A stretch of 64,000 bases of DNA from Erythrobacter sp. KY5 (GTDB taxonomy: Bacteria; Pseudomonadota; Alphaproteobacteria; Sphingomonadales; Sphingomonadaceae), in assembly GCF_003264115.1 (NCBI RefSeq), contig NZ_CP021912.1:3021001-3085000 (forward strand). The letters are read 5' to 3'. The notes below the pieces were generated by a model. The model saw only the letters and a program-made list of their open reading frames with translations. It had not been told where the DNA came from and ran no database searches. Below are positions 1-64,000 of the stretch, one piece after another. Numbering within the stretch: position 1 is the first letter of the stretch; each line of letters starts with the position of its first letter. The position numbers were made by a program, and so were the translations under genes.

Positions 1-1
1 C

Positions 2-550
2 AAGAAGTTCTGGGACAAGAATTGCGTCGCCATCGGCCTTTCTGCCGGGTTCATGGAGCCGCTGGAATCGACCAGCCTTCACCTGATCCAGTATGGCATC
101 CTGCGGTTGATTGCGCTGTTACCCGATAGTGAGATGTCACCCCTTCTCGCACGCGAATATAATCGCCAGACGGCGGACGAATATGCGCGCATCCGCGACT
201 TCCTGATCCTCCATTACAAGGCCACCACACGCGATGATGCAGAGCTGTGGCGGTATTGTTCTGCGATGGAAATTCCCGACACCCTGCAATACAAGATCGA
301 CCACTTCCGCAATTACGGCCTGCTGGTTGCCGATGAGCGCGAACTGTTCGCCAATCCCAGCTGGATCGCGGTCTATATGGGTCAGGACATCATGCCGCGC
401 CGTGCCCCCGCGATTACTGAAATGCGGGATAATGTTCCTGTGCCACAGCGCATGCAGATGATTTCGCAAGCAATGCGCGAAGCGGTCGCGCAGATGCCGA
501 CGCATGCCGACTTCCTTGCGCGCCACTGCCCTTCCCCGCTCGCGAGCTGA
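2..550 (+). CDS. Flavin-dependent tryptophan-halogenase family protein, C-terminal part (5' end outside window)
   Basis: The frame is open from base 2, so about 182 C-terminal residues are present and the gene begins upstream. The fragment starts in the conserved core. GFMEPLESTS carries the glutamate that works with a distant lysine in PrnA/RebH-type halogenases. The remainder (YARIRDFLILHY, then a helical tail) matches the ends of the two complete paralogues at 4519 and 17261. Family members oxidise halide with FADH2 and O2 and need a separate flavin reductase, which is not seen in this window. The substrate is unknown. The gene converges on the TonB receptor at 645, and a hairpin lies between them. 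The family call is firm; specificity cannot be read from a fragment. Confidence 0.9.
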   Translation, partial: KKFWDKNCVAIGLSAGFMEPLESTSLHLIQYGILRLIALLPDSEMSPLLAREYNRQTADEYARIRDFLILHYKATTRDDAELWRYCSAMEIPDTLQYKIDHFRNYGLLVADERELFANPSWIAVYMGQDIMPRRAPAITEMRDNVPVPQRMQMISQAMREAVAQMPTHADFLARHCPSPLAS

Positions 551-583
551 GCGCGCTTTTCCATTCGATATTGCAAAGAAAAA

Positions 584-609
584 GGGCCCGCCGATCGCTC
601 GGCGGGCCC
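584..609 (-). terminator. Rho-independent terminator between convergent genes
   Basis: An 11-bp perfect stem (GGGCCCGCCGA / TCGGCGGGCCC) closes a 4-nt loop. On the minus strand it is followed by a run of U (TTTTTCTTT), so it should end the TonB-receptor transcript whose stop is at 645. On the plus strand no U-run follows, so it is a weaker stop for the halogenase. Confidence 0.85.
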
Positions 610-644
610 TCCCCGGTGTCCTGTAGGTTGCGACCCTTCAGGCT

Positions 645-3416
645 CTAGAAATTCTTGCGGATCGTGAAGTTGAACGTGCGTCCATAGACCTCGTGGCGGC
701 TGGGGAACGTGCCCACCTGATTGCCGCCTGCACCGAACAGATCGTTCTGCGTCACGAACGGCTCGTTGGTCAGGTTGAACACCTCGATCAGGATACCGAG
801 ATCCTTGAGCGGACCGGCTTCTTCCTGGAAGGTGTAGCCAATTTGCGCATCGAGGATCGTCTCGTTCTGCGCGTCCGCACCGCTCAGCGATCCGTCGAAG
901 TTTTGAACCTCGGACAGGAAGCCGCTGCGGTAACGGGCTGCGAGTTTCGCACGCCAGCCGTTGTTTTCGTAGAAGATGTCGCCCGACCAGGTCTGCTCCG
1001 AGTAACCCGGAATGGGTAGTGGAACCGCATTCTGGTCCTCGACCTCCGCATCGGCATAGGTGTAGCTGAAGAAGCCACCGAAGCCTTGGAGAGCAGGGGT
1101 CAGGTCAGCGAAGTCAACGCGGACGGTGCCTTCGATACCGGTGATCTTGCCGTCAGCAAAGTTGACCGGTCCGGCGAACACACCCGTCGCAAGTTCAGGC
1201 GCATTGGTCAGGATGCCGCCAAAACCGGCATTCTCGATCGGCTGCGTCAGGTCGATCAACTCGTTGAAGTCGATGATCCAGTCGGACAGGTCCTTGTGGA
1301 ACGCAGCGATGATGATCGCACTGCCCGGCGAGAAATACTTCTCGAACGAGACATCGAACGATAGCGATTCATAGGGCTGCAGGAACGGGTTGCCGCCGCT
1401 CAGGTTGAAGCAAACAAGGTTAGGCGGATTGAATCCGATCACCGTATCCGGGATCTGATCGCCATCTGTATCGGCGCAGGCCAGCGGATTGGCGGTGATG
1501 TTCTGGTTCGCCGCCATCTGGTCAAGGCGGGCCCGCGTCACCGTCTTCGCAGCTGCCAGACGGATGAACGTATCCGTTGCAACTTCGAAGCTGAGGTTGA
1601 GGCTCGGCAGCCAGTCGTCGTAGCTCTCTTCGACGGTGTTGGTGAATCCGCCGCCGATCGTGCCGGTCGAAGACTGATCGGTGTCGGCATAGCGCAGGCC
1701 GATATTGCCGCGCACCGGAACCTCACCCAGCATGCCGTCGATGTTGGCCTGGATGTAGAAGTTGTGGACCTGCTCTTCGACGACCCATTCGGTGTCGAAA
1801 GTCGCCTTCTCGACGAGATAGGTGCCATCGGTCAGGAAGCCCGACGGATCATAGGCGAGGATATTCTGGCCCAGATCACCGGTGTCGGTAATCCCGACGA
1901 TGCTGTTTGTCGGAACGGGAAGTCCGTCGCCGAACGCCGCTGTCGGGCGCAGGAAGGATTCGTTGGAGTCGAAGTTCTTCTCGCGATCGGTGTAGAGCCA
2001 GCCGAAGATGATGCTGTCGAGAAGTCCGCCGCCAAACTCCCACGATGCCTCAGCACGAAGCTGGTGCAGTTCGTCGTCGATAAGCGGCTGCTTGATGAAG
2101 CCCACCTGGCCCCAACCACCCGGGTCGGTCAGGAGAACATTCGCCGGATCGGTATAGTCCAGCAGACCGTCGATCGAATAGCGACCATTTTCCGGGAAGG
2201 TGAAGTTCAGCGTGTCCTGAGCACCGCCACGGGCACGCCCCGTTCCGGCGTAGGATTCGTAGTCGATATCCTGCCGATCGAGCGTCGAATAGCCGTAGTC
2301 GAACAAAAGTCCGAGATTGTCGGTGACGTTGAAATCGGCATTCGCTCCGATGGCGAAGATTTCGGATTCGCTGCCTTCGGTGTCGGTGCGAATGATCGGG
2401 ACGACCGCCGAATATTGGGCGCTGTCGGCGAACGGGCCGCTGCCGGTCGCGCCATCGAATTGCGCACCGCTCCACGAAGCGATTGGCGTTTCCGTCCCGC
2501 GGAAGATGCCCGTATCCTGCGTGTCGGTGAAGAACGCGTCGATCATGAGCGAGAAATCGCTGCTCGGCTCGAACTGGAGCGAACCGGCGACCGATGTACG
2601 CTCAAACTCGCGGCTCACTGCGCCCTGACGCGGGTTGTCCGACGGGTAGATCAGGCCATTTGCGTCGGTAGAAACCTGGAACTGGTTGGTCTTCAGCTCG
2701 CGGCTGATGAAGTGGGTCGGGTTCGACTGAACCGTGACGCCCAGCGACCAACCCAGAGTGCCGTCAGCGTTCTGGTCGATATAGGACCCGAAGAAACGAT
2801 AGCCATCGTCTGCAAAGTCAGGATTGCGCGAGCCGCTGTCGTTGATGACGTAAGTGGCCGAGGCGCTGACCTGGCGGTCGTTGAAGTCGAGCGGACGAAC
2901 AGTGCGAAGGTCCACAGCACCGGCGATACCGATAGCAGCAAGGCGAGCATCGCCCGTCTTGTAGACGACACCCTGGCCGATCAACTCACTTGGAAACTGG
3001 TCGAACTCGATGCCGCGGTTGTTGCCTGCCGAAACGACTTCGCGGCCGTTAAGGAGCGCGAGGCTGAAGTCGGGACCAAGGCCACGGATCGAAATCTGCT
3101 GGGAGCGACCGCGCACACGCTGCGCGGTGACGCCCGGAAGGCGCGCGAGCGAGTCGGCGATCGACAGGTCGGGCAACTGCCCGAGGTCTTCAGCAGAGAT
3201 CACCTCGACAATCGACGTGGCCTCCCGCTTCGTCTCAAGCGAGTTCTGGATAGCGCTGCGGATACCGGAGACGACAATCTCGTTGTCCTCGCTCTCTGCA
3301 ACGGTTTCTTCCTGGCTGTCCTGTGCGACTGCAGGCGCAGCGGTGGCGACCAATGCCAAACCCGTGGCTGCAGTACACAGCAGACGAGTGTTAGCGGAGT
3401 AACGCTTCAATCCCAT
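645..3416 (-). CDS. TonB-dependent outer-membrane receptor (923 aa)
   Basis: A signal peptide of about 31 residues ends in AVAQ. It is followed by an acidic stretch and the TonB-box/plug entry EIVVSG (residues 46-51). The plug continues with ISAEDLGQLPD, SIADSLARLPGV, QISIRGLG and LLNGREV (about 60-125). The beta-barrel runs to a terminal Phe (FNFTIRKNF), the outer-membrane insertion signature. A purine-rich GGGGAGAGA precedes the ATG. This class imports oligosaccharides or other large ligands using the proton-motive force via TonB-ExbBD. It lies between halogenase genes and is read away from the DUF6445-halogenase pair, so these may form one uptake/modification cluster. The ligand is unknown. 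It is more like the short TonB-receptor class in carbohydrate loci than a siderophore receptor, but that is inference. Confidence 0.93.
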   Translation of the reverse strand: MGLKRYSANTRLLCTAATGLALVATAAPAVAQDSQEETVAESEDNEIVVSGIRSAIQNSLETKREATSIVEVISAEDLGQLPDLSIADSLARLPGVTAQRVRGRSQQISIRGLGPDFSLALLNGREVVSAGNNRGIEFDQFPSELIGQGVVYKTGDARLAAIGIAGAVDLRTVRPLDFNDRQVSASATYVINDSGSRNPDFADDGYRFFGSYIDQNADGTLGWSLGVTVQSNPTHFISRELKTNQFQVSTDANGLIYPSDNPRQGAVSREFERTSVAGSLQFEPSSDFSLMIDAFFTDTQDTGIFRGTETPIASWSGAQFDGATGSGPFADSAQYSAVVPIIRTDTEGSESEIFAIGANADFNVTDNLGLLFDYGYSTLDRQDIDYESYAGTGRARGGAQDTLNFTFPENGRYSIDGLLDYTDPANVLLTDPGGWGQVGFIKQPLIDDELHQLRAEASWEFGGGLLDSIIFGWLYTDREKNFDSNESFLRPTAAFGDGLPVPTNSIVGITDTGDLGQNILAYDPSGFLTDGTYLVEKATFDTEWVVEEQVHNFYIQANIDGMLGEVPVRGNIGLRYADTDQSSTGTIGGGFTNTVEESYDDWLPSLNLSFEVATDTFIRLAAAKTVTRARLDQMAANQNITANPLACADTDGDQIPDTVIGFNPPNLVCFNLSGGNPFLQPYESLSFDVSFEKYFSPGSAIIIAAFHKDLSDWIIDFNELIDLTQPIENAGFGGILTNAPELATGVFAGPVNFADGKITGIEGTVRVDFADLTPALQGFGGFFSYTYADAEVEDQNAVPLPIPGYSEQTWSGDIFYENNGWRAKLAARYRSGFLSEVQNFDGSLSGADAQNETILDAQIGYTFQEEAGPLKDLGILIEVFNLTNEPFVTQNDLFGAGGNQVGTFPSRHEVYGRTFNFTIRKNF

Positions 3417-3808
3417 TCTATCTCTCCCCGACGCATCACGATCTGTGCGTGTTTGCAGTTTTTTTCATAGCTGCAAAACTCGCCCGCGTAAATCATGAAT
3501 TGCGAAACGTTGATGACATGGTCGAAGTGTCATTTTATCATTTCCGGTCAGTACTTTACTGAAATTCGATGAGCTGAAGTCAGCAAATTCAGGGTAACTA
3601 TCAACACATTGTGTCTGTGGTGTCACACTTTTGCATGCCCACCCGTTAGACGGCACCCTCTGGCTAAGGGGAACCTCTAGAATACCAACCCAATCAAAGG
3701 CTCTAAATAACGCTATTACAGTTACTTAGTCAGGCCCAATTGGATTCGCTCCGACGCTCTGTTAGCCTCTCGCCACGATCCGAACAGAACGAAGCGGCTT
3801 CATGCACC
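3417..3808. other. Divergent intergenic region, no gene seen
   Basis: AT-rich spacer between the TonB receptor (minus) and the DUF6445 gene (plus). It should hold both promoters. I found no copy of the LacI-type operator present in the neighbouring glucan locus. The only weak resemblance, AACGTT near 3517, lacks the flanking half-sites. No convincing small ORF or RNA structure is seen. Confidence 0.5.
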
Positions 3809-4522
3809 ATGCAAGACTGGACTATATCCCTCGCAGACACGCAAATTGGATCATTTTCTTTGCAAAATCATGTATTTGCGTCTGTCGTAAACATCCTGTC
3901 ATCGCCAACGCAGGTCATCGAAGCTGCAACTTTGCAAAAATTTGCAAAGATCACGCCGCAATATCCCGGTGTCCGCGCGCCGTTGCCGCAAAGTGTCTCG
4001 CTCGCATGGCTGAATGAGCTGTCACCGCTCTTGGACACGGCGTTCGGCTCATCGGAGCACGGATGGGAGATGCAAGCCTGGTTCTCGCTAGTCACTGCAG
4101 GGCCTGGCGACCTGATCCCGATGCAGCGTTTTCCGCATGTAGACGGGACCGATGCGAGACAGCTCGCGATGATGCTTTACCTGCACGACACACCTCACGG
4201 GGGGACCGGATTCTTCCGCCAGCGTTCCACCGGACTGGAAGCCCTGACCGACGCAAATTTTCCACGCTATAGACAGGCGCTCGAGAACGACGTTCGCACC
4301 AATGGTCTGCCCCCTCCTGCCTACGTTACCGATGGCGAACCTTATTTTGAGCGCACTCACGTGTGCGAAGGGGCATTCAATCAGGCGTTTTTCTATCGCG
4401 GCAATGTGCTGCACTCGGGCCTGATCGACGGATCGGCAGAGTTGTCACCCGATCCCGCAAGGGGCCGCTTGACGATAAACGCCTTCTTCCGGCCTATTGA
4501 ACAGGCGCAAATGGGATCATGA
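3809..4522 (+). CDS. DUF6445-type protein, probable 2-oxoglutarate/Fe(II)-oxygenase fold
   Basis: A 237-residue protein from the ATG at 3809. A TTG at 3740 would add 23 residues, but those look unlike the family. FPHVDG offers an HxD pair and NVLHSGLI a distal His about 95 residues later, followed by RGRLTINAFF. That is the arrangement of a double-stranded beta-helix Fe(II) oxygenase, with the final Arg a candidate 2-oxoglutarate ligand. There is no signal peptide, so it is cytoplasmic. Its stop overlaps the start of the halogenase (ATGATGA), showing translational coupling, so the two probably act on the same compound. DUF6445-like genes commonly sit beside these halogenases in caulobacters and sphingomonads; the reaction is not established. 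The fold call rests on the motifs only. Confidence 0.7.
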   Translation: MQDWTISLADTQIGSFSLQNHVFASVVNILSSPTQVIEAATLQKFAKITPQYPGVRAPLPQSVSLAWLNELSPLLDTAFGSSEHGWEMQAWFSLVTAGPGDLIPMQRFPHVDGTDARQLAMMLYLHDTPHGGTGFFRQRSTGLEALTDANFPRYRQALENDVRTNGLPPPAYVTDGEPYFERTHVCEGAFNQAFFYRGNVLHSGLIDGSAELSPDPARGRLTINAFFRPIEQAQMGS

Positions 4523-6024
4523 TGAGCAACACCTCTGTTAAAAAACTCGTCATAGTGGGCGGCGGGACCGCAGGCTGGATCACCGCTGCGGCTTTCTCGC
4601 GCCTGATGGGACGCGCGTTATCGATCGAATTGGTCGAATCGGATGCGATCGGCACCGTCGGCGTTGGCGAAGCGACCATTCCTCAGATCATCCGCTTGAA
4701 CACGATCCTGGGTCTTGATGAGCACGATTTCATCAAGCGCACCAACGGCACTTTTAAACTCGGCATCGAATTCGTTGATTGGGGCAAAGTTGGGAGCCGG
4801 TATCTTCATACTTTCGGGGACGCAGGCATGAACCTCGCGAGCGTGCCTTTCCACCATTACTGGAAACGCGCCGCTGCGTCGGGTTCGGGGCACAGCCTGT
4901 GGCACTATTCTCTGCACCAGCTGGCCGCCAGTCACGCCAAGTTCGGAAAGCTTGACCGCGTCGGCAACACACCGATGACTGGTCTTGCCTATGCCTATCA
5001 CTTCGATGCCAGCCTCTACGCCGCTTACCTTCGGGCGTATTCAGAGCAGAAGGGCGTGACGCGAACGGAAGGCATCGTACAGTGCGTTGCGCGCGACGGG
5101 GAGAGCGGTGACATTACGTCCATCACCCTTGATAACGGCCACGAGGTCGAGGGTGACTTCTTCATAGATTGCACCGGATTTCGCGCGCTGCTTCTGGGTC
5201 AGGAGCTGGGCGTCGGGTATCAGGACTGGTCAAAATGGCTGCCGTGCGACAGCGCGCAGGCAGTGCCCAGCGAACGGCTTGAGACGCTCGTGCCGTTTAC
5301 CCGTGCCACCGCGAAGACAGCTGGCTGGCAATGGCGCATCCCGCTTCAGCACCGGACCGGCAACGGCCATGTCTATTGCAGCGACTTCATTTCGGACGAA
5401 GAAGCGGGCGCGGCGCTGCTGGAAGGGCTTGATACAAAGCCACTGGCCGATCCGCGGCCCATCCGCTTCACCACCGGCAGGCGCGAGAAGTTCTGGTCGC
5501 ACAATTGCGCTGCCATCGGCCTGTCGAGCGGCTTTCTCGAACCGCTTGAATCGACCAGCATCCACCTGATCCAGTCGCATGTCAGCCGCCTGTTGCAGCT
5601 CTTTCCGACGAACAATCGATCCGACGTTGAGCGCGCCGAGTACAATCGTCGCTGCGAGGCGGAGTTCGAACAGATCCGCGATTTCCTGATCCTGCACTAT
5701 CATCAGACCGAGCGGGACGATTCCGAGTTCTGGCGTTACTGCAAGAACATGGATGTCCCCGACAGCCTGACGCACAAGCAGGAGCTTTTCGCGTCCTCCG
5801 GGCGCGTTGGTCGCGATGCCGACGATCTGTTTCGCGAGGCGAGCTGGGTGCAGGTAATGCTGGGCCAGGGCGTCGTTCCGCAAAGCCACGATGTAATGGC
5901 GAACGGGCTCAGCGATGCGCAGCTTTCGGAATTCCTGCGCAATGTGCGCACTTTGATCGAGCGTGCCGTGGGCACTTTACCGACCCACGAGGACTATCTC
6001 GCCCGGCACTGCGCCGCTGGTTAA
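4519..6024 (+). CDS. Flavin-dependent tryptophan-halogenase family protein (501 aa)
   Basis: A complete enzyme. The FAD-binding GGGTAGW (residues 14-20) is followed by the GVGEATIP flavin-contact segment (48-55), the lysine of GTFKLGIEF (K80), the family signature WQWRIP (270-275) and EPLEST (341-346), whose Glu is the second catalytic residue. The length (about 500) equals PrnA/RebH. By family it makes HOX at FADH2 and halogenates an electron-rich aromatic held about 10 Angstrom away. BrvH, a relative from Brevundimonas, prefers bromide and indole in vitro, but natural substrates of this branch are unknown. The start overlaps the upstream gene by 4 nt; a second in-frame ATG follows at once (4522). 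It converges on the SSS symporter gene. Confidence 0.93.
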   Translation: MMSNTSVKKLVIVGGGTAGWITAAAFSRLMGRALSIELVESDAIGTVGVGEATIPQIIRLNTILGLDEHDFIKRTNGTFKLGIEFVDWGKVGSRYLHTFGDAGMNLASVPFHHYWKRAAASGSGHSLWHYSLHQLAASHAKFGKLDRVGNTPMTGLAYAYHFDASLYAAYLRAYSEQKGVTRTEGIVQCVARDGESGDITSITLDNGHEVEGDFFIDCTGFRALLLGQELGVGYQDWSKWLPCDSAQAVPSERLETLVPFTRATAKTAGWQWRIPLQHRTGNGHVYCSDFISDEEAGAALLEGLDTKPLADPRPIRFTTGRREKFWSHNCAAIGLSSGFLEPLESTSIHLIQSHVSRLLQLFPTNNRSDVERAEYNRRCEAEFEQIRDFLILHYHQTERDDSEFWRYCKNMDVPDSLTHKQELFASSGRVGRDADDLFREASWVQVMLGQGVVPQSHDVMANGLSDAQLSEFLRNVRTLIERAVGTLPTHEDYLARHCAAG

Positions 6025-6035
6025 CGCGCACGGCC

Positions 6036-6060
6036 TTCGGGGGCGGCAAGCGCCCCCGAA
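6036..6060. terminator. Hairpin between convergent genes
   Basis: A 10-bp perfect stem (TTCGGGGGCG / CGCCCCCGAA) closes a 5-nt loop in the 40-bp gap between the convergent halogenase and symporter genes. No U-run follows on either strand, so it may work with Rho or as a bidirectional 3'-end stabiliser. Confidence 0.6.
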
Positions 6061-6064
6061 CACT

Positions 6065-7648
6065 TTACCAAAGCCAGACGTAAAGCCCCACGAGGATCGC
6101 CACCGTGATCGTAGCGAGCGTGTTGAACAGCGTGCTCGTCGCAAAGGCCATGTCCGACAGATTGACTGTGCGGTCTTCGTCCGGCTTCGCCGTAACACGC
6201 GACACAACCATCGCTGCGACGATGCCGACCATGAAGACAATCCAGATACGGACCACGAACGGCAGTTCCGGGAAGGCCGCATTGACCACGAGGTTGAGTG
6301 CAACCGATCCGATCAGGGCGGTGAAGGCACCAGCGGTGTTCGCACGCTTGTCGAAGAAGCCGAGCAGGAAGACGATCACGATGCCGGGCGCGATGTAGCC
6401 GGTATATTCCTGAACCGTCTGGAACGCGCTTTCGAACCCGCCAAGGAACGGCCGCGCCAGAACAAGCGCAATCACCATTGCGGTGAAGGCGGCTAGACGA
6501 CCTACAGTGACGTAGTGAGTCTCCGCCTCGTCAGGCTTCCAGCTGCGATAAAGGTCCATCGTGAAGATGGTCGAGATAGAGTTCATCATCGATGCAAGCG
6601 ACGAGACGATCGCCGCGATCAGCGCCGCAAAGACCAGTCCGCGTAGACCAGCCGGTGCAAAGCCCATCAGCTCGCCATAGGTCCGGTCCGATGCCTCGTT
6701 GAGAGCATCGCCATTGAGCAGGCCTTGCTGCGCAAGGATCACCGCCGCGATGCCAGGAATGACAACGATAAAAGGCACCAGCAGCTTGAGGAAGGCAGCA
6801 AAGGCGAGGCCCTTTTGCGCTTCGCCAAGGTTCTCTGCGCCAAGAGCACGCTGGATGATGTACTGGTTGAAGCCCCAATAGCTGAAGTGGAGCACCCACA
6901 GGCCGCCCAAAAGCGTCCAGATACCCGGCAGCTTGTCGTAGCCCACATCGTCGGTGTCGAGGATCATTTCGAAGTGCCCAGGCATCTCTTGCATGAGATA
7001 ACTGAAGCCAGCGACCGCCCCATCAGCAGGCAGCGCATCGAGCGCAAACCACGTGATCGCAAGGCCGCCAATGATCAGGATAACGACCTGAATGATGTCG
7101 GTAAGCGCGACAGCCTTCAGACCGCCATACAGGGAATAGAGCGCGGCAAATCCGGCCAGTGCCATCATGGCAGGCATCACGCCCCAGCCGGTCAGCGTGT
7201 CGATGGCAAGACCGCCAAGCCAAAGCACCGCCGTGAGGTTCACTGCGGTGTAAAGAGCGACCCAGAAGACGCTCATCAGGTTCTTCACGCCTGCGCCGTA
7301 ACGCTGCTCGAGGAATTGCGGCATCGTGTAGATGCGACGCTTGAGGAAAATCGGGAGGAAGTACTTGGCGACGATCAAGAGAACGATGGCCGCTTGCCAT
7401 TCATAGGCCGCAATCGCGATCCCGATGGCAAAACCTTCGCCTGACTGGCCGATGATCTGTTCAGCAGAAATGTTGGAGGCGATCAGCGAGGCACCGATCG
7501 CCCACCACGGGAGCGCGCGACCAGCGAGGAAGTAATCCTCGGTGTTCTTGTCGTGGCCCTTTGGCTCGCGGCTCACATACAGAGCGATGCCGAGAAGCGC
7601 GAGCGCGTAGCCCGCGATGATGATGATATCGATAGTCTCCAGCGTCAT
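6065..7648 (-). CDS. Sodium:solute symporter (SSS/SGLT family), probable sugar transporter
   Basis: A 527-residue polytopic membrane protein of 13-14 predicted helices. The ATG at 7648 follows a GGGGAG ribosome site, whereas the longer frame would begin with TTG at 7666. The segment WAIGASLIASNISAEQIIGQSG, next to the helix-1 break, is the SGLT/vSGLT sodium- and sugar-site region, which separates it from proline or pantothenate SSS transporters. It should import a mono- or disaccharide with Na+ across the inner membrane. As last gene of the minus-strand glucan locus, behind the GH3 glucosidase, glucose or a short beta-glucan product is the natural candidate. That substrate is inferred from position. 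Confidence 0.9.
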   Translation of the reverse strand: MTLETIDIIIIAGYALALLGIALYVSREPKGHDKNTEDYFLAGRALPWWAIGASLIASNISAEQIIGQSGEGFAIGIAIAAYEWQAAIVLLIVAKYFLPIFLKRRIYTMPQFLEQRYGAGVKNLMSVFWVALYTAVNLTAVLWLGGLAIDTLTGWGVMPAMMALAGFAALYSLYGGLKAVALTDIIQVVILIIGGLAITWFALDALPADGAVAGFSYLMQEMPGHFEMILDTDDVGYDKLPGIWTLLGGLWVLHFSYWGFNQYIIQRALGAENLGEAQKGLAFAAFLKLLVPFIVVIPGIAAVILAQQGLLNGDALNEASDRTYGELMGFAPAGLRGLVFAALIAAIVSSLASMMNSISTIFTMDLYRSWKPDEAETHYVTVGRLAAFTAMVIALVLARPFLGGFESAFQTVQEYTGYIAPGIVIVFLLGFFDKRANTAGAFTALIGSVALNLVVNAAFPELPFVVRIWIVFMVGIVAAMVVSRVTAKPDEDRTVNLSDMAFATSTLFNTLATITVAILVGLYVWLW

Positions 7649-7770
7649 CGCTGCTTCACTCCCCAATGCGCGCGAGTTCTTTCACGCGCGTCGTATTTCC
7701 CCATGACTGCGAACTAGCACGCGGCGCGGTCTTTCCCAGCCACGCTCGCGCACATGTCCTCAGCTATTCC

Positions 7771-10167
7771 CTAGAATGAGCATTCCGTACCTTCTGGCAG
7801 CGCGCTGCGCGAGATCTGCGCGATCGAGAATTGCAGCGGCGCGTTCGTGGTGATGGTGAGGCCATCGCCAAATTCGCCAAGGCACGCCTCGGTCAGGACC
7901 ATTTCGCGCCATCCCTTGCCAGCGGCAACCGTCATGCGGCGCGTCACGTCCTCGGTCCGCTCGCCGCTTGCAATGGTCACGGTGCCTGCGGGAGCGGCGG
8001 GCAGGTTGTAAGTGATGATGTAAGCGCCCTCGCCTTCGCCAGCGACGGTGAAGCTTGAACCCGGTCCGAATGTCAGCTGGCGCGCATCTTCCTGCCGGTT
8101 GCGGTCGATACCGCGAGCAACGAGACCCCCGCCTTCACCGCGCAGGTTCGGCAAGTCCGTCCCGCCAGCACTTGCGGTGATGCCGGCAGACAGGCGACCA
8201 TTAACAAACCAATCGGCAGCCGGAGCGCCATCCAGGAAGCCGCAGCTTTCGCTGAGGTCGCCCAAGGGGGCAGTGTCGTCGAGCGAACGGCCATAGCCAA
8301 GCGCGAACAGAGCGCCATCCGGGCCATTGAGCGGATTCCCCTCGCAGCTTGCAGGCCAGCTGAAGGATAGCTTGCCCGTGGCAGCCCTCTCGCCGAACAG
8401 AATGTCAGCAACGCCCGCGCCTTCACTGCCCGGAAGCCATGAGGCAACAAATGCGTCGGATGCGTTCAGTTCGCGGTTCACCCACATGGGACGGCCCGAA
8501 AGGAACACCGATACTGTCGGGATGCCTAGCTCTTCGAATTTGCGTAGCAGGTCGAGGCCCTCGCTATCCGCGAAGATCAGGTTCTTCCGGTCGCCAGCAA
8601 ATTCTGCGTAAGGCTCTTCGCCAAAGACCACGATCGCAATGTCGGGGCGCTGGTCGAATGTGCCATCTGTCGAAAGCGTTGCGCTGCCGCCGCTTTCTTG
8701 CGCCGCTTCCTCGATCCCTGCCCAGATCGAGGTCGCTCCCGGGAAGTAGTCGTTGGTCAGCTCGCGACCGCCTTGCCAGGTGAGCGTCCAGCCGCCAGCG
8801 GCCTGCGCGATGCTGTCCGCGGCGACACCGGCAACGAGGATATCGGAGCCCGGCTTCAAAGGCAGGACCCCGTCATTCTTGAGGATCACCTGCGACTTGG
8901 CGACAGCTTCACGAGCAACAGCGCGGTGCGGCGCCATGCCAAGCTTGTCGTATTCACCGGCATTGGGCCGCGCCGAGGGACTCTGAGCATCCGGACCCAG
9001 CAGTCCGGCACGCTGCTTGATGCGAAGGACGCGGGCAACCGCCTCATCGACGCGCGCTTCGGGAATAGTGCCATCGCGAACCTGCGCTACCAGCGAGGTG
9101 TGCAAGGCGACAGCATCGTCTGGCACCATGTAGATATCGAGCCCTGCGATAAGCGCCTGCGGGCAGTCGGAAACAGTGCAGCCAGCAATCTGCCCGTGGC
9201 CATTCCAGTCGCCGACCACCAGTCCTTCAAAGCCCATCTCGCCGCGAAGCACGCCCGTGAGCAAAGCTTCGTTCCCGTGCATCTTTGTGCCATTGATTGA
9301 GTTGAAGCTTGCCATGATGGTTTCGACACCGGCCTCGATCGCGACCGGGTAAGGAACCGCGTGGATCGCCTTGAGCGCATCGATGTCACCGTTGACGTCG
9401 CCCTGGTCGACACCCTGATCGGTGCCGCCATCGCCAAAGAAGTGCTTGGCGGTTGCGATAACGCGGCCTCGGCCGAGGTAATCCTCGGCGCCTTTCTTGC
9501 CCTGCAAACCTTCGACGAGTGCAGCGCCCATTTGTGCGACCAGATCGGGATCTTCGGAATAGCTTTCGTAAGTACGGCCCCAACGGTCATCGCGCGCGAC
9601 CGCAACGGTCGGCGAGAAGTTCCAGTCGATCCCGGTCACCTCGATCTCTGTAGCGGTTGCAGCCCCGATCTGCCGGACAAGGTCCGCATCGCCGGTTGCG
9701 CCAAGGGCGATGTTGTGCGGGAAAATTGTCGCCTGAACGACATTGGTGTGGCCGTGAACGGCGTCTGTGCCCCACATCGTAGGGATGACAGGCTCACCAT
9801 CTGGCAAGGGTTGCGTCGATGCGTCCCACATCTCGTCCGCGAGGCGCAGCCATTGCGATGCGGGCGCAAATTCGTCGCCGTAAGGGCCGCCATTGCCCCC
9901 ATTGAGATAGCTGCCCCAGCGATACTCTTGCATCTCTTGTGCATCGAACGAATTGATTTGCGGCTGGATCAGCTGCGCGACCTTGCGCTCCAGGCTCATG
10001 CGCGAAACCATGTCCGCAATCATGTTATCTGAAGCGGAGGGCGCGGCTTGCGTTGCTGTTGCAGCTACGGGCGCGCTGCTCGCAGATTGAAGGCTGCCTT
10101 CGCCACATGCAGACAAGGCACCAAGGCTAACGGCGTTGACCAACGCCAGACGGAAATTCAGTCGCAT
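7771..10167 (-). CDS. Glycoside hydrolase family 3 beta-glucosidase/exo-glucanase, lipoprotein
   Basis: 798 residues from the ATG at 10167; a TTG 7 codons earlier is less likely because GGGAGGGG sits before the ATG. The lipobox LSAC (Cys21) implies a lipid-anchored periplasmic or surface protein. The GH3 N-terminal barrel contains AKHFFGDG (KH pair, about 241-246) and the nucleophile Asp320 in LVVGDWNGH. The second alpha/beta domain (about 400-640) includes VVFGEEPYAEFAGD. A C-terminal beta-sandwich follows from about 650. GH3 enzymes of this layout release glucose from the non-reducing end of beta-1,3/1,4-glucans. It would complete digestion started by the GH16 enzyme at 12543. A LacI-type operator lies 44 bp upstream, so it can be transcribed separately from the MFS gene above it. 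Confidence 0.92.
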   Translation of the reverse strand: MRLNFRLALVNAVSLGALSACGEGSLQSASSAPVAATATQAAPSASDNMIADMVSRMSLERKVAQLIQPQINSFDAQEMQEYRWGSYLNGGNGGPYGDEFAPASQWLRLADEMWDASTQPLPDGEPVIPTMWGTDAVHGHTNVVQATIFPHNIALGATGDADLVRQIGAATATEIEVTGIDWNFSPTVAVARDDRWGRTYESYSEDPDLVAQMGAALVEGLQGKKGAEDYLGRGRVIATAKHFFGDGGTDQGVDQGDVNGDIDALKAIHAVPYPVAIEAGVETIMASFNSINGTKMHGNEALLTGVLRGEMGFEGLVVGDWNGHGQIAGCTVSDCPQALIAGLDIYMVPDDAVALHTSLVAQVRDGTIPEARVDEAVARVLRIKQRAGLLGPDAQSPSARPNAGEYDKLGMAPHRAVAREAVAKSQVILKNDGVLPLKPGSDILVAGVAADSIAQAAGGWTLTWQGGRELTNDYFPGATSIWAGIEEAAQESGGSATLSTDGTFDQRPDIAIVVFGEEPYAEFAGDRKNLIFADSEGLDLLRKFEELGIPTVSVFLSGRPMWVNRELNASDAFVASWLPGSEGAGVADILFGERAATGKLSFSWPASCEGNPLNGPDGALFALGYGRSLDDTAPLGDLSESCGFLDGAPAADWFVNGRLSAGITASAGGTDLPNLRGEGGGLVARGIDRNRQEDARQLTFGPGSSFTVAGEGEGAYIITYNLPAAPAGTVTIASGERTEDVTRRMTVAAGKGWREMVLTEACLGEFGDGLTITTNAPLQFSIAQISRSALPEGTECSF

Positions 10168-10210
10168 TGTAAGGCAAGCCCCTCCCAAAGGCTCAATGAT
10201 TCTGCGCTCG

Positions 10211-10226
10211 TTGAGAACGTTATCAA
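10211..10226. promoter_or_regulatory. LacI-type operator O1, upstream of the GH3 gene
   Basis: TTGAGAACGTTATCAA is a 16-bp pseudo-palindrome with one mismatched pair around a central CG, the form bound by LacI/GalR-family dimers. It lies 44 bp before the GH3 start codon. O2 (18827) matches it at 14 of 16 bases. The LacI-type gene at 11463 is the obvious partner. Confidence 0.7.
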
Positions 10227-10266
10227 GATACTACATCTCGGCCTCCGAAATGCAAGTATCTAGCCA

Positions 10267-11466
10267 CTATCGACGCACACGAAGCGCAGCGAGCAGTGCG
10301 GCGGCAAGCAGCGCGAATCCCGCGAACAGCCCGAAAAGCGCAGCAAAACCAAAGCTTGGTACAAGCGTCAGCGTCAGCCATGGCATAACGATGGAGGGGA
10401 CGGTATTGGTGAGATTGAATATCCCCATGTCGCGTCCACGATGACGAGGCTGCGGCAAGACACGCAAAGTTTGCGCTGTGTGGAGCGACAGGAAGATCGA
10501 GGCGCCGATCCCGAACACCACATAACCCGCGATCGCAAGTTCAAGACCCGTTGCAACCGCCATCGTTCCAAGCCCGAGCGCAGCAAGGACCGCGCAAAAG
10601 CTCAATGGCAAGATCGGTCGGCCTTCGCGGTCCGACCAACGTCCTGCGGCAAGTGCAAGCGGGACCGACATAACCAGCACCATGCTGAAAATATTGGCGG
10701 CGGTGTTTTCGTTGAAGCCTTCAACAATCGAGCGAAGCCAGAACAGGAGGAAAGCAAACAGGCCCGCCTCTGAAATTTGGATCAGGAACCGGGCCAGCCA
10801 CATGCGCGCGACGGTAGAACGGTCACTAAGCTCGCGCACCGTTTCCACCTCCTCGCGACGTGGCTGCATCAGTTGGGGGCGAACTCTGCCCCGGCCAAGA
10901 ACAATCACCGGGCTCATCAGCAAGACGACCAGCAGCGCCACCACTTCCAGCCGCAAGCCCGTAGGCACTAACATCTCGAAAGTGACAAACGATCCGGCAA
11001 TGGCTCCCAAAGCAGGCGCGAGGGAGAGCGCTCCGCCAAGCGAGCCTTTCTGCTCGTCAGGAAAACAGTCGCCTGCCCACGCGAAAAGCGGCGAGAGCAT
11101 CATATTCAACGCGACCTGCCAGAGCATCGTGAAGATGATGAGTTCGCTCAGACTGCTTGCCTGATCTATCGCAATCAGGAGCGCGCTTGACCCAATGAGG
11201 CCTGCGAGGATCCACGGAAGGCGCGAGCCGCTGCGATCGCTGAGCATGCCGATGGCGATGTTCGCTACACTCGCCATGACGGCGCCGTAGAAGGTCACCT
11301 GCGCAAGCGCGGGGACGTCCTCCGAACCTGTCAGCTCGGTGATCTTGAGCGGAAGCAAAACCGTCAGAAGCGGCACATAAGCGATCGAGCCGCCGCCTGC
11401 CGCAAGCGCAAAGAGAGCCAGGAACCAGAGCGGCTGGCGTTCTGCAGTGGGTTGAGACGTGCTCAA
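10267..11466 (-). CDS. Major facilitator superfamily transporter
   Basis: A 399-residue, mostly hydrophobic protein with about 12 predicted membrane helices and a central cytoplasmic loop near residues 190-215. It has the MFS loop 2-3 motif variant GMLSDRSGSRLPW (about 63-75) and the matching second-half loop GRWSDREGRP. It starts with TTG at 11466 inside the stop of the LacI gene (TTGA overlap), so it is translationally coupled to the regulator. It probably moves a sugar or glucan oligosaccharide over the inner membrane, in parallel with the SSS symporter at 6065. The substrate is inferred only from the locus. Confidence 0.88.
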   Translation of the reverse strand: MSTSQPTAERQPLWFLALFALAAGGGSIAYVPLLTVLLPLKITELTGSEDVPALAQVTFYGAVMASVANIAIGMLSDRSGSRLPWILAGLIGSSALLIAIDQASSLSELIIFTMLWQVALNMMLSPLFAWAGDCFPDEQKGSLGGALSLAPALGAIAGSFVTFEMLVPTGLRLEVVALLVVLLMSPVIVLGRGRVRPQLMQPRREEVETVRELSDRSTVARMWLARFLIQISEAGLFAFLLFWLRSIVEGFNENTAANIFSMVLVMSVPLALAAGRWSDREGRPILPLSFCAVLAALGLGTMAVATGLELAIAGYVVFGIGASIFLSLHTAQTLRVLPQPRHRGRDMGIFNLTNTVPSIVMPWLTLTLVPSFGFAALFGLFAGFALLAAALLAALRVRR

Positions 11467-12518
11467 GCTGACCTTGGAGCAGGACCTGTGGAAGCGCGCT
11501 CGACCAAGGAGGCTTTGACGTCGATCACACCGCCCTTGTGATCTTGCCCTTTCAGCGTGATGAGCTTCTCGACAGCAAGCGAAACGGTTTCGGCAATGGG
11601 CTGATCGACGGCTGTGAGTGGCGGCTGCGAAAACCTGACAATCGGCGTGTTGTCGAACGAGATCAGAGAGATGTCGCGCGGCACATGCATTCCGCGATCA
11701 CGTACCACTTCTAGCGCGGCAAGGGTCATCTGGTCGTTGCTGCCGATGATCGCGGTCATTTGCGGATTGCGGTCGAGCAAGGCGCGCGCGGCCTGCGTGC
11801 CGGACTCGTAGCTGAAATCTCCGCGCTCGTTGAGGCCATGAATATCGAGCCCATGCTCGCTCATCGCGCGTTCCCAACCCGCGACGCGCCAGCCAGACAG
11901 GCTGTATTCGCGCGGACCTGCGATTATGCCGATGCGCTTGTGCCCCAATTCGATCAGGCGCTTGGTCGAGGTGTAAGCCGCTCCCTCATCACCCATCGTC
12001 ATCGGGATGCCGGGTTCCTCGCGGTTCGAGCCGATGCGAGCAAACGGCACGCCGCGTTTTTCCAGCAACGTGGTTATAAGCGGGTTTTCCGAGTGCGGCG
12101 GGGTCAGGATGACACCGTCCGGCTGCAAGGCCGCGATGGTGGCTGCAAGCTCGCGCTCGACATGGTCGGCGTGCGTATCGACCAGTTCGACCATCATCCG
12201 GTAGCCATGTTTTGAGCATGTGAGGATACCGCCCAGAAGCATCTGGTCGACCCAGTCGGTCCCTTGCCGCTCGCGCCAGTCGGCAAGAGTGCGTTCGCGG
12301 TCGTTGATGGCAAGGATGATGTAGGAGCGCGAACCGCTCATGCGCTGCGCGGCAAGCGAAGGCACATAACCCAGCCGATCAATCGATGCCTGCACCTTGT
12401 CGCGCATTTGCGGGCGCACATTGGGCCCATCGTTTATGACACGGCTCACCGTTTGCAGGGACACGCCTGCATCCTCCGCAACCTCGCGGATGGTGACCGA
12501 TTTGTGGCCTCTGCCCAT
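11463..12518 (-). CDS. LacI-family transcriptional regulator of the glucan locus
   Basis: 351 residues. The N-terminal helix-turn-helix VTIREVAEDAGVSLQTVSRV (8-27) is followed by the hinge helix SLAAQRMSGSRS (about 54-65). A periplasmic-binding-protein-like sensor domain runs from about 65 to 340 (LAINDRER, GSNDQMTLAALEVVRD, ISLISFDNTP). Such proteins usually repress until a sugar binds. The gene sits between GH16 (24 bp upstream) and MFS (4-nt overlap), so it is part of the operon it should control. Candidate operators are O1 at 10211, O2 at 18827 and the weaker O3 at 17138. The ligand is probably glucose, laminaribiose or a related glucan product, which is inference. Confidence 0.93.
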   Translation of the reverse strand: MGRGHKSVTIREVAEDAGVSLQTVSRVINDGPNVRPQMRDKVQASIDRLGYVPSLAAQRMSGSRSYIILAINDRERTLADWRERQGTDWVDQMLLGGILTCSKHGYRMMVELVDTHADHVERELAATIAALQPDGVILTPPHSENPLITTLLEKRGVPFARIGSNREEPGIPMTMGDEGAAYTSTKRLIELGHKRIGIIAGPREYSLSGWRVAGWERAMSEHGLDIHGLNERGDFSYESGTQAARALLDRNPQMTAIIGSNDQMTLAALEVVRDRGMHVPRDISLISFDNTPIVRFSQPPLTAVDQPIAETVSLAVEKLITLKGQDHKGGVIDVKASLVERASTGPAPRSA

Positions 12519-12542
12519 TGCGATGCCCGTCCTTAGCTTCGC

Positions 12543-13535
12543 CTATTTAATGCAGGCGCGCCCCGTCCCCGGGTCGCTCCCGCATTGGTAAACTCTGATC
12601 CAGTCGACCTCGAATTGAGCCGGAACGCTTTCAGGTGCAAGCCCCTTTTCGTTGTCGCGTTCAGGCCATCGCCCGCCTACTGCCAGATTGGCCATAACAT
12701 ACATCGGCTGGTCAAAGGGAGCGTTGGCATTGCCTTCGGCCTTCGGCGAACCTGTATCCCAATCCTCTGGCGTGAAGACGGCATGCACCCGATCGTTCAC
12801 GAGGAAGCGTATGATCCCCTCGCCCCACTCCACCGCATAGACATGAAAGCCGTCGGAGGGCAGCGAGTTATCGGGAAGCGCCGTCTTGCTGTCGACATAG
12901 CGGTTGTTCGGGGGAAGATCGCCGAAATGAAGCGCGCTGACAGTGCGGTTCTCGCCGACATCGCCGTCACATTCGTCACAATCTGCGCCAATATTGACAG
13001 CTTCAAGAATGTCGATCTCGCCCGATAGTGGCCAACGACCATAGTGATCGTCGGCCGGCATCATCCAGACGGCTGGCCACATGCCCTGCCCGCCCGGAAC
13101 CTTCGCCCGCGCTTCGATCCGGCCATAGCGCCACGCGTGAAGGCCGCGCGTGCGAACCTTGCCCGACGTGTATCCTTGCGTAACTTGCGGATTGGGGTCT
13201 GCGGCAATTTCAGGCGGACGATCAGGTCCGGTGAAGGTCTCCTTGCGCGCTTTAAGCAGGAGAACGCCATCCTCGACCGCGATGTTCTCTGGCCGGTCGG
13301 TGTAGCATTGCCGCTCATCATTGCCGCCGCCCCAGCACGATTGTTCCGGTGTCCAGTTGGTGCGGTCGAGGCCGTCGCCATCGAATTCGTCCGACCAAAC
13401 CAGCTCCCAGCCCGCCCCTTCGAGCGGTGCGACCACGGTCTGTGTCGCGTCGCCTTGCGACGCATCCGATGCTGCGCAAGCTGTAAGCAAGCCGGCCAAA
13501 ACTACGGCAGCGCTCCTTCGTCCCATTCGCTTCAT
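12543..13535 (-). CDS. Glycoside hydrolase family 16 endo-beta-glucanase (laminarinase-like), lipoprotein
   Basis: 330 residues with a strong AGGGGAA ribosome site 6 nt before the ATG. A lipoprotein signal ends in LLTAC (Cys20). The catalytic signature GEIDILE (172-178) gives nucleophile Glu173, Asp175 and acid/base Glu178. The extra residue between Asp and the second Glu is the form of GH16 laminarinases rather than kappa-carrageenases. WSDEFDG (47-53) and MYVMANLAVGG near the C-terminus are further laminarinase-type features. It should cut internal beta-1,3(4) bonds of laminarin-like glucans at the cell surface or periplasm. It lies after the TonB receptor and before the LacI gene, as expected of a glucan utilisation operon. 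Confidence 0.93.
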   Translation of the reverse strand: MKRMGRRSAAVVLAGLLTACAASDASQGDATQTVVAPLEGAGWELVWSDEFDGDGLDRTNWTPEQSCWGGGNDERQCYTDRPENIAVEDGVLLLKARKETFTGPDRPPEIAADPNPQVTQGYTSGKVRTRGLHAWRYGRIEARAKVPGGQGMWPAVWMMPADDHYGRWPLSGEIDILEAVNIGADCDECDGDVGENRTVSALHFGDLPPNNRYVDSKTALPDNSLPSDGFHVYAVEWGEGIIRFLVNDRVHAVFTPEDWDTGSPKAEGNANAPFDQPMYVMANLAVGGRWPERDNEKGLAPESVPAQFEVDWIRVYQCGSDPGTGRACIK

Positions 13536-13582
13536 GTCATTCCCCTGCGTGCGAATTCCAATGCGTCCAGCGCCCGAGCAAG

Positions 13583-13620
13583 AAGAGGGGACTTTGCCCC
13601 CTCAAGCAAAGCCCCCTCTT
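13583..13620 (-). promoter_or_regulatory. Intra-operon hairpin after the TonB-receptor gene
   Basis: A 14-bp stem with one mismatch (AAGAGGGGACTTTG against CAAAGCCCCCTCTT) and a 10-nt loop lie between the receptor stop and the GH16 start. No clean U-run follows on the minus strand. It therefore looks more like a partial terminator or mRNA-processing/stability element that would keep receptor mRNA more abundant than downstream genes. Confidence 0.5.
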
Positions 13621-13670
13621 ACCCTCACCCGAGATACTCAAGCGAGCATTCGGAAGCTTCGACAAATCCC

Positions 13671-16600
13671 CTAGAAGTCGAAGCGGGCAAGGAACGTGAA
13701 GCGACGGTCGTTGCGGAACGCCGAACGCGTGATGCGTGTGCCGTCGAAATCGACGACCTGACTGGTCTCCGTCACCTCGTCGAGCAGGTTCACACCTTGC
13801 ACGCCGATCTTCAGCTGGTCCGTAACCGAGTAGAAGATGGACGCGTCGAGCTGGCCCGTCGATTCCTGCCAGATCGGCGAGAACGGGAAGATGTCGTCGC
13901 GTGGTGTGATAAGAAAGGCCGATCGCCAGTTGTAAGCGGCGCGAGCCGAGAACTTGCTGTCCTCATAGAACACCGTAGCGTTGAACGAGTTCTTCGAAAT
14001 GCCGGCGAGCGGTTGCTGACCAACGAACGCGCCACCGCCCAGATCACCCGTCGTTGACGTTACCGAGGGTTGGCCGAACTGTGCCAGATCCGGGTTCGAA
14101 AAATCGCTGCCATCCACATAGGTGTAGGTGAATGCGGTACCGATGTTTCCAAGCGGTCCGGGCAGGAAGTCGTAGACCTGCTGGTGCGTGATTTCGAAGC
14201 CCTTCAGCGTGCCGTCCTGCGAGTTGACCGGCCCTTGAACAGCCACGTCGACCGTAACGGCAGAACCCGGATAATCGACCCGCGAGAACCCGGTGTCGAT
14301 GAACCCGCTGACATCCTTGGCAAAGACCGAGAAAGTCAGCTGGCCGACTTCGGCAAAGTACCACTCAACCGAAAGGTCGTAATTCCACACCTCAACCGGC
14401 AGCAAATTGCGGTTTCCGGTGCTGAGCGTGAACAGTGGCCCGCTGGCAAGGGCGCCGCTGCCGGCATTGGCAAGCGCCACGGTGTTGTCCCCTATGCCGC
14501 CCCCGGCGCGGAACAGCTGCAGATCCGGACGCGAGATGTTCTTCGAGGCCGCGGCACGGAACAGCAGGCCATCACCTACATCTAGACGCGCGTTGAAGCT
14601 CGGCAGCCAGTGATCGAAAGTGATGTCGCGATCGTCAATCAGCACTTCCCCGGTGAACGCTGCGGCAAATTCAGCCACGCGCTCCGGAGAGAGCTGGCAG
14701 ATTCCCGCCAGGCTGATCGGCGCTGCGCCGCCCGTGTTGCACCCGGCGGTCACTTCGGAAGGCTGGACGACACCGTCGCCATTGCCCCCGCCTACGACGA
14801 CGCCGTTTTCGATCACAGGAGTGTCAAATCGGCCCGGATCGGGGAAGCCGATGCGACCGATAGTCGAAATCTCGGTCTCGACATAGCGCAGTCCGATGTT
14901 GCCGGAAAGTTCCCAGCCATTGTCGAAGTCCATACCGTAATCGACGCGGCCATAGGCGGCCTTGGTCACTTCGGTCACGACCGATACTTCGCCCGGGCAG
15001 AACACGCCTTCAATGTCGCAAGGCAGGATCTCGCCGGTCACTTCATCAGGACGGAAACGGTTGTTCACGCCATAATTGAAGCGCTCAGGCGATTGGCTGA
15101 ACTGCTGAACTTCCTCGACCTGCGTGTCTGTCAGGCCGCTCAGATATTCGCCAAGAAAATCATCGCCGCCAAAGAAGAAGGCCGCACCGTTCTCGATCGG
15201 CAGCGGCGCGTTGCCGCGCTGGAAATTGTCGCCAAATGGGTTTCGGTAGTTCGAGAAGGCGGGGAACTCGTCAACATAGGCACCGCCAGCAATCGCAAAT
15301 TCCTGGCCGGGAAGACCAGTGAAGAAACGACCCGGAATAAAGCCGTTCCCAAACGGGCCAGGCCCGCTTGCACCACAACCCGGGCCTTCGCCCCACGGCA
15401 GACAGCCCGCGCGGCCGGCCCAAGGCGCCGAAAGATTGCCCCAGGTGCTGAAATTGGTGTTGCGGGTCGTGCGATCACGCTCGGCCCAGCGGGCACCGAA
15501 GCGCGCCGCCTTAAAGAAGCCGTCGTCGCTGATGTCGTACTCTGCGTCGAAGCGAAGGCTGTCGAGATCGCCTTCGTTGAGCTCGCGGCTGTCGAGAGCG
15601 AACCAGTAATAGGTGTTGAGACCCGAGGTAAAGTAATCCGCAGGAGCGCCCTGCGGAGCGAGGAACTGAACCGATGGCACCGAACCTGTGAGGTCGAGAG
15701 CAATATCGGCCCACGTCGACATCGCGCCGAACACCGAATTGCGTTCCAGATCAGAAGTGATCCGTTGCGCTTCGAAGTTGATGCGGAAGCGATCGGTGAT
15801 GTTCCACTTTACGTCGAGCGAGATGTCCTCGGTCCTCGTGTCGAGCGCACGCTCGAAGCGCAGCGAGTCCAGTGGTAGACCACCTCGACCGAACGGGTTG
15901 GCATAGGCATCACCCTGACGCTGGCTCAGAATACCGCTCTGAAAGATGCCGTTCGCGTCGTACTGGAACGAGGTGCCATTCAGCGGCTCAGGGAAAAGAC
16001 CCTCGTCATCGACTCGGGCGAGAAGCGCAAATTCTTCAGTCTGGAATGTTGCATCCGCGCGCAAATATTCGACTGTAACAACGAAATCGCCAGTGGGGTC
16101 TTCATACTGAAGAATGCCCGAGAACGCTTCACGCGTACGATCCAGATCGGTCGTGCGCAGACCGGCACCTTTCGGCACAAGGACGGAGCCAGCCGGCGGG
16201 AAATTCGACGGATCGAAGTTGGGATCGCCAACGAAGCCGCCCGACCCGACCGACAGCGGACGGATGCACGGTCCGCTCAGCGAGGCGTCGCGATAGCAAG
16301 GGTCGGTGACTTGCGAAGCGTCGGTGCGGCTTTTGAGCTCGGAATAGGCGTAGGAAGCCTGGATGCCAAAGGTGCCGGCGCCGGTTTCAAACGTGTTCGA
16401 GCCCAGAACCGAGAATTCAGGCGACCATTCTTCACGAAGATCACCGTAGTTCGCGCCAATGGTGCCCGCGATCCTCAACCCGCTGGCGTCGAGCGGCTTT
16501 CGGGTAACGAGATTGACCGTACCCGACGGCCCGCCTTCGATCATGTCAGCGGTGACATTCTTGAACACCTCGACGCGACCGAGAAGCTCGGGTGAGACAT

Positions 16601-17063
16601 CGTTGAAGTTCAACTCGCGCCCGCCAGTCGCCGAGAAAATGTCGCGGCCATTCAACTCCGAACGCGCAAAGGGAAGACCACGAATGATGACGCCGGTGCC
16701 CTCCACCGAGAAACGGTCAGGATCGGTGGTCTTTTCAAAACGGCCGATCGTGACGCCCGGGATACGCTGAAGCGTTTCTGCAACCGACCGGTCAGGCAGA
16801 GCACCGATGTCTTCCGCCGTGACAGCATCGACGAAAGTGTCCGAATCGCGCTTGATGTTCTGTGCGTTTTCGAGCGAGGCACGGAAGCCTGAAACGATGA
16901 TCAGGTTTTCGGTGTCCGCCACGTCGGACGCGATCTGCTCATCCTCATCAGCGTCATTGTCTTGCGCATATGCCGGCATGGCAGCGGCCATCGAAATGGC
17001 GAGGCCGGATGCGGTGCTCAATGCAAAAAGACGCCCTTTGGGCGCAATTCGACCGGTGTTCAT
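13671..17063 (-). CDS. TonB-dependent outer-membrane receptor of the glucan locus (1130 aa)
   Basis: The start is the ATG at 17063 with GGAGGGG upstream; the frame is open 16 codons further to a TTG. The signal peptide ends in PAYAQ (about residue 34). The plug begins IIVSGFRASLENAQ (55-68) and contains AEDIGALPD, VAETLQRIPGV and IIRGLPFARSELNGR. The barrel is large (about 190-1130) with long extracellular loops and ends in FLARFDF, a terminal-Phe strand. Receptors over 1000 residues beside GH16/GH3 genes in sphingomonads and caulobacters import oligosaccharides; here laminarin fragments are the probable cargo. It heads the minus-strand operon and is divergent from halogenase 3, sharing a 197-bp control region that holds operator-like O3. 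Confidence 0.93.
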   Translation of the reverse strand: MNTGRIAPKGRLFALSTASGLAISMAAAMPAYAQDNDADEDEQIASDVADTENLIIVSGFRASLENAQNIKRDSDTFVDAVTAEDIGALPDRSVAETLQRIPGVTIGRFEKTTDPDRFSVEGTGVIIRGLPFARSELNGRDIFSATGGRELNFNDVSPELLGRVEVFKNVTADMIEGGPSGTVNLVTRKPLDASGLRIAGTIGANYGDLREEWSPEFSVLGSNTFETGAGTFGIQASYAYSELKSRTDASQVTDPCYRDASLSGPCIRPLSVGSGGFVGDPNFDPSNFPPAGSVLVPKGAGLRTTDLDRTREAFSGILQYEDPTGDFVVTVEYLRADATFQTEEFALLARVDDEGLFPEPLNGTSFQYDANGIFQSGILSQRQGDAYANPFGRGGLPLDSLRFERALDTRTEDISLDVKWNITDRFRINFEAQRITSDLERNSVFGAMSTWADIALDLTGSVPSVQFLAPQGAPADYFTSGLNTYYWFALDSRELNEGDLDSLRFDAEYDISDDGFFKAARFGARWAERDRTTRNTNFSTWGNLSAPWAGRAGCLPWGEGPGCGASGPGPFGNGFIPGRFFTGLPGQEFAIAGGAYVDEFPAFSNYRNPFGDNFQRGNAPLPIENGAAFFFGGDDFLGEYLSGLTDTQVEEVQQFSQSPERFNYGVNNRFRPDEVTGEILPCDIEGVFCPGEVSVVTEVTKAAYGRVDYGMDFDNGWELSGNIGLRYVETEISTIGRIGFPDPGRFDTPVIENGVVVGGGNGDGVVQPSEVTAGCNTGGAAPISLAGICQLSPERVAEFAAAFTGEVLIDDRDITFDHWLPSFNARLDVGDGLLFRAAASKNISRPDLQLFRAGGGIGDNTVALANAGSGALASGPLFTLSTGNRNLLPVEVWNYDLSVEWYFAEVGQLTFSVFAKDVSGFIDTGFSRVDYPGSAVTVDVAVQGPVNSQDGTLKGFEITHQQVYDFLPGPLGNIGTAFTYTYVDGSDFSNPDLAQFGQPSVTSTTGDLGGGAFVGQQPLAGISKNSFNATVFYEDSKFSARAAYNWRSAFLITPRDDIFPFSPIWQESTGQLDASIFYSVTDQLKIGVQGVNLLDEVTETSQVVDFDGTRITRSAFRNDRRFTFLARFDF

Positions 17064-17137
17064 TTCTAGGTATCCCCTCCGAAAAATCGCATGCGGGCTT
17101 TGTGCCGACAATTCGATTGACAGATGGCTACCTTATT

Positions 17138-17153
17138 TTGTTAGCGTTCACAA
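17138..17153. promoter_or_regulatory. Weaker LacI-type operator-like site O3
   Basis: TTGTTAGCGTTCACAA has the central CG and TTG/CAA ends of the LacI-type site but matches O1 and O2 only partly. It lies in the divergent region, 75 bp before the TonB-receptor start and 107 bp before the halogenase start. The half-site CGTTCACAA recurs about 23 bp away. Confidence 0.45.
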
Positions 17154-17260
17154 GAGCTGCAATAAATCGTTCACAATTGCTGTGGCCTCCATGCCACAGA
17201 ATAGAATTTGGCACGGGTGCGGCGTGTCTGTTACGCTGCCGGTCGGGGATAGAGGAATAC

Positions 17261-18775
17261 ATGACAATTCAACACATCGTGATCGTCGGCGGAGGGACCG
17301 CTGGCTGGATGGCCGCAGCGGCCCTGTCGCGGCTTAAGTCCGGCAGGAAGCTGGACATAAGCCTGATCGAGTCAGAGCAAATCGGCACAGTCGGTGTGGG
17401 CGAGGCAACGATTCCCCCTTTTGTGGGCTTCAATGATCTGCTCGGCATTCCGGAAAGCGAACTGCTGTCCAACGTGCAGGGCACATTCAAACTGGGGATC
17501 CAGTTCGAAAACTGGGGCAAGCGCGGTGACAGCTACATCCACCCGTTCGGCGCCTATGGGTACACGATGGGAGGCATCTCCTTCCATCATGTCTGGCACA
17601 AATTCGCCGAGGAAGGCGACAATCGTCCGATCCAGGTCTTCAATGTTGAAACCATGGCCGCTTACTTCGGAAAGTTCATGCGCAGCGAGGACTATCAGAA
17701 GCAGCGCGACGACCTGCCGCCGATCAACTACGCTTACCACCTCGATGCCGGGAAATACGCCGCTTTTCTTCGCCAATATGCCGAAAGGCGAGGCGTTATC
17801 CGGCACGAGGGTAAGGTCAGCGACGTCTCCCTCGATGGAGAAACCGGCTTTGTCACCGGCCTCACGCTCGACGATGGGCGCTCGCTTGAAGGCGACCTCT
17901 TCATCGATTGCTCAGGCTTTCGCGGGCTGTTGATCGAGCAGGCGCTCAAGACCGGATATGAGGACTGGACCCATTGGCTCCCATGCAATCGCGCCGTCGC
18001 ACTGCCTTGCGGACGCGATGATGGCAGCCCTCCCCCGCCCTTTACAAAGGCAACCGCACACAGCGCGGGCTGGCAATGGCAGGTCCCGCTGCAGCACCGC
18101 AATGGCAATGGCCATGTCTATTGCAGCGACTTCATGGAAGACCAGGAAGCGCTCGACATCCTGCTCGGCAACATCGCGGGCAAACCTCAGGCGGACCCCA
18201 ATTTCCTGCGCTTCACAACTGGGCGCCGCAAGAAGTTCTGGAACAAAAACGTCGTTGCGCTTGGTCTTTCAGCTGGCTTCATGGAGCCGCTCGAATCAAC
18301 GTCGATCCACCTCATCAACACCGGGGTCGACAAGCTCCTGTCGCTGCTTTCGCTCGACGGAGTGACGCAAACGCAGGAGGACACGTTCAACCGGCTCACA
18401 GGCCGTGAGTATGCGCGCATTCGCGACTTCCTCATCCTTCACTATAACGCGACCAGCCGCGACGATTCTGGTTTCTGGAACTATGTGCGAACCATGGACG
18501 TGCCCGAAACGCTCACCGAGAAGGTCGAATTGTTCAAGGCGAACGGCCAGATCTTCCGCGAAGAAGATGAACTGTTCACCGAAACAAGCTGGGCAGCGGT
18601 GATGATGGGACAGGGCATCGCGATGCACGGCCACAATGCGATGGCCGACTCGCTCGATCCGGTCTCGACCCGCAAGGAGATCGACGAGATGGAGCAATCG
18701 ATCCGTTTCCTCGTCCAGCATATGCCGGGACATGGCGAATACCTGTCTCGTTACTGTCCGGCCAAGGCGGCATAG
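17261..18775 (+). CDS. Flavin-dependent tryptophan-halogenase family protein (504 aa)
   Basis: The ATG at 17261 follows AGAGGAAT; an open frame upstream to 16970 is antisense to the receptor gene and not part of it. The FAD-binding GGGTAGW (10-16) is followed by GVGEATIP (45-52), the lysine of GTFKLGIQF (K77), WQWQVP (a conservative change from WxWxIP) and GFMEPLESTSIHL with the catalytic Glu. It is divergent from the glucan TonB receptor, so it belongs to the same locus. In TonB-linked halogenases the substrate is unproven. A role on free tryptophan is not supported by any neighbouring biosynthetic gene. No flavin reductase lies in the window. Confidence 0.92.
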   Translation: MTIQHIVIVGGGTAGWMAAAALSRLKSGRKLDISLIESEQIGTVGVGEATIPPFVGFNDLLGIPESELLSNVQGTFKLGIQFENWGKRGDSYIHPFGAYGYTMGGISFHHVWHKFAEEGDNRPIQVFNVETMAAYFGKFMRSEDYQKQRDDLPPINYAYHLDAGKYAAFLRQYAERRGVIRHEGKVSDVSLDGETGFVTGLTLDDGRSLEGDLFIDCSGFRGLLIEQALKTGYEDWTHWLPCNRAVALPCGRDDGSPPPPFTKATAHSAGWQWQVPLQHRNGNGHVYCSDFMEDQEALDILLGNIAGKPQADPNFLRFTTGRRKKFWNKNVVALGLSAGFMEPLESTSIHLINTGVDKLLSLLSLDGVTQTQEDTFNRLTGREYARIRDFLILHYNATSRDDSGFWNYVRTMDVPETLTEKVELFKANGQIFREEDELFTETSWAAVMMGQGIAMHGHNAMADSLDPVSTRKEIDEMEQSIRFLVQHMPGHGEYLSRYCPAKAA

Positions 18776-18804
18776 ACCCAACCAGTTTTAACCCGCGCAT
18801 ACAC

Positions 18805-18826
18805 ATGCAAATTTTTGCATTTTTTG
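18805..18826 (+). terminator. Possible weak terminator after halogenase 3
   Basis: A 7-bp AT-rich stem ATGCAAA/TTTGCAT with a 2-nt loop is followed by TTTTTG, directly after the halogenase gene. The stem is weak and the loop tight, so the call is tentative. It abuts operator O2. Confidence 0.35.
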
Positions 18827-18842
18827 TTGGTAACGTTATCAA
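18827..18842. promoter_or_regulatory. LacI-type operator O2
   Basis: TTGGTAACGTTATCAA shares 14 of 16 bases with O1 before the GH3 gene and is palindromic except for one pair. It sits directly before a degenerate coding remnant (18856-19081) rather than an intact gene, suggesting that a regulated gene here was lost. Confidence 0.65.
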
Positions 18843-18855
18843 CTTTGACGGAAGG

Positions 18856-19081
18856 ATGTGTAAAGTGTCGAGGACACGGGAGCCTCACGAACAGGCGCAC
18901 CGGGCCGAGTTCTGGCGGCTCTCATGGGCCTCGCATTTGTAACCTCGCCACAGATCGCTGAGGCAAAAATGACGAAACGCTCGAGCCGCTCGACGCGGAG
19001 CTTGAGGTTTACTTCCGCGGAACGACACAGGAAGCCGACCTGGGACCAGTATATGTCTTCATGCGGGAGAGCGCGCAGTAA
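18856..19081 (+). pseudogene. Degenerate remnant of a small secreted-protein gene (tentative)
   Basis: No single frame is open, but three frames in sequence look coding. An ATG at 18856 sits next to GGAAGG. A hydrophobic signal-like segment in another frame, VLAALMGLAFVTSPQIAEA, covers about 18910-18966. A third frame from about 18971 reads DETLEPLDAELEVYFRG and GPVYVFMRESAQ before TAA at 19079-19081. At least two frameshifts would be needed to join them. The position just after operator O2 fits a former member of the glucan regulon. No family is recognised. Chance open frames in GC-rich DNA are the alternative. Confidence 0.3.
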
Positions 19082-22000
19082 TCAAGCGATCCTGCGCGCT
19101 TCGCCAGTTCGATCATCCCACCCGGTCATCCGGTCGAGCCGTTCCAGCTCTTCGAGCAAGAGCGGCATGACCTCACGGCTTGCATTGCGGCCGATGAAGA
19201 GGTCCATATGCCCGTAATCCGGCACAATTCGCTGGCGATAAAGGTCGCGGCCATTGTGCTCTGACAGCCAGACGCGCGTGCGCTGCCCGCTCTCCGGATA
19301 GAATATCTGGTTGGTTGCACCTGACAGGAAGGTAATCGGCAGCGCAAGACGCCGCGCGGCGTCCTCGTCGGTGTAGATCGCTTTGCCATCGGCGTTCACC
19401 GCCAGCCCCTTGTGCATGATTTCGCCCAGATGCTTGAAGGGAGAGAGCGACACGCGGCTGAACATGCTGCCTAGCGCCAGATGGGTATCATGACCCAGCT
19501 GACGGTGATCCCAGCTTGGACCGAAAGTGCCGAAGACGCGCCGACAGGTCGGGTTCTTGCACTCCTGCCCCTCCGGCACGGGTATCTGGTAAGCGACCGC
19601 GTCGATCTCGTAGTCGGCCTCCGTCCCCTGGCTCACGAAATCCATATGCCCGTCGAGCAAAGAGATTTCGCCCAGCACGCCAGCGATACCCAGATCGGCC
19701 TTCATGTAATTGAGCCAGTCGGTTACAGGGTGCAGCGTCAGCTGCGAACTGATGACCGATCGCACATGGCTGACCCAGCCGGCACCAATACCCATGAGGA
19801 GGCTCATCGACCCGACGCAATGAGCCAGTGCCTGAACGCTGTGCGCGCCAGTGACTTCACGGATTATCGCGATGGCAGCTGGCCAGTCGTATCGCGCAAT
19901 GTCATCGATGTTGAACTCGGGTGGATGCTCAGTATCGTTGCCCGCATCCTCGCTCGCGCGGTAGTCGAACAGCCAGACGTCATATCCTTGCGCCACAAGG
20001 CTTTCACTGAGGTTTTCATCGACCGTCGGTGTCGCAAAGCTAGACGCACGCACCGAAAAACCCGGAGCAAGCACAATCGGCCCGCGCGAACCGCCGCGAT
20101 ATCGGGTGAGCCCAATATTCACGCCGTCTTGCGTAGGCACGATATGGCGTTCGGCACTCGGCAAGCGAAGATCGCGCAGCTTGAGCTCTGCGGCGTCTGC
20201 CTTGGCGAAGTCGTTCAGCGTCGCCAGCATTCCGCCATACGCGCGGAACACGGTCATTGCGAAAAACCCGGCATATTTGGCCTGGAAGTAGGTCTCGATC
20301 GCTTTCTTCGCGCGCGGGATCAGGCCGACGATATGCCCGACCAGCGTATCGGCATCGTGCACGGTGATAGTGGTCAGCTGACGCATGAATTCGTCAATGC
20401 CCAGCTTGAGCACGCCGCGCCCGATCAGCTCCCCGCTTTCGTCCTCGCCATGTCTCAGGGTCACGAACAAGGTGGTGAGATCGGTCCAGGGGTCGGACTT
20501 TCCGCTCCCCGCGCCGCGCTGCTCCAGCGTCTTGAACCCGTGGAAATGGACAGGACCCTGCGGTCCATCAAGCACCATGTCGTAGAGCATCTTCCAGCTC
20601 TCGGCCTTGTCGGGGTCTGCGACGAGCAGGCGGAAGGTTCCTTCGCGCACCGGCATAGGTTCAGGAGCGATGGCGCTCACCAGGACTTCTCCGGTGATTG
20701 CCGAGCGGTGCTCGCGCTCCTCGATCATGCGGTGCAGGTTCTGGGTGGTGACAGTCAGCTTGAAACTGCACTCCCCACCCTCGGCTTCACCCCACGCCGC
20801 GCCATTGGCATAGTCGTCCCGAATGCGTTCTGCATGTCCGCAGGGGCGATGATGGCAGCCTGTGGCGCTGATATGTCCCGCCATAGTCTCGGTAAAGGAT
20901 AGCCCCGGGCTCATCGCTTCCGGGTGCTCCTTCACCAGGTTCCGGATCGCGGCTTTGCCCTCCTCGATTGCGCCCTCTTCGAAGTGCTTGCCAGCCTTGG
21001 CGACAGCGTCGGCTACAGGCCCGATTGCGTGACCCGCGACCCATTTCGCGATCCCGAGCTTGAGGTGGTCGTGATGAGGCATCGGCTTGCTCTCGCCCGG
21101 TTCCACCTCTTCAATGACCGGCGGCGGAAGTTCGGACTCCTCACCGAGCGCGTAATCGATTGTCCACCCCTCACGCTGAGCCATCTTCTCCACCGCGCGC
21201 TCTGCCACGGCGGTGATCGTCAGCAGCGGATTGACGCCTACAGCGCCCGGAAGCGCTGCTCCATCGCAGACATAGAGTCCGTGGTGAACGTCGGTCCCCT
21301 CCGAACCGGCATAAACGCGGCAGCTGTCATCGACGACGCCGCTGCTGGCATCGTCGCCCATGCCGCACCCGCCGATCGGGTGCACGGTTATGAGCTTGCG
21401 GCCAAGCTTGTCTGACCAAAGCGGGTCGGTGAAGTACTGCGCCTCGATCGCTTCTGCCGCCTCGCGCATTTTGTCATCGTCGTGGCGGAAGGTCTTTTGC
21501 TCGCCGGCATGCGCCCAGTTTATCGTGATGCGGTCGTCCTCAAGGGCAAGCGATCCGCCAGAATCGTCGACGCTCATCACGAGATAGGTTTGCGTTCGCG
21601 ACATCGGCCCCTTGTAAGCCCAGTCGGCGATGCTGCCCGGATCTGTCTGCACCGCCTCGCCCATTGCTTTTGCGTCGAGCAGTCGCGGTTTCACCTGATC
21701 GAAACCGAAGCGTGTGAACCCGTCGGCCAGGGCCTCGCCGAAGAAGAACGCAGGGCCGAGCGCGGCTGCGATGATACCGGGAGCTGCGCCCTCCTCAATC
21801 ACCAGGCCTTGAGTGACGTCCTCTGCATCGCGCATGTCGATGATGCCGGTGATGCAGGGGCCGGGATAGGCTTCCTCGCTTACATCATTCGTGCCGACGC
21901 CCAGCGCGTAGATCGGCTGAGGCATGACGACGTCGCCTTCCTTTTCTGTCTTGTAGTAGCTGTCATAAGCAAACCCGAGCGCATCGCCGTTGCCGGAGAA

Positions 22001-22918
22001 GCGCTTGCCCAAACGGTTCGACAGCGAAAGCCCCTTTTCGCGCGAGCGCAGCAGGATTTCGGTCGACCCGATAGCGCCTGCGCCCAGTACGACGTGGTCG
22101 GCGGTGATTGTCGTTGCCTCGCCGGCGGATCCTTCTGCGTTGTGCTCGACATGGACGCGCCATTGTTCGCCGTCGCGCTCGATCCAAAGCACCTTGGCCT
22201 GCGTGAAAATCTCCGCGCCGTGATTTGCCGCATCGGGCAGGTAATTCATCAGGGTCGTGTTCTTTGCCCCGACATTGCAGCCCGAGGTGCAATCGCCGCA
22301 ATTGGTGCAGGCAGGCTGAGGCACGCCGAACTTGTTGGTCTTGTCCTCGAATGTGACGTTGATCGGCGTCTTGTAGAACCGTTTGCCCATCACCTTGGCC
22401 GAATGCTCCAGCGCATCGAGCTTGCCGAGCGCGGGATAGGTATCGGGATAGGGATTGGGCGAAAGCATCTCTCGCGCACGCTCGTAATAGGCGTCGATCG
22501 CATGAGGGTTTTCGCGGAAAGCTGCAGGCCAATGGGCCTGGTCGAGTAGGCGCTTGTCGAGTTCGAGCGAGACATTTGCGTTGATCAGCGAAGTGCCCCC
22601 AAGGCCGCAACCGACTAGCGCGTACTGGTCATCGTTCACATGCACTTCGAACAAGGCGTCCGGCGCACCGATGCGCCCACCCTTGGCGTTGAACTGCACC
22701 GCGCCCTGCGCGTCTGCGAGCTTGTTGGGGTATGCGCCGGGAAGTATCTCCTTGCCCCGCTCAAGCACGCACACGTCTTTGCCCGCTCGCGCCAAACGCG
22801 ATGCCGCGACCCCTGCTCCATAGCCCGAGCCGACGACGAGCACGGTGTAATGCACTCTGGCCTCAGCAAGCGGTTTTGCGATGCGTTTCTGGCCGTATGA
22901 TGGGATTGCCTGGGTCAT
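19082..22918 (-). CDS. GMC-type oxidoreductase (cholesterol-oxidase-like) fused to an alpha/beta hydrolase (1278 aa)
   Basis: The start is the ATG at 22918, overlapping the phosphoesterase stop; the frame is open 103 codons further only as antisense noise. The N-terminal part has the dinucleotide site VVGSGYGAG (28-36) and a cysteine cluster CTNCGDCTSGC (Cys204, 207, 210, 214) found in cholesterol-oxidase-like GMC enzymes. It ends near residue 590 with HPIGGCGMGDD and GVNPLLTI. A linker region of unknown function, containing GCHHRPCGH, spans about 600-900. The C-terminal alpha/beta hydrolase (about 930-1270) has AHCVGS, placing Cys1034 where Ser normally sits, and a terminal His1237 in YGHMD. 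Two-domain proteins like this occur in actinobacteria, myxobacteria and sphingomonads. A sterol- or lipid-like substrate is inferred, not shown. Confidence 0.85.
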   Translation of the reverse strand: MTQAIPSYGQKRIAKPLAEARVHYTVLVVGSGYGAGVAASRLARAGKDVCVLERGKEILPGAYPNKLADAQGAVQFNAKGGRIGAPDALFEVHVNDDQYALVGCGLGGTSLINANVSLELDKRLLDQAHWPAAFRENPHAIDAYYERAREMLSPNPYPDTYPALGKLDALEHSAKVMGKRFYKTPINVTFEDKTNKFGVPQPACTNCGDCTSGCNVGAKNTTLMNYLPDAANHGAEIFTQAKVLWIERDGEQWRVHVEHNAEGSAGEATTITADHVVLGAGAIGSTEILLRSREKGLSLSNRLGKRFSGNGDALGFAYDSYYKTEKEGDVVMPQPIYALGVGTNDVSEEAYPGPCITGIIDMRDAEDVTQGLVIEEGAAPGIIAAALGPAFFFGEALADGFTRFGFDQVKPRLLDAKAMGEAVQTDPGSIADWAYKGPMSRTQTYLVMSVDDSGGSLALEDDRITINWAHAGEQKTFRHDDDKMREAAEAIEAQYFTDPLWSDKLGRKLITVHPIGGCGMGDDASSGVVDDSCRVYAGSEGTDVHHGLYVCDGAALPGAVGVNPLLTITAVAERAVEKMAQREGWTIDYALGEESELPPPVIEEVEPGESKPMPHHDHLKLGIAKWVAGHAIGPVADAVAKAGKHFEEGAIEEGKAAIRNLVKEHPEAMSPGLSFTETMAGHISATGCHHRPCGHAERIRDDYANGAAWGEAEGGECSFKLTVTTQNLHRMIEEREHRSAITGEVLVSAIAPEPMPVREGTFRLLVADPDKAESWKMLYDMVLDGPQGPVHFHGFKTLEQRGAGSGKSDPWTDLTTLFVTLRHGEDESGELIGRGVLKLGIDEFMRQLTTITVHDADTLVGHIVGLIPRAKKAIETYFQAKYAGFFAMTVFRAYGGMLATLNDFAKADAAELKLRDLRLPSAERHIVPTQDGVNIGLTRYRGGSRGPIVLAPGFSVRASSFATPTVDENLSESLVAQGYDVWLFDYRASEDAGNDTEHPPEFNIDDIARYDWPAAIAIIREVTGAHSVQALAHCVGSMSLLMGIGAGWVSHVRSVISSQLTLHPVTDWLNYMKADLGIAGVLGEISLLDGHMDFVSQGTEADYEIDAVAYQIPVPEGQECKNPTCRRVFGTFGPSWDHRQLGHDTHLALGSMFSRVSLSPFKHLGEIMHKGLAVNADGKAIYTDEDAARRLALPITFLSGATNQIFYPESGQRTRVWLSEHNGRDLYRQRIVPDYGHMDLFIGRNASREVMPLLLEELERLDRMTGWDDRTGEARRIA

Positions 22919-24348
22919 TCTGCCGCCTCCCGCAGCTGAGTGTTGGAGCGTTCGAGCAACTCGCGGGTGCGTTTGTCCGCCTCCTCGATGATGCGGGCGT
23001 GGACCAGGCGCGAGAAATCCGCCCAGCTTGCAGAGGCGCGATCGACCGCCTGCGATGCTTCCTCGACCAAACGACTGACGCGCCCGCTTCCCTCGACCCG
23101 GACCGGGGCGATGGTGCCGTCGGTGGGATCGTTGAAGAGACGCAGGGAAGCGACTTCCAGAGTGTCGGACACCAGCATCGCAGCACAGCCCTGCACCGGC
23201 ATCAGCGTCGGCTCGTCGAGCACCCATCCTCCGGTGTTGAAGACGGCAACCGGCAGGCCGAAGCCATCGACCTTAAGCTCGTCCTGGAACGGCTTGTGAG
23301 TATGCCCGAAGATGAAGGAAAGCTCGCGCGGGCGCTCTGCCAGCTCGTCATCCATCGCTCTTGCAAGCGGAGTGCCGATGTACCAGCCAAGATCATCGAT
23401 CTCGTCTGCCCCGAGCACATGACCGTAGCCATCGCGCTGACGCTCTGCGGTGCGGCCCGCTGTGATGTCGATGCCTGCGCGGATAAGGTTATCGAGCGTG
23501 ACCCCGTATTTCAGCGGCATCTTGGGATTGATGCCCATCTTGGTATGAAGGCCGCCAGTGATCCGGCGCGCGAGACCTTCTGCGAAATCGTGGCTCGCGC
23601 CAGCGCTGAGCATCGTTTCGTAAAGAGAGCCAACTTCCCCGCCGACATCGCCGGCGCTTCCAAGGTCAGACCAGAGGAAGTCGATCCACGGGCCGTTTTC
23701 TTGCTCAAGCTGGCGCATGGTCGAGGGGCGCGGATCGCTGTCTTCGAGAAACCCGCGCACATTCGAAAGCGAGCGGTACATGCCATCGAGGTAATGACCG
23801 TGATGCATAACGACAGCCCGTCCGCTCTCGCGATCGGAGATACCCCAGTTTGGATAGGCAATTCGCACCGAAGCTCCGGTCAGATGCGGGCGATGCGCGA
23901 TGAGCGATTCCATCAAGCGGCAACGATGGCGCGGCGTGCCGAAAACAGCCGTCACTGCCTCAAGATCGCCCGGCAACTCGCCGCTCTGAAGCGCGGTGAC
24001 GAAGCCATGATCCTGCGCCATGCGCCACAAGTGGTGATCGTGATTGCCTGCGATGTAGATAATCTCGCGCTGGAAGAGCTCGGGCCCTTCCTTAGGAAAG
24101 AAGGCGTCGAGCAATTGCAGGAAGCTTTTCGACACATCCCCGAATGGCGAAAGCCCCAGATCGAGAGCATCGCCGAGGAGGACCAGCTGCGGCTTCACGC
24201 CCCCCATGGTCTCTCCTATGGCTGCGGTGAAGGCGCGCAGAACTTCTGAAGGTCCGTCCGCGATTGCTCCTGCACCATCGATGTGAGTGAGCAGGCTGTC
24301 TCGTGCACCCAGATGGATGTCAGAGAGAACGACGTAACGAACGCTCAT
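22915..24348 (-). CDS. Metallophosphoesterase (calcineurin-like)
   Basis: 477 residues with the ordered metal-binding motifs of the superfamily: SDIHLGA (9-15), GDALDLG, GNHDHHL, a later HHGHYLDG and GHTHKP. The core ends near residue 370. The last 60-70 residues are a charged, Glu/Arg-rich helix, probably a coiled coil. No signal peptide or membrane segment is seen, so it is cytoplasmic. It overlaps both neighbours by 4 nt (ATGA), so the three genes are one operon and presumably share a pathway with the oxidoreductase-hydrolase fusion and the EstB-like enzyme. The phosphoester substrate cannot be told from sequence; the UDP-diacylglucosamine hydrolase LpxH and nucleases share these motifs. 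Confidence 0.88.
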   Translation of the reverse strand: MSVRYVVLSDIHLGARDSLLTHIDGAGAIADGPSEVLRAFTAAIGETMGGVKPQLVLLGDALDLGLSPFGDVSKSFLQLLDAFFPKEGPELFQREIIYIAGNHDHHLWRMAQDHGFVTALQSGELPGDLEAVTAVFGTPRHRCRLMESLIAHRPHLTGASVRIAYPNWGISDRESGRAVVMHHGHYLDGMYRSLSNVRGFLEDSDPRPSTMRQLEQENGPWIDFLWSDLGSAGDVGGEVGSLYETMLSAGASHDFAEGLARRITGGLHTKMGINPKMPLKYGVTLDNLIRAGIDITAGRTAERQRDGYGHVLGADEIDDLGWYIGTPLARAMDDELAERPRELSFIFGHTHKPFQDELKVDGFGLPVAVFNTGGWVLDEPTLMPVQGCAAMLVSDTLEVASLRLFNDPTDGTIAPVRVEGSGRVSRLVEEASQAVDRASASWADFSRLVHARIIEEADKRTRELLERSNTQLREAAE

Positions 24349-25595
24349 TTTTGGTTCTCCAGACAGGAATAGAAGGCATCGCGCACGAGCTTTTCGCGCG
24401 GATCATCCCACTTGCCGGTGCCAAGCTGGTTGGTGATCCAGGCGTAAGAAACGCCGTCTTCGGGGTCGCAGAAGGCGAGCGAGCCCCCGACAGCGAAACT
24501 GCCAAAGGCGCTGCGCGTTCGGGCGAACTCCCACTGGCTGAACGGTTTTTCAAAGCCGTAGGAATAATACATGTCGGCGGTCAGGATCTGATCCTTGAGA
24601 CCCTTGCGCGGATAGGGGTGACCTTGCTTGAGCGTCGCCATGACTTCAGACGTCACGCCCAGCGACGCCCCGCCCTGCGCAAAGGCATCGTAGAGCCGCG
24701 CCAGCCCGCGCGCCGACGCCATTCCGCCAGCAGCTCCCTGTCCGACGCGCCAGAATTCCTCGTTATCCAATGCACCCGGACCTTCGAGCACGAGCGGATT
24801 GTTCAGCGTGCGAAAGGCCAGCGTTCCCGGCACGCACATCTTGAAGGTGAGCGGCCATGGCATCGTTGTGTGGTGAATGAAGAGGTCCTGCATTCCGAAC
24901 CCTTCGATCCGGGCAATGCGCCTCTGATCGAAGCCTTCAGGCAGGCCCACAAAAACATCCGCACCAAGGGGGGCGCCGATCTCTTCATTGAAAAACTCGG
25001 GCAGTCGGCGGCCTTGAGGATCGCGACGATGAATGATCTCGCTCGCGATCCAGCCTAGTGTGTAAGCATGGTTTCCGGAATAGTCGCCTGGCGCCCAGTT
25101 GGGCTTCTGCCGCGCAATCGCGGCGCAGATCGCCTCTTCATCGCCGAGCCTGTCGACTGCGAGCTTGTAATCTATTGCTGCAAGCCCGGCCTGCTCGGAC
25201 AAGGCCTCGCCAACCGTTACATCGCCTTTGCCGTGGGCGGCGAATTCGGGCCAGATATCCGCGACACGCTCGTCATAAGAGAACAGGCCCCGCGATGCGG
25301 CAACAGCGGCAGCCATGCCGGTGAGCCCCTTAGTCAACGAGTAGACCAATGCGATCGTATCGCTGGCCCATGCCTTGTTTCGTTTGGCGCTGTTCCAGCC
25401 GCCATGCAGATCGACCACAGCTTCACCGCGGTGCATAATCGTGCAGGCAGCACCCAGAGCACTTCCGGAAATGATCGAAGCTTCAAAAGCGTGAGCGACG
25501 GGTTCAAAACCGTCAGCAACAAAACCTCCAATTGTCGGCGGAAGCTTCTCACCGCGCACATCCGTGTGCAGAAACGGACTCCTTGATACCTGCAT
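24345..25595 (-). CDS. Serine hydrolase of the beta-lactamase/EstB esterase family
   Basis: 416 residues. The class-C beta-lactamase fold is marked by SLTK (SxxK nucleophile motif in VYSLTKGL, about residue 90) and a downstream Tyr in GNHAYTLGW as the general-base candidate. There is no signal peptide, which argues against a beta-lactamase and for a cytoplasmic esterase such as EstB or the lovastatin esterase LovD. The phrase MHRGEAVVDLHGGW near the N-terminus is typical of that esterase branch. It is first gene of the overlapping operon with the phosphoesterase and GMC-hydrolase fusion. Hydrolysis of an acyl ester feeding the fusion enzyme is a reasonable inference. Confidence 0.87.
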   Translation of the reverse strand: MQVSRSPFLHTDVRGEKLPPTIGGFVADGFEPVAHAFEASIISGSALGAACTIMHRGEAVVDLHGGWNSAKRNKAWASDTIALVYSLTKGLTGMAAAVAASRGLFSYDERVADIWPEFAAHGKGDVTVGEALSEQAGLAAIDYKLAVDRLGDEEAICAAIARQKPNWAPGDYSGNHAYTLGWIASEIIHRRDPQGRRLPEFFNEEIGAPLGADVFVGLPEGFDQRRIARIEGFGMQDLFIHHTTMPWPLTFKMCVPGTLAFRTLNNPLVLEGPGALDNEEFWRVGQGAAGGMASARGLARLYDAFAQGGASLGVTSEVMATLKQGHPYPRKGLKDQILTADMYYSYGFEKPFSQWEFARTRSAFGSFAVGGSLAFCDPEDGVSYAWITNQLGTGKWDDPREKLVRDAFYSCLENQK

Positions 25596-25800
25596 AATGA
25601 GTCCCCGTTTTCGCGATGGCCAAACGCCACGCGCCTCGATTACAGGGCTAGGGCAGAATGGTTAATTACGAGTTAGGGGAGTTCACTCAATAGACTTATC
25701 TGAAGTGAATTCGGCTGACTTATACTTACCAGAGACAGTCAGGTTTTATTGCCACCGCGCTTTAGTGGCTGATATCGAAGTATTCGCTGAAATGCTGCGA

Positions 25801-27750
25801 TTATGCGGGAAGGGCGAGATGCTTGGCTCCGTAGACAGCCTGCCAGCTCTCGATTTCCTCTACCACGATATCGTCGATCGCGCGGACAAGATCAGAGGCG
25901 ACGTGATAGGTGAGGCGCTGCTCGTCGCCGCTCAAAAGCAGGACGATCCTCTCCTCGACATCGGCCAGTTTTGCGACCGTTACGCGAGAGATCGATGAAA
26001 ACCGCTCAAAGTCGCCAAAGTAACGGATGCCCGCAAGGTTTGCGCCAATGGTTGGAAAGGCCACTCCGAGGAAGGTGAAAAGCTTCGCCGTCGCGTAGGG
26101 CCAGCCAGCAGGCAAGACGCCGGCAAGCGCGCCAAGCTCAATCAGCAGGTAGATCGAAACCGACACCACGGCGGCGAGAAATCCCCATTCAGCGGTCTTG
26201 TCGATCCGGTGGTGCACACGGTGCAGCTGCTCGGCCTTGGCTGCATGGTATTGGCGCTGCCCCCGAACGTGGGGAAGCACGACGTTCGAGAGGACGCGGC
26301 GAAGATAAGCGCGATCGACGCGCGCTTCTGGCAGGCCAGCATCGCGCAAGGCATCGCGGACATATCGCTCGGGCCATTGCGCCGTCTCTGCCCGTGGCCA
26401 GCGCGCAATTGGGCGAGACACCCCCATCATCAGGATGCCGGGTGCAAAGCGCAGATACTCAGCGACGCGCCGTGTCTCGAACCAGCGACGATGCCATGCC
26501 CTGCGCGCCCCGGCATAAGTGATCGAAAGGATAAGAACGAGCAGCGCCAGCTCGATCGAAGCGAATATCCATTTATACTTCGCCAGATCGAACGGCAGGT
26601 AGGCAATTCCGGCAATGATCGCCAGGGCCGAGAGGATGAAGTTGAGCGACATTCCGCTGCGATAGGCATCGGATAAACGGCTCGACACTGCATCGGCCCA
26701 TGCGAACATGGGCAACAGGCTGTCACGGATACGGCTGTGCAAATGCTTGTCCGCACCCAGCAATTCCTGCGCCGCGTCGACGACTGATGCGGCTGAACCG
26801 TTCGCAATGTCTTCAGGAGATTCGTAAGCGGCTTTCGTGGTGCCGGACTTGACCGATCGCCCCCCAAAAAACGCTTCGATGCGGCGATAAAACCCGAAGA
26901 AAAAGCCAGCCTTTGGGCGCCACTTTTCGCGGTCGAGCGGGTCCATGCTGTCACCATCAAGCCCCAGCGATGTGCGGACAAGAGTATCGAGCCGATCACC
27001 GTCGGGATTGCCGTCGCCCTGCTTGCGATGCCCCAGTTCCTCAGGCCGAACGAGGATCGACCAGCCTTGCGGCATCGCAGGGTCTATCACGAGAACAGGC
27101 GTTCCCTGTTCCAGCGCGTGCAGGACCGTATGACCCGTGCCACCGGGCAAATCGGTCATCTTGCCATCCCAGACCGCGATCAAAAGATCGCATCGCTCGA
27201 TCATCACACGGCCCGCGAGGGCAACATTGTCTGACGCAAGAGCGGCAAAACGATGCGCCGCACTTTTGTTGGCAGGTTCATCGAGAGTTTGCTCGAAGAC
27301 CGCGCGTATCTCCTCATCGCGATCCGCAATCTGGAAGACATGCGCCCGGTCCATCAGACCGCGAATTGCGGCGGCGCGGCGTTCGACTTCGGGATCGCCG
27401 GGCCGTTCGCCTCGTGCGAGAGCTCGCACATCACTGGCACTTGATGCGCCCGCATTGATCGCAAGGTTCAGCTCTGCGCCAAATGGCAGCGGTGCAATCA
27501 GCGACCAGTCACGCTCAAGCGCGAGATGGGCTGCGACCTGATCGACGCCGCCTGCAAGCAGGCAGTGCAACCGGACTGGGCGAACCAGATCAGCATCCGC
27601 GCGGCGCAGGCGATCAAACCGGTCGAACAGGTCTGACAGGACGGCCCTTACCTCCGCCTCATTCGCTTCGAGTGAAGCGTTGTCGGGACGGTGTCCGGTA
27701 ATCGCAAGCGCCAGATGCGGCTGCCAGGGAGCGAACGCTTTTGGGTTCAT
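25801..27750 (-). CDS. SLOG-like nucleotide-binding domain with C-terminal transmembrane (SLATT-like) region
   Basis: 649 residues, not closely recognised. The N-terminal half resembles the Rossmann-like SLOG/YspA group: LALAITGHRP near residue 13, LLAGGVDQVAA, and DLLIAVWDGK followed by PGGTGHTVLHALEQGTPVLVI (about 205-235), where the GTG loop would hold a nucleotide. The C-terminal half has two pairs of membrane helices (about 365-420 and 530-590) separated by a charged region. This is similar to SLATT membrane modules that Burroughs and Aravind predicted as pore-forming effectors in nucleotide-sensing conflict systems. The neighbours (a secreted protease divergently, a TIR protein 2.8 kb away) do not form an obvious operon with it. 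The defence link is inference. Confidence 0.6.
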   Translation of the reverse strand: MNPKAFAPWQPHLALAITGHRPDNASLEANEAEVRAVLSDLFDRFDRLRRADADLVRPVRLHCLLAGGVDQVAAHLALERDWSLIAPLPFGAELNLAINAGASSASDVRALARGERPGDPEVERRAAAIRGLMDRAHVFQIADRDEEIRAVFEQTLDEPANKSAAHRFAALASDNVALAGRVMIERCDLLIAVWDGKMTDLPGGTGHTVLHALEQGTPVLVIDPAMPQGWSILVRPEELGHRKQGDGNPDGDRLDTLVRTSLGLDGDSMDPLDREKWRPKAGFFFGFYRRIEAFFGGRSVKSGTTKAAYESPEDIANGSAASVVDAAQELLGADKHLHSRIRDSLLPMFAWADAVSSRLSDAYRSGMSLNFILSALAIIAGIAYLPFDLAKYKWIFASIELALLVLILSITYAGARRAWHRRWFETRRVAEYLRFAPGILMMGVSRPIARWPRAETAQWPERYVRDALRDAGLPEARVDRAYLRRVLSNVVLPHVRGQRQYHAAKAEQLHRVHHRIDKTAEWGFLAAVVSVSIYLLIELGALAGVLPAGWPYATAKLFTFLGVAFPTIGANLAGIRYFGDFERFSSISRVTVAKLADVEERIVLLLSGDEQRLTYHVASDLVRAIDDIVVEEIESWQAVYGAKHLALPA

Positions 27751-27915
27751 CAGTGCTTCGCTTTTTAACCCCTGTTGCCGCCCGAAATGCAGCCAGCCCG
27801 TATAATGGCTGGCCTTTCCTTACCGTCCGATCATCGCGAGGCACAACCCCGTAGCGGTTGACACCCCCAAATGCGAAGCGCAGCCTGTTTCGACGCGTGG
27901 GGGAGGATGCAAGGT

Positions 27916-30198
27916 ATGCATCGAAAATATGCGAGCGCATGGCTGGTTGCGGCAATCATGGTGGCACCGTTTGCCGCGCATGCGCAAACGGTTGAGCCTG
28001 AGCTCAAGCAACCCAACGATACGCCCATCGCGAATGTAGACTATGAGCGGATCGCAACTACCAAGGCGCCGGTCGACAAGTCGGAGGATAGACTGCGCGA
28101 TGAAGCCGCGACCTTTGCGGCATTGCAACAGGCTTGCGCAGCAGAAGAAATCGCGTCCTGCGGCAATTTGGGCAAGGCATATGAGCGCGGTGAAGGAACG
28201 CCGCAGAACCGCCCGATCGCGGGGATCCTGTTGAGCGAAGCATGCGACGCCGGCGATGCCCGCAGCTGCTTGGGACTAGGAGAATTGCTACTCGCCTCAC
28301 GACTAGAGCAGCCTGGCAAGCGCGCTTTCACGGCGTTCAGCCGCGCCTGCGAATTGGACTCGCTCGATGGCTGCGCAAGTGTCGCTCGCGCCTATCGCAA
28401 GGGTGATGGCGTGGAACAGGATGTGGTGCGCGCGAACGAACTAGCGCGCGCTGCCTGCGATAAAGGCGGCGGGCTTGCATGCCGTGACATCGCGGACCAG
28501 ATCGCCTCAGCTGACACTGAAAACCTGCGAGTTGACGAACTCGTTGCGCTCTACACACGTGCTTGTTTTGCCGGGGATGCATGGTCCTGCAGTAGCCTGC
28601 CGAGCTATTCAGGCTTTGACGATGCGCTGCCTTCCCATCCCGGCAAGGCGGAGCTGTTCGAGCGCGGCTGTCAGCTCGACGATGCGTTCTCGTGCATTCG
28701 GCGCGGCGAGATCGCGTTGTCCGCTGACAGCGGATATCGCAACTTCCCGGCAGCGATGCCCTATTACGACCGGGCCTGTTATCTGCAGCCGGATCGCTTG
28801 TGCTGGGGGGCGCAAGTCCTGCGCCAAGAACCGATTGAGTCTGACGCCTGTCAATTCGGTGACAATTCGGCTTGCGCAAGGCTGGCTGAGATCTACTACC
28901 GGCCCAACACTCCGTTCTACGACCCGGAATTGGCTCAGGCCTATTACGAATATGCCTGCTATGCCGGGGCGACCGAAGCCTGCGCACAAGCGGGGCAGTT
29001 GGTGCTCGATGAATCTGGCCCCCTCGATGCCGAGACGGTTTATCAGGGCATCGCCTATCTCGAACGCGGTTGCGCGGCAGAGCATCTGTTTGCCTGCTCT
29101 CAGCTTGCCGAGCATCTCGAACGAGGTGAGATCATCGCCCGCGACATGGCGCGCCATTACGAGCTTTCGCTGCGCCTGTGCGATGCGAATTGGGGCAGGA
29201 GTTGTCAGGATCTTGAGAACGCCTTCGCAACCGATCCCGACGCCCCATTAACGCAGGCCGGTATCCGCTACCCCGCCCCAGTCGAAGAAGGCGACACCGA
29301 TTGGATGGACCCATACCTCACCGATCAGGAGCGAGAGGACAGGCGAAATCGATGCGCTACCAGCGAAATCGAGTTTCGGGGCACAGTCTACACCGACACC
29401 GTCTGCGTCCCGCAGGAACTGGTCATTGGCGGCAGGAGTTTGCAGCCCGGTGCCGCGCCTTGGCAAGCCTTGATCTGGCGTCCTGAGCGTGGATTTGGAA
29501 TCGACCTCAATGAAAGCCAGCGCGTGCTATGTGGAGGATCGCTGATAGCGACCGGGTGGATACTGACTGCGGCGCATTGCCTGAACGATGATGGAGGGCT
29601 GATCGAAGGTCGCGGTTATACCGTGAGGCTGGGCGTCCACGATCCACACGAACGGCAGGGTTTCTCCTATCCGATTGTTCGCGTCTATGATCACCCGCTC
29701 TATGATCCAGATACTTTCGCGTACGATATCGCGCTGATCCGCTATAACCCCGGTGCCGGCCGACGCGAAGGTCCGGTCAATTCGATCACCAGCATCGCCA
29801 TCGATCAGCAAACTATGCAGGACCGCGTGATCCGCCGGGGTGCGCCGGTTTACGTCTACGGTTTTGGGCGCACACAATTGAACGATGCGTCAAGCACGGC
29901 ATCGCTTCAGAGCGCCAGGCTGTTGCTTGAATCCCAGGCACGCTGCAACAGCATCACCGAATTTCCACGCGAGCAATGGAATACGATGCTGTGCGCTGCC
30001 GGCCCTAATCGCGAACAGGCATGCAAGGGCGACAGCGGCGGCCCTCTTATCACTTACAGCGACGAGGATCGGAGGCCTCGCGTGATCGGGGTGGTGAGTT
30101 CGGGGCGCTCATGCGGTCAAACCGGCGAAGCAAGCCGCTACACGCGTGTCGCGGCAGCGCGGGACTGGCTCGACGACATGCTGGGCATCATGCGCTGA
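27916..30198 (+). CDS. Secreted Cys-rich Sel1-repeat protein with C-terminal trypsin-like protease domain
   Basis: 760 residues from the ATG at 27916, 9 nt after GGGAGG; an in-frame upstream ATG at 27871 has no ribosome site. The signal peptide ends PFAAHAQ (about 24). Residues about 65-450 hold Sel1-like repeats with paired cysteines (ACDAGDARSCLGLGELL, CELDSLDGCASVARAYRKG, ACYAGATEACAQAG), as in Helicobacter Hcp proteins, so disulfides are likely in the periplasm. From about 500 follows an S1 protease: an IGG-like start (VIGGRSLQPG), His in TAAHC, Asp in YDIALIRY, Ser in CKGDSGGPL. The triad is complete. The divergent gene is the SLOG-like protein. A strong hairpin follows. Substrate and partners are unknown. 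Confidence 0.9.
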   Translation: MHRKYASAWLVAAIMVAPFAAHAQTVEPELKQPNDTPIANVDYERIATTKAPVDKSEDRLRDEAATFAALQQACAAEEIASCGNLGKAYERGEGTPQNRPIAGILLSEACDAGDARSCLGLGELLLASRLEQPGKRAFTAFSRACELDSLDGCASVARAYRKGDGVEQDVVRANELARAACDKGGGLACRDIADQIASADTENLRVDELVALYTRACFAGDAWSCSSLPSYSGFDDALPSHPGKAELFERGCQLDDAFSCIRRGEIALSADSGYRNFPAAMPYYDRACYLQPDRLCWGAQVLRQEPIESDACQFGDNSACARLAEIYYRPNTPFYDPELAQAYYEYACYAGATEACAQAGQLVLDESGPLDAETVYQGIAYLERGCAAEHLFACSQLAEHLERGEIIARDMARHYELSLRLCDANWGRSCQDLENAFATDPDAPLTQAGIRYPAPVEEGDTDWMDPYLTDQEREDRRNRCATSEIEFRGTVYTDTVCVPQELVIGGRSLQPGAAPWQALIWRPERGFGIDLNESQRVLCGGSLIATGWILTAAHCLNDDGGLIEGRGYTVRLGVHDPHERQGFSYPIVRVYDHPLYDPDTFAYDIALIRYNPGAGRREGPVNSITSIAIDQQTMQDRVIRRGAPVYVYGFGRTQLNDASSTASLQSARLLLESQARCNSITEFPREQWNTMLCAAGPNREQACKGDSGGPLITYSDEDRRPRVIGVVSSGRSCGQTGEASRYTRVAAARDWLDDMLGIMR

Positions 30199-30221
30199 TT
30201 CGTTTGCCAAAGTGAAAAGCA

Positions 30222-30257
30222 AAGGGCCCGGCTCAGGATGACCTGAGCCGGGCCCTT
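30222..30257. terminator. Bidirectional Rho-independent terminator
   Basis: A 16-bp perfect stem (AAGGGCCCGGCTCAGG / CCTGAGCCGGGCCCTT) has a 4-nt loop between the convergent protease and lipoprotein genes. A U-rich tail (TTTGCTTTT) follows on the minus strand. Confidence 0.88.
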
Positions 30258-30279
30258 GGTTCGGTATTGTGACCGAGAA

Positions 30280-30504
30280 TTACATGGGATCGACGGGATT
30301 GCCGCTGCCTTCGACCGGATCGGCTGCGGGCGTCTCTGCGGCGTCCTCAGCATCGCCCTCTGCGCTCTCTTCGGCCATCTCTTCGCCTGCTTCTTCAGCC
30401 ATCTCGTCGGTGGTTTCGTCAGCAGCGTCGGTTGCTTCGCCAGCACAGGCGGTAAGGGAAAGCGCCGCTGCGCATGCCATTGCCGTCAGAAAAGTCTTTC
30501 TCAT
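30280..30504 (-). CDS. Small acidic lipoprotein (74 aa), unknown function
   Basis: The start is the ATG at 30504 with GGGGGGAAC directly upstream; a longer frame begins before the ribosome site. A typical lipoprotein signal MRKTFLTAMACAAALSLTAC places the lipidated Cys at residue 20. The mature part of about 54 residues is almost only Ala, Glu, Asp, Thr and Met (repeated EEMAEE/DAAD patterns), strongly acidic and probably disordered. It lies 38 bp after the TIR-protein gene and may be cotranscribed with it. Similar low-complexity lipoproteins are common in sphingomonads with no assigned role. Confidence 0.8.
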   Translation of the reverse strand: MRKTFLTAMACAAALSLTACAGEATDAADETTDEMAEEAGEEMAEESAEGDAEDAAETPAADPVEGSGNPVDPM

Positions 30505-30542
30505 TGTTCCCCCCTTGGAAAATCGACCCGCAGCAACGGCTA

Positions 30543-32540
30543 TCACGAGGAAAGGCGCAAAAGCAAACGATCTAGCCCCGGCTCCGTGCGAAGGGGATCG
30601 AGCAGGGGATCGTTGGTTGTAAGCAGCACGCCGGGATCGCCCGCATCAAACGCACGGGTGAGCACTTCGAGGGCGCGTTCATTCTCTCCCCACTGTGCGA
30701 GCACCTGTGCCTGTTGGTAAAGTCCTGTGTCTCCGTAATCAGCAAGCAATGCGGTAAATGCCTCATTCGCACCTGCATCGTCGCCCAGTTTGCGCCTGGT
30801 GATCGCCAGACCGGGAAGCGCGAACAGGTCGATAGCCTCAGCCTCGAATGCCGCCCGAGCGCCTCCAAGATCTCCCAGCGAAAGCCGCGCCACGCCAATC
30901 GCGTAGAAGGAATTGGCAAGGCTTGGATTAAGCTCGAGCGCCTTTTCCATGTAGGCGATCGCCTGATCGAAAGCTCCGGCAAATAGCGCGACGAAGCCTG
31001 CGCTGCGAAATGCGAGGGCGTTGAGGGGATCGAGTTCCAGCACTCGCTCGATCATTTGCATCGCCAGGGCCTGTTGGTTTCCGAAGGCGTAGAACGTGGC
31101 GATTGACCGCATCGTATCGGCATCGCCGGGAGCAAGCTCCTCTGCTCTCTTGTAGTGCGGATAAGCGCCCGCTCGGTCGATCTTTCCAAAGTTCAGCACA
31201 TATCCAAGCGCCAGATGACCCTGAGCGTAGTCCGGTGCAATCTCGATCGCGCGCTCCGCAGCTTCGATCGATCGCGCAAAAAGGCGGCCTACTTCGGCAG
31301 GGTCCGACGCAGTATTTGCAATGGCGGCAAGCGTGTTTGCCCGCCTCGCATGAGCTGCTGCATATTCAGGGTCGAAACCGATCGCTGCATCGAACTGATC
31401 GAGCGCCGATCGCTTTACCTCTTCGCCCGATCCAAGGGCATAGAGCGACTGGCCGCGCAAATAGGCTTCGAATGCGCGCACGTTTTCGGTTCCGCCCACG
31501 TCATCTTGCTGTTCGACGCTGCTTCGCGCAGCCCTGTCGCTGGCGATGCGTGCGACCAGAGACAGCGCGACCGTTTCAGCGATTTCCTTTTGAACAGCCA
31601 GCACATCGCTGAAATCGCGGTCGTAGCTTTCGGACCATTGCACCAGGCCGCCATCCACTTCGAGAAGTTCGGCATAGATGCGAACCGTCTGGTCCACTTG
31701 CTGCACATTGCCGCGCAGAATCGAGGTCACACCAAGCGCAAGGCCAACGGCAAAATCATCCTCGCCCTGGCTGGCATTGGATGAGGTCGGAGCAGAAACC
31801 CTGAGGCGCGGGTTGCGCGAAAGTGCCTGTCTCAATTCGTTGGACAAGCCATCGGAGAACCAGACCTGATCCTCGCCCCCCGTAAGGTTTGCAAAGCGCA
31901 ATACAGCCATCGACAAAGACCCATCGCCCTCGCCGATATCAAAAAGCCCCTGCTGCCAAGCTGCGATAACAGCCCCTGCCCCCAACACGCCTGCTCCTGC
32001 CGTCATCAGGGCGCGGCGTGAAAGTCCTTTATGCGCAGAAGCGGCGGCAACGGGCGAACCTGCGCCCGGCGCGATAGTCGGCGCGGCTTTGCCATTATCG
32101 CCTTGGGAGGCCGCGACCTGACCGTTGATGGCTTTGACCAGCTTCGCGATTTCTGGCGCATCGGAAGCGCCCGACCACTCGCTCATGTCGAGAATCTGTA
32201 TCTGACGGAAACCGAGCGGGGACATCGTTCCGTCAAGCGTTACCGGAACCAGGCACCCTCGCTCGCGTCCTCGCTGTGCCTCGTCGCGCACCCAGCTCGA
32301 ATCCACCGACAGCCTGGTCCACAAGACGACAACGCAATCCGCACCTTCAAGGGCAGCTTCGGTTGTCGGCAGGTAATTCACACCGCCTTCGAGCAATTGA
32401 TCCCACCAAACCTCGAAACCTCTGGCTTCCAGTATTTCGCGAAGTTTCCCGGCTTGTTCGATATCGGCACGGGTGTAGCTCAGGAACAGCTTGGGACGCG
32501 GCGCATGGCGCGCTTCGCCTGCTGCATCGAGACCAGCCAT
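30543..32540 (-). CDS. TIR domain, membrane anchor, TolB-like domain and TPR repeats
   Basis: 665 residues. The TIR domain at about 15-140 begins KLFLSYTRADIEQA, continues EVWWDQLLEGG and VLWTRLSVDSSWVRDEAQ, and includes a candidate catalytic Glu after the SxW segment. One membrane helix (about 174-195, ALMTAGAGVLGAGAVIAAW) follows. A domain of the type found after adenylate-cyclase or CadC regulators comes next (MAVLRFANLTGG, WFSDGLSNELRQALS, LRGNVQQVDQTVRIYAELLE). The C-terminal third is TPR repeats (AIGFDPEYAAAHARRA, LELDPLNALAFRSAGFVALF). TIR domains can hydrolyse NAD+ or only mediate contacts. This architecture is widespread in sphingomonads and not clearly a defence gene. Confidence 0.85.
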   Translation of the reverse strand: MAGLDAAGEARHAPRPKLFLSYTRADIEQAGKLREILEARGFEVWWDQLLEGGVNYLPTTEAALEGADCVVVLWTRLSVDSSWVRDEAQRGRERGCLVPVTLDGTMSPLGFRQIQILDMSEWSGASDAPEIAKLVKAINGQVAASQGDNGKAAPTIAPGAGSPVAAASAHKGLSRRALMTAGAGVLGAGAVIAAWQQGLFDIGEGDGSLSMAVLRFANLTGGEDQVWFSDGLSNELRQALSRNPRLRVSAPTSSNASQGEDDFAVGLALGVTSILRGNVQQVDQTVRIYAELLEVDGGLVQWSESYDRDFSDVLAVQKEIAETVALSLVARIASDRAARSSVEQQDDVGGTENVRAFEAYLRGQSLYALGSGEEVKRSALDQFDAAIGFDPEYAAAHARRANTLAAIANTASDPAEVGRLFARSIEAAERAIEIAPDYAQGHLALGYVLNFGKIDRAGAYPHYKRAEELAPGDADTMRSIATFYAFGNQQALAMQMIERVLELDPLNALAFRSAGFVALFAGAFDQAIAYMEKALELNPSLANSFYAIGVARLSLGDLGGARAAFEAEAIDLFALPGLAITRRKLGDDAGANEAFTALLADYGDTGLYQQAQVLAQWGENERALEVLTRAFDAGDPGVLLTTNDPLLDPLRTEPGLDRLLLRLSS

Positions 32541-32721
32541 ATGCCCTCCGTGAAATCCCCGTCAGGACGGAGCTTAGGACGCGCAATCGCTGATGACCAG
32601 CCTTCGCACAGTCGTCGGGGTACAACAGTAGCCGGTCCGAAAATGAAGAAGGCGCAGGGATGCTTTGAAGCTGACCTGCCGCCACGACAGTCCAAGGAAA
32701 CGCCTGCTCGCTCTGAACCAA

Positions 32722-33543
32722 TCAGCGTTCTCCGGCACCGATCGTTGAATTCGCTCGATCCTCCTGTGCAATCCATTCCGAGACGACATGGGTGTACTCG
32801 CGAGGCAGCCTGTGTCCGCTATCGAATTCCACCCGCGTGAGATTAGCACCGGCAAGCGCAACCAGCTCGGTATTTTGTTCCGGAGTTGAGAACTGGTCCT
32901 TGCCAGCGGTGACCAGAAGCCACTTCGATTTGACGTGGTCGGCGAAGGTGATCGGAGCGACATCCGGCACGTTGCGAACAGCTGGCGGCACCATGGTCGC
33001 AATGTGCGACACCCGATCATCTTGCGCTGACAGCAAAATCGCTGTCTGGGCGCCCATACTGTAGCCGATGGCCAGCAGCCGTTCGGGTCTCCCGAACCGC
33101 TTGTCGATATAGTCCAGCAGTTCGACATAATCGGCGACCGTCAGGTTGATCATGGCGCGATAAGGCCCGGCGTCGCCCGATCGTGCGCCCTGTAACCGGT
33201 CCATCGGCGATATATGATCGGCGCGTGGCCCATGAGCGCGTGCGTCGAGGGCGAACACTCTGTACCCCCGGTCGATGAGATCACGCGTGACGACATCGAC
33301 ATAGAATGCCTGATCATAAGCCAGCCATGCCAGGCTGGACTGGCCCAGTCCGTGCATCAGGATCGCGACGGGCGCGTCATCTCCGGTTCCATGCTTCTGG
33401 AACAGGAAGCCGGTGATCCGATCCCCATCCGACGCTTCCATGACCAGTGCCTCGATCTGCGTTTGCGCATGCACTGGCATTGCGCCAGCGAATGACACAG
33501 CCACAGCGACGCAAAGCAGTATTCTCGAGAAGAAATGTCTCAT
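32722..33543 (-). CDS. Secreted alpha/beta hydrolase
   Basis: 273 residues with a signal peptide ending PVHAQ (about 28). The oxyanion-region HGLGQSS (about 64-70) is followed by the nucleophile elbow GYSMGAQ and a late His in SGHRLPREY as the acid-base partner; Asp in AGKDQF is the likely third member. The fold is that of dienelactone-hydrolase/acyl-peptidase-like esterases in the periplasm. It stands alone between the TIR gene and the two-component system, with 180 bp of empty sequence upstream of the TIR gene start. The natural substrate is unknown. Confidence 0.85.
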   Translation of the reverse strand: MRHFFSRILLCVAVAVSFAGAMPVHAQTQIEALVMEASDGDRITGFLFQKHGTGDDAPVAILMHGLGQSSLAWLAYDQAFYVDVVTRDLIDRGYRVFALDARAHGPRADHISPMDRLQGARSGDAGPYRAMINLTVADYVELLDYIDKRFGRPERLLAIGYSMGAQTAILLSAQDDRVSHIATMVPPAVRNVPDVAPITFADHVKSKWLLVTAGKDQFSTPEQNTELVALAGANLTRVEFDSGHRLPREYTHVVSEWIAQEDRANSTIGAGER

Positions 33544-33622
33544 AGCAATCTCCCTATGTGAGGAGGCTTGCTATCGGTGGCGGTGTCAAAGCCGCGTCAA
33601 ATGTGGCCCCAAGCCACTCAGC

Positions 33623-34840
33623 TCACCAGAAAACCCGGGCGAGCGTCCCCGTTCTCTCTGCGGGTCCGACACTCAAATTCAGGCCGAAATGCGCGCATAG
33701 CCGTTCGGCGAGAGACAGCCCGATGCCGAAGCCGCTTGCATCGGAAGGCTCGCCAAAACCCACGCCCGTATCCCTTACCGATACTTCGCGCGCAGAGATG
33801 CAGATCGTCACCGCGCCTCGCTGGGTGAAGGCGAACGCATTGCGCAGCAGATTGCCGATGATCACTTGCGCGACGGCATCCGGCACCGGCATCCGGGCGT
33901 CCTTGTCACCGGTGATGCTGAATTCGACCTCGCTTTCCTTGAGCAAGTGCCGGTTTATCCCCGCTGCCTGTTCGCAGTTCAGCCAGATATTGCACACCGC
34001 ATCCTCATCCGGCTGGCGTCCGAGCCACAGGATGCCTTCGGTCAGCAACCGCATGTTTCCAAGAGCCGATCCAAGCCGGTCGGTGACCGGTGTGCGCTCT
34101 GCCCCCTTCTCCAGCAACTCAGCAGCCCCCATCGCAATCGAGAGCGGCGTTCTGAGCTCATGACTTACGTCGCGATTGAATTGTCGTTCACGTTCGATGA
34201 GTTTTTCGATCCGGTCATCGCGCGCGGCTAGCGCCTCGGCCAGCGAAGCGATTTCTTCAGGCGGCGCGGACAGGTGGATCAACCCGAAAGGAACGGGGCG
34301 TTCGCTGGACGCGGCACTTGCCATCGCTTCGAGAGGTCCACTGACCCGATTGGCCAACCTTCTCAGGAATATCAGCGCGATAGCCAGCATGATGCCGGCC
34401 AGCACGATCATGATAAGGATGAAGTCCCCCACCTGGTCGATCGAGCGAACGTAGGGCCGGGCGTTAAACGCGACATAACGCTGCTGACCGGCATCAGAAC
34501 GTATGGCGATATGGTAGTGAGTGTCCCTGTCGACGGTGACCTCGTATTCGCCATCGGGCCATGCCGGGTCGATCCTGTTCGCCAGGGATGGAGGCAGTGC
34601 GTCGAACTGATCATAGTATTGCATCTCCAGGCCGCGAAGCTCGTTTGCTCCCGATGGATCGGCGGTTTCCCGCCCGCCAATGACCTCGTCCGCTACCCGG
34701 CTGACCTGGTTCTCGAATATCTGGTCCTCGAGGTCGAAACCGAACATCACCGCAAGCGCGAGGGTGGCTGCGAAACACAGCCCGACCGAGAGCAGCAGGT
34801 TCCGCGTCAGCATGGATTTGACGCTTTGCGATCTGGGCAT
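33623..34840 (-). CDS. Sensor histidine kinase
   Basis: 405 residues from the ATG at 34840, which shares one base with the regulator stop (TGATG). A membrane helix at about 15-40, a periplasmic sensor of about 120 residues and a second helix at about 155-180 precede a HAMP-like linker. HisKA contains VSHELRTPLS with the phospho-accepting His. The ATPase domain shows the N-box VIIGNLLRNAFAF, G1 VRDTGVGFG and G2 GFGIGLSLAE. It pairs with the OmpR-type regulator directly upstream. The system is divergent from an FtsX-type ABC exporter, so membrane or peptide stress sensing is plausible but unproven. Confidence 0.92.
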   Translation of the reverse strand: MPRSQSVKSMLTRNLLLSVGLCFAATLALAVMFGFDLEDQIFENQVSRVADEVIGGRETADPSGANELRGLEMQYYDQFDALPPSLANRIDPAWPDGEYEVTVDRDTHYHIAIRSDAGQQRYVAFNARPYVRSIDQVGDFILIMIVLAGIMLAIALIFLRRLANRVSGPLEAMASAASSERPVPFGLIHLSAPPEEIASLAEALAARDDRIEKLIERERQFNRDVSHELRTPLSIAMGAAELLEKGAERTPVTDRLGSALGNMRLLTEGILWLGRQPDEDAVCNIWLNCEQAAGINRHLLKESEVEFSITGDKDARMPVPDAVAQVIIGNLLRNAFAFTQRGAVTICISAREVSVRDTGVGFGEPSDASGFGIGLSLAERLCAHFGLNLSVGPAERTGTLARVFW

Positions 34841-35529
34841 CACCGTTCTCCATCGCGGCAAAGCCGATAACCGCGCTCGCGATCTGTTGCGATCGCGATA
34901 GCGGGTCCGCCACCGCGGCGCAGTTCGGACAGAATACGGCGCAGGTTATAGATGTGCGTTCGCAAGGCACCGCTGGCTGGCGGGTCCTCGCCCCATATCC
35001 GATAGCTAATCGTCGAACCGGGAACAGGGTTCGGAGCTTCCTGGATCAGCCACTTGAGGATGTCCGCCTCCATATTGCTGAGCCGCCGCGATGCTTCCCC
35101 GATGGTGGCAGTCTGGCCAGACGGATCAAGGACCAGATCGCCAAAGCGAAGTTCCAGAGCGTTTATGACCCTCGGACGGTTCGCCAGCGCGCCAATCCGC
35201 ATCTTGAGCTCCCTCAAGGCGAAAGGTTTGGTCAGATAGTCGTCCGCTCCTGCCGCAAACCCATCTTCCTTGTCATCGAGCGTGTCCCTGGCCGTCAGCA
35301 TCAGGATCGGCGCCTGTAGCCGTGCTTCAGCCTTGTATCTGCGGCAAAGCTCTATGCCGTCCAGTCTCGGAAGGTTGAGGTCGAGCACGATCACATCATA
35401 ATCGTTCGCGCAGGCGAGCTTGAGCCCTTCTTCGCCGTTGTAGGCGAAATCGAGGAGGTATTCGGGCTCGAGATAGTCGGCGATGTTCGCCTGAATATCC
35501 AGATTGTCCTCAATCACCAGTACGCGCAA
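34840..35529 (-). CDS. OmpR-family response regulator
   Basis: 229 residues from TTG at 35529, which follows GGGAGG by 6 nt and begins MRVLVIEDN, the normal start of the family; the frame continues upstream to 35613 without a better start. The receiver has the acidic pair ED (8-9), phospho-Asp in VIVLDLNLPRLDG, Thr in MLTARD and Lys in YLTKPF. The winged-helix domain at about 125-225 contains SNMEADILKWL and RTHIYNLRRIL, the DNA-recognition helix. It is cotranslated with the kinase. Direct repeats GTCAAAT spaced 11 bp in the divergent promoter (35618-35658) are good candidates for its binding site. Confidence 0.93.
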   Translation of the reverse strand: MRVLVIEDNLDIQANIADYLEPEYLLDFAYNGEEGLKLACANDYDVIVLDLNLPRLDGIELCRRYKAEARLQAPILMLTARDTLDDKEDGFAAGADDYLTKPFALRELKMRIGALANRPRVINALELRFGDLVLDPSGQTATIGEASRRLSNMEADILKWLIQEAPNPVPGSTISYRIWGEDPPASGALRTHIYNLRRILSELRRGGGPAIAIATDRERGYRLCRDGER

Positions 35530-35617
35530 TCCGCACCTCCCATCGCCCTTTTTCCGGCTATCCCATAGCACAGGCAAATTGCCGCGACTGTCCTGCCGGA
35601 CCGCTTGGATCACCGAG

Positions 35618-35658
35618 GGTCAAATGAACGTCAAATCCCATTTCACACTGATTTGACC
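35618..35658. promoter_or_regulatory. Candidate OmpR-type regulator boxes in the divergent promoter
   Basis: GTCAAAT occurs at 35619 and 35630 (direct repeat, 11-bp period) and its inverse ATTTGAC at 35651. Tandem 6-7-bp repeats one helical turn apart are the usual binding pattern of OmpR/PhoB-family dimers. The cluster lies between the regulator gene and the ABC transporter gene, so it can serve both. Confidence 0.6.
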
Positions 35659-35703
35659 TACCGACCCATAAACCTCGCGGTCATCGCATCACCCGAGGAC
35701 GGT

Positions 35704-36363
35704 ATGAACACCCAGATTGGCCTGCACGGCGTTTCCCATTTTTTCGACACCCCCCACGGCCGGATCTCGCTGTTCAACGATGTCGATCTCGTCTTCGAAG
35801 GAGGCAAGACACATGCCATCGTCGGCCCCTCGGGCGTCGGCAAATCCAGCCTGTTGTCGCTTGCCGCCGGGCTGGAGCCGCCCAGAAAGGGCGAGGTCAC
35901 ATTTGTCCTGAAGGGACGCGAACTCACCACCACGCAGCTTCGCAGAAATTCTGGTTTCGTTTTCCAGCAATTTCACCTGCTCCCCGAACTCGACGCCCTT
36001 GGCAACATCGCCCTGCCGCTCAAGCTTGAAGGCGATCGGCAGGCTCTCGCAAAGGCATCCGACTGGCTCGAAAGGGTCAACCTTCGGGAACGCGCCGGGC
36101 ACAAACCCTCCCATATGAGCGGCGGTGAGCAGCAACGTGTCGCTATCGCCAGAGCCTTTGCAACCGACCCCGCTTTCGTTTTCGCCGACGAACCGACGGG
36201 CAATCTCGACGCGGCCACTTCATCGAGCATCATCGACCTCATGTTCGGATTCGCGGAGGAAACCGGGGCGGCCCTTATAGTGGTCACTCACAGCGACGCC
36301 CTGGCGCGGCGCGCGCACAATCGCCTGGCCCTCTCGCCGTCGGGCATCGAGGCAATTGCATGA
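35704..36363 (+). CDS. ABC transporter ATP-binding protein (LolD/MacB/YbbA type)
   Basis: 219 residues from the ATG at 35704; upstream in-frame sequence is promoter. Walker A is GPSGVGKSS (about 38-46), the Q-loop lies in [18 protein letters not shown], the signature is [14 protein letters not shown], Walker B plus D-loop is [10 protein letters not shown], and the switch His is in VVTHSD. The length and motifs fit the LolD/YbbA/MacB subgroup that works with FtsX-like permeases, as here. It overlaps the permease start by 4 nt (ATGA). It probably extrudes or releases a lipid, lipoprotein or peptide from the inner membrane, under control of the divergent two-component system. Confidence 0.92.
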
Positions 36364-38849
36364 GCTGGCTGCGCACCGCATTCGAAAACGCCATTTCCGA
36401 TGCGAGGTCGAGCGATGGCCGGCTGGTCATCGTGATCCAGACCGCCCTGATCTTCTTCCTGACGACGTTGGCGCTGACCGGGGCGTCCGTGCAATCGTAC
36501 CTCGACGACAATCTCGACCAGATGCTGGGTGCGGACATGTCCTTGTCCGGCCCGCGATCGCTTTCGGATGCAGATTTGCAGCAGATTGCCGGTTGGTCCG
36601 ACACGCTGGCCACCATTCAAATGGTTCCGCTCGCGATTTCGCATGAAGCCGAAACCGTGCCGGTACAGGTCAAGATCGCAGATGAGCACTATCCCGTGCA
36701 AGGCGAGCTCGAAACAGGGTCGGGTCTGGATCAGTCGTCTCTGGTGAAATCCGACCACGGTCCGGAGCCGGGCGATATCTGGCTGGGTCCGAGGGCGATC
36801 AGAGCGCTTGACGTAAGGATTGGCGATCGGGTGGCGATCGGCTCAGATACATTGACTGTAACCGCAGTCCTTTATCACGAGCCGGACCGTCTCGCCGAAG
36901 GGCATTCGGTTGCCATGCGTGCCTTGGTCGCAGAAGGATCGCTGAACCTCGCCGATCTCGATAGCAGCCGCATCGTCCATCGCTACCTCATTGCCGCCGA
37001 TCCCCACGGGCGGGCCCTGATCGAGGAATGGGCGGCGAACAGGCTCGATGATTTCACCCTCGTTACCAAGACCGCAGGAGGCCATCCCCTCGCTCTGTTC
37101 TGGCAGCGGGTCGAGAACTTTCTCGGGCTCGCTTCGGTGATCCTGTTTTTCCTTGCCGCAATCGCGATCGACATGGCCAATCGCCGATACCTCAAACGCC
37201 AGACGCAGAGGCTTTCGATCTACCTGAGCTTCGGCCAGAGCATGGCTCAGTGCCTGCGTCTCGCTGCGTTCCAGTGGTTTGTCGGCTTCGTGGTGTCGTT
37301 GTTGATCGGAGCAGCTTTGGCGATGCTCGCGCAGAGCTTTCTGGTCGACCAGCTCGCCGACCAGTTCCCGGGCATGGAAGCCCAACCCCACCCACTCGTC
37401 ATGGCAAAAACGTGTGCGCTGATTACCCTTCTTCTGCTGGCTTTTCAGGTGCCGATGCTGGTGCAATTGCGGCGGGCGTCCCTGATCAGCCTGATCCGTT
37501 CGATCGAATACCCTTCGGCTCGGTGGCTGAGGCTGTTCTGGGGCGCGGCCAGCATCACCGCACTGGCCTCCTACTATTCCGACAACATGACGCTGACCTT
37601 GCTGACGCTGGGCGCATTGGGTGCAGCGCTGATTCTCATGATCTTTCTGAGCTGGGCCATCCTGACTGCCGGAGAGCGCCTTGGGCGCAACCGGACGGGA
37701 CTGTTGTCCTTCAACTTTTTCATCATGAAACAACGGATCGTCAGCAAGTCGTCCCAGATCGTGGGGCTGGGCCTTTGCAGCCTGCTGTTGCTCTTCACCC
37801 TCATGCTGATGAAGGACATCGGCGCGACCATGGAAAGCTACTCGCGTGCCAATAACGGCAATCTGATGGTGGCGGAGCTTCCGGCTGAAGAGTTGGCGAA
37901 TTTTGAAGACTGGAGCGCGGCGAACGGGGCCGAGATCCGCCAGCTGCGCCCCTATACCGGTGCAAAGCTTGTCGGGATAAACGGGCTGCCCGTTGCCGAG
38001 GCAGTCACCACGCCCAGCGAAACGCTCGCCGTGGTGGGCGATACCCTCCGCATGTCATGGTCGCGCGACGTTCCTGGCAACAACACCCTCGTCGCGGGGC
38101 GTTGGTGGTCAGATGAGGATCCAGACTGGAACCAGGTTTCAGCGGAAAGCGAGGTTATCGCCGATCTGGGCCTTGAATTGGGAGACCGGCTCACATTCGC
38201 GATTGATGGCGAACAGGCCGATCTGCAGTTGGTGGCAGAGCATGCCTACAAGCCCGGCGGTGGTTCCGTGACCTTCTGGTTCCAGATGCCCGAGAGGGCG
38301 CATGCCGCGCTTGATCCCAGGACATATTACATGGGCAGCGCAGAGCTTCCTGATGCAGCATGGGACAAGCTTGGAAACCTGTGGCGAGACACGCCGACGC
38401 TGTCCCTTGTACCCTTGAAGGAAATCACCCGCAGGTTTGACGATACCCTCGCGCTCGTCACAAGGATCGTCGTCGGGTTTGCGGGCATGGTGCTGTTCAT
38501 GACTGCACTCGTCATCGCCGCGTCCATGCAGGGCTTCGAGGCCGAGGATCGGCAGAAGAACGGCTTGCTCCTGAGCATGGGGATCACGAAAACCGGCTGC
38601 CTTCGCCTGGCTCTGTACGACTGGCTCACAGTCGCAGGCATTGCGGGGATCGGGGCCGTCTCAGGGACATGGCTCGCAGGCCTTCTGATTTACCAGTCGC
38701 AGTTCTCGATGACCTACACACCCCAACCGATCTGGATGGCGAGCGCGATGCTTCTTATCGGCCTGTGCGTTTGCGCGCTTGGACTGATGTACAGCCGGGC
38801 CAGCCTTGCTGTTTCGGTGAAGTCGCTCCTCGATCAGGATCGCGGATGA
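36360..38849 (+). CDS. FtsX-family ABC transporter permease (YbbP-like)
   Basis: 829 residues, translationally coupled to the ATPase gene. A helix near residues 20-40 is followed by an extracytoplasmic domain (about 45-245), then a group of four or five helices at 255-460. A second extracytoplasmic domain (about 490-690) and three final helices at 700-815 follow. This duplicated FtsX layout is that of YbbP/BceB-like permeases rather than of MacB, which has four helices. Such proteins transmit ATP hydrolysis to the periplasm instead of forming a simple channel. Cargo is not known. The neighbouring two-component system suggests regulation by envelope stress. Confidence 0.88.
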   Translation: MSWLRTAFENAISDARSSDGRLVIVIQTALIFFLTTLALTGASVQSYLDDNLDQMLGADMSLSGPRSLSDADLQQIAGWSDTLATIQMVPLAISHEAETVPVQVKIADEHYPVQGELETGSGLDQSSLVKSDHGPEPGDIWLGPRAIRALDVRIGDRVAIGSDTLTVTAVLYHEPDRLAEGHSVAMRALVAEGSLNLADLDSSRIVHRYLIAADPHGRALIEEWAANRLDDFTLVTKTAGGHPLALFWQRVENFLGLASVILFFLAAIAIDMANRRYLKRQTQRLSIYLSFGQSMAQCLRLAAFQWFVGFVVSLLIGAALAMLAQSFLVDQLADQFPGMEAQPHPLVMAKTCALITLLLLAFQVPMLVQLRRASLISLIRSIEYPSARWLRLFWGAASITALASYYSDNMTLTLLTLGALGAALILMIFLSWAILTAGERLGRNRTGLLSFNFFIMKQRIVSKSSQIVGLGLCSLLLLFTLMLMKDIGATMESYSRANNGNLMVAELPAEELANFEDWSAANGAEIRQLRPYTGAKLVGINGLPVAEAVTTPSETLAVVGDTLRMSWSRDVPGNNTLVAGRWWSDEDPDWNQVSAESEVIADLGLELGDRLTFAIDGEQADLQLVAEHAYKPGGGSVTFWFQMPERAHAALDPRTYYMGSAELPDAAWDKLGNLWRDTPTLSLVPLKEITRRFDDTLALVTRIVVGFAGMVLFMTALVIAASMQGFEAEDRQKNGLLLSMGITKTGCLRLALYDWLTVAGIAGIGAVSGTWLAGLLIYQSQFSMTYTPQPIWMASAMLLIGLCVCALGLMYSRASLAVSVKSLLDQDRG

Positions 38850-38928
38850 CCCGATGACCACAACCCGCCAGATCGCCGCTCCCTGCCCACCCCTTCCTCC
38901 AGCAATTCAGAGAGGTTAACGTCTGGCC

Positions 38929-39939
38929 GTGCCCCAATCCTCGTCCATCTACGCGCGAAAGGCGATAGAACAGGCTCCAGCGCATCTGGATCGAGCCGAG
39001 CTCTTCGCGATTTGCAAGCTTGGTATCGACGAGCCTGCGGACCTCGCAAAAACGGTGGCAGAAGCAGACTATGTCAGGCTTCTCGAAACGATAGCGCAAG
39101 CCGAAGACGGGCGACCAAGAGCACATATCAAACTTGGTGCATCCATGCGTTGCGAAGATCTGGGTGCAGCGGGTCTTGCCTGGAAAAGCTCACCCACCCT
39201 CATGGATGGCTGGGATCGCGCGCGGCGATATGTCGGAGTTGTCACCGGGGTGAGAGCTCTTGAAATCACCCGCAGCGCGCGAACAACCGAGATCCGGTTT
39301 GTGCGATTGACCGACGAAGCTCCGATCGGCGCAAGATTGTCCAACGAGGCGACTTTCGCCTCCTTCACCGCGATATCGCGCGAAGCCTCTGGCCGCCCTT
39401 TCAAGCCGCTTCACGCACAATGCGCGCACAAAATCCTCGGGGATAGAGAGTATCTGGAGGACTATCTTGGATGTCCGGTCGAGGATGAGGCAGGCATCAA
39501 CGCAATTGTTCTGGCGAACGATGATCTGGCACTGCCCAACGCGGTGGGCGACGATGCGATCTCTCGCTTTTTCGATCAGCGCGTCGAGGAAATGCTTGAG
39601 GAAATGCGTTCGGATGTGCCGATAGCATTTCAGGTGAAATCGCAGATCGGCAAGAACCTGAGCGGCGGCGTCCCGAAACTGTCGCATGTCGCCAGAGCCT
39701 TGGGAATGAGCGCCCGTACTCTTCAACGCAAACTGAGTGATGAAGGGGCGGTGTTTCAAGACCTGGTGGATCAGGCTCGGCGTGAACTGTCCGAGCGGCT
39801 GCTGCGCACAACGCAATATCCGCTGGTCGAAATAGCCTTCCTTACCGGCTTTGTCGAGCAGAGCGGATTTACGAGGGCATTCAAACGATGGGCTGGTGAA
39901 ACGCCGCGCTCATACCGATTGAGTTCGACATCCGGCTGA
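38929..39939 (+). CDS. AraC-family transcriptional regulator (OruR/ArgR-like N-terminal domain)
   Basis: 336 residues starting with GTG at 38929, behind GAGAGG. The N-terminal 190 residues resemble the arabinose-binding-like domain of OruR-type regulators (LRSxx-free variant with FKPLHAQCAHKILGDREYLEDYLGCPV). The C-terminal 95 residues carry two helix-turn-helix motifs: PKLSHVARALGMSARTLQRK and VEIAFLTGFVEQSGFTRAFKR, ending WAGETPRSYR. It is 79 bp after the ABC permease and about 95 bp before the NmrA-like reductase, on the same strand. The reductase-DUF1772 pair is its most likely target. The effector is unknown. Confidence 0.9.
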   Translation: MPQSSSIYARKAIEQAPAHLDRAELFAICKLGIDEPADLAKTVAEADYVRLLETIAQAEDGRPRAHIKLGASMRCEDLGAAGLAWKSSPTLMDGWDRARRYVGVVTGVRALEITRSARTTEIRFVRLTDEAPIGARLSNEATFASFTAISREASGRPFKPLHAQCAHKILGDREYLEDYLGCPVEDEAGINAIVLANDDLALPNAVGDDAISRFFDQRVEEMLEEMRSDVPIAFQVKSQIGKNLSGGVPKLSHVARALGMSARTLQRKLSDEGAVFQDLVDQARRELSERLLRTTQYPLVEIAFLTGFVEQSGFTRAFKRWAGETPRSYRLSSTSG

Positions 39940-40034
39940 TGGCGCAATCTGCACAAAGCTTGTCATCCTAAGGCAAGAATGCCGCGAGCCCCCAGCCTAA
40001 TCCATGTTTGCCTCCAACAAGCAAGAGCAAGCAA

Positions 40035-40880
40035 ATGACCCAGAACGCTTCAGACAAAAAGACCACGCTGGTGATCGGCGGGACCGGCAAGACCGGTCGC
40101 AGAGTTGCAAATCGGTTGGCGGCCGAAGGGCAGTGCGTCCGGATAGGCTCACGCTCGGCCATCCCCGCTTTCGACTGGAACCGTGAAGACGGCTGGGATG
40201 CCGCGTTGAGCGGCGTTTCCAGCATTTACATTACCTATTCCCCCGATCTTGCCATGCCCGGCGCGACCGACGCGATCAGGGCACTTGTCAGGCGTGCAAA
40301 GCTGCAAGGTGTCGAACGGCTTGTGCTGTTGTCGGGTCGCGGAGAGACCGAAGCGCAGGCTTGCGAGCAGATCGTGCAGGATAGCGGCCTGAAATGGACC
40401 ATCGTGCGTGCGAGCTGGTTCAACCAGAATTTTTCCGAAGGCGCCTTCATCGACATGGTGCTGAGCGGGGCGATCACCCTGCCAGCAGGCGAAACACCCG
40501 AGCCATTTGTCGATGTCGACGACATTGCCGATGTCGCAGCTGCCGCGCTCATGGACGACAGGCACAACGGCGAAATCTATGAGGTCACCGGCCCCCGGCT
40601 GATGACCATGGCCGATATCGCCGCCGACCTTTCGAATGCCACGGGGCGAGAGATCGCCTACATCGATGTGCCTCACGATGCCTTCATCGAAGGACTGACA
40701 CAGTCTGGCGCACCCGAAGACGTCGTCTGGATGCTCGACTATCTGTTCTCAACCGTGCTCGACGGACGCAACGCGCACCTTGCTGACGGTGTCGCGCGAG
40801 CGCTGGGTCGGCCTGCAAAGGACTTCCGCGACTATGCCCGTGAAGTCGCTGAGACTGGTGCGTGGAGGGTCGCGGCATGA
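40035..40880 (+). CDS. NAD(P)-binding NmrA-like reductase/epimerase-type protein
   Basis: 281 residues from the ATG at 40035. The atypical short-chain-dehydrogenase nucleotide site is GGTGKTGRRVANRL (about 13-26). NmrA-like members often lack the YxxxK pair, and none is clear here. RLVLLSGRGET and TIVRASWFNQNFSEG follow the expected order, and FVDVDDIADVAAAAL marks the substrate-side helix. It overlaps the DUF1772 gene by 4 nt. Similar pairs under an AraC regulator are frequent in proteobacteria and are usually annotated ergot-alkaloid-biosynthesis-like. A small-molecule quinone or aldehyde substrate is possible but not shown. Confidence 0.88.
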   Translation: MTQNASDKKTTLVIGGTGKTGRRVANRLAAEGQCVRIGSRSAIPAFDWNREDGWDAALSGVSSIYITYSPDLAMPGATDAIRALVRRAKLQGVERLVLLSGRGETEAQACEQIVQDSGLKWTIVRASWFNQNFSEGAFIDMVLSGAITLPAGETPEPFVDVDDIADVAAAALMDDRHNGEIYEVTGPRLMTMADIAADLSNATGREIAYIDVPHDAFIEGLTQSGAPEDVVWMLDYLFSTVLDGRNAHLADGVARALGRPAKDFRDYAREVAETGAWRVAA

Positions 40881-41380
40881 CCTATGAGTGGCCCCTCTTC
40901 TTCTGCCTCTTCCTCGCGCTTTGGAGCGCGCTTGTCGGAGGTGTGTTTTCAGCTTTTTCCGAATTCATCATGTCGGCTTTGCTCAAAACCGAAGCAGCGG
41001 GCGGCATGCAGGCGATGCAGCACATCAATCGCGATGTGATCCGGACCCAATTCGTTGCGGGCATTCTCTCGATCGCGGTTTTCTCGACCCTTTTCGCATT
41101 CTACAGCCTCGCCGTCTTCGAAGGGGTTGCACTGGCCACGCTGATCCTTGCCCCTGCGGTTTACCTGCCAAGCGTCTTTCTGATGACGATGTTCAGCAAT
41201 GTGCCGATGAACAACCGGCTCGATCGGCTCGATCACGCCAGTTCAGAGGGTCAGGCCTACTGGCTGGAATATGGCCGCAGATGGACGCGCCTCAATCACA
41301 TCCGGTCGATCGGAAGCGTGCTGACAGCCGGACTTTACGCAGCCGCCGCGATCACGCTGATCACCAGCGGACAGGTTTGA
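40877..41380 (+). CDS. DUF1772 (anthrone-oxygenase-like) membrane protein
   Basis: 167 residues from the ATG at 40877 inside the upstream stop (ATGA). There are four predicted membrane helices (about 5-28, 55-75, 80-105, 140-163). The DUF1772 hallmarks are a conserved MQxxN-like segment (MQAMQHINRDV) after helix 1 and the NVPMNNRLDRLD loop, which is diagnostic for the family. Some fungal relatives are anthrone oxygenases; bacterial members have no proven reaction. Coupling to the NmrA-like reductase suggests the two act on the same small molecule. Confidence 0.88.
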   Translation: MTYEWPLFFCLFLALWSALVGGVFSAFSEFIMSALLKTEAAGGMQAMQHINRDVIRTQFVAGILSIAVFSTLFAFYSLAVFEGVALATLILAPAVYLPSVFLMTMFSNVPMNNRLDRLDHASSEGQAYWLEYGRRWTRLNHIRSIGSVLTAGLYAAAAITLITSGQV

Positions 41381-41426
41381 TCGTTTCCCGATGTTCCACC
41401 CTGCCACGCCCCGCTGAAAGGACGCG

Positions 41427-41570
41427 ATGATGGTCAACATGCCCTTGGTCACGTTCGGCCTGTTCGCGCTGGCCATGTTCGCTGCCGGAGCCATCCTGAT
41501 CTTCGTCCTCATCGGCTTGGCCATCGTGCGCCAATGCCGAATTGCAACTCTTGAAAATCGAGAGCGCTGA
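41427..41570 (+). CDS. Small single-helix membrane protein (47 aa)
   Basis: An ATG (doubled) follows GAAAGGA by 5 nt. The product is MMVNMPLV, then one long hydrophobic helix (about 7-35, VTFGLFALAMFAAGAILIF and on), then a short positively charged tail ending ENRER. It ends 5 bp before the CPBP protease start and is on the same strand, so the two are probably cotranscribed. No family is recognised. The good ribosome site and tight spacing support a real gene. Confidence 0.6.
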   Translation: MMVNMPLVTFGLFALAMFAAGAILIFVLIGLAIVRQCRIATLENRER

Positions 41571-41575
41571 AATCG

Positions 41576-42295
41576 ATGTCACTTCCCCGTGAAAACACTC
41601 AACCGGTCGCCGAGGCAAGTCACGCGAGCAAGCGATGGATCGCCCTGCGAGACTTGTGCCTGGTCGTCCTCGTACTGGTCGTCGTCAAGCAATCGCTGCT
41701 CCCCTTCACGCAGCTATACGCCGGGCCCGCATCGACTTTCAGCGCGATGATTGCAGGGACAATCCTGCTGCGATGCCGCGGTCTTGGCTGGCGCGATCTG
41801 GGCTTGCGCTGGCCGGAAAGCTGGCTGAGGACCATCGGGCTGACCGTTTTATCCATGGTCGTCTTCCTGGTCTTCGCCCAGACCATGAATTTGGTTGCCG
41901 ACAGGTTTTTCACGGACATCGGAACCAGCGACCGGTTCGCCCATATCAAAGGCAATCTGGGTGCCTATATCGTGATAATGCTCCTCGTCTGGACGCATGG
42001 GTCGTTTTTCGAGGAGCTCCTGTTTAGAGCTTTCATCATCACCCACGCGAGCGAGGCAATGAACGCAGGACTGCGTGGAGACCTGCTGGCGGTCCTCATA
42101 TCGTCGATCTTCTTCGGCTATCGCCATGCCTACTATCAGGGCTGGCACGGCGCGCTTGTCACAGGCGCGGGCGGCTTCGCTTTCGGATTGCTCTATATCT
42201 GGTTCGGGCGGCGCAACATCATGCCGCTGATCCTGGCGCATGGAATTTTCAATACGCTGGGCCAGACGTTCCGGTTTCTTGGCATTGAGGACTGA
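41576..42295 (+). CDS. CPBP-family intramembrane glutamic endopeptidase (Abi/CAAX-like)
   Basis: 239 residues with about seven predicted membrane helices. The three CPBP motifs are present: EELLFR (EExxxR, about residue 149), FGYRHAYYQ (FxxxH, about 181) and HGIFNTLG (HxxxN, about 222). These supply the Glu/His active site of the Rce1-like family. Bacterial members process or protect against peptides, or act on small membrane substrates. Here the upstream 47-residue membrane protein and the DUF1772-NmrA pair are the only context. No prenylated protein or bacteriocin gene is adjacent. Function is therefore open. Confidence 0.9.
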   Translation: MSLPRENTQPVAEASHASKRWIALRDLCLVVLVLVVVKQSLLPFTQLYAGPASTFSAMIAGTILLRCRGLGWRDLGLRWPESWLRTIGLTVLSMVVFLVFAQTMNLVADRFFTDIGTSDRFAHIKGNLGAYIVIMLLVWTHGSFFEELLFRAFIITHASEAMNAGLRGDLLAVLISSIFFGYRHAYYQGWHGALVTGAGGFAFGLLYIWFGRRNIMPLILAHGIFNTLGQTFRFLGIED

Positions 42296-42728
42296 GATCG
42301 AGCTGGTCCGCTTTGACCGCGATCCAATCGCGTGGCCCACCGTCTTTGACGGGTGCGAGATCTGTGGTCTGAACCGCAATTTCGTATCGCCTGACGACAG
42401 CCCGAAATATGCGAGAAATCGAACTGCCGATTATTGACTGGCCGTGCGTGCACTGCACGAACCACTCGCTTCGGCTGGCCACCCCATTGCCGGTTCAGCT
42501 TGACAAGACCATGCCGCGCATTCAGCTTCCATCTGGGATAAATCGAGGAACAGCAGCAAGAGTCGGCGTGGACGCGCTCATGGCTATTCAGACAGGTCTT
42601 GGTTCACAGGATCGACCAAGTCTGAAAGCACGGGGCTGAGTTTCCTTTAAAGGGTAACAATGCCTCGCCTGATAAATTCTGCCAACTGAACTGTTTATGC
42701 ATCCCGAACATGCGAAGGGAAGCAATTC
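42296..42728. other. Intergenic region before the BLUF gene, no gene seen
   Basis: 433 bp without a coding frame that has a ribosome site or recognisable product. It should contain the BLUF promoter. I looked for the TGT-N12-ACA pattern bound by PpsR; the nearest candidate before the gene has 13 intervening bases and is not convincing. Confidence 0.5.
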
Positions 42729-43790
42729 ATGTCGACACAGCTTGAAGACGCGGCGATCGGGCCAAGCGACTGGACCAGCAGCCTCACCTATCAAAGCAGG
42801 GCTACCTTCAGGCCGACCGCTGCCGATTTGCGCGAGTTGGCGTGGAAAGCGAGATCGCGGAACCATGCGCTCGGCGTGACCGGGATGCTGCTCTACGACC
42901 GGGGACGGTTCTTCCAGACGCTTGAAGGACCTCCCGAAAGCCTCAAATCCCTGTGGGATTCGATCAGCAAGGATCAACGGCATACCGATATCGAAATCCT
43001 GAGCGAACATATCATTCCCGCAAGGCTCTTTGGCGCATGGGACCTGTTGAGCTGCCACGGCGATGTAGCGGACGATTCAGACGTCCGACGGGCAAAGGCA
43101 GGGCACGAGCTGACCCGCCTTGTCCCATCCCTCATTGATCTGGTCCTCAATGGCGATGACATCGGCATCAACAAGACCATCGCGTCGCTTGCCGATCAGG
43201 GATGGGATGGCGACACAATCCTCACTCACCTGATCGAGCCGACGGCTCGCGCGCTCGGCGATGCGTGGATGTCGGACGACTGTTCCGAATTCGACCTCAC
43301 TATCGGGCTCAGCATGCTGCAACTGGCAGGCCACGCCGTGCGCAACTCGCCTACCCCTGCGGCGCTAAGGCAGAGTCGCTACAGCATCCTCTTGGCCAGT
43401 GCGCCGGGTGAGCCCCACACGCTGGGTACCTCGCTGCTGGCGGACCTGTTCACCGATGCTGGCTGGCATGTCGACATGGCCTTTCCCGACAGCAATCAGG
43501 CGCTGGCCAACCAGTTGGCAAAGCAACAGCCCGACGCGGTAGACATTGGCCTGTCCGAAGCAGTCCCCCGCGAACACACGCTTGCCAAGCTGCGCGAAAC
43601 GGTCGAGCGGAGCAGGTTTGCAGCTCCCGACCATCTCACGGTTGTTTCCGTCGGCGGGAGGCTTTTCGCCGACGCCGCGGCGACAGCGGAAAATGTCGGC
43701 GCGGACCACGCCCGAAAAACCGTGGTGGGCACAAGCATCAAGCTTGCAGAACTCATAAAGCTAAAACGTCAGGAGCACGGCCCGCGTTAG
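42729..43790 (+). CDS. BLUF-SCHIC photoreceptor/redox regulator, AppA-like
   Basis: 353 residues from the ATG at 42729 after GAAGGGA. The N-terminal BLUF flavin domain (about 15-110) keeps the residues known from Rhodobacter AppA at the same numbers: Tyr21, Asn45, Gln63 and Trp104. Tyr21 and Gln63 make the blue-light hydrogen-bond switch. The second half (about 140-345) is a SCHIC/vitamin-B12-binding-like domain (EPTARALGDAWMSDD, then LASAPGEPHTLGTSLLADLF), with EPHTLG in place of the cobalamin DxHxxG. In AppA this domain binds heme and contacts the PpsR repressor. AppA's C-terminal Cys-rich tail is missing here (353 versus about 450 residues), so redox input may be lost. No photosynthesis gene lies in the window. 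Confidence 0.9.
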   Translation: MSTQLEDAAIGPSDWTSSLTYQSRATFRPTAADLRELAWKARSRNHALGVTGMLLYDRGRFFQTLEGPPESLKSLWDSISKDQRHTDIEILSEHIIPARLFGAWDLLSCHGDVADDSDVRRAKAGHELTRLVPSLIDLVLNGDDIGINKTIASLADQGWDGDTILTHLIEPTARALGDAWMSDDCSEFDLTIGLSMLQLAGHAVRNSPTPAALRQSRYSILLASAPGEPHTLGTSLLADLFTDAGWHVDMAFPDSNQALANQLAKQQPDAVDIGLSEAVPREHTLAKLRETVERSRFAAPDHLTVVSVGGRLFADAAATAENVGADHARKTVVGTSIKLAELIKLKRQEHGPR

Positions 43791-43873
43791 GCCGCGACCT
43801 CGACTGTTGGTGCAAGGTCGCAGCAAAAGGTTCTGTCACTTATAGCAATTTCGATCATCCGCGTGCAGGCTCA

Positions 43874-43901
43874 TTGTAATTTTTTTGCAAGCTGCTATAT
43901 A
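43874..43901 (+). promoter_or_regulatory. Sigma70-like promoter upstream of infA
   Basis: A -35 TTGTAA (43874-43879) and -10 TATATA (43896-43901) are separated by 16 bp in a locally AT-rich segment. This predicts a leader of roughly 140 nt before the TTG start of infA. Confidence 0.6.
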
Positions 43902-43913
43902 GATGTTGCCTAA

Positions 43914-44048
43914 CGTCGTTTGCGACGGATTATGATTGCCACACTTTTCGCCAAGGGCGAGAGATCGGCTCCACTTCCTTTTCATCCTACCTGGCTCCGC
44001 TGCGGAATACGTCCGCGCGGATGATTTTTTGTACGCAAGGATGATCGA
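43914..44048 (+). promoter_or_regulatory. Structured 5' leader of infA
   Basis: The predicted leader contains small hairpins: CGTCG-TTTG-CGACG at 43914-43927 and self-complementary TCCGC-rich elements around 44000-44025. It then has a T-rich stretch (GATTTTTTG) just before the ribosome site AAGGA. The layout is reminiscent of temperature-sensitive cold-shock leaders; that role is only a suggestion. Confidence 0.4.
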
Positions 44049-44315
44049 TTGGCGAAAGAAGAGCTTATTACGATGGAGGGTGAGATCAACGAGATCCTGC
44101 CCGATGGCCGCTTCGGCGTCACCCTGGATAATGAGCATCGTCTGATCTGCTACACCGCAGGCAAGATGCGTCGCTACCGTATCCGATCGGTCGTTGGAGA
44201 CCGCGTACATGTCGAATTGACGCCATACGATCTGACCAAAGGCCGGATCGTCTTTCGCGAACGAACACCCGGGCAAGGCCCCGGCGGTGCTCGCAAACGC
44301 GGATACAGGCGCTGA
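44049..44315 (+). CDS. infA: Translation initiation factor IF-1, with basic C-terminal tail
   Basis: 88 residues from TTG at 44049, 7 nt after AAGGA; the usual first residues MAKEEL are encoded only from this codon. The OB-fold sequence is complete: [37 protein letters not shown] and [15 protein letters not shown]-1 binds the 30S A-site region and helps IF-2 and IF-3 during initiation. Standard bacterial IF-1 is about 72 residues; this one adds a Gly/Arg-rich tail ([15 protein letters not shown]). It may be a second copy beside a canonical infA elsewhere, because it stands apart from any ribosomal or maf gene. The non-ATG start and long leader suggest translational control. Confidence 0.93.
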
Positions 44316-44361
44316 CACTTTAGAATAAGGCGGCGGGCAGAACCTGCCGGATACAACACCA

Positions 44362-44514
44362 ATGAATACGATGAATTTGCGCGATGCTTCGCGCCCCAAA
44401 CTTTCTCTGCGCTATGGGGCTATCCCTGCACAGGGCGCGGATCATGACCAGTCACATTCCAGCCACATGGCGACCGCTGAATTGCGACGCCTTGTCGCGG
44501 CGATGATCGACTGA
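44362..44514 (+). CDS. Small hypothetical protein (50 aa)
   Basis: An open frame from the ATG at 44362 to TGA at 44512-44514 begins MNTMNLRDASRPKLSLRYG, has a His/Ser-rich middle and ends AELRRLVAAMID. There is no signal or membrane segment. The ribosome site is weak. It lies between infA and two other small genes on the same strand, all without recognised family, so this may be one small-protein transcript. Low certainty. Confidence 0.35.
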   Translation: MNTMNLRDASRPKLSLRYGAIPAQGADHDQSHSSHMATAELRRLVAAMID

Positions 44515-44571
44515 GCAGCACCATAATCTGCGGCCATGCATCAGCATTCCCGCCATAGCAGGAGAACTGAC

Positions 44572-44790
44572 ATGGACCTGAACCATCAATATGCCGAGCA
44601 CCAGCGCGCCCTTATGGGTGCAGACGGTGCCGCAAACGATGGTGACCGCCTGGCCAAACTTGCCAAGGCATCACACATCGCTGGTCGTATCAGCGATTTC
44701 CAGCATGGGCTCGGCGCTGCCGCAGCCTGTGCCTGGAGCAAAGCCCAATTTGCGAGTCAGAGGACCATCGGCGATGTCAAAGAATTATGA
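44572..44790 (+). CDS. Small hypothetical protein (72 aa)
   Basis: The ATG at 44572 follows AGGAGAACTGAC, a strong ribosome site; a longer frame from 44536 has none. The product (MDLNHQYAEHQRALMGADGA and on) is soluble, mixed-charge and mostly helical, with one AAAACAW segment. Its 3' end overlaps the next small gene by 17 bp in another frame, suggesting cotranslation. No family is recognised. Confidence 0.65.
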   Translation: MDLNHQYAEHQRALMGADGAANDGDRLAKLAKASHIAGRISDFQHGLGAAAACAWSKAQFASQRTIGDVKEL

Positions 44791-45019
44791 ATTCCAAATG
44801 GCCCGCGCCGACGAAGCCGCAGTCGAGGCCAGCGAAGCCTCGCTCGATAACGTGAAGCAACGAGCGCTGCGCTCTGAAGCGGCGTGGCGCAACATGGCCA
44901 ACCTCACTATGAAAATGGACAAGGAGCGCGAAAAAGCGCGTCTTGAACGCGAGCGACTTCAAACCGAACCGCAGGGCGATGATCAATCCATGCCAGGTCA
45001 TGATTTGGCCAAGGTATAA
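44774..45019 (+). CDS. Small coiled-coil hypothetical protein (81 aa)
   Basis: From the ATG at 44774. The product starts MSKNYEFQMARADEAA and contains a long charged helix rich in Glu, Lys and Arg (MKMDKEREKARLERERLQ), probably a coiled coil. It overlaps the preceding gene by 17 bp in a different frame. No family is recognised. The next gene is the HWE-type kinase 63 bp downstream. Confidence 0.6.
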   Translation: MSKNYEFQMARADEAAVEASEASLDNVKQRALRSEAAWRNMANLTMKMDKEREKARLERERLQTEPQGDDQSMPGHDLAKV

Positions 45020-45082
45020 TCAAGACTTCTTGCGACTCTTCCAGTAGTTGGTAGGCACGCGTTCTGAAGGGAAGAGTCTGCC

Positions 45083-46279
45083 GTGGAGCGTTTGCCAAAT
45101 AATGAGGACCCGGCAGTCCTCACCACCCCTTTGCCCTATGAGCAAGTTCTGGAAATCTGGCGCCGTCAGCAAGAACTTCTTGGCCGTGTGGCACTCGGGG
45201 GGGACCGTAAAGCCATCCTTTCCGATATTGTCCGTCTGGCCGAAAGTCAGACCGGAGACGAGATGCTCGCTTCGGTTCTTCTGTTGTCGGAAGATGGCAA
45301 ACGGCTGGAGATTGGCGGCGCGCCAAGTCTGCCTGCCGAATACAATGCTGCCATCGAAGGAATGGAAATCGGTCGAGGGGAGGACCCGTGCGCTACAGCC
45401 GCCGCTACAGGTGAGTCCATTTTTGTTGCGGACCTCGCAACCGACCCGCTCTGGCAGAATTTTCGCGAACTGGCTCTTTCGCATGGTCTGGCAGCATGCT
45501 GGTCTGTCCCGATCAAAGCGAGCGACGGCAGCGTTCTTGGTACCTTCGCGAATTATTATCGCGAGCCGCACGAACCGTCTCGTCTCGACCGCGAAATCAT
45601 CGAGGTGCTTGCGCTTACGACCTCCATCGCTCTTGAGCGAATGAATCTGGAGCGGATGCGACAACATGCCGAAGAAGCCAAGGCACTCGTGCTTGAAGAG
45701 CTGCAGCATCGCGTCAAGAACGCGTTCGCGCTCGCGCAGAGCCTGATCAGCCTGAATGTGCGAGGCGCTGCCACTCCTCAGGACCTGGCTGATAAGGTCA
45801 ATGGCAAACTGCGCGCTCTGGCATCGGCGCAGGATCTTATCATCGTGCGTGACGCGTCAGGTCGATCCGATGAGATGACGTCGATCCGCACGCTGCTAGC
45901 GACTATCCTTGGGCCACTGGGCTTTGGCGATGCGGCAAACCGCATAAGCCTCAGCGGCAGTGACCAGACGGTCGATGCGCAATCGCTCTCCGGGCTCGCC
46001 ATGATTTTCCATGAACTGGCCACCAACGCGACCAAATATGGCGCCCTCAAGGATGCAAGCGGCACGGTTTCGATCGAGTGGCAGACAACGCCCGAAGGAT
46101 TGAAGATCGAGTGGGCTGAAACGGGCGGCCCCCCGGCACAAGCCCCGGAAAGCCAGAGCTTTGGCACGCGCCTTGTCGCCACGACGATCCGGCAGCTGGG
46201 CGCGAGCATCGATCATGACTGGCAGGGTGACGGGCTGCGCGTCACGATTGTCCTGCCTCGCACCTCGGTCACCGTATAG
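45083..46279 (+). CDS. GAF-domain sensor histidine kinase of the HWE/HisKA_2 type
   Basis: 398 residues from GTG at 45083, after GAAGGGAAG. The GAF-like sensor at about 40-185 contains GRGEDPCATAAATGESIFVADL, where the Cys-Ala-Thr is typical of GAF domains before HWE kinases. A short coiled linker leads to the H-box EELQHRVKNAFALAQSL with His209. The ATPase domain has HELATNATKYGAL (N-box) and WAETGGPP, and ends GLRVTIVLP. There is no membrane segment, so it is cytoplasmic. The convergent receiver-only regulator at 46293 is a likely partner, because HWE kinases often signal to single-domain regulators. The ligand or light input of the GAF domain is unknown. Confidence 0.9.
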   Translation: MERLPNNEDPAVLTTPLPYEQVLEIWRRQQELLGRVALGGDRKAILSDIVRLAESQTGDEMLASVLLLSEDGKRLEIGGAPSLPAEYNAAIEGMEIGRGEDPCATAAATGESIFVADLATDPLWQNFRELALSHGLAACWSVPIKASDGSVLGTFANYYREPHEPSRLDREIIEVLALTTSIALERMNLERMRQHAEEAKALVLEELQHRVKNAFALAQSLISLNVRGAATPQDLADKVNGKLRALASAQDLIIVRDASGRSDEMTSIRTLLATILGPLGFGDAANRISLSGSDQTVDAQSLSGLAMIFHELATNATKYGALKDASGTVSIEWQTTPEGLKIEWAETGGPPAQAPESQSFGTRLVATTIRQLGASIDHDWQGDGLRVTIVLPRTSVTV

Positions 46280-46292
46280 GTCAGCAACGCCT

Positions 46293-46667
46293 TCAGTCGG
46301 GTTTGGCCAAAATCTCCTGTATCGCGGCGTGAACCGCCGAAGGCGAATACGGTTTCGTGCAGAACCGCGAACCTTGCGGTAACGAGCCCGGGTCTGGCGA
46401 CGCCTTGCCGGATGTGACGATAATGCCGATCCCGGGCCAGGTTTGCGACACCTCATTTGCCAGCATCACCCCGTCGGTATCTCCGGGCATGTCGATGTCA
46501 GTGAAAAGGACATCAACCTTCTCGGCATCCGCCAGCGCGCTCAGGGCTTCACGCCCGCTTGAAGCTTCAAGCGCGACATACCCTTCGGCGCTGAGTTGAT
46601 CGACGACGTCCATTCGAATGAGAACCTCGTCCTCTACGACGAGGATAACGGCGTTGCTCAAATGCAT
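46293..46667 (-). CDS. Single-domain response regulator (CheY-like)
   Basis: 124 residues from the ATG at 46667, with AAGGA about 13 nt upstream; another ATG at 46715 would add 16 residues and the frame is open to 46814. Acidic residues EDE (near 12-14), phospho-Asp in DVLFTDIDMPGDTDG, Thr/Ser in VTSGK and Lys in FCTKPYSP complete the receiver. There is no output domain. This FTDIDMPG variety is common next to HWE kinases in alphaproteobacteria and may act as a phosphate sink or protein-contact switch. It converges with the kinase at 45083, leaving a 13-bp gap. Confidence 0.87.
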   Translation of the reverse strand: MHLSNAVILVVEDEVLIRMDVVDQLSAEGYVALEASSGREALSALADAEKVDVLFTDIDMPGDTDGVMLANEVSQTWPGIGIIVTSGKASPDPGSLPQGSRFCTKPYSPSAVHAAIQEILAKPD

Positions 46668-46837
46668 CTGGACTACATCCTTCGAGGATTGCCCCTCCGC
46701 CTTTTGGAACGACATCTTACTAACGTCGTCAAACGCCCTCATGTTCCATTTGATGCAATTGTCTCGAATTCGTCCCTGCCGGGTGACTATCGAAAGCGAT
46801 GAGGGACGCGCCACCCTGCGGCCATAGACCTGAGTTT

Positions 46838-46853
46838 GGGATGGGTGGCGGAG
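46838..46853. repeat. Left copy of 16-bp direct repeat (att-like)
   Basis: GGGATGGGTGGCGGAG is identical to 55930-55945, where it forms the 3' end of tRNA-Ser plus 8 flanking bases. Same orientation, 9.1 kb apart. Confidence 0.6.
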
Positions 46854-46968
46854 AGGATAGTCAGCTCCAATCCGTCTCTGCGCAATAAACCGTCGTTGAT
46901 CCGTAACCTGCAGCTTTTACCTATGGCTGAGAAAACATACGCGTAAACGATCGACGAAGGAGCCAACC

Positions 46969-47391
46969 TTGCGTGATGCTAACACAAGACTCATCTATAC
47001 GAGTTTGGTCCCTGATGATCCCGAAGGGCTTGGTCCTGAACAGGTGTACAGCTGGTTTGCAGCTTACTTCGCCGGAACCCAGTCCATGGGCGCCGATCAA
47101 TGGTATTCGGCATTCGCGTCGGACGCCCGTGTCGATGATCCTGTCGGCACGCCTATCAAACGAACACCTGATCAAACTAGGGCGATGGGAAATGGTTTTC
47201 TCGAGCCTTTCCGCAAGATTGGCCTGTAGAAGTTCGTTCACGTCGTGGGCAACGAAGCGGTCGCCAAATGGCAGGGCCGTGGGATAACCAAAGACGGCCA
47301 TGAGGTGACGCTCGACGGCGTTAATCTCTTTACGCTTAACAATGATGGCAAAATCAGCGAGCTGCGCGCGTTCTTCTCTCCGCCAGGTTGA
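46969..47391 (+). pseudogene. SnoaL/NTF2-like protein interrupted by an in-frame TAG
   Basis: A TTG start at 46969 follows GAAGGAG. The first 86 codons encode an NTF2-like start (YSWFAAYFAGTQSMGADQWYSAFASDARVDDPVG). TAG at 47227-47229 then interrupts. The same frame continues KFVHVVGNEAVAKWQGRG and GVNLFTLNNDGKISELRAFFSP to TGA at 47389-47391, completing the beta-sheet of the fold. The total would be 140 residues, normal for SnoaL-like polyketide cyclase/ketosteroid-isomerase relatives. Translation from the part before TAG would give half a fold. It is either a pseudogene or a readthrough gene. It lies just inside the left end of the island. Confidence 0.75.
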
Positions 47392-47733
47392 TGGCGTCTG
47401 TTCTTGGGCCGTGGAGGGAAATCAAGCCTAGCAGAATCCAGCTGTTGCGTACTCGCCAATGTTTTGAACAGCACGTCAATGTCGCCCTCGTCCGTGCAGC
47501 TACAGAAACCACCGTTTACCGCAGCTTCGCAGCGCGCGACTGAAAGATCTTTGCAAGCGGGATTGAAGACCTTGACATTTAGCGCCACTTTCAAGCTACC
47601 GCCAAGGATGCCAATACCAAGATAGCGACCGATCTGGCTGCCTTCATCCACCATCGGCCGGCCCATAAGGGCGAAGCTCGACCTAATCTATCTGTCGTCT
47701 CTATCCCGGTCTGCCTTGGCCTTAGCGGTTGCT
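47392..47733. other. Intergenic region, no confident gene
   Basis: Between the SnoaL-like remnant (plus) and the hydrolase gene (minus). A minus-strand frame at 47238-47666 has a fairly protein-like, Cys-containing middle (EAAVNGGFCSCTDEGDIDV) but runs antisense into the SnoaL frame and lacks a clear ribosome site, so I do not call it. No terminator hairpin is evident after the hydrolase stop. Confidence 0.4.
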
Positions 47734-48804
47734 TTAGTGCTCGTTGCGGACGCTAGTTGAGATGCATTCAATCGCAGTTTCGAATACATTGTGAAGTTTG
47801 CCCGTATTCCCAGAGAAGACGTCGTGCCCTGCGTTCTCGATCGCAACAATGCTTGCAAGATCCCACTGATCGAAGCCTGAGTTTTGGGGGTCATTTTCAC
47901 CGATGATGAAGCTTGGACATTGAGAATTCAGCATCTCATCTAGTGGAGTGGTGTCGCGTTCAACTGCAAACGCCTCAAGGTGCCGAATCGGTTGAATGAG
48001 GCGGGTCCCAACGAATTGCTCAGGCTCGGAATCTGGGCTACGATAAATGTACGCTGTCGCAAACTCACGGGACAATTCTTCACTCGAGCGAATGGTCTTG
48101 AAGTGACTGACGGCATATGAGATTCCGAGCATCACCGGGGATATCGCCAAAAAGTCTAGATTTAGGTCTTTGTACGTCCGCATGTAGTGAAAAACTATCG
48201 CGGCCCCTAAGCTCTCACCTATAACTAGAGGCTCGCAGGCACAGCGTTGTCTGTAGTAAGATAATGCGTTTCTGAGGTCGCGAGCTGCTAGGTCAATCTC
48301 GTTTTCTTGCAAGTTTGTTCTGAAACGCGACCCCCAATATCCAATAGATGCAAACAGATAGCCGCGCGAATGAAAATAGGAAAAAGCATCTGACCTGTAA
48401 TCCGCCGCGTATGCAAAAGGGGGCAAATCGGTCCCCCCGCTAAGATGGATCACCACTTTGTCCGCTTCGATTGATCCGGCGACTAATGACTCGATCGAAG
48501 GGACAGACGCCCAATCATTGGCATCAATCCTATTCAATCTGAATTCTAGCCCGTTTTCTTCCCAAGCGCTGCAAACCGATGAGTTTAATGACCCTGGCGC
48601 TTCGCTCGTCAAGCAGTTTGACCAGTCTTTCGCAGCTCTGTTGAATTCACGCAGGCTGTGCGAGCCAAGTCTTGCCTCAAGTTCGCTCATAGTTTTTTCT
48701 GAAACACCGCAGCACTCCGCACTGTCAACGCAAGATGAAAGGAGGAGTGCTGCGAGCACTCCTCCACATTTGAGCTTCGAAATGAATTGATTTGAAGCTG
48801 GCAT
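47734..48804 (-). CDS. Lipoprotein alpha/beta hydrolase in the peptide-export operon
   Basis: 356 residues with a lipoprotein signal ending LLLSSC (Cys25), so it is membrane-anchored in the periplasm. It is hydrolase-like: VVIHLSGGTDLPPFA as oxyanion region (about 117-131), nucleophile elbow GESLGAA and late His in AGHDVFSG. Six further cysteines in the N-terminal half suggest disulfides. It starts 8 bp after the GG-leader precursor and is surely cotranscribed with it. It could process, modify or give protection against the exported protein. None of these can be chosen from sequence. Codons are AT-richer than in flanking genes. No close family is recognised. Confidence 0.75.
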   Translation of the reverse strand: MPASNQFISKLKCGGVLAALLLSSCVDSAECCGVSEKTMSELEARLGSHSLREFNRAAKDWSNCLTSEAPGSLNSSVCSAWEENGLEFRLNRIDANDWASVPSIESLVAGSIEADKVVIHLSGGTDLPPFAYAADYRSDAFSYFHSRGYLFASIGYWGSRFRTNLQENEIDLAARDLRNALSYYRQRCACEPLVIGESLGAAIVFHYMRTYKDLNLDFLAISPVMLGISYAVSHFKTIRSSEELSREFATAYIYRSPDSEPEQFVGTRLIQPIRHLEAFAVERDTTPLDEMLNSQCPSFIIGENDPQNSGFDQWDLASIVAIENAGHDVFSGNTGKLHNVFETAIECISTSVRNEH

Positions 48805-48812
48805 CGGGTGGC

Positions 48813-49403
48813 TTACCAGCCAGGCGAAGTCTGAGTAAGCTCAAAGCTAATCGAACCGCCATCACTCGATGACATTGAAAGCGTGAGTGCTGAACTCCCA
48901 CTCGTGCTCGATCCGCTATTCATGCCTAGCCTCGTGTTTTCGACGTAAGTTACGAATTGGTAGGTGTCTGAGGTGAAGATGTTATCGGTAACAGCCCAAA
49001 GATAACCCTTGCCATCTGGCCCAATGTTTGCCGCAAACTTGCTGTCACCAATGTTACCGACAACCATAATCTGGTTTTCTTGGTCAGGGAATTGGTTTTC
49101 AACAAATGCTTTGAAGTCATCGGTATCCGAGTCGAAAAGACCAGCTGGCTGCCACTCGTCATCGTCTGGGAATTCTTCATTGGTTCCCTCCATCATGTCG
49201 ATCATCATCTGGATGGCACTGGCTTGCTGCATATTTTGAAGGCCTATCAGATCCATACCACTTAGACCGCCAGACCTGGGGCCAGTCACCGTGATAGTGT
49301 TTCCGGTAACAACGATGTCTGCACCTCCACAGACAGCCATCAGTTCCGCATTGCTGAGAGTCCTGAAGCCACTGTCTTTTTCAATTACGTTCGATTGAAG
49401 CAT
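48813..49403 (-). CDS. Double-glycine leader protein, probable substrate of the adjacent exporter (196 aa)
   Basis: Residues 1-27 form a classical double-glycine leader (FRTLSNAELMAVCGG), with cleavage predicted after Gly27. The mature part would be 169 residues. It begins ADIVVTGNTITVTG, continues with a Met/Gln-rich segment and an acidic stretch (EEFPDDDEWQ), then a sheet-like region and a Ser/Gly-rich end (NSGSSTSGSSALTLSMSSS). That is much longer than a bacteriocin, and there is no Cys after the leader, so lanthionine or disulfide chemistry is not expected. The gene sits 64 bp after the C39-ABC exporter and 8 bp before the lipoprotein hydrolase. Role unknown: a toxin, adhesin or signalling protein are all possible. 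Confidence 0.8.
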   Translation of the reverse strand: MLQSNVIEKDSGFRTLSNAELMAVCGGADIVVTGNTITVTGPRSGGLSGMDLIGLQNMQQASAIQMMIDMMEGTNEEFPDDDEWQPAGLFDSDTDDFKAFVENQFPDQENQIMVVGNIGDSKFAANIGPDGKGYLWAVTDNIFTSDTYQFVTYVENTRLGMNSGSSTSGSSALTLSMSSSDGGSISFELTQTSPGW

Positions 49404-49467
49404 GTGCGTTTCCCTTAGTTTCCGCGCCTTCTTGACCTAACCGAGGTGGCGCGGAGTTTAACCTCGG

Positions 49468-51714
49468 CTAGCTCCTGACGTCGGTTGGGCCCTCTCCGTC
49501 TCCACCTGTTGGATAAATCTCCATCGCTCGCGATTTGTTTCGCTCGGCCATCTCGATCAGCATGGCTCTACTTTCTGCTTCCGCTCGCAAGACGGCTTCT
49601 TTGTCGACCGCCTGGCCGGCCGAGACCTCGTATACCTTCTCAGCTGCCTCCAAAGTCGCAGGACGATGCGCGACTGCGATGCGAGTAATGCTCAACGACT
49701 TGAGGGTTTCGAGGATTTTGCTTTCATTCTCGGCGTCGAGATTTGCGGTTCCCTCATCAAGGATGAGGACGCTGGGATCAGGATAAAGTGCACGGGCCAG
49801 CAATACCCGCTGCAGCTGGCCTCCTGAGAGGACAGAACCCATATCACCGACAAGAGTTTCGTAGCCCATCGGCATCGCTTCGATCTCGGAGACGATCTGG
49901 GCCATTCGGGCAACCTCTCGAACCCGTCTCATGTCAATCTCGGGGTCGAAGAATGCAATGTTCTCTGCGAGCGAACCGGCATAGAGCGTATCGCCCTGAG
50001 CGACCGATCCAATGGCACGACGATAGTGCGCTTTCCGGCATGACGATATGGGGCGTTCGCCCAATCGAACCACGCCATTGGTTGGCTCAAACAGGCCTGT
50101 CAAAACCTTCATTAAGGTGGTCTTTCCGCCACCCGATGGGCCTGTCATGGCAATAAACTCGCCAGGTCCGATTTTCAGGTTGATCCCCCGAAGAACCAAG
50201 GGTTCATTTGTCCCGTATCGATAGCACACGCCATCCAGCACGAGTGGTTTGGTGAAGTCTGGGTCTTCATTGCTTTTCTCGACCTCTCCTTCTTCGAGCG
50301 GAGTGAGAGCAATGTCAGCAATGCGCGTGAGATGCACTTTGACAATCTGATAGTTGATCGCCTGTTCAGTCAGTCGCATTCCTGCATCCAGAAACTGTTG
50401 CTTGTAAGCCTGGAAAGCAAAGATCATGCCCACTGTGAGAACGCTATCGAACGCGAGGTTGATGGCGATGTAGACAAAGACCACACGCTCTGCGCCGATC
50501 ACAAACTGCCCCAGCGCATCGAATGCTGCCTGCAAGCGGCCGAGCTTCACTTGAGCGTTTACGGCATCAGCCTTGGTTCTTTGCCAGATACGCTGGCGAT
50601 TGCCTTCCTGGCCAAAGGCCTTGATCGCGGATATTCCCCGGACACTCTCAATAAAATTGGAGTTTTCTTTCGCCATCGTTGTGATGACGTCGAGGTTGCG
50701 AAGCTTGATCGACTGAAGGAATGCAAGCCGCAGGCCCACATATACTGCCAATGCTGTGCAAGCGACTCCACCAAGGATTGGCGAGTACACGAACATAAGT
50801 GCAAGCGTCAGGATCGCCATGAGTCCATCGATGAACGCTGCTATCATGCCTTGACTAATAAGTTGGCTGATTGGCTGCGTTGATCCAAAGCGTGAGATTA
50901 TGTCGCCAACGTGTCGCTTCTCGAAATAGTCAAGCGGCAGGCGCATCAGGTGCCTGAAGAGGTTCACAATTACTTGGTACGAGAGCGAATTTGAGAGTGT
51001 CACCAAGATCAATGACCTTAGCCAACTCGCAAGCAAGTTGACGATGACAAGACCGCCAAAACCCAGCGCCAACATGAAGAGCAAGTCGCTATCGAACGCT
51101 GGAAAGACGGTGTCGATTGAAATCTGAAGGAAAAAGGGTGTAGCAAGAACAACCAGTTGCATCACCAGCGAGTGCAAGACGATCTGCCGGATCGTGCCCC
51201 ATAACCCGGTCATCTTCGACCAAAGTTGAGTAATGCCGAGCTGCTTGCGCTCAATCCTCGGTTTAAAGCCTTCTGATCGCAACAATTCGAGAGCAACACC
51301 GGTCCATTGCCGCGACACCTCGTCCTCGCTCATTACCAAAGAGCCGCGAGCCGGATCGTGAATGTGGTAGCGTTTTCCTCGGACACTGCCAGTGATTGCA
51401 GTGAGAACCACGAAGTGATTGAGATTCCAATGAAGGATCGCAGGCATCGAAAGATGCGGCATATCCTCAATCTCACCCCGCAAGGGACTTGTATTGAAGC
51501 CGATGTCCTCGGCGACCTGCATTACTTGCTTAAGGTTCGCGCCCTTTAAGCTCATGCCATATCGCTGGCGCATTGCGATCAAGTCTGTCTTGAATCCGTA
51601 AAAGCCCGCAACCATTGCGAGACACGCAAGAGCGCACTCGCTTGCTTCCCCTTGCGCAATCTAGGGTGTGCGCTGACGCCCGGAAAACTCGACAAGATCA
51701 AGAGGACTGTTCAT
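49468..51714 (-). CDS. C39-peptidase ABC exporter (PCAT) with in-frame TAG at codon 18
   Basis: Read from the ATG at 51714, the gene is 748 residues with TAG at 51661-51663 (codon 18). Without readthrough the first available start is ATG34 (51615), giving 715 residues. The skipped part holds the catalytic Cys27 of the C39 peptidase (EASECALACLAM). His in NHFVVLTAI and Asp in HDPARGS lie after the TAG. A six-helix transmembrane domain (about 185-450) is followed by the ATPase: Walker A GPSGGGKTT, signature LSGGQLQR, Walker B LILDEGTANLD, switch VAHRPAT. PCATs cut GG leaders while exporting the peptide. The start overlaps the HlyD stop (TGATG), which fixes the true 5' end before the TAG. Confidence 0.85.
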
Positions 51715-52979
51715 CAGGTTCTATTGATCACCGCATTGAGTGGTTGAAGTATCCAAGCGAGAAAGCTCTGGCGTTCAAGCACGATGTTGGCCTGCAAGGT
51801 CATGCCAGGCTGAAGGCGGGCAGGTGCACCAAACGCATCGACTTTCTGCTCCTTGAGCGCGACTCTCACCCGATAAACTGGCTCTTCGAACGGGAATGGG
51901 ATTTCAGATTCGTGAGGATCGATTGCGATCCGTGAGATCGAAGCGACCTGCCCTTCGAAGCTGCCAAAGCGTTGATAGGGAAAGGCGTCGTAGAGTAGCC
52001 TCGCTTCTTTGCCTTGCTCGACAAAGCCAATCTAGCGTGTTGGTGCGTAGAGTTCAGCCGCTAACTCTGCCCCCGTTGGCACGATCACCATTAAGGGACG
52101 GGCGGTTGAAGCCGTTCTACCCGTTCCGGTTGCAAGGGCGGTCACTCGCCCGCTGATGGGAGCCGTGACGGCGTAGCTGCGCTCGCCTTCTAGTCTGGCT
52201 TGTTCTGCGGACAATGATTGAAGGCTATCCTTGAGGCGAGATATTCCTTGCTCTGCATCGAGGCTGACGGTCGACAGCTGGCTTCGCGCCTGCGAAGCAT
52301 CGGATAAGGCCGATAAACGTCTTTGTTTCAGACCTGCCAAGGATTGCTGTGAAGAAAGCACGGTTTGGCGTCGGCGCTCAAACTCAACTTTCGAAACGTA
52401 GCCTTGCTCGACGACCTCTCTTACTCGGTCGAAAATTTCCTGGTTCGAAGCAACAACCTGTTCTTGAAGCGCGATTTGCTCAGCAAGGCTACGCGCTTGA
52501 TCTTCGGCTGACGCGACAAGTGCCGAAAGACGGGCTCGCTCTACGGAAGCACGAGAATCTGCGAGCACTACCTGCGCCTGCGTCAACTCTCTGCGCGCCT
52601 CTATCGCACCAAGACCTTTGCCAACAATGCCGCCACCTGCCTCCGTCTCTCGATCCGAATTGATGACAAGCAGAGTGTCACCCTTCTTTACTGACTGTCC
52701 TTCAGCGACCCGAAGATCTATTACGATGCCTGCCTGTGCGGGTAGTACCCTCGCGCTCGGTTCATTGGTGACTAGTATTCCAGGGACTGTTTCGATCCGG
52801 GCGTAATTTCCCACTGACAGCCAAATAGCCGCAAACACCAAGACTGCGAACAGAGTTCCGGCGAATAGCTTGGTTGATAGCGGCTGCGAAAGAACTACTT
52901 CACCATACAGTCGGTTCTGATTAGCCTGAACAGCCTCATTACGAAAAAGTGACAATTGCAACCCCGTGATTCGAGACAC
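51714..52979 (-). pseudogene. HlyD-family periplasmic adaptor interrupted by an in-frame TAG
   Basis: From GTG at 52979 (MSRITGLQLSLFRNEAV) a membrane helix (about 37-55), a lipoyl-type region (VLPAQAGIVIDLRVAEGQSV) and a long coiled-coil hairpin (about 120-265) follow in adaptor order. TAG at 52032-52034 is codon 316, inside the beta-barrel. The same frame then continues without another stop for 105 codons (IGFVEQGKEARLLYDAFPYQ, LQPGMTLQANIVLERQ) to TGA at 51714-51716. The total is 421 residues, normal for HlyD/RaxA adaptors working with PCAT exporters. The product cut at the TAG would lack the barrel end and membrane-proximal domain. It is either a pseudogene or a readthrough gene. Confidence 0.8.
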
Positions 52980-53829
52980 ACAAAAGCTATTTCCGGACCA
53001 CTATCGGACAACTTAAGAGAATCTATAGGGGTGCTGTTTTCCTAGTAATTTTTATGGTCAAAGACGACGAGACGAGCGATAGCAAAGACCAATTGATTGT
53101 CACAATAAATCAGTTTTTTGGATGAGCGCGACGACATGTCAATTCCAGCCGGATACTTGCCTTCGCAACACACTACTGAGCAACGCTATATGCCATTAGT
53201 GCCCCTATCAGCTCCGCCTTCCTTGGCTCCAATGGTCGTAGAATAGAGCAAGAATCGGACGAGCGAGGCTAGGCGTGGCTGCTGTGAGAGCTAAGGCCCT
53301 ATGCTCGCGCTCGCGCAAAATAGCTGTCGCACTGGGGGAGTAAACGAGGGAGAAGGAATTGCTCTTGCCCGATAGATCATAGTCTTACAGCGCTAAAGGC
53401 GTGAGGCATGGCTCGGGCGGCGTCCGCCTCGACGATCAGATCGCCTTTACCCGGACCTCCATCATCTGCCAGGCTTCCAAGTCGCACCGTTTCGATGACG
53501 AACTGCTCGCCACTGTGAACGACGCCGGTATCGGAAAAAGACTGGACCACAGACCAGCAGTGTCGAGACGAACTCCCAATGATGTCGTGGTGATCCGCGA
53601 GTGAAGCAATACGTTTTTGGGAGTAGATCAGAAAATTCGGGTCATCTACACCGTCGCACGCACCTGAGACAGCACGTCCGATGCAGTAAGTCTCGCGCCT
53701 GGACGTTTGCCGAGATAAGCCCACTTCTCAGCAATCACATCATCCAGATCACGCGCCGCATACGCATACTCGCTCTGTATTGTCGCTTCGCTCAAACAAG
53801 CTGCGGCTGCCACGACTATCAGATCATTT
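52980..53829. other. Long region without a confident gene, probably degraded
   Basis: 850 bp at the interior of the island. The AT-rich first 250 bp should hold the HlyD-operon promoter on the minus strand. At 53377-53724 a minus-strand frame has protein-like stretches (EQFVIETVRLGSLADDGG) and another at 53646-53830 also looks coding ([20 protein letters not shown]). They are in different frames, without ribosome sites and partly opposite to recombinase-linked sequence. I take them as possible gene remnants, not genes. Confidence 0.4.
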
Positions 53830-53970
53830 ATGGACTCCACCGTCGTGGTCGAGGAGGAGGATTTTCGCTGGAACGACCGGCTCTTCCCCAGCCTCTCGGC
53901 TGCCGCAACCGCGATCGCGGGCAGCCGCTGGAATGGACCGCGGTTCTTCGGATTGCGGGACAACGCATGA
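53830..53970 (+). pseudogene. DUF2924 C-terminal remnant
   Basis: The frame from 53830 reads [20 protein letters not shown], then [16 protein letters not shown], ending in TGA that overlaps the recombinase start (ATGA). The phrases match the C-terminal third of DUF2924 proteins, which precede serine recombinases in sphingomonad islands. The N-terminal two thirds are not recognisable upstream, so this is a truncated remnant. The preserved 4-nt overlap shows the pair was once an operon. Confidence 0.7.
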
Positions 53971-55572
53971 GCAGCAAGATCAAACGTTGCGCGATCTACA
54001 CCCGCAAGTCGTCCGAAGAAGGGCTCGACCAGTCGTTCAACAGTCTCGATGCGCAGCGCGAAGCGTGCGAGGCCTATGTCCTGAGCCAGGCATGCGAAGG
54101 CTGAGAAGCGAGAGCATATCGCTATGATGACGGAGGGTTCTCGGGCGGCAACACCGATCGACCCGGATTGCAGGCACTGCTCGCCGATATCGAAGCCGGA
54201 CGCATCGATATCGTAGTCGTCTACAAGATCGATCGGCTCACCCGCAGTCTCGCCGATTTCGCACGCATCGTCGAGATCTTCGAGACACACGACTGCAGCT
54301 TCGTCTCGATCACCCAGTCGTTCAACACGACCGGCTCGATGGGCAAGCTGATGCTCAACGTATTGCTGTCATTTGCTCAGTTCGAGCGCGAGGTCACCGG
54401 CGAGCGCATTCGCGACAAGATCGCTGCGTCCAAAGCCAAGGGCATGTGGATGGGCGGCAACTTACCATTGGGGTATGATGGGCCACGCGACGGTATACGA
54501 ACACTTGTCGTGAACGAGGCAGAGGCTGAAACCGTCTGCGACATCTTCAAACGTTATCTCGAGCTTGGCTCGGTCCATGCGCTCGCGCGATCTCAAAGCC
54601 CGCGGCGTTGTCTCAAAGCATCGTATCACCGCCAAGGGTCGCAGGATGGGCGGACTGGCGTTCAGCCGCGGTGCGCTGTTCCATCTGCTCCGCAACCGCG
54701 TCTACCTAGGGCAGATCATGCACAAGGGGGTAGCCCGCGAAGGCGCGCATGATGCGATCGTCGACGCCGAGCTGTTTGCTAAGGTCCAGGATCGGCTTGA
54801 TGCGCAGGTTCGACGGCACCGCAGCAAGGCCCACCGCCGAAAGATCAAGGCCCCACTTGCCGGAAAGCTGTTTGATGCGGTCGGTGAACCTATGAGCCCA
54901 ACCACCTCGCGCGGGAAGTCGGGCAAGAAGTATCGCTACTATGTCTCTGCCTCGCTGCAGCAGGGATCAGGACCAACCGATGCCGATCGTGTGCAGCGCG
55001 TGTCGGCACCCGAGATCGAGAAGGTTATCGCAGCCGCGATGGAACGATGGATGCCAAAGGACAATGATCCGTTCGGACTCATTCGTTCCGTTCGCCTGCG
55101 CGACCGGGGACTGCAGGTCAGCGTTGGCAACGTTCAAGCAGCCAACATTGCAGCGCGGCTTGCCGATGACGAGACGATTCTTGATCGCACCGCCGACATG
55201 GTCACCATTCTTCTACCGATTCAGTTTGCAACGCGCGGGAGCAAGCAAAAGATCGTTCCCGTAACCTCGCGTCCGCCGCAACCTGATCCGGTGCTGATCG
55301 TTGCCCTTAGAAAAGCCCATTGCCTGCTGCGCGTTGAACGCGGATTGCCGGTCATGGATACCGCGCCAGGCTCTCCTTACGATCGCAACATCCTAAGGTT
55401 CGCATTCCTCGCACCTGACATCCAGCGCGCCATAATCGATGGGCTTCAGCCGCTGGATCTCAATCTCGAGAAACTGAAAAGAACAACGATCCCGCTCGCG
55501 TGGTCGAAACAGCGGCAAGCGCTGGGATTTGCCGAGATGGCCGCGCCCTGTTCTGGCGAACAAATATCCTGA
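53967..55572 (+). pseudogene. Serine recombinase pseudogene (TGA plus frameshift)
   Basis: From the ATG at 53967 the resolvase catalytic domain begins [15 protein letters not shown] (Ser nucleophile in the KSS segment). TGA at 54102-54104 (codon 46) replaces what is normally Trp in the EGW segment. The same frame resumes YDDGGFSGGNTDRPGLQALL, VVYKIDRLTRSLADFARI and SFAQFEREVTGERIRDKI. Near 54582-54590, within a GCGCGC-like run, the frame shifts, apparently by a 2-base loss, to DLKARGVVSKHRI. The recombinase and zinc-ribbon-like C-terminal domains follow to TGA at 55570-55572. The gene is of the large serine recombinase type, about 535 residues if intact. Two independent lesions make it non-functional. 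Confidence 0.88.
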
Positions 55573-55929
55573 TATCGCCAATTAAAGCCCCTGTCATGGG
55601 CGATTAAATACCCTGTTCTGTCGATTAACATGAGAAACCCTAATTCGGGCGCTTAACCCTCGGAAAAGTCTTGGTTTTATCTGGTGCGCATATGCCAGAT
55701 TCGCCCAAAATCACCTGTTTTGGGCCTTAATTTCGCGAAATTCCCTGTTCTTTCCCTGTTTAACAGGGAAACCGAACCGATGTTCGCAGCTGCAGAGACG
55801 GCCTCTGGAAATGACCCCTGAAACGGCTCCAGAGACCGCGAGAATGATGCGGGCATTACTGATTAGGCGGTGAAAACACGCCTGTTCTCAGCGAGTTGTG
55901 AGGCCCGCTACAACCAGAGACTAGTGCTG
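55573..55929. other. Island right-end spacer with inverted repeat
   Basis: No gene is seen. There are repeated CCCTGTT elements, a 21-bp near-perfect inverted repeat TTTCCCTGTTTAACAGGGAAA at 55751-55771 and several GATTAA motifs. These could be recombinase or former integration-related sites, but there is no second copy in the window to compare. Confidence 0.4.
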
Positions 55930-55945
55930 GGGATGGGTGGCGGAG
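55930..55945. repeat. Right copy of 16-bp direct repeat (att-like), overlapping tRNA-Ser 3' end
   Basis: GGGATGGGTGGCGGAG spans the CCA end, discriminator and first acceptor bases of tRNA-Ser plus 8 bases beyond it. It is identical to 46838-46853. Confidence 0.6.
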
Positions 55946-56028
55946 CAGGAGGGATTCGAACCCTCGATACGGGGTTACCGTATACACACTTTCCAGGCGT
56001 GCGCCTTCGACCACTCGGCCACTGCTCC
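55938..56028 (-). tRNA. tRNA-Ser (anticodon GGA)
   Basis: Read on the minus strand, the acceptor stem GGAGCAG pairs with CTGCTCC, then discriminator G and an encoded CCA. The D-arm contains GGCCGAGTGG. The anticodon stem CACGC/GTGTG (with one G-U pair) holds the loop CTGGAAA, so the anticodon is GGA, reading UCC/UCU. A long variable arm, typical of tRNA-Ser, precedes the T-loop GGTTCGAATCC. Length 88 plus CCA. Confidence 0.95.
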
Positions 56029-56040
56029 GCACTTTTTTGG

Positions 56041-56134
56041 CGCTAACGCTTCGCTGCTTGAGCGCCATTGTCTTCGCGCTACCGCTTCGCTGCTTGAGCG
56101 CACTCATTTTCGCGCTACCGCTTCGCTGCTTGAG
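56041..56134. repeat. Three tandem copies of a 36-bp repeat
   Basis: A 23-25-base core (CGCTA-A/C-CGCTTCGCTGCTTGAGC) starts at 56041, 56077 and 56113, an exact 36-bp period with variable 11-bp spacers. It lies directly 5' of the tRNA gene (minus-strand sense). On the minus strand it reads ALKQRSGSAK repeatedly, but that frame runs into the tRNA and is not taken as a gene. Confidence 0.85.
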
Positions 56135-56293
56135 CTTGGGCATGAACGCGAAGGCGTGCCTCTAGCCACTTGGCGAGCGTATCGCAACCACGCTTGAGCG
56201 TTGTTTGTTTGGGTCGCTTCCGATTTGTGGTAAACGAGTCGCATTGGACAGTGCTGCGCGCCATAGCATTCGCTGCGAACACTGTTCGAAGAG

Positions 56294-56336
56294 CCCCTTT
56301 CCGCCCTCGAAAACGCGTGGAAAGGGGTTTTCTTTT
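56294..56336 (+). terminator. Rho-independent terminator directly before the PPIase gene
   Basis: A 9-bp stem CCCCTTTCC / GGAAAGGGG with a 16-nt loop is followed by TTTTCTTTT, ending 28 bp before the PPIase start. No plus-strand protein gene lies upstream for several hundred bases, so it may end a small RNA or act as leader attenuator for the PPIase gene. Confidence 0.75.
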
Positions 56337-56364
56337 AAGCGCGCCCGATGGCAAGAAGCTTCCC

Positions 56365-57384
56365 ATGAAAAAACACCTGCTCACGCTTACCGCAATCGCC
56401 GCGCTCACCTCGCCCGCTCTGGCACAAGATGCGCCTGAGGGTGCGCCCTCGCCTAACGAGATCGTCAACGCAGCCGCGCCAGAGGAATGGGTGGCGATCG
56501 AGGCGGAAGATTTGCTGGTCATGACGCTTGCCCCTGATGCAGGGGGCAATGCGCGCGAGGTGGTGATCCAGCTTATGCCCGCGCCTTTCTCGCAAGGGTG
56601 GGTCGAGAACATCCGCACCCTCGCCCGATCGCGGTGGTATGACGGGACTTTAGTCAACCGCGTGCAGGACAATTACGTCGTCCAGTGGGGCGATCCGGGA
56701 TACGACAATCCCGAAAGCGGAGAGACCGAGGCGAAGCCGCTGCCCGAGGGGCTGCAGGTGATGGCGCAGGAAGATTACACGGCGCGCGTGCCGGTCGAGC
56801 TCATTTCACCGGACATCGCGGCCAATTTCAATCCGATTGTCAGGAGCGGGTGGCAGGCTCCCATTTTGCGGGACGCTTATGCCAGTTCCGCCACATTCGA
56901 GAGCGGCTGGCCCTTCGCCCTTCTTCAATATCCTGACAAGTCGGACCGGTGGCCGGTCCACTGCTACGGCATGGTCGGCGTTGGCAGGAACTACTCGCCC
57001 GACACCGGCTCCGGCGCCGAACTCTACACCGTGATCGGCCACGCGCCGCGTCACCTCGACCGCAACATTGCGCTGGTCGGCCGGATCATCAGCGGGATGG
57101 AGCACCTGTCCTCCCTGCCGCGCGGGTCGGGAACGCTGGGTTTCTACACCGAAGAAGAAGCCGACAAGCGCACGCCTATCCTCTCGGTCCGTATTGCCAG
57201 CGAATTGCCTGAAGGCGAGCGCCCGCTCTTCGAATACCTATCGACCGAGGGCGAGACTTTCGCGCGCTATGCAGAGGCACGCGCCAATCGCCGCGATCCG
57301 TTCTTCATCGTCCCCGCAGGCGGCGCGGATATCTGCAACGTACCCGTGCCGGTGCGCGCGTACGAGTATGCGGACGGAGAGTGA
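56365..57384 (+). CDS. Secreted cyclophilin-type peptidyl-prolyl isomerase
   Basis: 339 residues from the ATG at 56365; the frame is open upstream but crosses the terminator. The signal peptide MKKHLLTLTAIAALTSPALAQ marks a periplasmic protein. The cyclophilin core is VVIQLMPAPFSQGWVENIRT and RVQDNYVVQWGDPGYDNP, where YVVQWGDP replaces the usual FMIQGGDP, as in the long sphingomonad variant. A large insertion (about 110-200) precedes a later YTVIGHAPRHLDRN-type strand. The catalytic Arg of human cyclophilin A has no clear counterpart, so isomerase activity is not certain. A DUF1905 gene overlaps the 3' end. Confidence 0.87.
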   Translation: MKKHLLTLTAIAALTSPALAQDAPEGAPSPNEIVNAAAPEEWVAIEAEDLLVMTLAPDAGGNAREVVIQLMPAPFSQGWVENIRTLARSRWYDGTLVNRVQDNYVVQWGDPGYDNPESGETEAKPLPEGLQVMAQEDYTARVPVELISPDIAANFNPIVRSGWQAPILRDAYASSATFESGWPFALLQYPDKSDRWPVHCYGMVGVGRNYSPDTGSGAELYTVIGHAPRHLDRNIALVGRIISGMEHLSSLPRGSGTLGFYTEEEADKRTPILSVRIASELPEGERPLFEYLSTEGETFARYAEARANRRDPFFIVPAGGADICNVPVPVRAYEYADGE

Positions 57385-57698
57385 GCGAGGCGATCACCGC
57401 TATCCTGCCCCTGCGCCGATGGCAGGGGGAAAAAGCGGTCTATCATCTCGTCACGTTTTTAGGTGACGAGGCCGAGGCACTTGCCGGTCATGCCCTGATG
57501 CAAAGGCTGGAATTTGGGCGATCGCGCGGGTTCGGGTCTATCAAGGTGACGGCGCGCATCGGATCGACCGAATGGAAAAGCTCGGTCTTTCCGCAAGACA
57601 AGCAGACCGAGTGGGTGCTGCTCGTCTCGAAAAAGGTCATGCGCGCTGAGGATCTGGCCGCTGGCGACGAATGCGCGGTCAGCGTGACGCCGATCTAG
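57381..57698 (+). CDS. DUF1905 domain protein
   Basis: 105 residues from GTG at 57381, overlapping the PPIase stop (GTGA). The order AVYHLVTFLGDEAEAL, GFGSIKVTARIGSTEWKSSVFP and KKVMRAEDLAAGDECAVSVTP is the whole DUF1905 beta-barrel, a fold seen alone or before YdeI-like domains. No catalytic residues are assigned to the family. It is coupled to the cyclophilin gene without an obvious functional link. Confidence 0.88.
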   Translation: MSEAITAILPLRRWQGEKAVYHLVTFLGDEAEALAGHALMQRLEFGRSRGFGSIKVTARIGSTEWKSSVFPQDKQTEWVLLVSKKVMRAEDLAAGDECAVSVTPI

Positions 57699-57699
57699 C

Positions 57700-59499
57700 T
57701 CAGACGGCATTGCCCGTTTCGAGATCGCGTGCCGAGCGGCGCACATCTGCGATGAAGCGTCCTGCCTTTGTGCGAAGATCTTCGGCGTGATCACCCAGCG
57801 CATTTGCGCTTGCAACCACATCGTCGGCTGCGGTCCCGGTCTCCTCGCTCGCATTGCGCAGCTCGGTTAGCCGCTGGCTGACCTGGCGCGAACCCTCGGC
57901 AACGGTATCGATATTGCGGGCCAGTTCCTCGCCCGAAACCGATTGCTGATCGACAGCGCTCGCGATCATGACGGCAGCCTTTTCGAGTTCGCTGATCTGA
58001 TCGACAATCGAGCTTAGATCGCCCGCGCTTGAGCGAGTGGAGTCCTGCATCGTCTGAATTTTCTCGGCAACCGAACTCGTCGCGTTGGAGGTTTGCATGG
58101 CAAGCTCTTTCACCTCGCTCGCAACCACCGCGAAGCCGCGACCTGCCTCACCGCCGCGCGCCGCCTCGATCGAAGCGTTGAGCGCAAGCAGGTTCGTGCG
58201 CTGTGCGATGGTCTGGATCAGGCCGGCAATCTCGCCGATCTCTTCGCCCGCTTTCGCAAGGTCGTTCATGCGGGTGTTGGCGCTCGCGACAAGAGTGGTC
58301 GCATCGCGCGCCAGCGTGGCCGATGCCGAGGCCTGTCGGCTGATCTCGCTGATCGAAAGCGCAAACTCGTCGGTTGCAGCGGCAGCCGCCGTGACGTTCG
58401 CGGTCGCCTTTTCCATAGCCTGGCTAGCGCTGTCGGCCTGATTGTTCGATCCGTCTGCGAGGCTCACCATCTGTTTCGAAGTCGCCTTGAGCTGCTCCGA
58501 GGCAGCCGAAACCGCCGTGATCAATTCGCCAACGGAAACCTCGAACCCATCTGCGAGCCCTTCAAGCAGCTGGCTTTTTTCATGTCGCAGCTTGAGCATC
58601 TGCTCGCTGATGTCCTGTTGCTGAACCAGTTGTTCCTCAACTTCGCGGGTTCGGGCATCGGTCATTTCGCGCAAGGTTTGCGCGCTGTTGCGAAAAACCT
58701 CGAGCGCGCGGGCCATCGCGCCGATCTCGTCCCCGCGTTCCCGGCCGGGAATGACCGTATCGGACGACCCTTGAGATATCTCCTGCATGGCATGGGTCAT
58801 CTCGGTGATCTTGTCCGACACATGGTTGGCGATCTTGCGAGAAACGACATAGGAGGCAAAGGTCAGCGCGATAAAGGCTGCAAGCAGGATCACGAGCGAG
58901 CGGGCGATGGCGTTGAATACCGGTTCGGCTGCAGCGATCGAACGTTCGTTCAGTCCTTCGGTCGCGGTCCGAAGCGTTGCGTTGATCTCGCCAATACGGG
59001 CAGCGATTGCCCGTGCCTCTTCGCCGTTGGGCGCGGTGCCTGATGCTCTTTGTGCAACGCGCTCCACATCGCGCTGGGCCGACGTGAATGCCTCGGCCAG
59101 ATCGCTTTCCAGTCGATTTGCATCGACACCCTGGGCGCCGATAAGGAAAGTTGATGCATCGTCCAGCGACCTGCGCGATGCGGCGAGGTCCGTCTGGTTG
59201 CCGCCTTGTGCGAACGCAATCATTTGATCGCGCGCCCGATAAAGCTCTCCCGAGGCATTTGCGCTGCTGGCATCCGCAGTGCTGAGCGCCCGCAGGTTCT
59301 CACCGGCCTGACTGAAATAGGTCATCGTCCCCAGGATCGCGCCAGCGAGCACGAAGGTGACAAGCGTGCTGGCAAACACCACCGCCTTGAGCTTCACTGC
59401 CAAAGACAGGCGTTCGTGCCAGGCGAGGCCAATCTGGTCGCTCTCGCGCGCGACGACATTATCTAAATCGGCAGCAGGTACGAAACCTGCGGACTGCAT
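57700..59499 (-). CDS. Methyl-accepting chemotaxis protein
   Basis: 599 residues from the ATG at 59499, 5 nt after GGAG; GTG two codons earlier is possible. A membrane helix at about 40-60, a periplasmic four-helix sensor of about 130 residues and a second helix at about 195-215 are followed by HAMP (about 215-270). The signalling domain at about 310-580 contains the conserved hairpin tip EIAGLIQTIAQRTNLLALNA and EAARGGEAGRGFAVVASEVKELA, typical of MCPs binding CheA/CheW. No cytoplasmic PAS is present. No pentapeptide tail for CheR is visible. It converges with the DUF1905 gene with 1 bp between the stops. The ligand is unknown. Confidence 0.93.
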   Translation of the reverse strand: MQSAGFVPAADLDNVVARESDQIGLAWHERLSLAVKLKAVVFASTLVTFVLAGAILGTMTYFSQAGENLRALSTADASSANASGELYRARDQMIAFAQGGNQTDLAASRRSLDDASTFLIGAQGVDANRLESDLAEAFTSAQRDVERVAQRASGTAPNGEEARAIAARIGEINATLRTATEGLNERSIAAAEPVFNAIARSLVILLAAFIALTFASYVVSRKIANHVSDKITEMTHAMQEISQGSSDTVIPGRERGDEIGAMARALEVFRNSAQTLREMTDARTREVEEQLVQQQDISEQMLKLRHEKSQLLEGLADGFEVSVGELITAVSAASEQLKATSKQMVSLADGSNNQADSASQAMEKATANVTAAAAATDEFALSISEISRQASASATLARDATTLVASANTRMNDLAKAGEEIGEIAGLIQTIAQRTNLLALNASIEAARGGEAGRGFAVVASEVKELAMQTSNATSSVAEKIQTMQDSTRSSAGDLSSIVDQISELEKAAVMIASAVDQQSVSGEELARNIDTVAEGSRQVSQRLTELRNASEETGTAADDVVASANALGDHAEDLRTKAGRFIADVRRSARDLETGNAV

Positions 59500-59613
59500 G
59501 TTCACTCCAGTTCCCCCTCGTTCAAACCAGGAAGTTTGATTGAGGAGCCTAAAGCCATGCTCCCTAAGATTGCGTAAACCCGGATTTAACCATGCGCGCA
59601 GCGGCGATTGGTT

Positions 59614-59979
59614 TCAGCGCCCGGTTCGCTTCATGATCTCGATACGGTTGCCGAACGGGTCGGTCGTGAAGAAGCGGCGGTAACCTTTGACCGGCTTGTC
59701 CTGCCTGGTTTCATATCCGGCATCGCGAAGCTTGCTCTCAAGCGTATCGAGATCGTCGACAAGAAACGCGGGGTGCGCCTTGCTGGCCGGTCGAAAATCA
59801 GGGTCTACGCCAATATGCAGGCTCACCGTCCCGCCATCGAACCAGCATCCTTGTGGTGACAGGTTGGAAGGCTTGGGTACTTCCTGCATTCCGAGCAGGC
59901 CGACAAAGAATAATCTCGCCTCGTCCTCGCCGCCTTCGGGAATTGCGATTTGCACGTGATCAAGACCGATGACGCCCAT
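59614..59979 (-). CDS. VOC (glyoxalase/bleomycin-resistance-like) protein
   Basis: 121 residues. Two beta-alpha-beta-beta-beta units carry candidate metal ligands His8 in LDHVQIAIP, His in SLHIGVD and Glu in GNRIEIMKR near the C-terminus. PAFLVDDLDTLESKL opens the second unit and FFTTDPFGNRIE is a family signature. The start shares one base with the Rsh stop (TGATG), so the two are cotranslated. This partner is probably incidental. The substrate is unknown; VOC members include isomerases, dioxygenases and resistance proteins. Confidence 0.87.
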   Translation of the reverse strand: MGVIGLDHVQIAIPEGGEDEARLFFVGLLGMQEVPKPSNLSPQGCWFDGGTVSLHIGVDPDFRPASKAHPAFLVDDLDTLESKLRDAGYETRQDKPVKGYRRFFTTDPFGNRIEIMKRTGR

Positions 59980-62069
59980 CAGATACGGTCAGCCTGCGCA
60001 ACCGCATCGCTGGCGCGCAGCGCGCTGAGAATGCGGGTGAGGTGAGCGAGATCGTTGACCTCGGCGTCGATTTCGTAAGTCGTGAAAGGATGATCGAGCT
60101 GGGTTTGGATCAGGCTTTTCACGTTGATCTTGTTCTGTGCGAAGACACCGGCCATTTCGGCCAGTGTTCCGGGCCGGTCATAGATCGTGACCGTCAGACG
60201 CCCGATTGCGCCATGGGATCGTCTTCCCCAATTGAGATCGAGCCAGTCGGTGTCGACCCCGCTTGCCAGTTCGAGACAGTCGATCGTGTGCACCGCAACG
60301 CGCTCTCCCTTGCGCCTGAGGCCGACGATCCGGTCACCCGGCAGCGGGTGGCAGCATTCGGACAGCTCGAAAGCCACGCCCGGCGTCAGGCCACGGATCG
60401 AGATCTGGCGTTCGTGTTTCGACCATTCCTCGTCCTCTTCGAATTCCGCAGTGCAGCCCGGCACGAGTGCTTCCATCACCTCGCGGTCGGAGATTTTGCC
60501 TGCGCCCACGGCGAACATCAGATCGTCGGGCTCATCCATTCCGAGCCGTTCCACCGCCTTGCGGATCGCCTTCTTGCCGATGCGCGCAGGCACGCGTGCG
60601 GCGATCGCGTCGAACAGTTTTGAGCCGATCTCTGCGATCTCGTCGCGCTCTTTCAATCGCACTGCGCGCCGGATCGCGGCACGCGCCTTGCCTGTGACGA
60701 CAAAGCCAAGCCACGACAATTGCGGCTCCGCGCCCGCGCCCTTGACGATTTCCACCACATCGCCGTTGGTCAATTGAGTGCGCAGCGGCATGTGCCGCCC
60801 GTTGATCTTGGCGCCCACTGTCGCAAGTCCAAGGTCGGTGTGGACTGCAAAGGCAAAATCGACCGCAGTCGACCCCTTGGGCAACTGGAACAAGGCGCCT
60901 TTGGGCGTGAAGGCAAAGATGCGATCTTGGTAGATCGCCAGCCGCGCATGTTCGAGCAATTCTTCGGCATCGTGGCTCGCATCGACGATCTCGATCAGGT
61001 CGCGCAGCCAGCCGACCTGTCCATCGGCAGTGTCGTGTTGCTTGTAAGCCCAGTGCGCAGCGAGGCCGAATTCGTTCCTCTGATGCATTTCGCGCGTGCG
61101 GATCTGGACTTCGACGCGCATCGAGTTTTCATACATCAACGAGGTGTGAAGCGAGCGGTAGCCATTGTTCTTGGGCGTCGAAATGTAGTCCTTGAACTTG
61201 CCCGGCAGGAATTGCCACGTCGTGTGCAGCACGCCCATCGCGCGGTAACAGTCGGCGATGTCATCGGTCACCACGCGGAAGGCCATGATGTCGGTGACCT
61301 GCTCGAACGAGACGTGCCGCTCGCTCATCTTGGTCCAGATCGAATAGGGGTGCTTCTCGCGGCCCGACACTTCGACCTGAAGCCCCGCTTCGGCAAGCGC
61401 CTGCTTGATCTTCAAGGCGATCGCATCGACCTGTCCGCCATCCTTGCCGCGCAGTTCTTCGAGCCGGTTCGTGATGGTCGTGAAGGCTTCGGGTTCAAGC
61501 TCCTTGAAGGCGAGCGCCTGCATCTCGCGCATGTATTCATACATGCCCACCCGCTCTGCCAGCGGAGCGTAGATATCCATCGTCTCGCGCGCGATGCGCT
61601 GCCGCTTTTCCGGCTTCTTGATGAACTGAAGCGTGCGCATGTTGTGGAGCCGGTCTGCCAGTTTCACCAGCAGCACGCGGATATCTTCCGACATGGCGAG
61701 CAGGAATTTGCGCAGGTTCTCCGCCGCGCGTTCGTTCTCCGGCATCGCCTCGATCTTGGACAGCTTGGTCACGCCATCCACGAGCCGCGCGACTTCGGGA
61801 CCGAAATTCTCCTCGATATCGTCAATCGTGGCGAGCGTATCCTCGACCGTATCGTGAAGCAGCGCGGTCATGATCGTTTCCTGATCGAGCTGCAGGTCGG
61901 TCATCAGCCCTGCAACTTCGATCGGGTGCGAGAAATAGGGATCGCCGCTCGCGCGCTTTTGGCTGCCGTGCTTTTGCACGGTGTAGACATAGGCGCGATT
62001 GAGCGCGGCCTCGTCGGCATCGGGGTCGTAATCCTTGACCCTTTCAACAAGTTCGTACTGGCGCAGCAT
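59979..62069 (-). CDS. rsh: Bifunctional (p)ppGpp synthetase/hydrolase (RelA/SpoT homologue)
   Basis: 696 residues from the ATG at 62069; an upstream extension to 62165 is not conserved. The HD hydrolase domain (about 25-180) includes the HD pair in TALLHDTVEDT and its His in PYFSHPIEVAG, so hydrolase activity is expected. The synthetase domain (about 230-345) has KNNGYRSLHTSL and the substrate-side RTREMHQRNEFG. TGS (about 385-445, FAFTPKGALFQLPKG), a zinc-finger-like helical part with ECCHPLPGD, and a C-terminal ACT (about 620-690) complete the Rsh layout. Alphaproteobacteria usually have this single long enzyme for the stringent response. It is divergent from the hybrid kinase at 62200. 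Confidence 0.94.
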   Translation of the reverse strand: MLRQYELVERVKDYDPDADEAALNRAYVYTVQKHGSQKRASGDPYFSHPIEVAGLMTDLQLDQETIMTALLHDTVEDTLATIDDIEENFGPEVARLVDGVTKLSKIEAMPENERAAENLRKFLLAMSEDIRVLLVKLADRLHNMRTLQFIKKPEKRQRIARETMDIYAPLAERVGMYEYMREMQALAFKELEPEAFTTITNRLEELRGKDGGQVDAIALKIKQALAEAGLQVEVSGREKHPYSIWTKMSERHVSFEQVTDIMAFRVVTDDIADCYRAMGVLHTTWQFLPGKFKDYISTPKNNGYRSLHTSLMYENSMRVEVQIRTREMHQRNEFGLAAHWAYKQHDTADGQVGWLRDLIEIVDASHDAEELLEHARLAIYQDRIFAFTPKGALFQLPKGSTAVDFAFAVHTDLGLATVGAKINGRHMPLRTQLTNGDVVEIVKGAGAEPQLSWLGFVVTGKARAAIRRAVRLKERDEIAEIGSKLFDAIAARVPARIGKKAIRKAVERLGMDEPDDLMFAVGAGKISDREVMEALVPGCTAEFEEDEEWSKHERQISIRGLTPGVAFELSECCHPLPGDRIVGLRRKGERVAVHTIDCLELASGVDTDWLDLNWGRRSHGAIGRLTVTIYDRPGTLAEMAGVFAQNKINVKSLIQTQLDHPFTTYEIDAEVNDLAHLTRILSALRASDAVAQADRI

Positions 62070-62199
62070 TGATGTAGATATGTGCTGCGCTGCGGCATCG
62101 GGCAAGCGCAAAGCTTGCAAGCGGCAAAGCTTTTGATCGGTATTCGCCCCTATGCGACCGGGCACGCTATCTTCGTCATGCCCGCGCTAGCCCTTGCCA

Positions 62200-64000
62200 G
62201 TGACCCATATCCGCTCTTCCGCCTTCGTAAGATGGCTTTATATCGCCAGCCTGGCATGTCTGGTCGCGTGCGCCGGCGCTGTCGCTGCCATCGTTCTTGG
62301 CCTCGTCCAGACAGGGTCCAATGACGAGTTCGGGATCGCCGCCATAATCTGCCTGCTGGCCGCGGTGGTGTTGCGCGAAGCGGTTTCTCGCCATCGCGCG
62401 AAATTCAGGAACGAAGACCTGCGATCCAAACTGCGCAGGCTGGAAGAAGCGAACAGACTGCTCGAACTTACCGAGACAACGGCGCGGGTCGGTCATTGGC
62501 GGCTCGATCTGGCAACCAACGAAGTTTATTGGTCGCCCGGAACTTTCGCCATTCACGGCGTCGATGGCGGATCGCCGCCACCGCTCGACAAGGCCATCGA
62601 ACTTTTTCACGAAGATGATCGCGGGATCGTTGAGAACGCCGTTGAGCAGTCGCGCCAGACAGGCGTACCGTTTGAGTTTCGCGCGCGCCTGATCCGGGCG
62701 GATGGCTGCGTGCGTCACGCCCAGAGCACCGCGCTGGTCGAATTTGACGACGACGGAGCGCCGGTGGCCTTGTTCGGAGTATTCTGCGACCGGACCGAAG
62801 AAGAGGAAATGCAGACCAACTTGCGCAAGGCGCGCAACGAAGCGAACGCCATGGCCGAGGCCAAGAGCTCTTTCCTGGCAAGGATGAGCCACGAGATCCG
62901 CACCCCCATGAACGGCGTCATGGGCTTTGCCGATCTGTTGTCGCGCAGTGAGCTATCGCACGATCAGGCGCGGCATGTCGAATTAATCACGGAGTCCGGC
63001 AAGGCTCTCCAGACACTTTTGAACGATATCCTCGACCTCTCGAAAATCGAGTCCGGTGAATTCAGGATCAAAGAAGAGCCGGTCAACGTCTCTCATCTGG
63101 TCAAGCGCACGGTCCAGCTGTTCGAGCCGCTCGCCCGAGAAAAGGTCATCGGGCTATCTTTCGAGGTTTCCGATACGCTGCCGCAATTCGCGATGCTCGA
63201 CGCATTGCGGCTGAGGCAAGTGCTCAGCAACCTGTTGGCAAACGCGATCCGGTTCACCGATCGCGGAGGTGTCAGGGTCATCGTTGCGCCATCGCCCTTG
63301 GGCATCGACTTTACTGTGAAAGACACAGGGACCGGCATTCCGGAATCGATGGTCGAGGCGATTTTCGATCCCTTTCTACAGGCCGATGGTGGCAAGAACA
63401 GCCCACGAGGCGGGACCGGTCTGGGTCTCGCGATCAGCCGCCAGCTTGCAGAATTGATGGGGGGTGATCTGCGCGTCGAAAGCACCGAAGGGCTTGGCTC
63501 TGCCTTCACGCTGGGGCTGCCGCTTGTGCCCGCGACCGCTATCGAGAAATCACCGCAGCCCGCCCTTGCCCGCATCGAGGAAAATCCGTGCGCAGGTTGC
63601 CAGTGCCGCATCCTGCTTGCCGAAGATTTCGACATAAATCAGGAATTGATCCGCGAAATGGGCAAACAGCTGGGTCTTGATTTCGACTTGGTAGAAGATG
63701 GCAAGGCAGCGGTTGACGCCGTTATTTCAGCGAGCGCGCGCGGAAAGCCCTATTCGCTGGTGCTGATGGATGTGCAGATGCCGCGCATGGACGGGCTCGA
63801 AGCCACCCGCGCGATCCGGGCTGCTGGCTTTGATGCAGAATCGCTGCCGATTATCGCGCTGACCGCCAATGCGTTCGAAGACGATATCGAAGCCTGTCGG
63901 CAGGCAGGCATTCAGGAGCACGTCGCCAAACCGCTTGAACTGAACAGGTTGCGCGAGGCCCTGCAGCGCTGGCTCAAGGGGACAGTCACCGCATCAGGCA
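62200..64000 (+). CDS. Hybrid sensor histidine kinase with receiver domain (3' end outside window)
   Basis: 600 residues are visible, starting with GTG at 62200 (TTG at 62194 is possible), without a strong ribosome site. Two membrane helices (about 12-35 and 47-65) lead through a coiled region to a PAS domain (about 95-200, GHWRLDLATNEVYWSPG) with a PAC end. HisKA contains SFLARMSHEIRTPMNGVMGF with the phospho-His. The ATPase has VLSNLLANAIRFTDRGG, VKDTGTGIPE and GTGLGLAISRQL. A receiver begins about 462 (ILLAEDFDINQELI) with phospho-Asp in LVLMDVQMPRMDG and Lys in HVAKPLELN, and nears its end at the window edge. An Hpt domain may follow outside. Divergent from rsh. Confidence 0.93.
   Translation, partial: MTHIRSSAFVRWLYIASLACLVACAGAVAAIVLGLVQTGSNDEFGIAAIICLLAAVVLREAVSRHRAKFRNEDLRSKLRRLEEANRLLELTETTARVGHWRLDLATNEVYWSPGTFAIHGVDGGSPPPLDKAIELFHEDDRGIVENAVEQSRQTGVPFEFRARLIRADGCVRHAQSTALVEFDDDGAPVALFGVFCDRTEEEEMQTNLRKARNEANAMAEAKSSFLARMSHEIRTPMNGVMGFADLLSRSELSHDQARHVELITESGKALQTLLNDILDLSKIESGEFRIKEEPVNVSHLVKRTVQLFEPLAREKVIGLSFEVSDTLPQFAMLDALRLRQVLSNLLANAIRFTDRGGVRVIVAPSPLGIDFTVKDTGTGIPESMVEAIFDPFLQADGGKNSPRGGTGLGLAISRQLAELMGGDLRVESTEGLGSAFTLGLPLVPATAIEKSPQPALARIEENPCAGCQCRILLAEDFDINQELIREMGKQLGLDFDLVEDGKAAVDAVISASARGKPYSLVLMDVQMPRMDGLEATRAIRAAGFDAESLPIIALTANAFEDDIEACRQAGIQEHVAKPLELNRLREALQRWLKGTVTASG

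What the first reader, a model, noticed from the sequence alone, without database searches (positions are those of the whole stretch)
49468..51714. TAG at codon 18 of the C39-peptidase exporter hides the catalytic cysteine
The only ATG consistent with operon coupling (51714, overlapping the HlyD stop) is followed 17 codons later by TAG, then by IAQGEASECALACLAM with the C39 catalytic Cys27. If translation restarts at ATG34 the exporter has no leader-peptidase nucleophile but an intact transporter core. So the TAG could act as a switch between a cleaving and a non-cleaving exporter, or it could mark inactivation.
Basis: partly seen in the sequence, partly recalled or inferred. Interest (0 to 1): 0.75.

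Follow-up and report, generated by a model that had tools for sequence, protein, structure and literature searches.

The report
Peptide export operon broken by nonsense
In this Erythrobacter-like bacterium both genes of a peptide export pump carry a premature stop codon not seen in the related species examined, so the pump is most likely a recently disabled remnant and not a molecular switch.

Summary
The TAG at codon 18 of the C39-peptidase ABC exporter is real (51663-51661, minus strand). Neither stop is shared: 16 of 16 distinct close homologues have Tyr at exporter codon 18 and Ala or Ser at the HlyD position. Met34, the proposed restart, is present in 16 of 16, as part of the C39 motif. 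Of 41 tRNA genes found none reads UAG; release factor 1 is intact; TAG ends 52 of 204 long frames sampled. Apart from the stops both frames are open and look conserved, so the loss seems recent; the tests for relaxed constraint are inconclusive. A serine recombinase upstream is also broken. Best explanation: recent inactivation of a peptide-export operon. A programmed TAG switch is not supported; low-level readthrough is not excluded. Interest is low.

The parts
49468..51714 (-). C39-peptidase ABC exporter gene, nonsense-interrupted; start ATG at 51714, natural stop TAG at 49470-49468
   Evidence: PF03412, PF00664, PF00005 on the read-through protein; 16 distinct close homologues 62-90% identical over the compared codons
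51661..51663 (-). premature TAG, exporter codon 18
   Evidence: Tyr in 16 of 16 distinct close homologues
51613..51615 (-).
   Evidence: Met in 16 of 16
51714..52955 (-). HlyD-type adaptor gene, nonsense-interrupted; likely start TTG at 52955 (ATG or TTG at this place in 13 of 14 homologues), alternative GTG at 52979
   Evidence: PF13437; TIGR01843 147.2 bits, below its cut-off of 208.65
52032..52034 (-). premature TAG in HlyD (codon 316 counted from GTG 52979, 308 from TTG 52955)
   Evidence: Ala in 11 and Ser in 5 of 16
48813..49403 (-). intact 196-aa ORF with a GG-type leader (LSNAELMAVCGG/A), the likely cargo
   Evidence: leader of the kind seen beside several homologous exporters; no Pfam or NCBIfam match
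47734..48804 (-). ORF of 356 aa, alpha/beta hydrolase-like, possible accessory gene of the operon
   Evidence: PF12697 1.9e-7; no match at 20 homologous loci
53967..55572 (+). broken serine recombinase: in-frame TGA at 54102-54104 and a frame change near 54597
   Evidence: PF00239 on 54105-54596 and PF07508 on 54598-55569

Best explanation
A peptide-export operon (HlyD adaptor, then C39-peptidase ABC exporter, then GG-leader cargo) has been inactivated recently by two independent nonsense substitutions, one in each pump gene. Shown: both stops, their absence from the relatives examined, the otherwise open frames, the ordinary code and tRNA set. Inferred: ribosomes end at the HlyD TAG, so the adaptor lacks its last 105 residues and the exporter start, which overlaps the HlyD stop, gets few ribosomes; those that start there end at codon 18; a restart at Met34 would give at most a little exporter without its peptidase nucleophile and without a full adaptor. 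The GG-leader cargo then stays uncleaved and unexported.
For: TAG at exporter codon 18 and at HlyD codon 316. Among 16 distinct close homologues: Tyr at exporter codon 18 in 16, Ala (11) or Ser (5) at the HlyD position, a stop in exporter codons 1-40 in 0. In the wider set of 37 loci, 0 of the 34 covering codon 18 and 0 of the 25 covering the HlyD position have a stop there. Each TAG is one substitution from a codon used at that place by close relatives (16 of 16 for the exporter, 4 of 16 for HlyD). 41 tRNA genes found, none with a CUA anticodon; prfA intact; TAG ends 52 of 204 long frames; 0 of 106 matches of three large domain families hold an internal stop. The only other C39-type match in the genome lacks the Cys, read by eye. 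The neighbouring recombinase is broken. A MAG of Porphyrobacter sp. IPPAS B-1204 carries a damaged copy of the same operon: the exporter stops matching at residue 568 with no tail found in the 17.7 kb locus, and HlyD has a TAG at 411. On the window branch HlyD has a higher amino-acid to third-position ratio than any close taxon, 0.224 against 0.072-0.208.
Against: No frameshift and no further stop in 1169 codons. The exporter branch ratio, 0.052, lies inside that of relatives, 0.029-0.108 without the two outgroups. Changes at otherwise invariant exporter columns are only slightly above close relatives: 8 plus the stop of 308, against 0-7 of 255-306; HlyD 4 of 117 against 0-6. That test also leans against the window, because two duplicate rows were still in it and relatives with a near sister are shielded. 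So decay is not visible beyond the two stops: it is recent, or the genes still do something. The GG-leader ORF is intact.
Confidence: 0.85

Rival explanations
1. Both TAGs are read through (natural leakiness or an unknown suppressor), so that small amounts of complete adaptor and exporter are made; two TAGs in one pump would make export depend steeply on readthrough.
For: Both stops are TAG and there is no other lesion in either frame; the exporter branch looks constrained.
Against: No CUA anticodon among 41 tRNA genes found (the Rfam tRNA model could miss an unusual tRNA); RF1 intact; TAG is a common terminator here; folding around each stop is no better than shuffles, z 0.26 and 0.13; stops not shared. 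Two TAGs are unremarkable: 47% of one-step stops in these genes are TAG, so both TAG has a chance of about 0.22.
Confidence: 0.06
2. Restart at ATG34 makes a non-cleaving exporter, like the C39-like domains of RTX exporters.
For: ATG34 is in frame, 45 bases after the TAG, and the rest of the frame is open; a C39-like domain without the Cys works in HlyB (PMC8277102, passages).
Against: Met34 is in 16 of 16 homologues as a motif residue; a restart loses Gln21, Cys27 and the start of the domain; HlyD is cut too; the neighbouring cargo keeps a GG-type leader, while HlyA, the cargo of HlyB, has none (PMC8277102, passages); no close relative has the stop.
Confidence: 0.04
3. One or both TAGs are sequencing or assembly errors.
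For: Only one genome of the species was available; the stops are absent from relatives.
Against: Single 3.31 Mb contig, completeness 99.98, contamination 0.03; two substitution errors that each make a stop in neighbouring genes are unlikely; the recombinase nearby is broken too.
Confidence: 0.05

Closest known systems
PCAT exporters (peptidase-containing ABC transporters: PCAT1, ComA)
   Same: C39, membrane and ATPase domains in one chain; Cys27 present, His100 and Asp120 by motif; best solved chain 4ry2 'ABC-type bacteriocin transporter' (4e-86, query 19-705); that this entry is PCAT1 is recalled, and 6v9z, named PCAT1 in PMC10885120 (passages), scores 8.3e-85
   Different: Here the frame is cut before the Cys, and the partner adaptor is cut too
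NHLM-type and type I secretion exporters (TIGR03796, TIGR01846)
   Same: Best NCBIfam scores of the read-through exporter
   Different: 463.4 and 378.8 bits against cut-offs of 853.3 and 725.55: not members by the curated cut-off
Cdz contact-dependent bacteriocin system of Caulobacter (cdzABCDI)
   Same: Alphaproteobacterial type I exporter and adaptor next to peptide cargo (PMC5380434, passages)
   Different: Cargo here is one 196-aa ORF, not two small proteins of 86 and 84 aa; membership not tested
Bacterial genes lost by single nonsense changes, e.g. arginine decarboxylase of Chlamydia (PMC2720952, title and start of abstract in the listing)
   Same: Point inactivation of an operon gene, independent in different lineages
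   Different: Other function and organism

Membership tests
C39-peptidase ABC exporter (ancestral identity) | C39 domain with Cys, His, Asp; ABC membrane domain; ATPase domain | tested here: met
   on the sequence read through the TAG (His and Asp by motif only); not met for any product that starts after the TAG
C39-peptidase ABC exporter (ancestral identity) | uninterrupted frame from the coupled start to the Cys | tested here: not met
   uninterrupted in 16 of 16 homologues
NHLM ABC1 (TIGR03796) | score above the curated cut-off 853.3 | tested here: not met
   463.4 bits
Programmed stop-codon recoding | stop conserved among relatives | tested here: not met
   0 of 16; 0 of 34 and 0 of 25 in the wider set
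Programmed stop-codon recoding | suppressor tRNA or loss of RF1 | tested here: not met
   41 tRNA genes found, none CUA; prfA intact
Programmed stop-codon recoding | structured signal next to the stop | tested here: not met
   z 0.26 and 0.13 for 121 bases around each stop
Pseudogene | lineage-specific disabling lesions, more than one | tested here: met
   one genome per species, so strain-level spread unknown
Pseudogene | relaxed constraint since inactivation | tested here: inconclusive
Pseudogene | no functional product made | not testable with these tools
   needs proteomics or profiling
Cdz system | two small glycine-zipper toxins and the CdzI immunity protein | not tested
   gene content from passages of PMC5380434; no profile was run

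The most novel reading that the evidence does not exclude
Two in-frame TAGs, one in each pump gene, act together as a double lock: export of the GG-leader peptide happens only when TAG readthrough rises, so that a condition that weakens termination switches on both halves of the pump at once.
Probability: 0.04. Interest if true: 0.65.

Novelty: new member of a known kind. Interest (0 to 1): 0.13.

Why it matters
As an inactivation it is ordinary, but it is a clean example of a peptide exporter caught shortly after loss: both pump genes carry a nonsense change, the cargo gene is still whole, and a second species shows a damaged copy. It also warns that one premature stop next to a catalytic residue should not be read as a switch before the rest of the operon and the relatives are looked at. 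If the double-TAG lock were true, it would be a new way of coupling secretion to translation termination.

Tried and rejected
Suppressor tRNA: all 41 tRNA matches were read for their anticodon (30, 10, 1); none reads UAG. One leucine tRNA has anticodon TAG, which reads CUA. The Rfam tRNA model could miss an unusual tRNA; no search for pyrrolysine genes was made.

Shared context of the two stops: ACACSCTAGATTG matches both sites exactly and nothing else in the window with 0 to 2 mismatches. It looked like a signal, but in the 14 close loci the codon two before is Thr in 14 (exporter) and 9 (HlyD), and the codon after is Ile in 13 and 10, so much of the likeness follows from the proteins. This was judged after seeing it, with no planned test.

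Coding-score survey of 464 kb for further in-frame stops: two places flagged, which by reading are the end of what looks like a threonyl-tRNA synthetase gene before another frame, and what looks like an antisense frame (labels recalled). The method did not flag the HlyD TAG itself, so its negative result says little; searches are better evidence, though they cover only three domain families and only the matched domain stretches (the exporter's own ATPase domain is among the ABC_tran matches).

L116, listed with '1 TAG' inside: the TAG lies near query residue 723 and looks like the natural end of that gene. Stops listed for distant homologues (for example TGA in G229 and G013, TAA in G023 and G132, TAG in G135) were not followed up. 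L110 and L111 were not examined.

GG leaders: a first pattern was too strict and missed even the window. In one search, 10 of 19 loci had a pattern hit; I accept 8 as plausible (window, L075, L077, L078, L081, L083, L088, L116) and set aside L115 and L103 by eye; L082 has one by eye only.

Invariant-column test: the duplicate rows L073/L120 and L088/L121 were left in, so their zero counts mean nothing and the test leans against the window, which has no near sister. In the exporter tree the place of the window is poorly supported (bootstrap 23).

Viral contigs: 3 stretches matched a pattern, none a relative. Plasmids: 865 records, all under 60% identical, 10 listed; too distant to inform on the stops.

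Papers: seven searches. Erythrobacter with double-glycine and bacteriocin: 0 papers. C39 peptidase with premature stop codon, exporter and pseudogene: 0. Amber codon with readthrough, bacteriocin and ABC transporter: 2, unrelated by title. Passages only were seen of PMC5380434, PMC10885120 and PMC8277102; PMC2720952 only in a listing.

No structure prediction or fold search was run.

Full report
What is in the sequence. On the minus strand, 51714 to 49468 encodes a C39-peptidase ABC exporter whose 18th codon is TAG (51663-51661); the C39 motif with Cys27 follows. The read-through protein matches Peptidase_C39 (17-144), ABC_membrane (180-442) and ABC_tran (508-657); its best solved chains are bacteriocin transporters (4ry2, 4e-86).

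The gene in front, the HlyD-type adaptor, is interrupted in the same way: its frame has TAG at 52034-52032 and then runs open to the TGA that overlaps the exporter's ATG. The part before the TAG keeps the first lipoyl stretch but matches only profile positions 2-43 of 106 of PF13437 (29.7 bits, against 59.2 for the whole). The HlyD start is probably TTG 52955, since 13 of 14 homologues have ATG or TTG at that place; the GTG at 52979 is used only for numbering. So both pump genes are broken, and the first break lies upstream of an overlapping, probably coupled start.

Relatives. Homologues came from 298 genomes of the family (55 with a match at 1e-60), 114 of the genus (20 with a match at 1e-150) and one scan of named genomes (39 loci, among them Erythrobacter rubeus KMU-140 and several uncultured Erythrobacter). 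After dropping two duplicate rows (L073 equals L120, L088 equals L121 in the exporter), 16 distinct close homologues remain; 12 of them are 84-90% identical in the exporter (L109, the 90% row, covers only 94 codons). Exporter codon 18 is Tyr in 16 of 16; the HlyD position is Ala in 11 and Ser in 5; a stop in exporter codons 1-40 occurs in 0 of 16; Met34 is present in 16 of 16. In the wider set of 37 loci, 34 cover codon 18 and 25 cover the HlyD position, none with a stop there; in the more distant ones codon 18 varies (Val, Leu, Ile, Met, Phe). Each TAG lies one substitution from a codon used at that place by close relatives. The stops are therefore private to this lineage, as far as one genome per species can show.

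Code and tRNAs. RF00005 gives 41 tRNA genes; the anticodons of all 41 were read and none is CUA. Release factor 1 is intact: 495.6 bits against a cut-off of 423.25. In 464 kb of this genome (window and 20 stretches of 20 kb), 204 open frames of at least 300 codons end with TGA 113, TAG 52 and TAA 39 times. In 38 ABC_tran, 38 adh_short_C2 and 30 TonB-barrel matches no internal stop was found. TAG is an ordinary terminator here.

Is it decayed or still selected? The two frames have no other stop and no frameshift over 1169 codons. Eleven of the 12 nearest homologues (all but the partial L109) share 84-88% of exporter residues with the window but only 41-48% of third positions, so the gene was strongly conserved for most of its history. 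On the window's terminal branch the amino-acid to third-position length ratio is 0.052 for the exporter, inside the 0.029-0.108 of relatives other than the two outgroups (0.181, 0.229); the place of the window in that tree is poorly supported. For HlyD it is 0.224, above all close relatives (0.072-0.208) and below the two outgroups (0.255, 0.285). At columns invariant in all others the window differs at 9 of 308 in the exporter, the stop included (close relatives 0-7, outgroups 38 and 44), and at 4 of 117 in HlyD (close relatives 0-6, outgroups 14 and 19); this test leans against the window, as two duplicates were still in it and the window has no near sister. These numbers fit a recent loss and cannot distinguish it from retained function; third positions are saturated.

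Neighbourhood. The downstream 196-aa ORF keeps a GG-type leader (LSNAELMAVCGG). A plausible GG leader follows the exporter in 8 of 19 loci, the window included, but the cargo differs: a relative of the window's ORF was found at 1 of 20 loci (L081, first 58 residues), and the hydrolase-like ORF at none. The genome's only other C39-type match at E 0.001 is an exporter whose domain lacks the Cys (by eye), so no intact C39 exporter was found that could cleave this cargo. Upstream, a serine recombinase on the plus strand has an internal TGA and a frame change. The operon (about 50-55% G+C) is mostly lower in G+C than its surroundings (about 54-63%). In a MAG of Porphyrobacter sp. IPPAS B-1204 the same operon is also damaged: the exporter stops matching at residue 568, its tail was not found in the 17.7 kb locus, and HlyD has a TAG at 411, where only 10 residues are lost. 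Loss of this export system thus appears to have happened more than once.

Mechanism, as inferred. HlyD translation ends 318 bases before the exporter ATG. That ATG has no obvious ribosome-binding sequence (by eye) and overlaps the HlyD stop, the arrangement of a coupled start. Few ribosomes should reach it, and they end after 17 codons. Restart at Met34 would lose Gln21, Cys27 and the start of the domain. An exporter with a C39-like domain lacking the Cys exists in HlyB, but its cargo HlyA has no GG leader (PMC8277102, passages), unlike the cargo here. No folding better than shuffled sequence surrounds either stop (z 0.26 and 0.13).

Verdict. The stop is real; the switch is not supported; inactivation is. 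Two TAGs are not a striking coincidence: 47% of the stops reachable by one substitution in these genes are TAG, so two stops are both TAG with a chance of about 0.22. What remains open is low-level readthrough and confirmation in other strains.

Noticed in passing
window 52032-52034: In-frame TAG in the HlyD adaptor gene directly upstream; not in the finding.
   Followed up: yes
window 53967-55572: Serine recombinase broken by a TGA (54102-54104) and a frame change near 54597, about 0.4 kb from a tRNA-Ser gene (55938-56028).
   Followed up: partly
L080, HlyD stop at 7966-7968 and exporter end near 9700: A MAG of Porphyrobacter sp. IPPAS B-1204 carries another damaged copy of the operon: HlyD TAG at residue 411 and an exporter that stops matching at residue 568, its tail not found in the locus.
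   Followed up: partly
L073, L074, L076 downstream of the exporter: In these species the next ORF begins with a sulfotransferase-like motif (VHNPKTxGRS; label recalled, not searched) where others have a GG-leader ORF: the exporter is kept with different neighbours.
   Followed up: no
L082 10911-12449 and L075 10845-12386: ORFs of 512-513 aa, alike by eye, follow the GG-leader ORFs and match no Pfam family.
   Followed up: partly
L002 (G000:C1 2714409-2717624): The second C39-type ABC exporter of this genome lacks the catalytic Cys at the start of its domain (by eye).
   Followed up: partly
window 1-64000: CTAG occurs 45 times against 94 expected by shuffling; both premature stops and the natural exporter stop lie in CTAG.
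   Followed up: no
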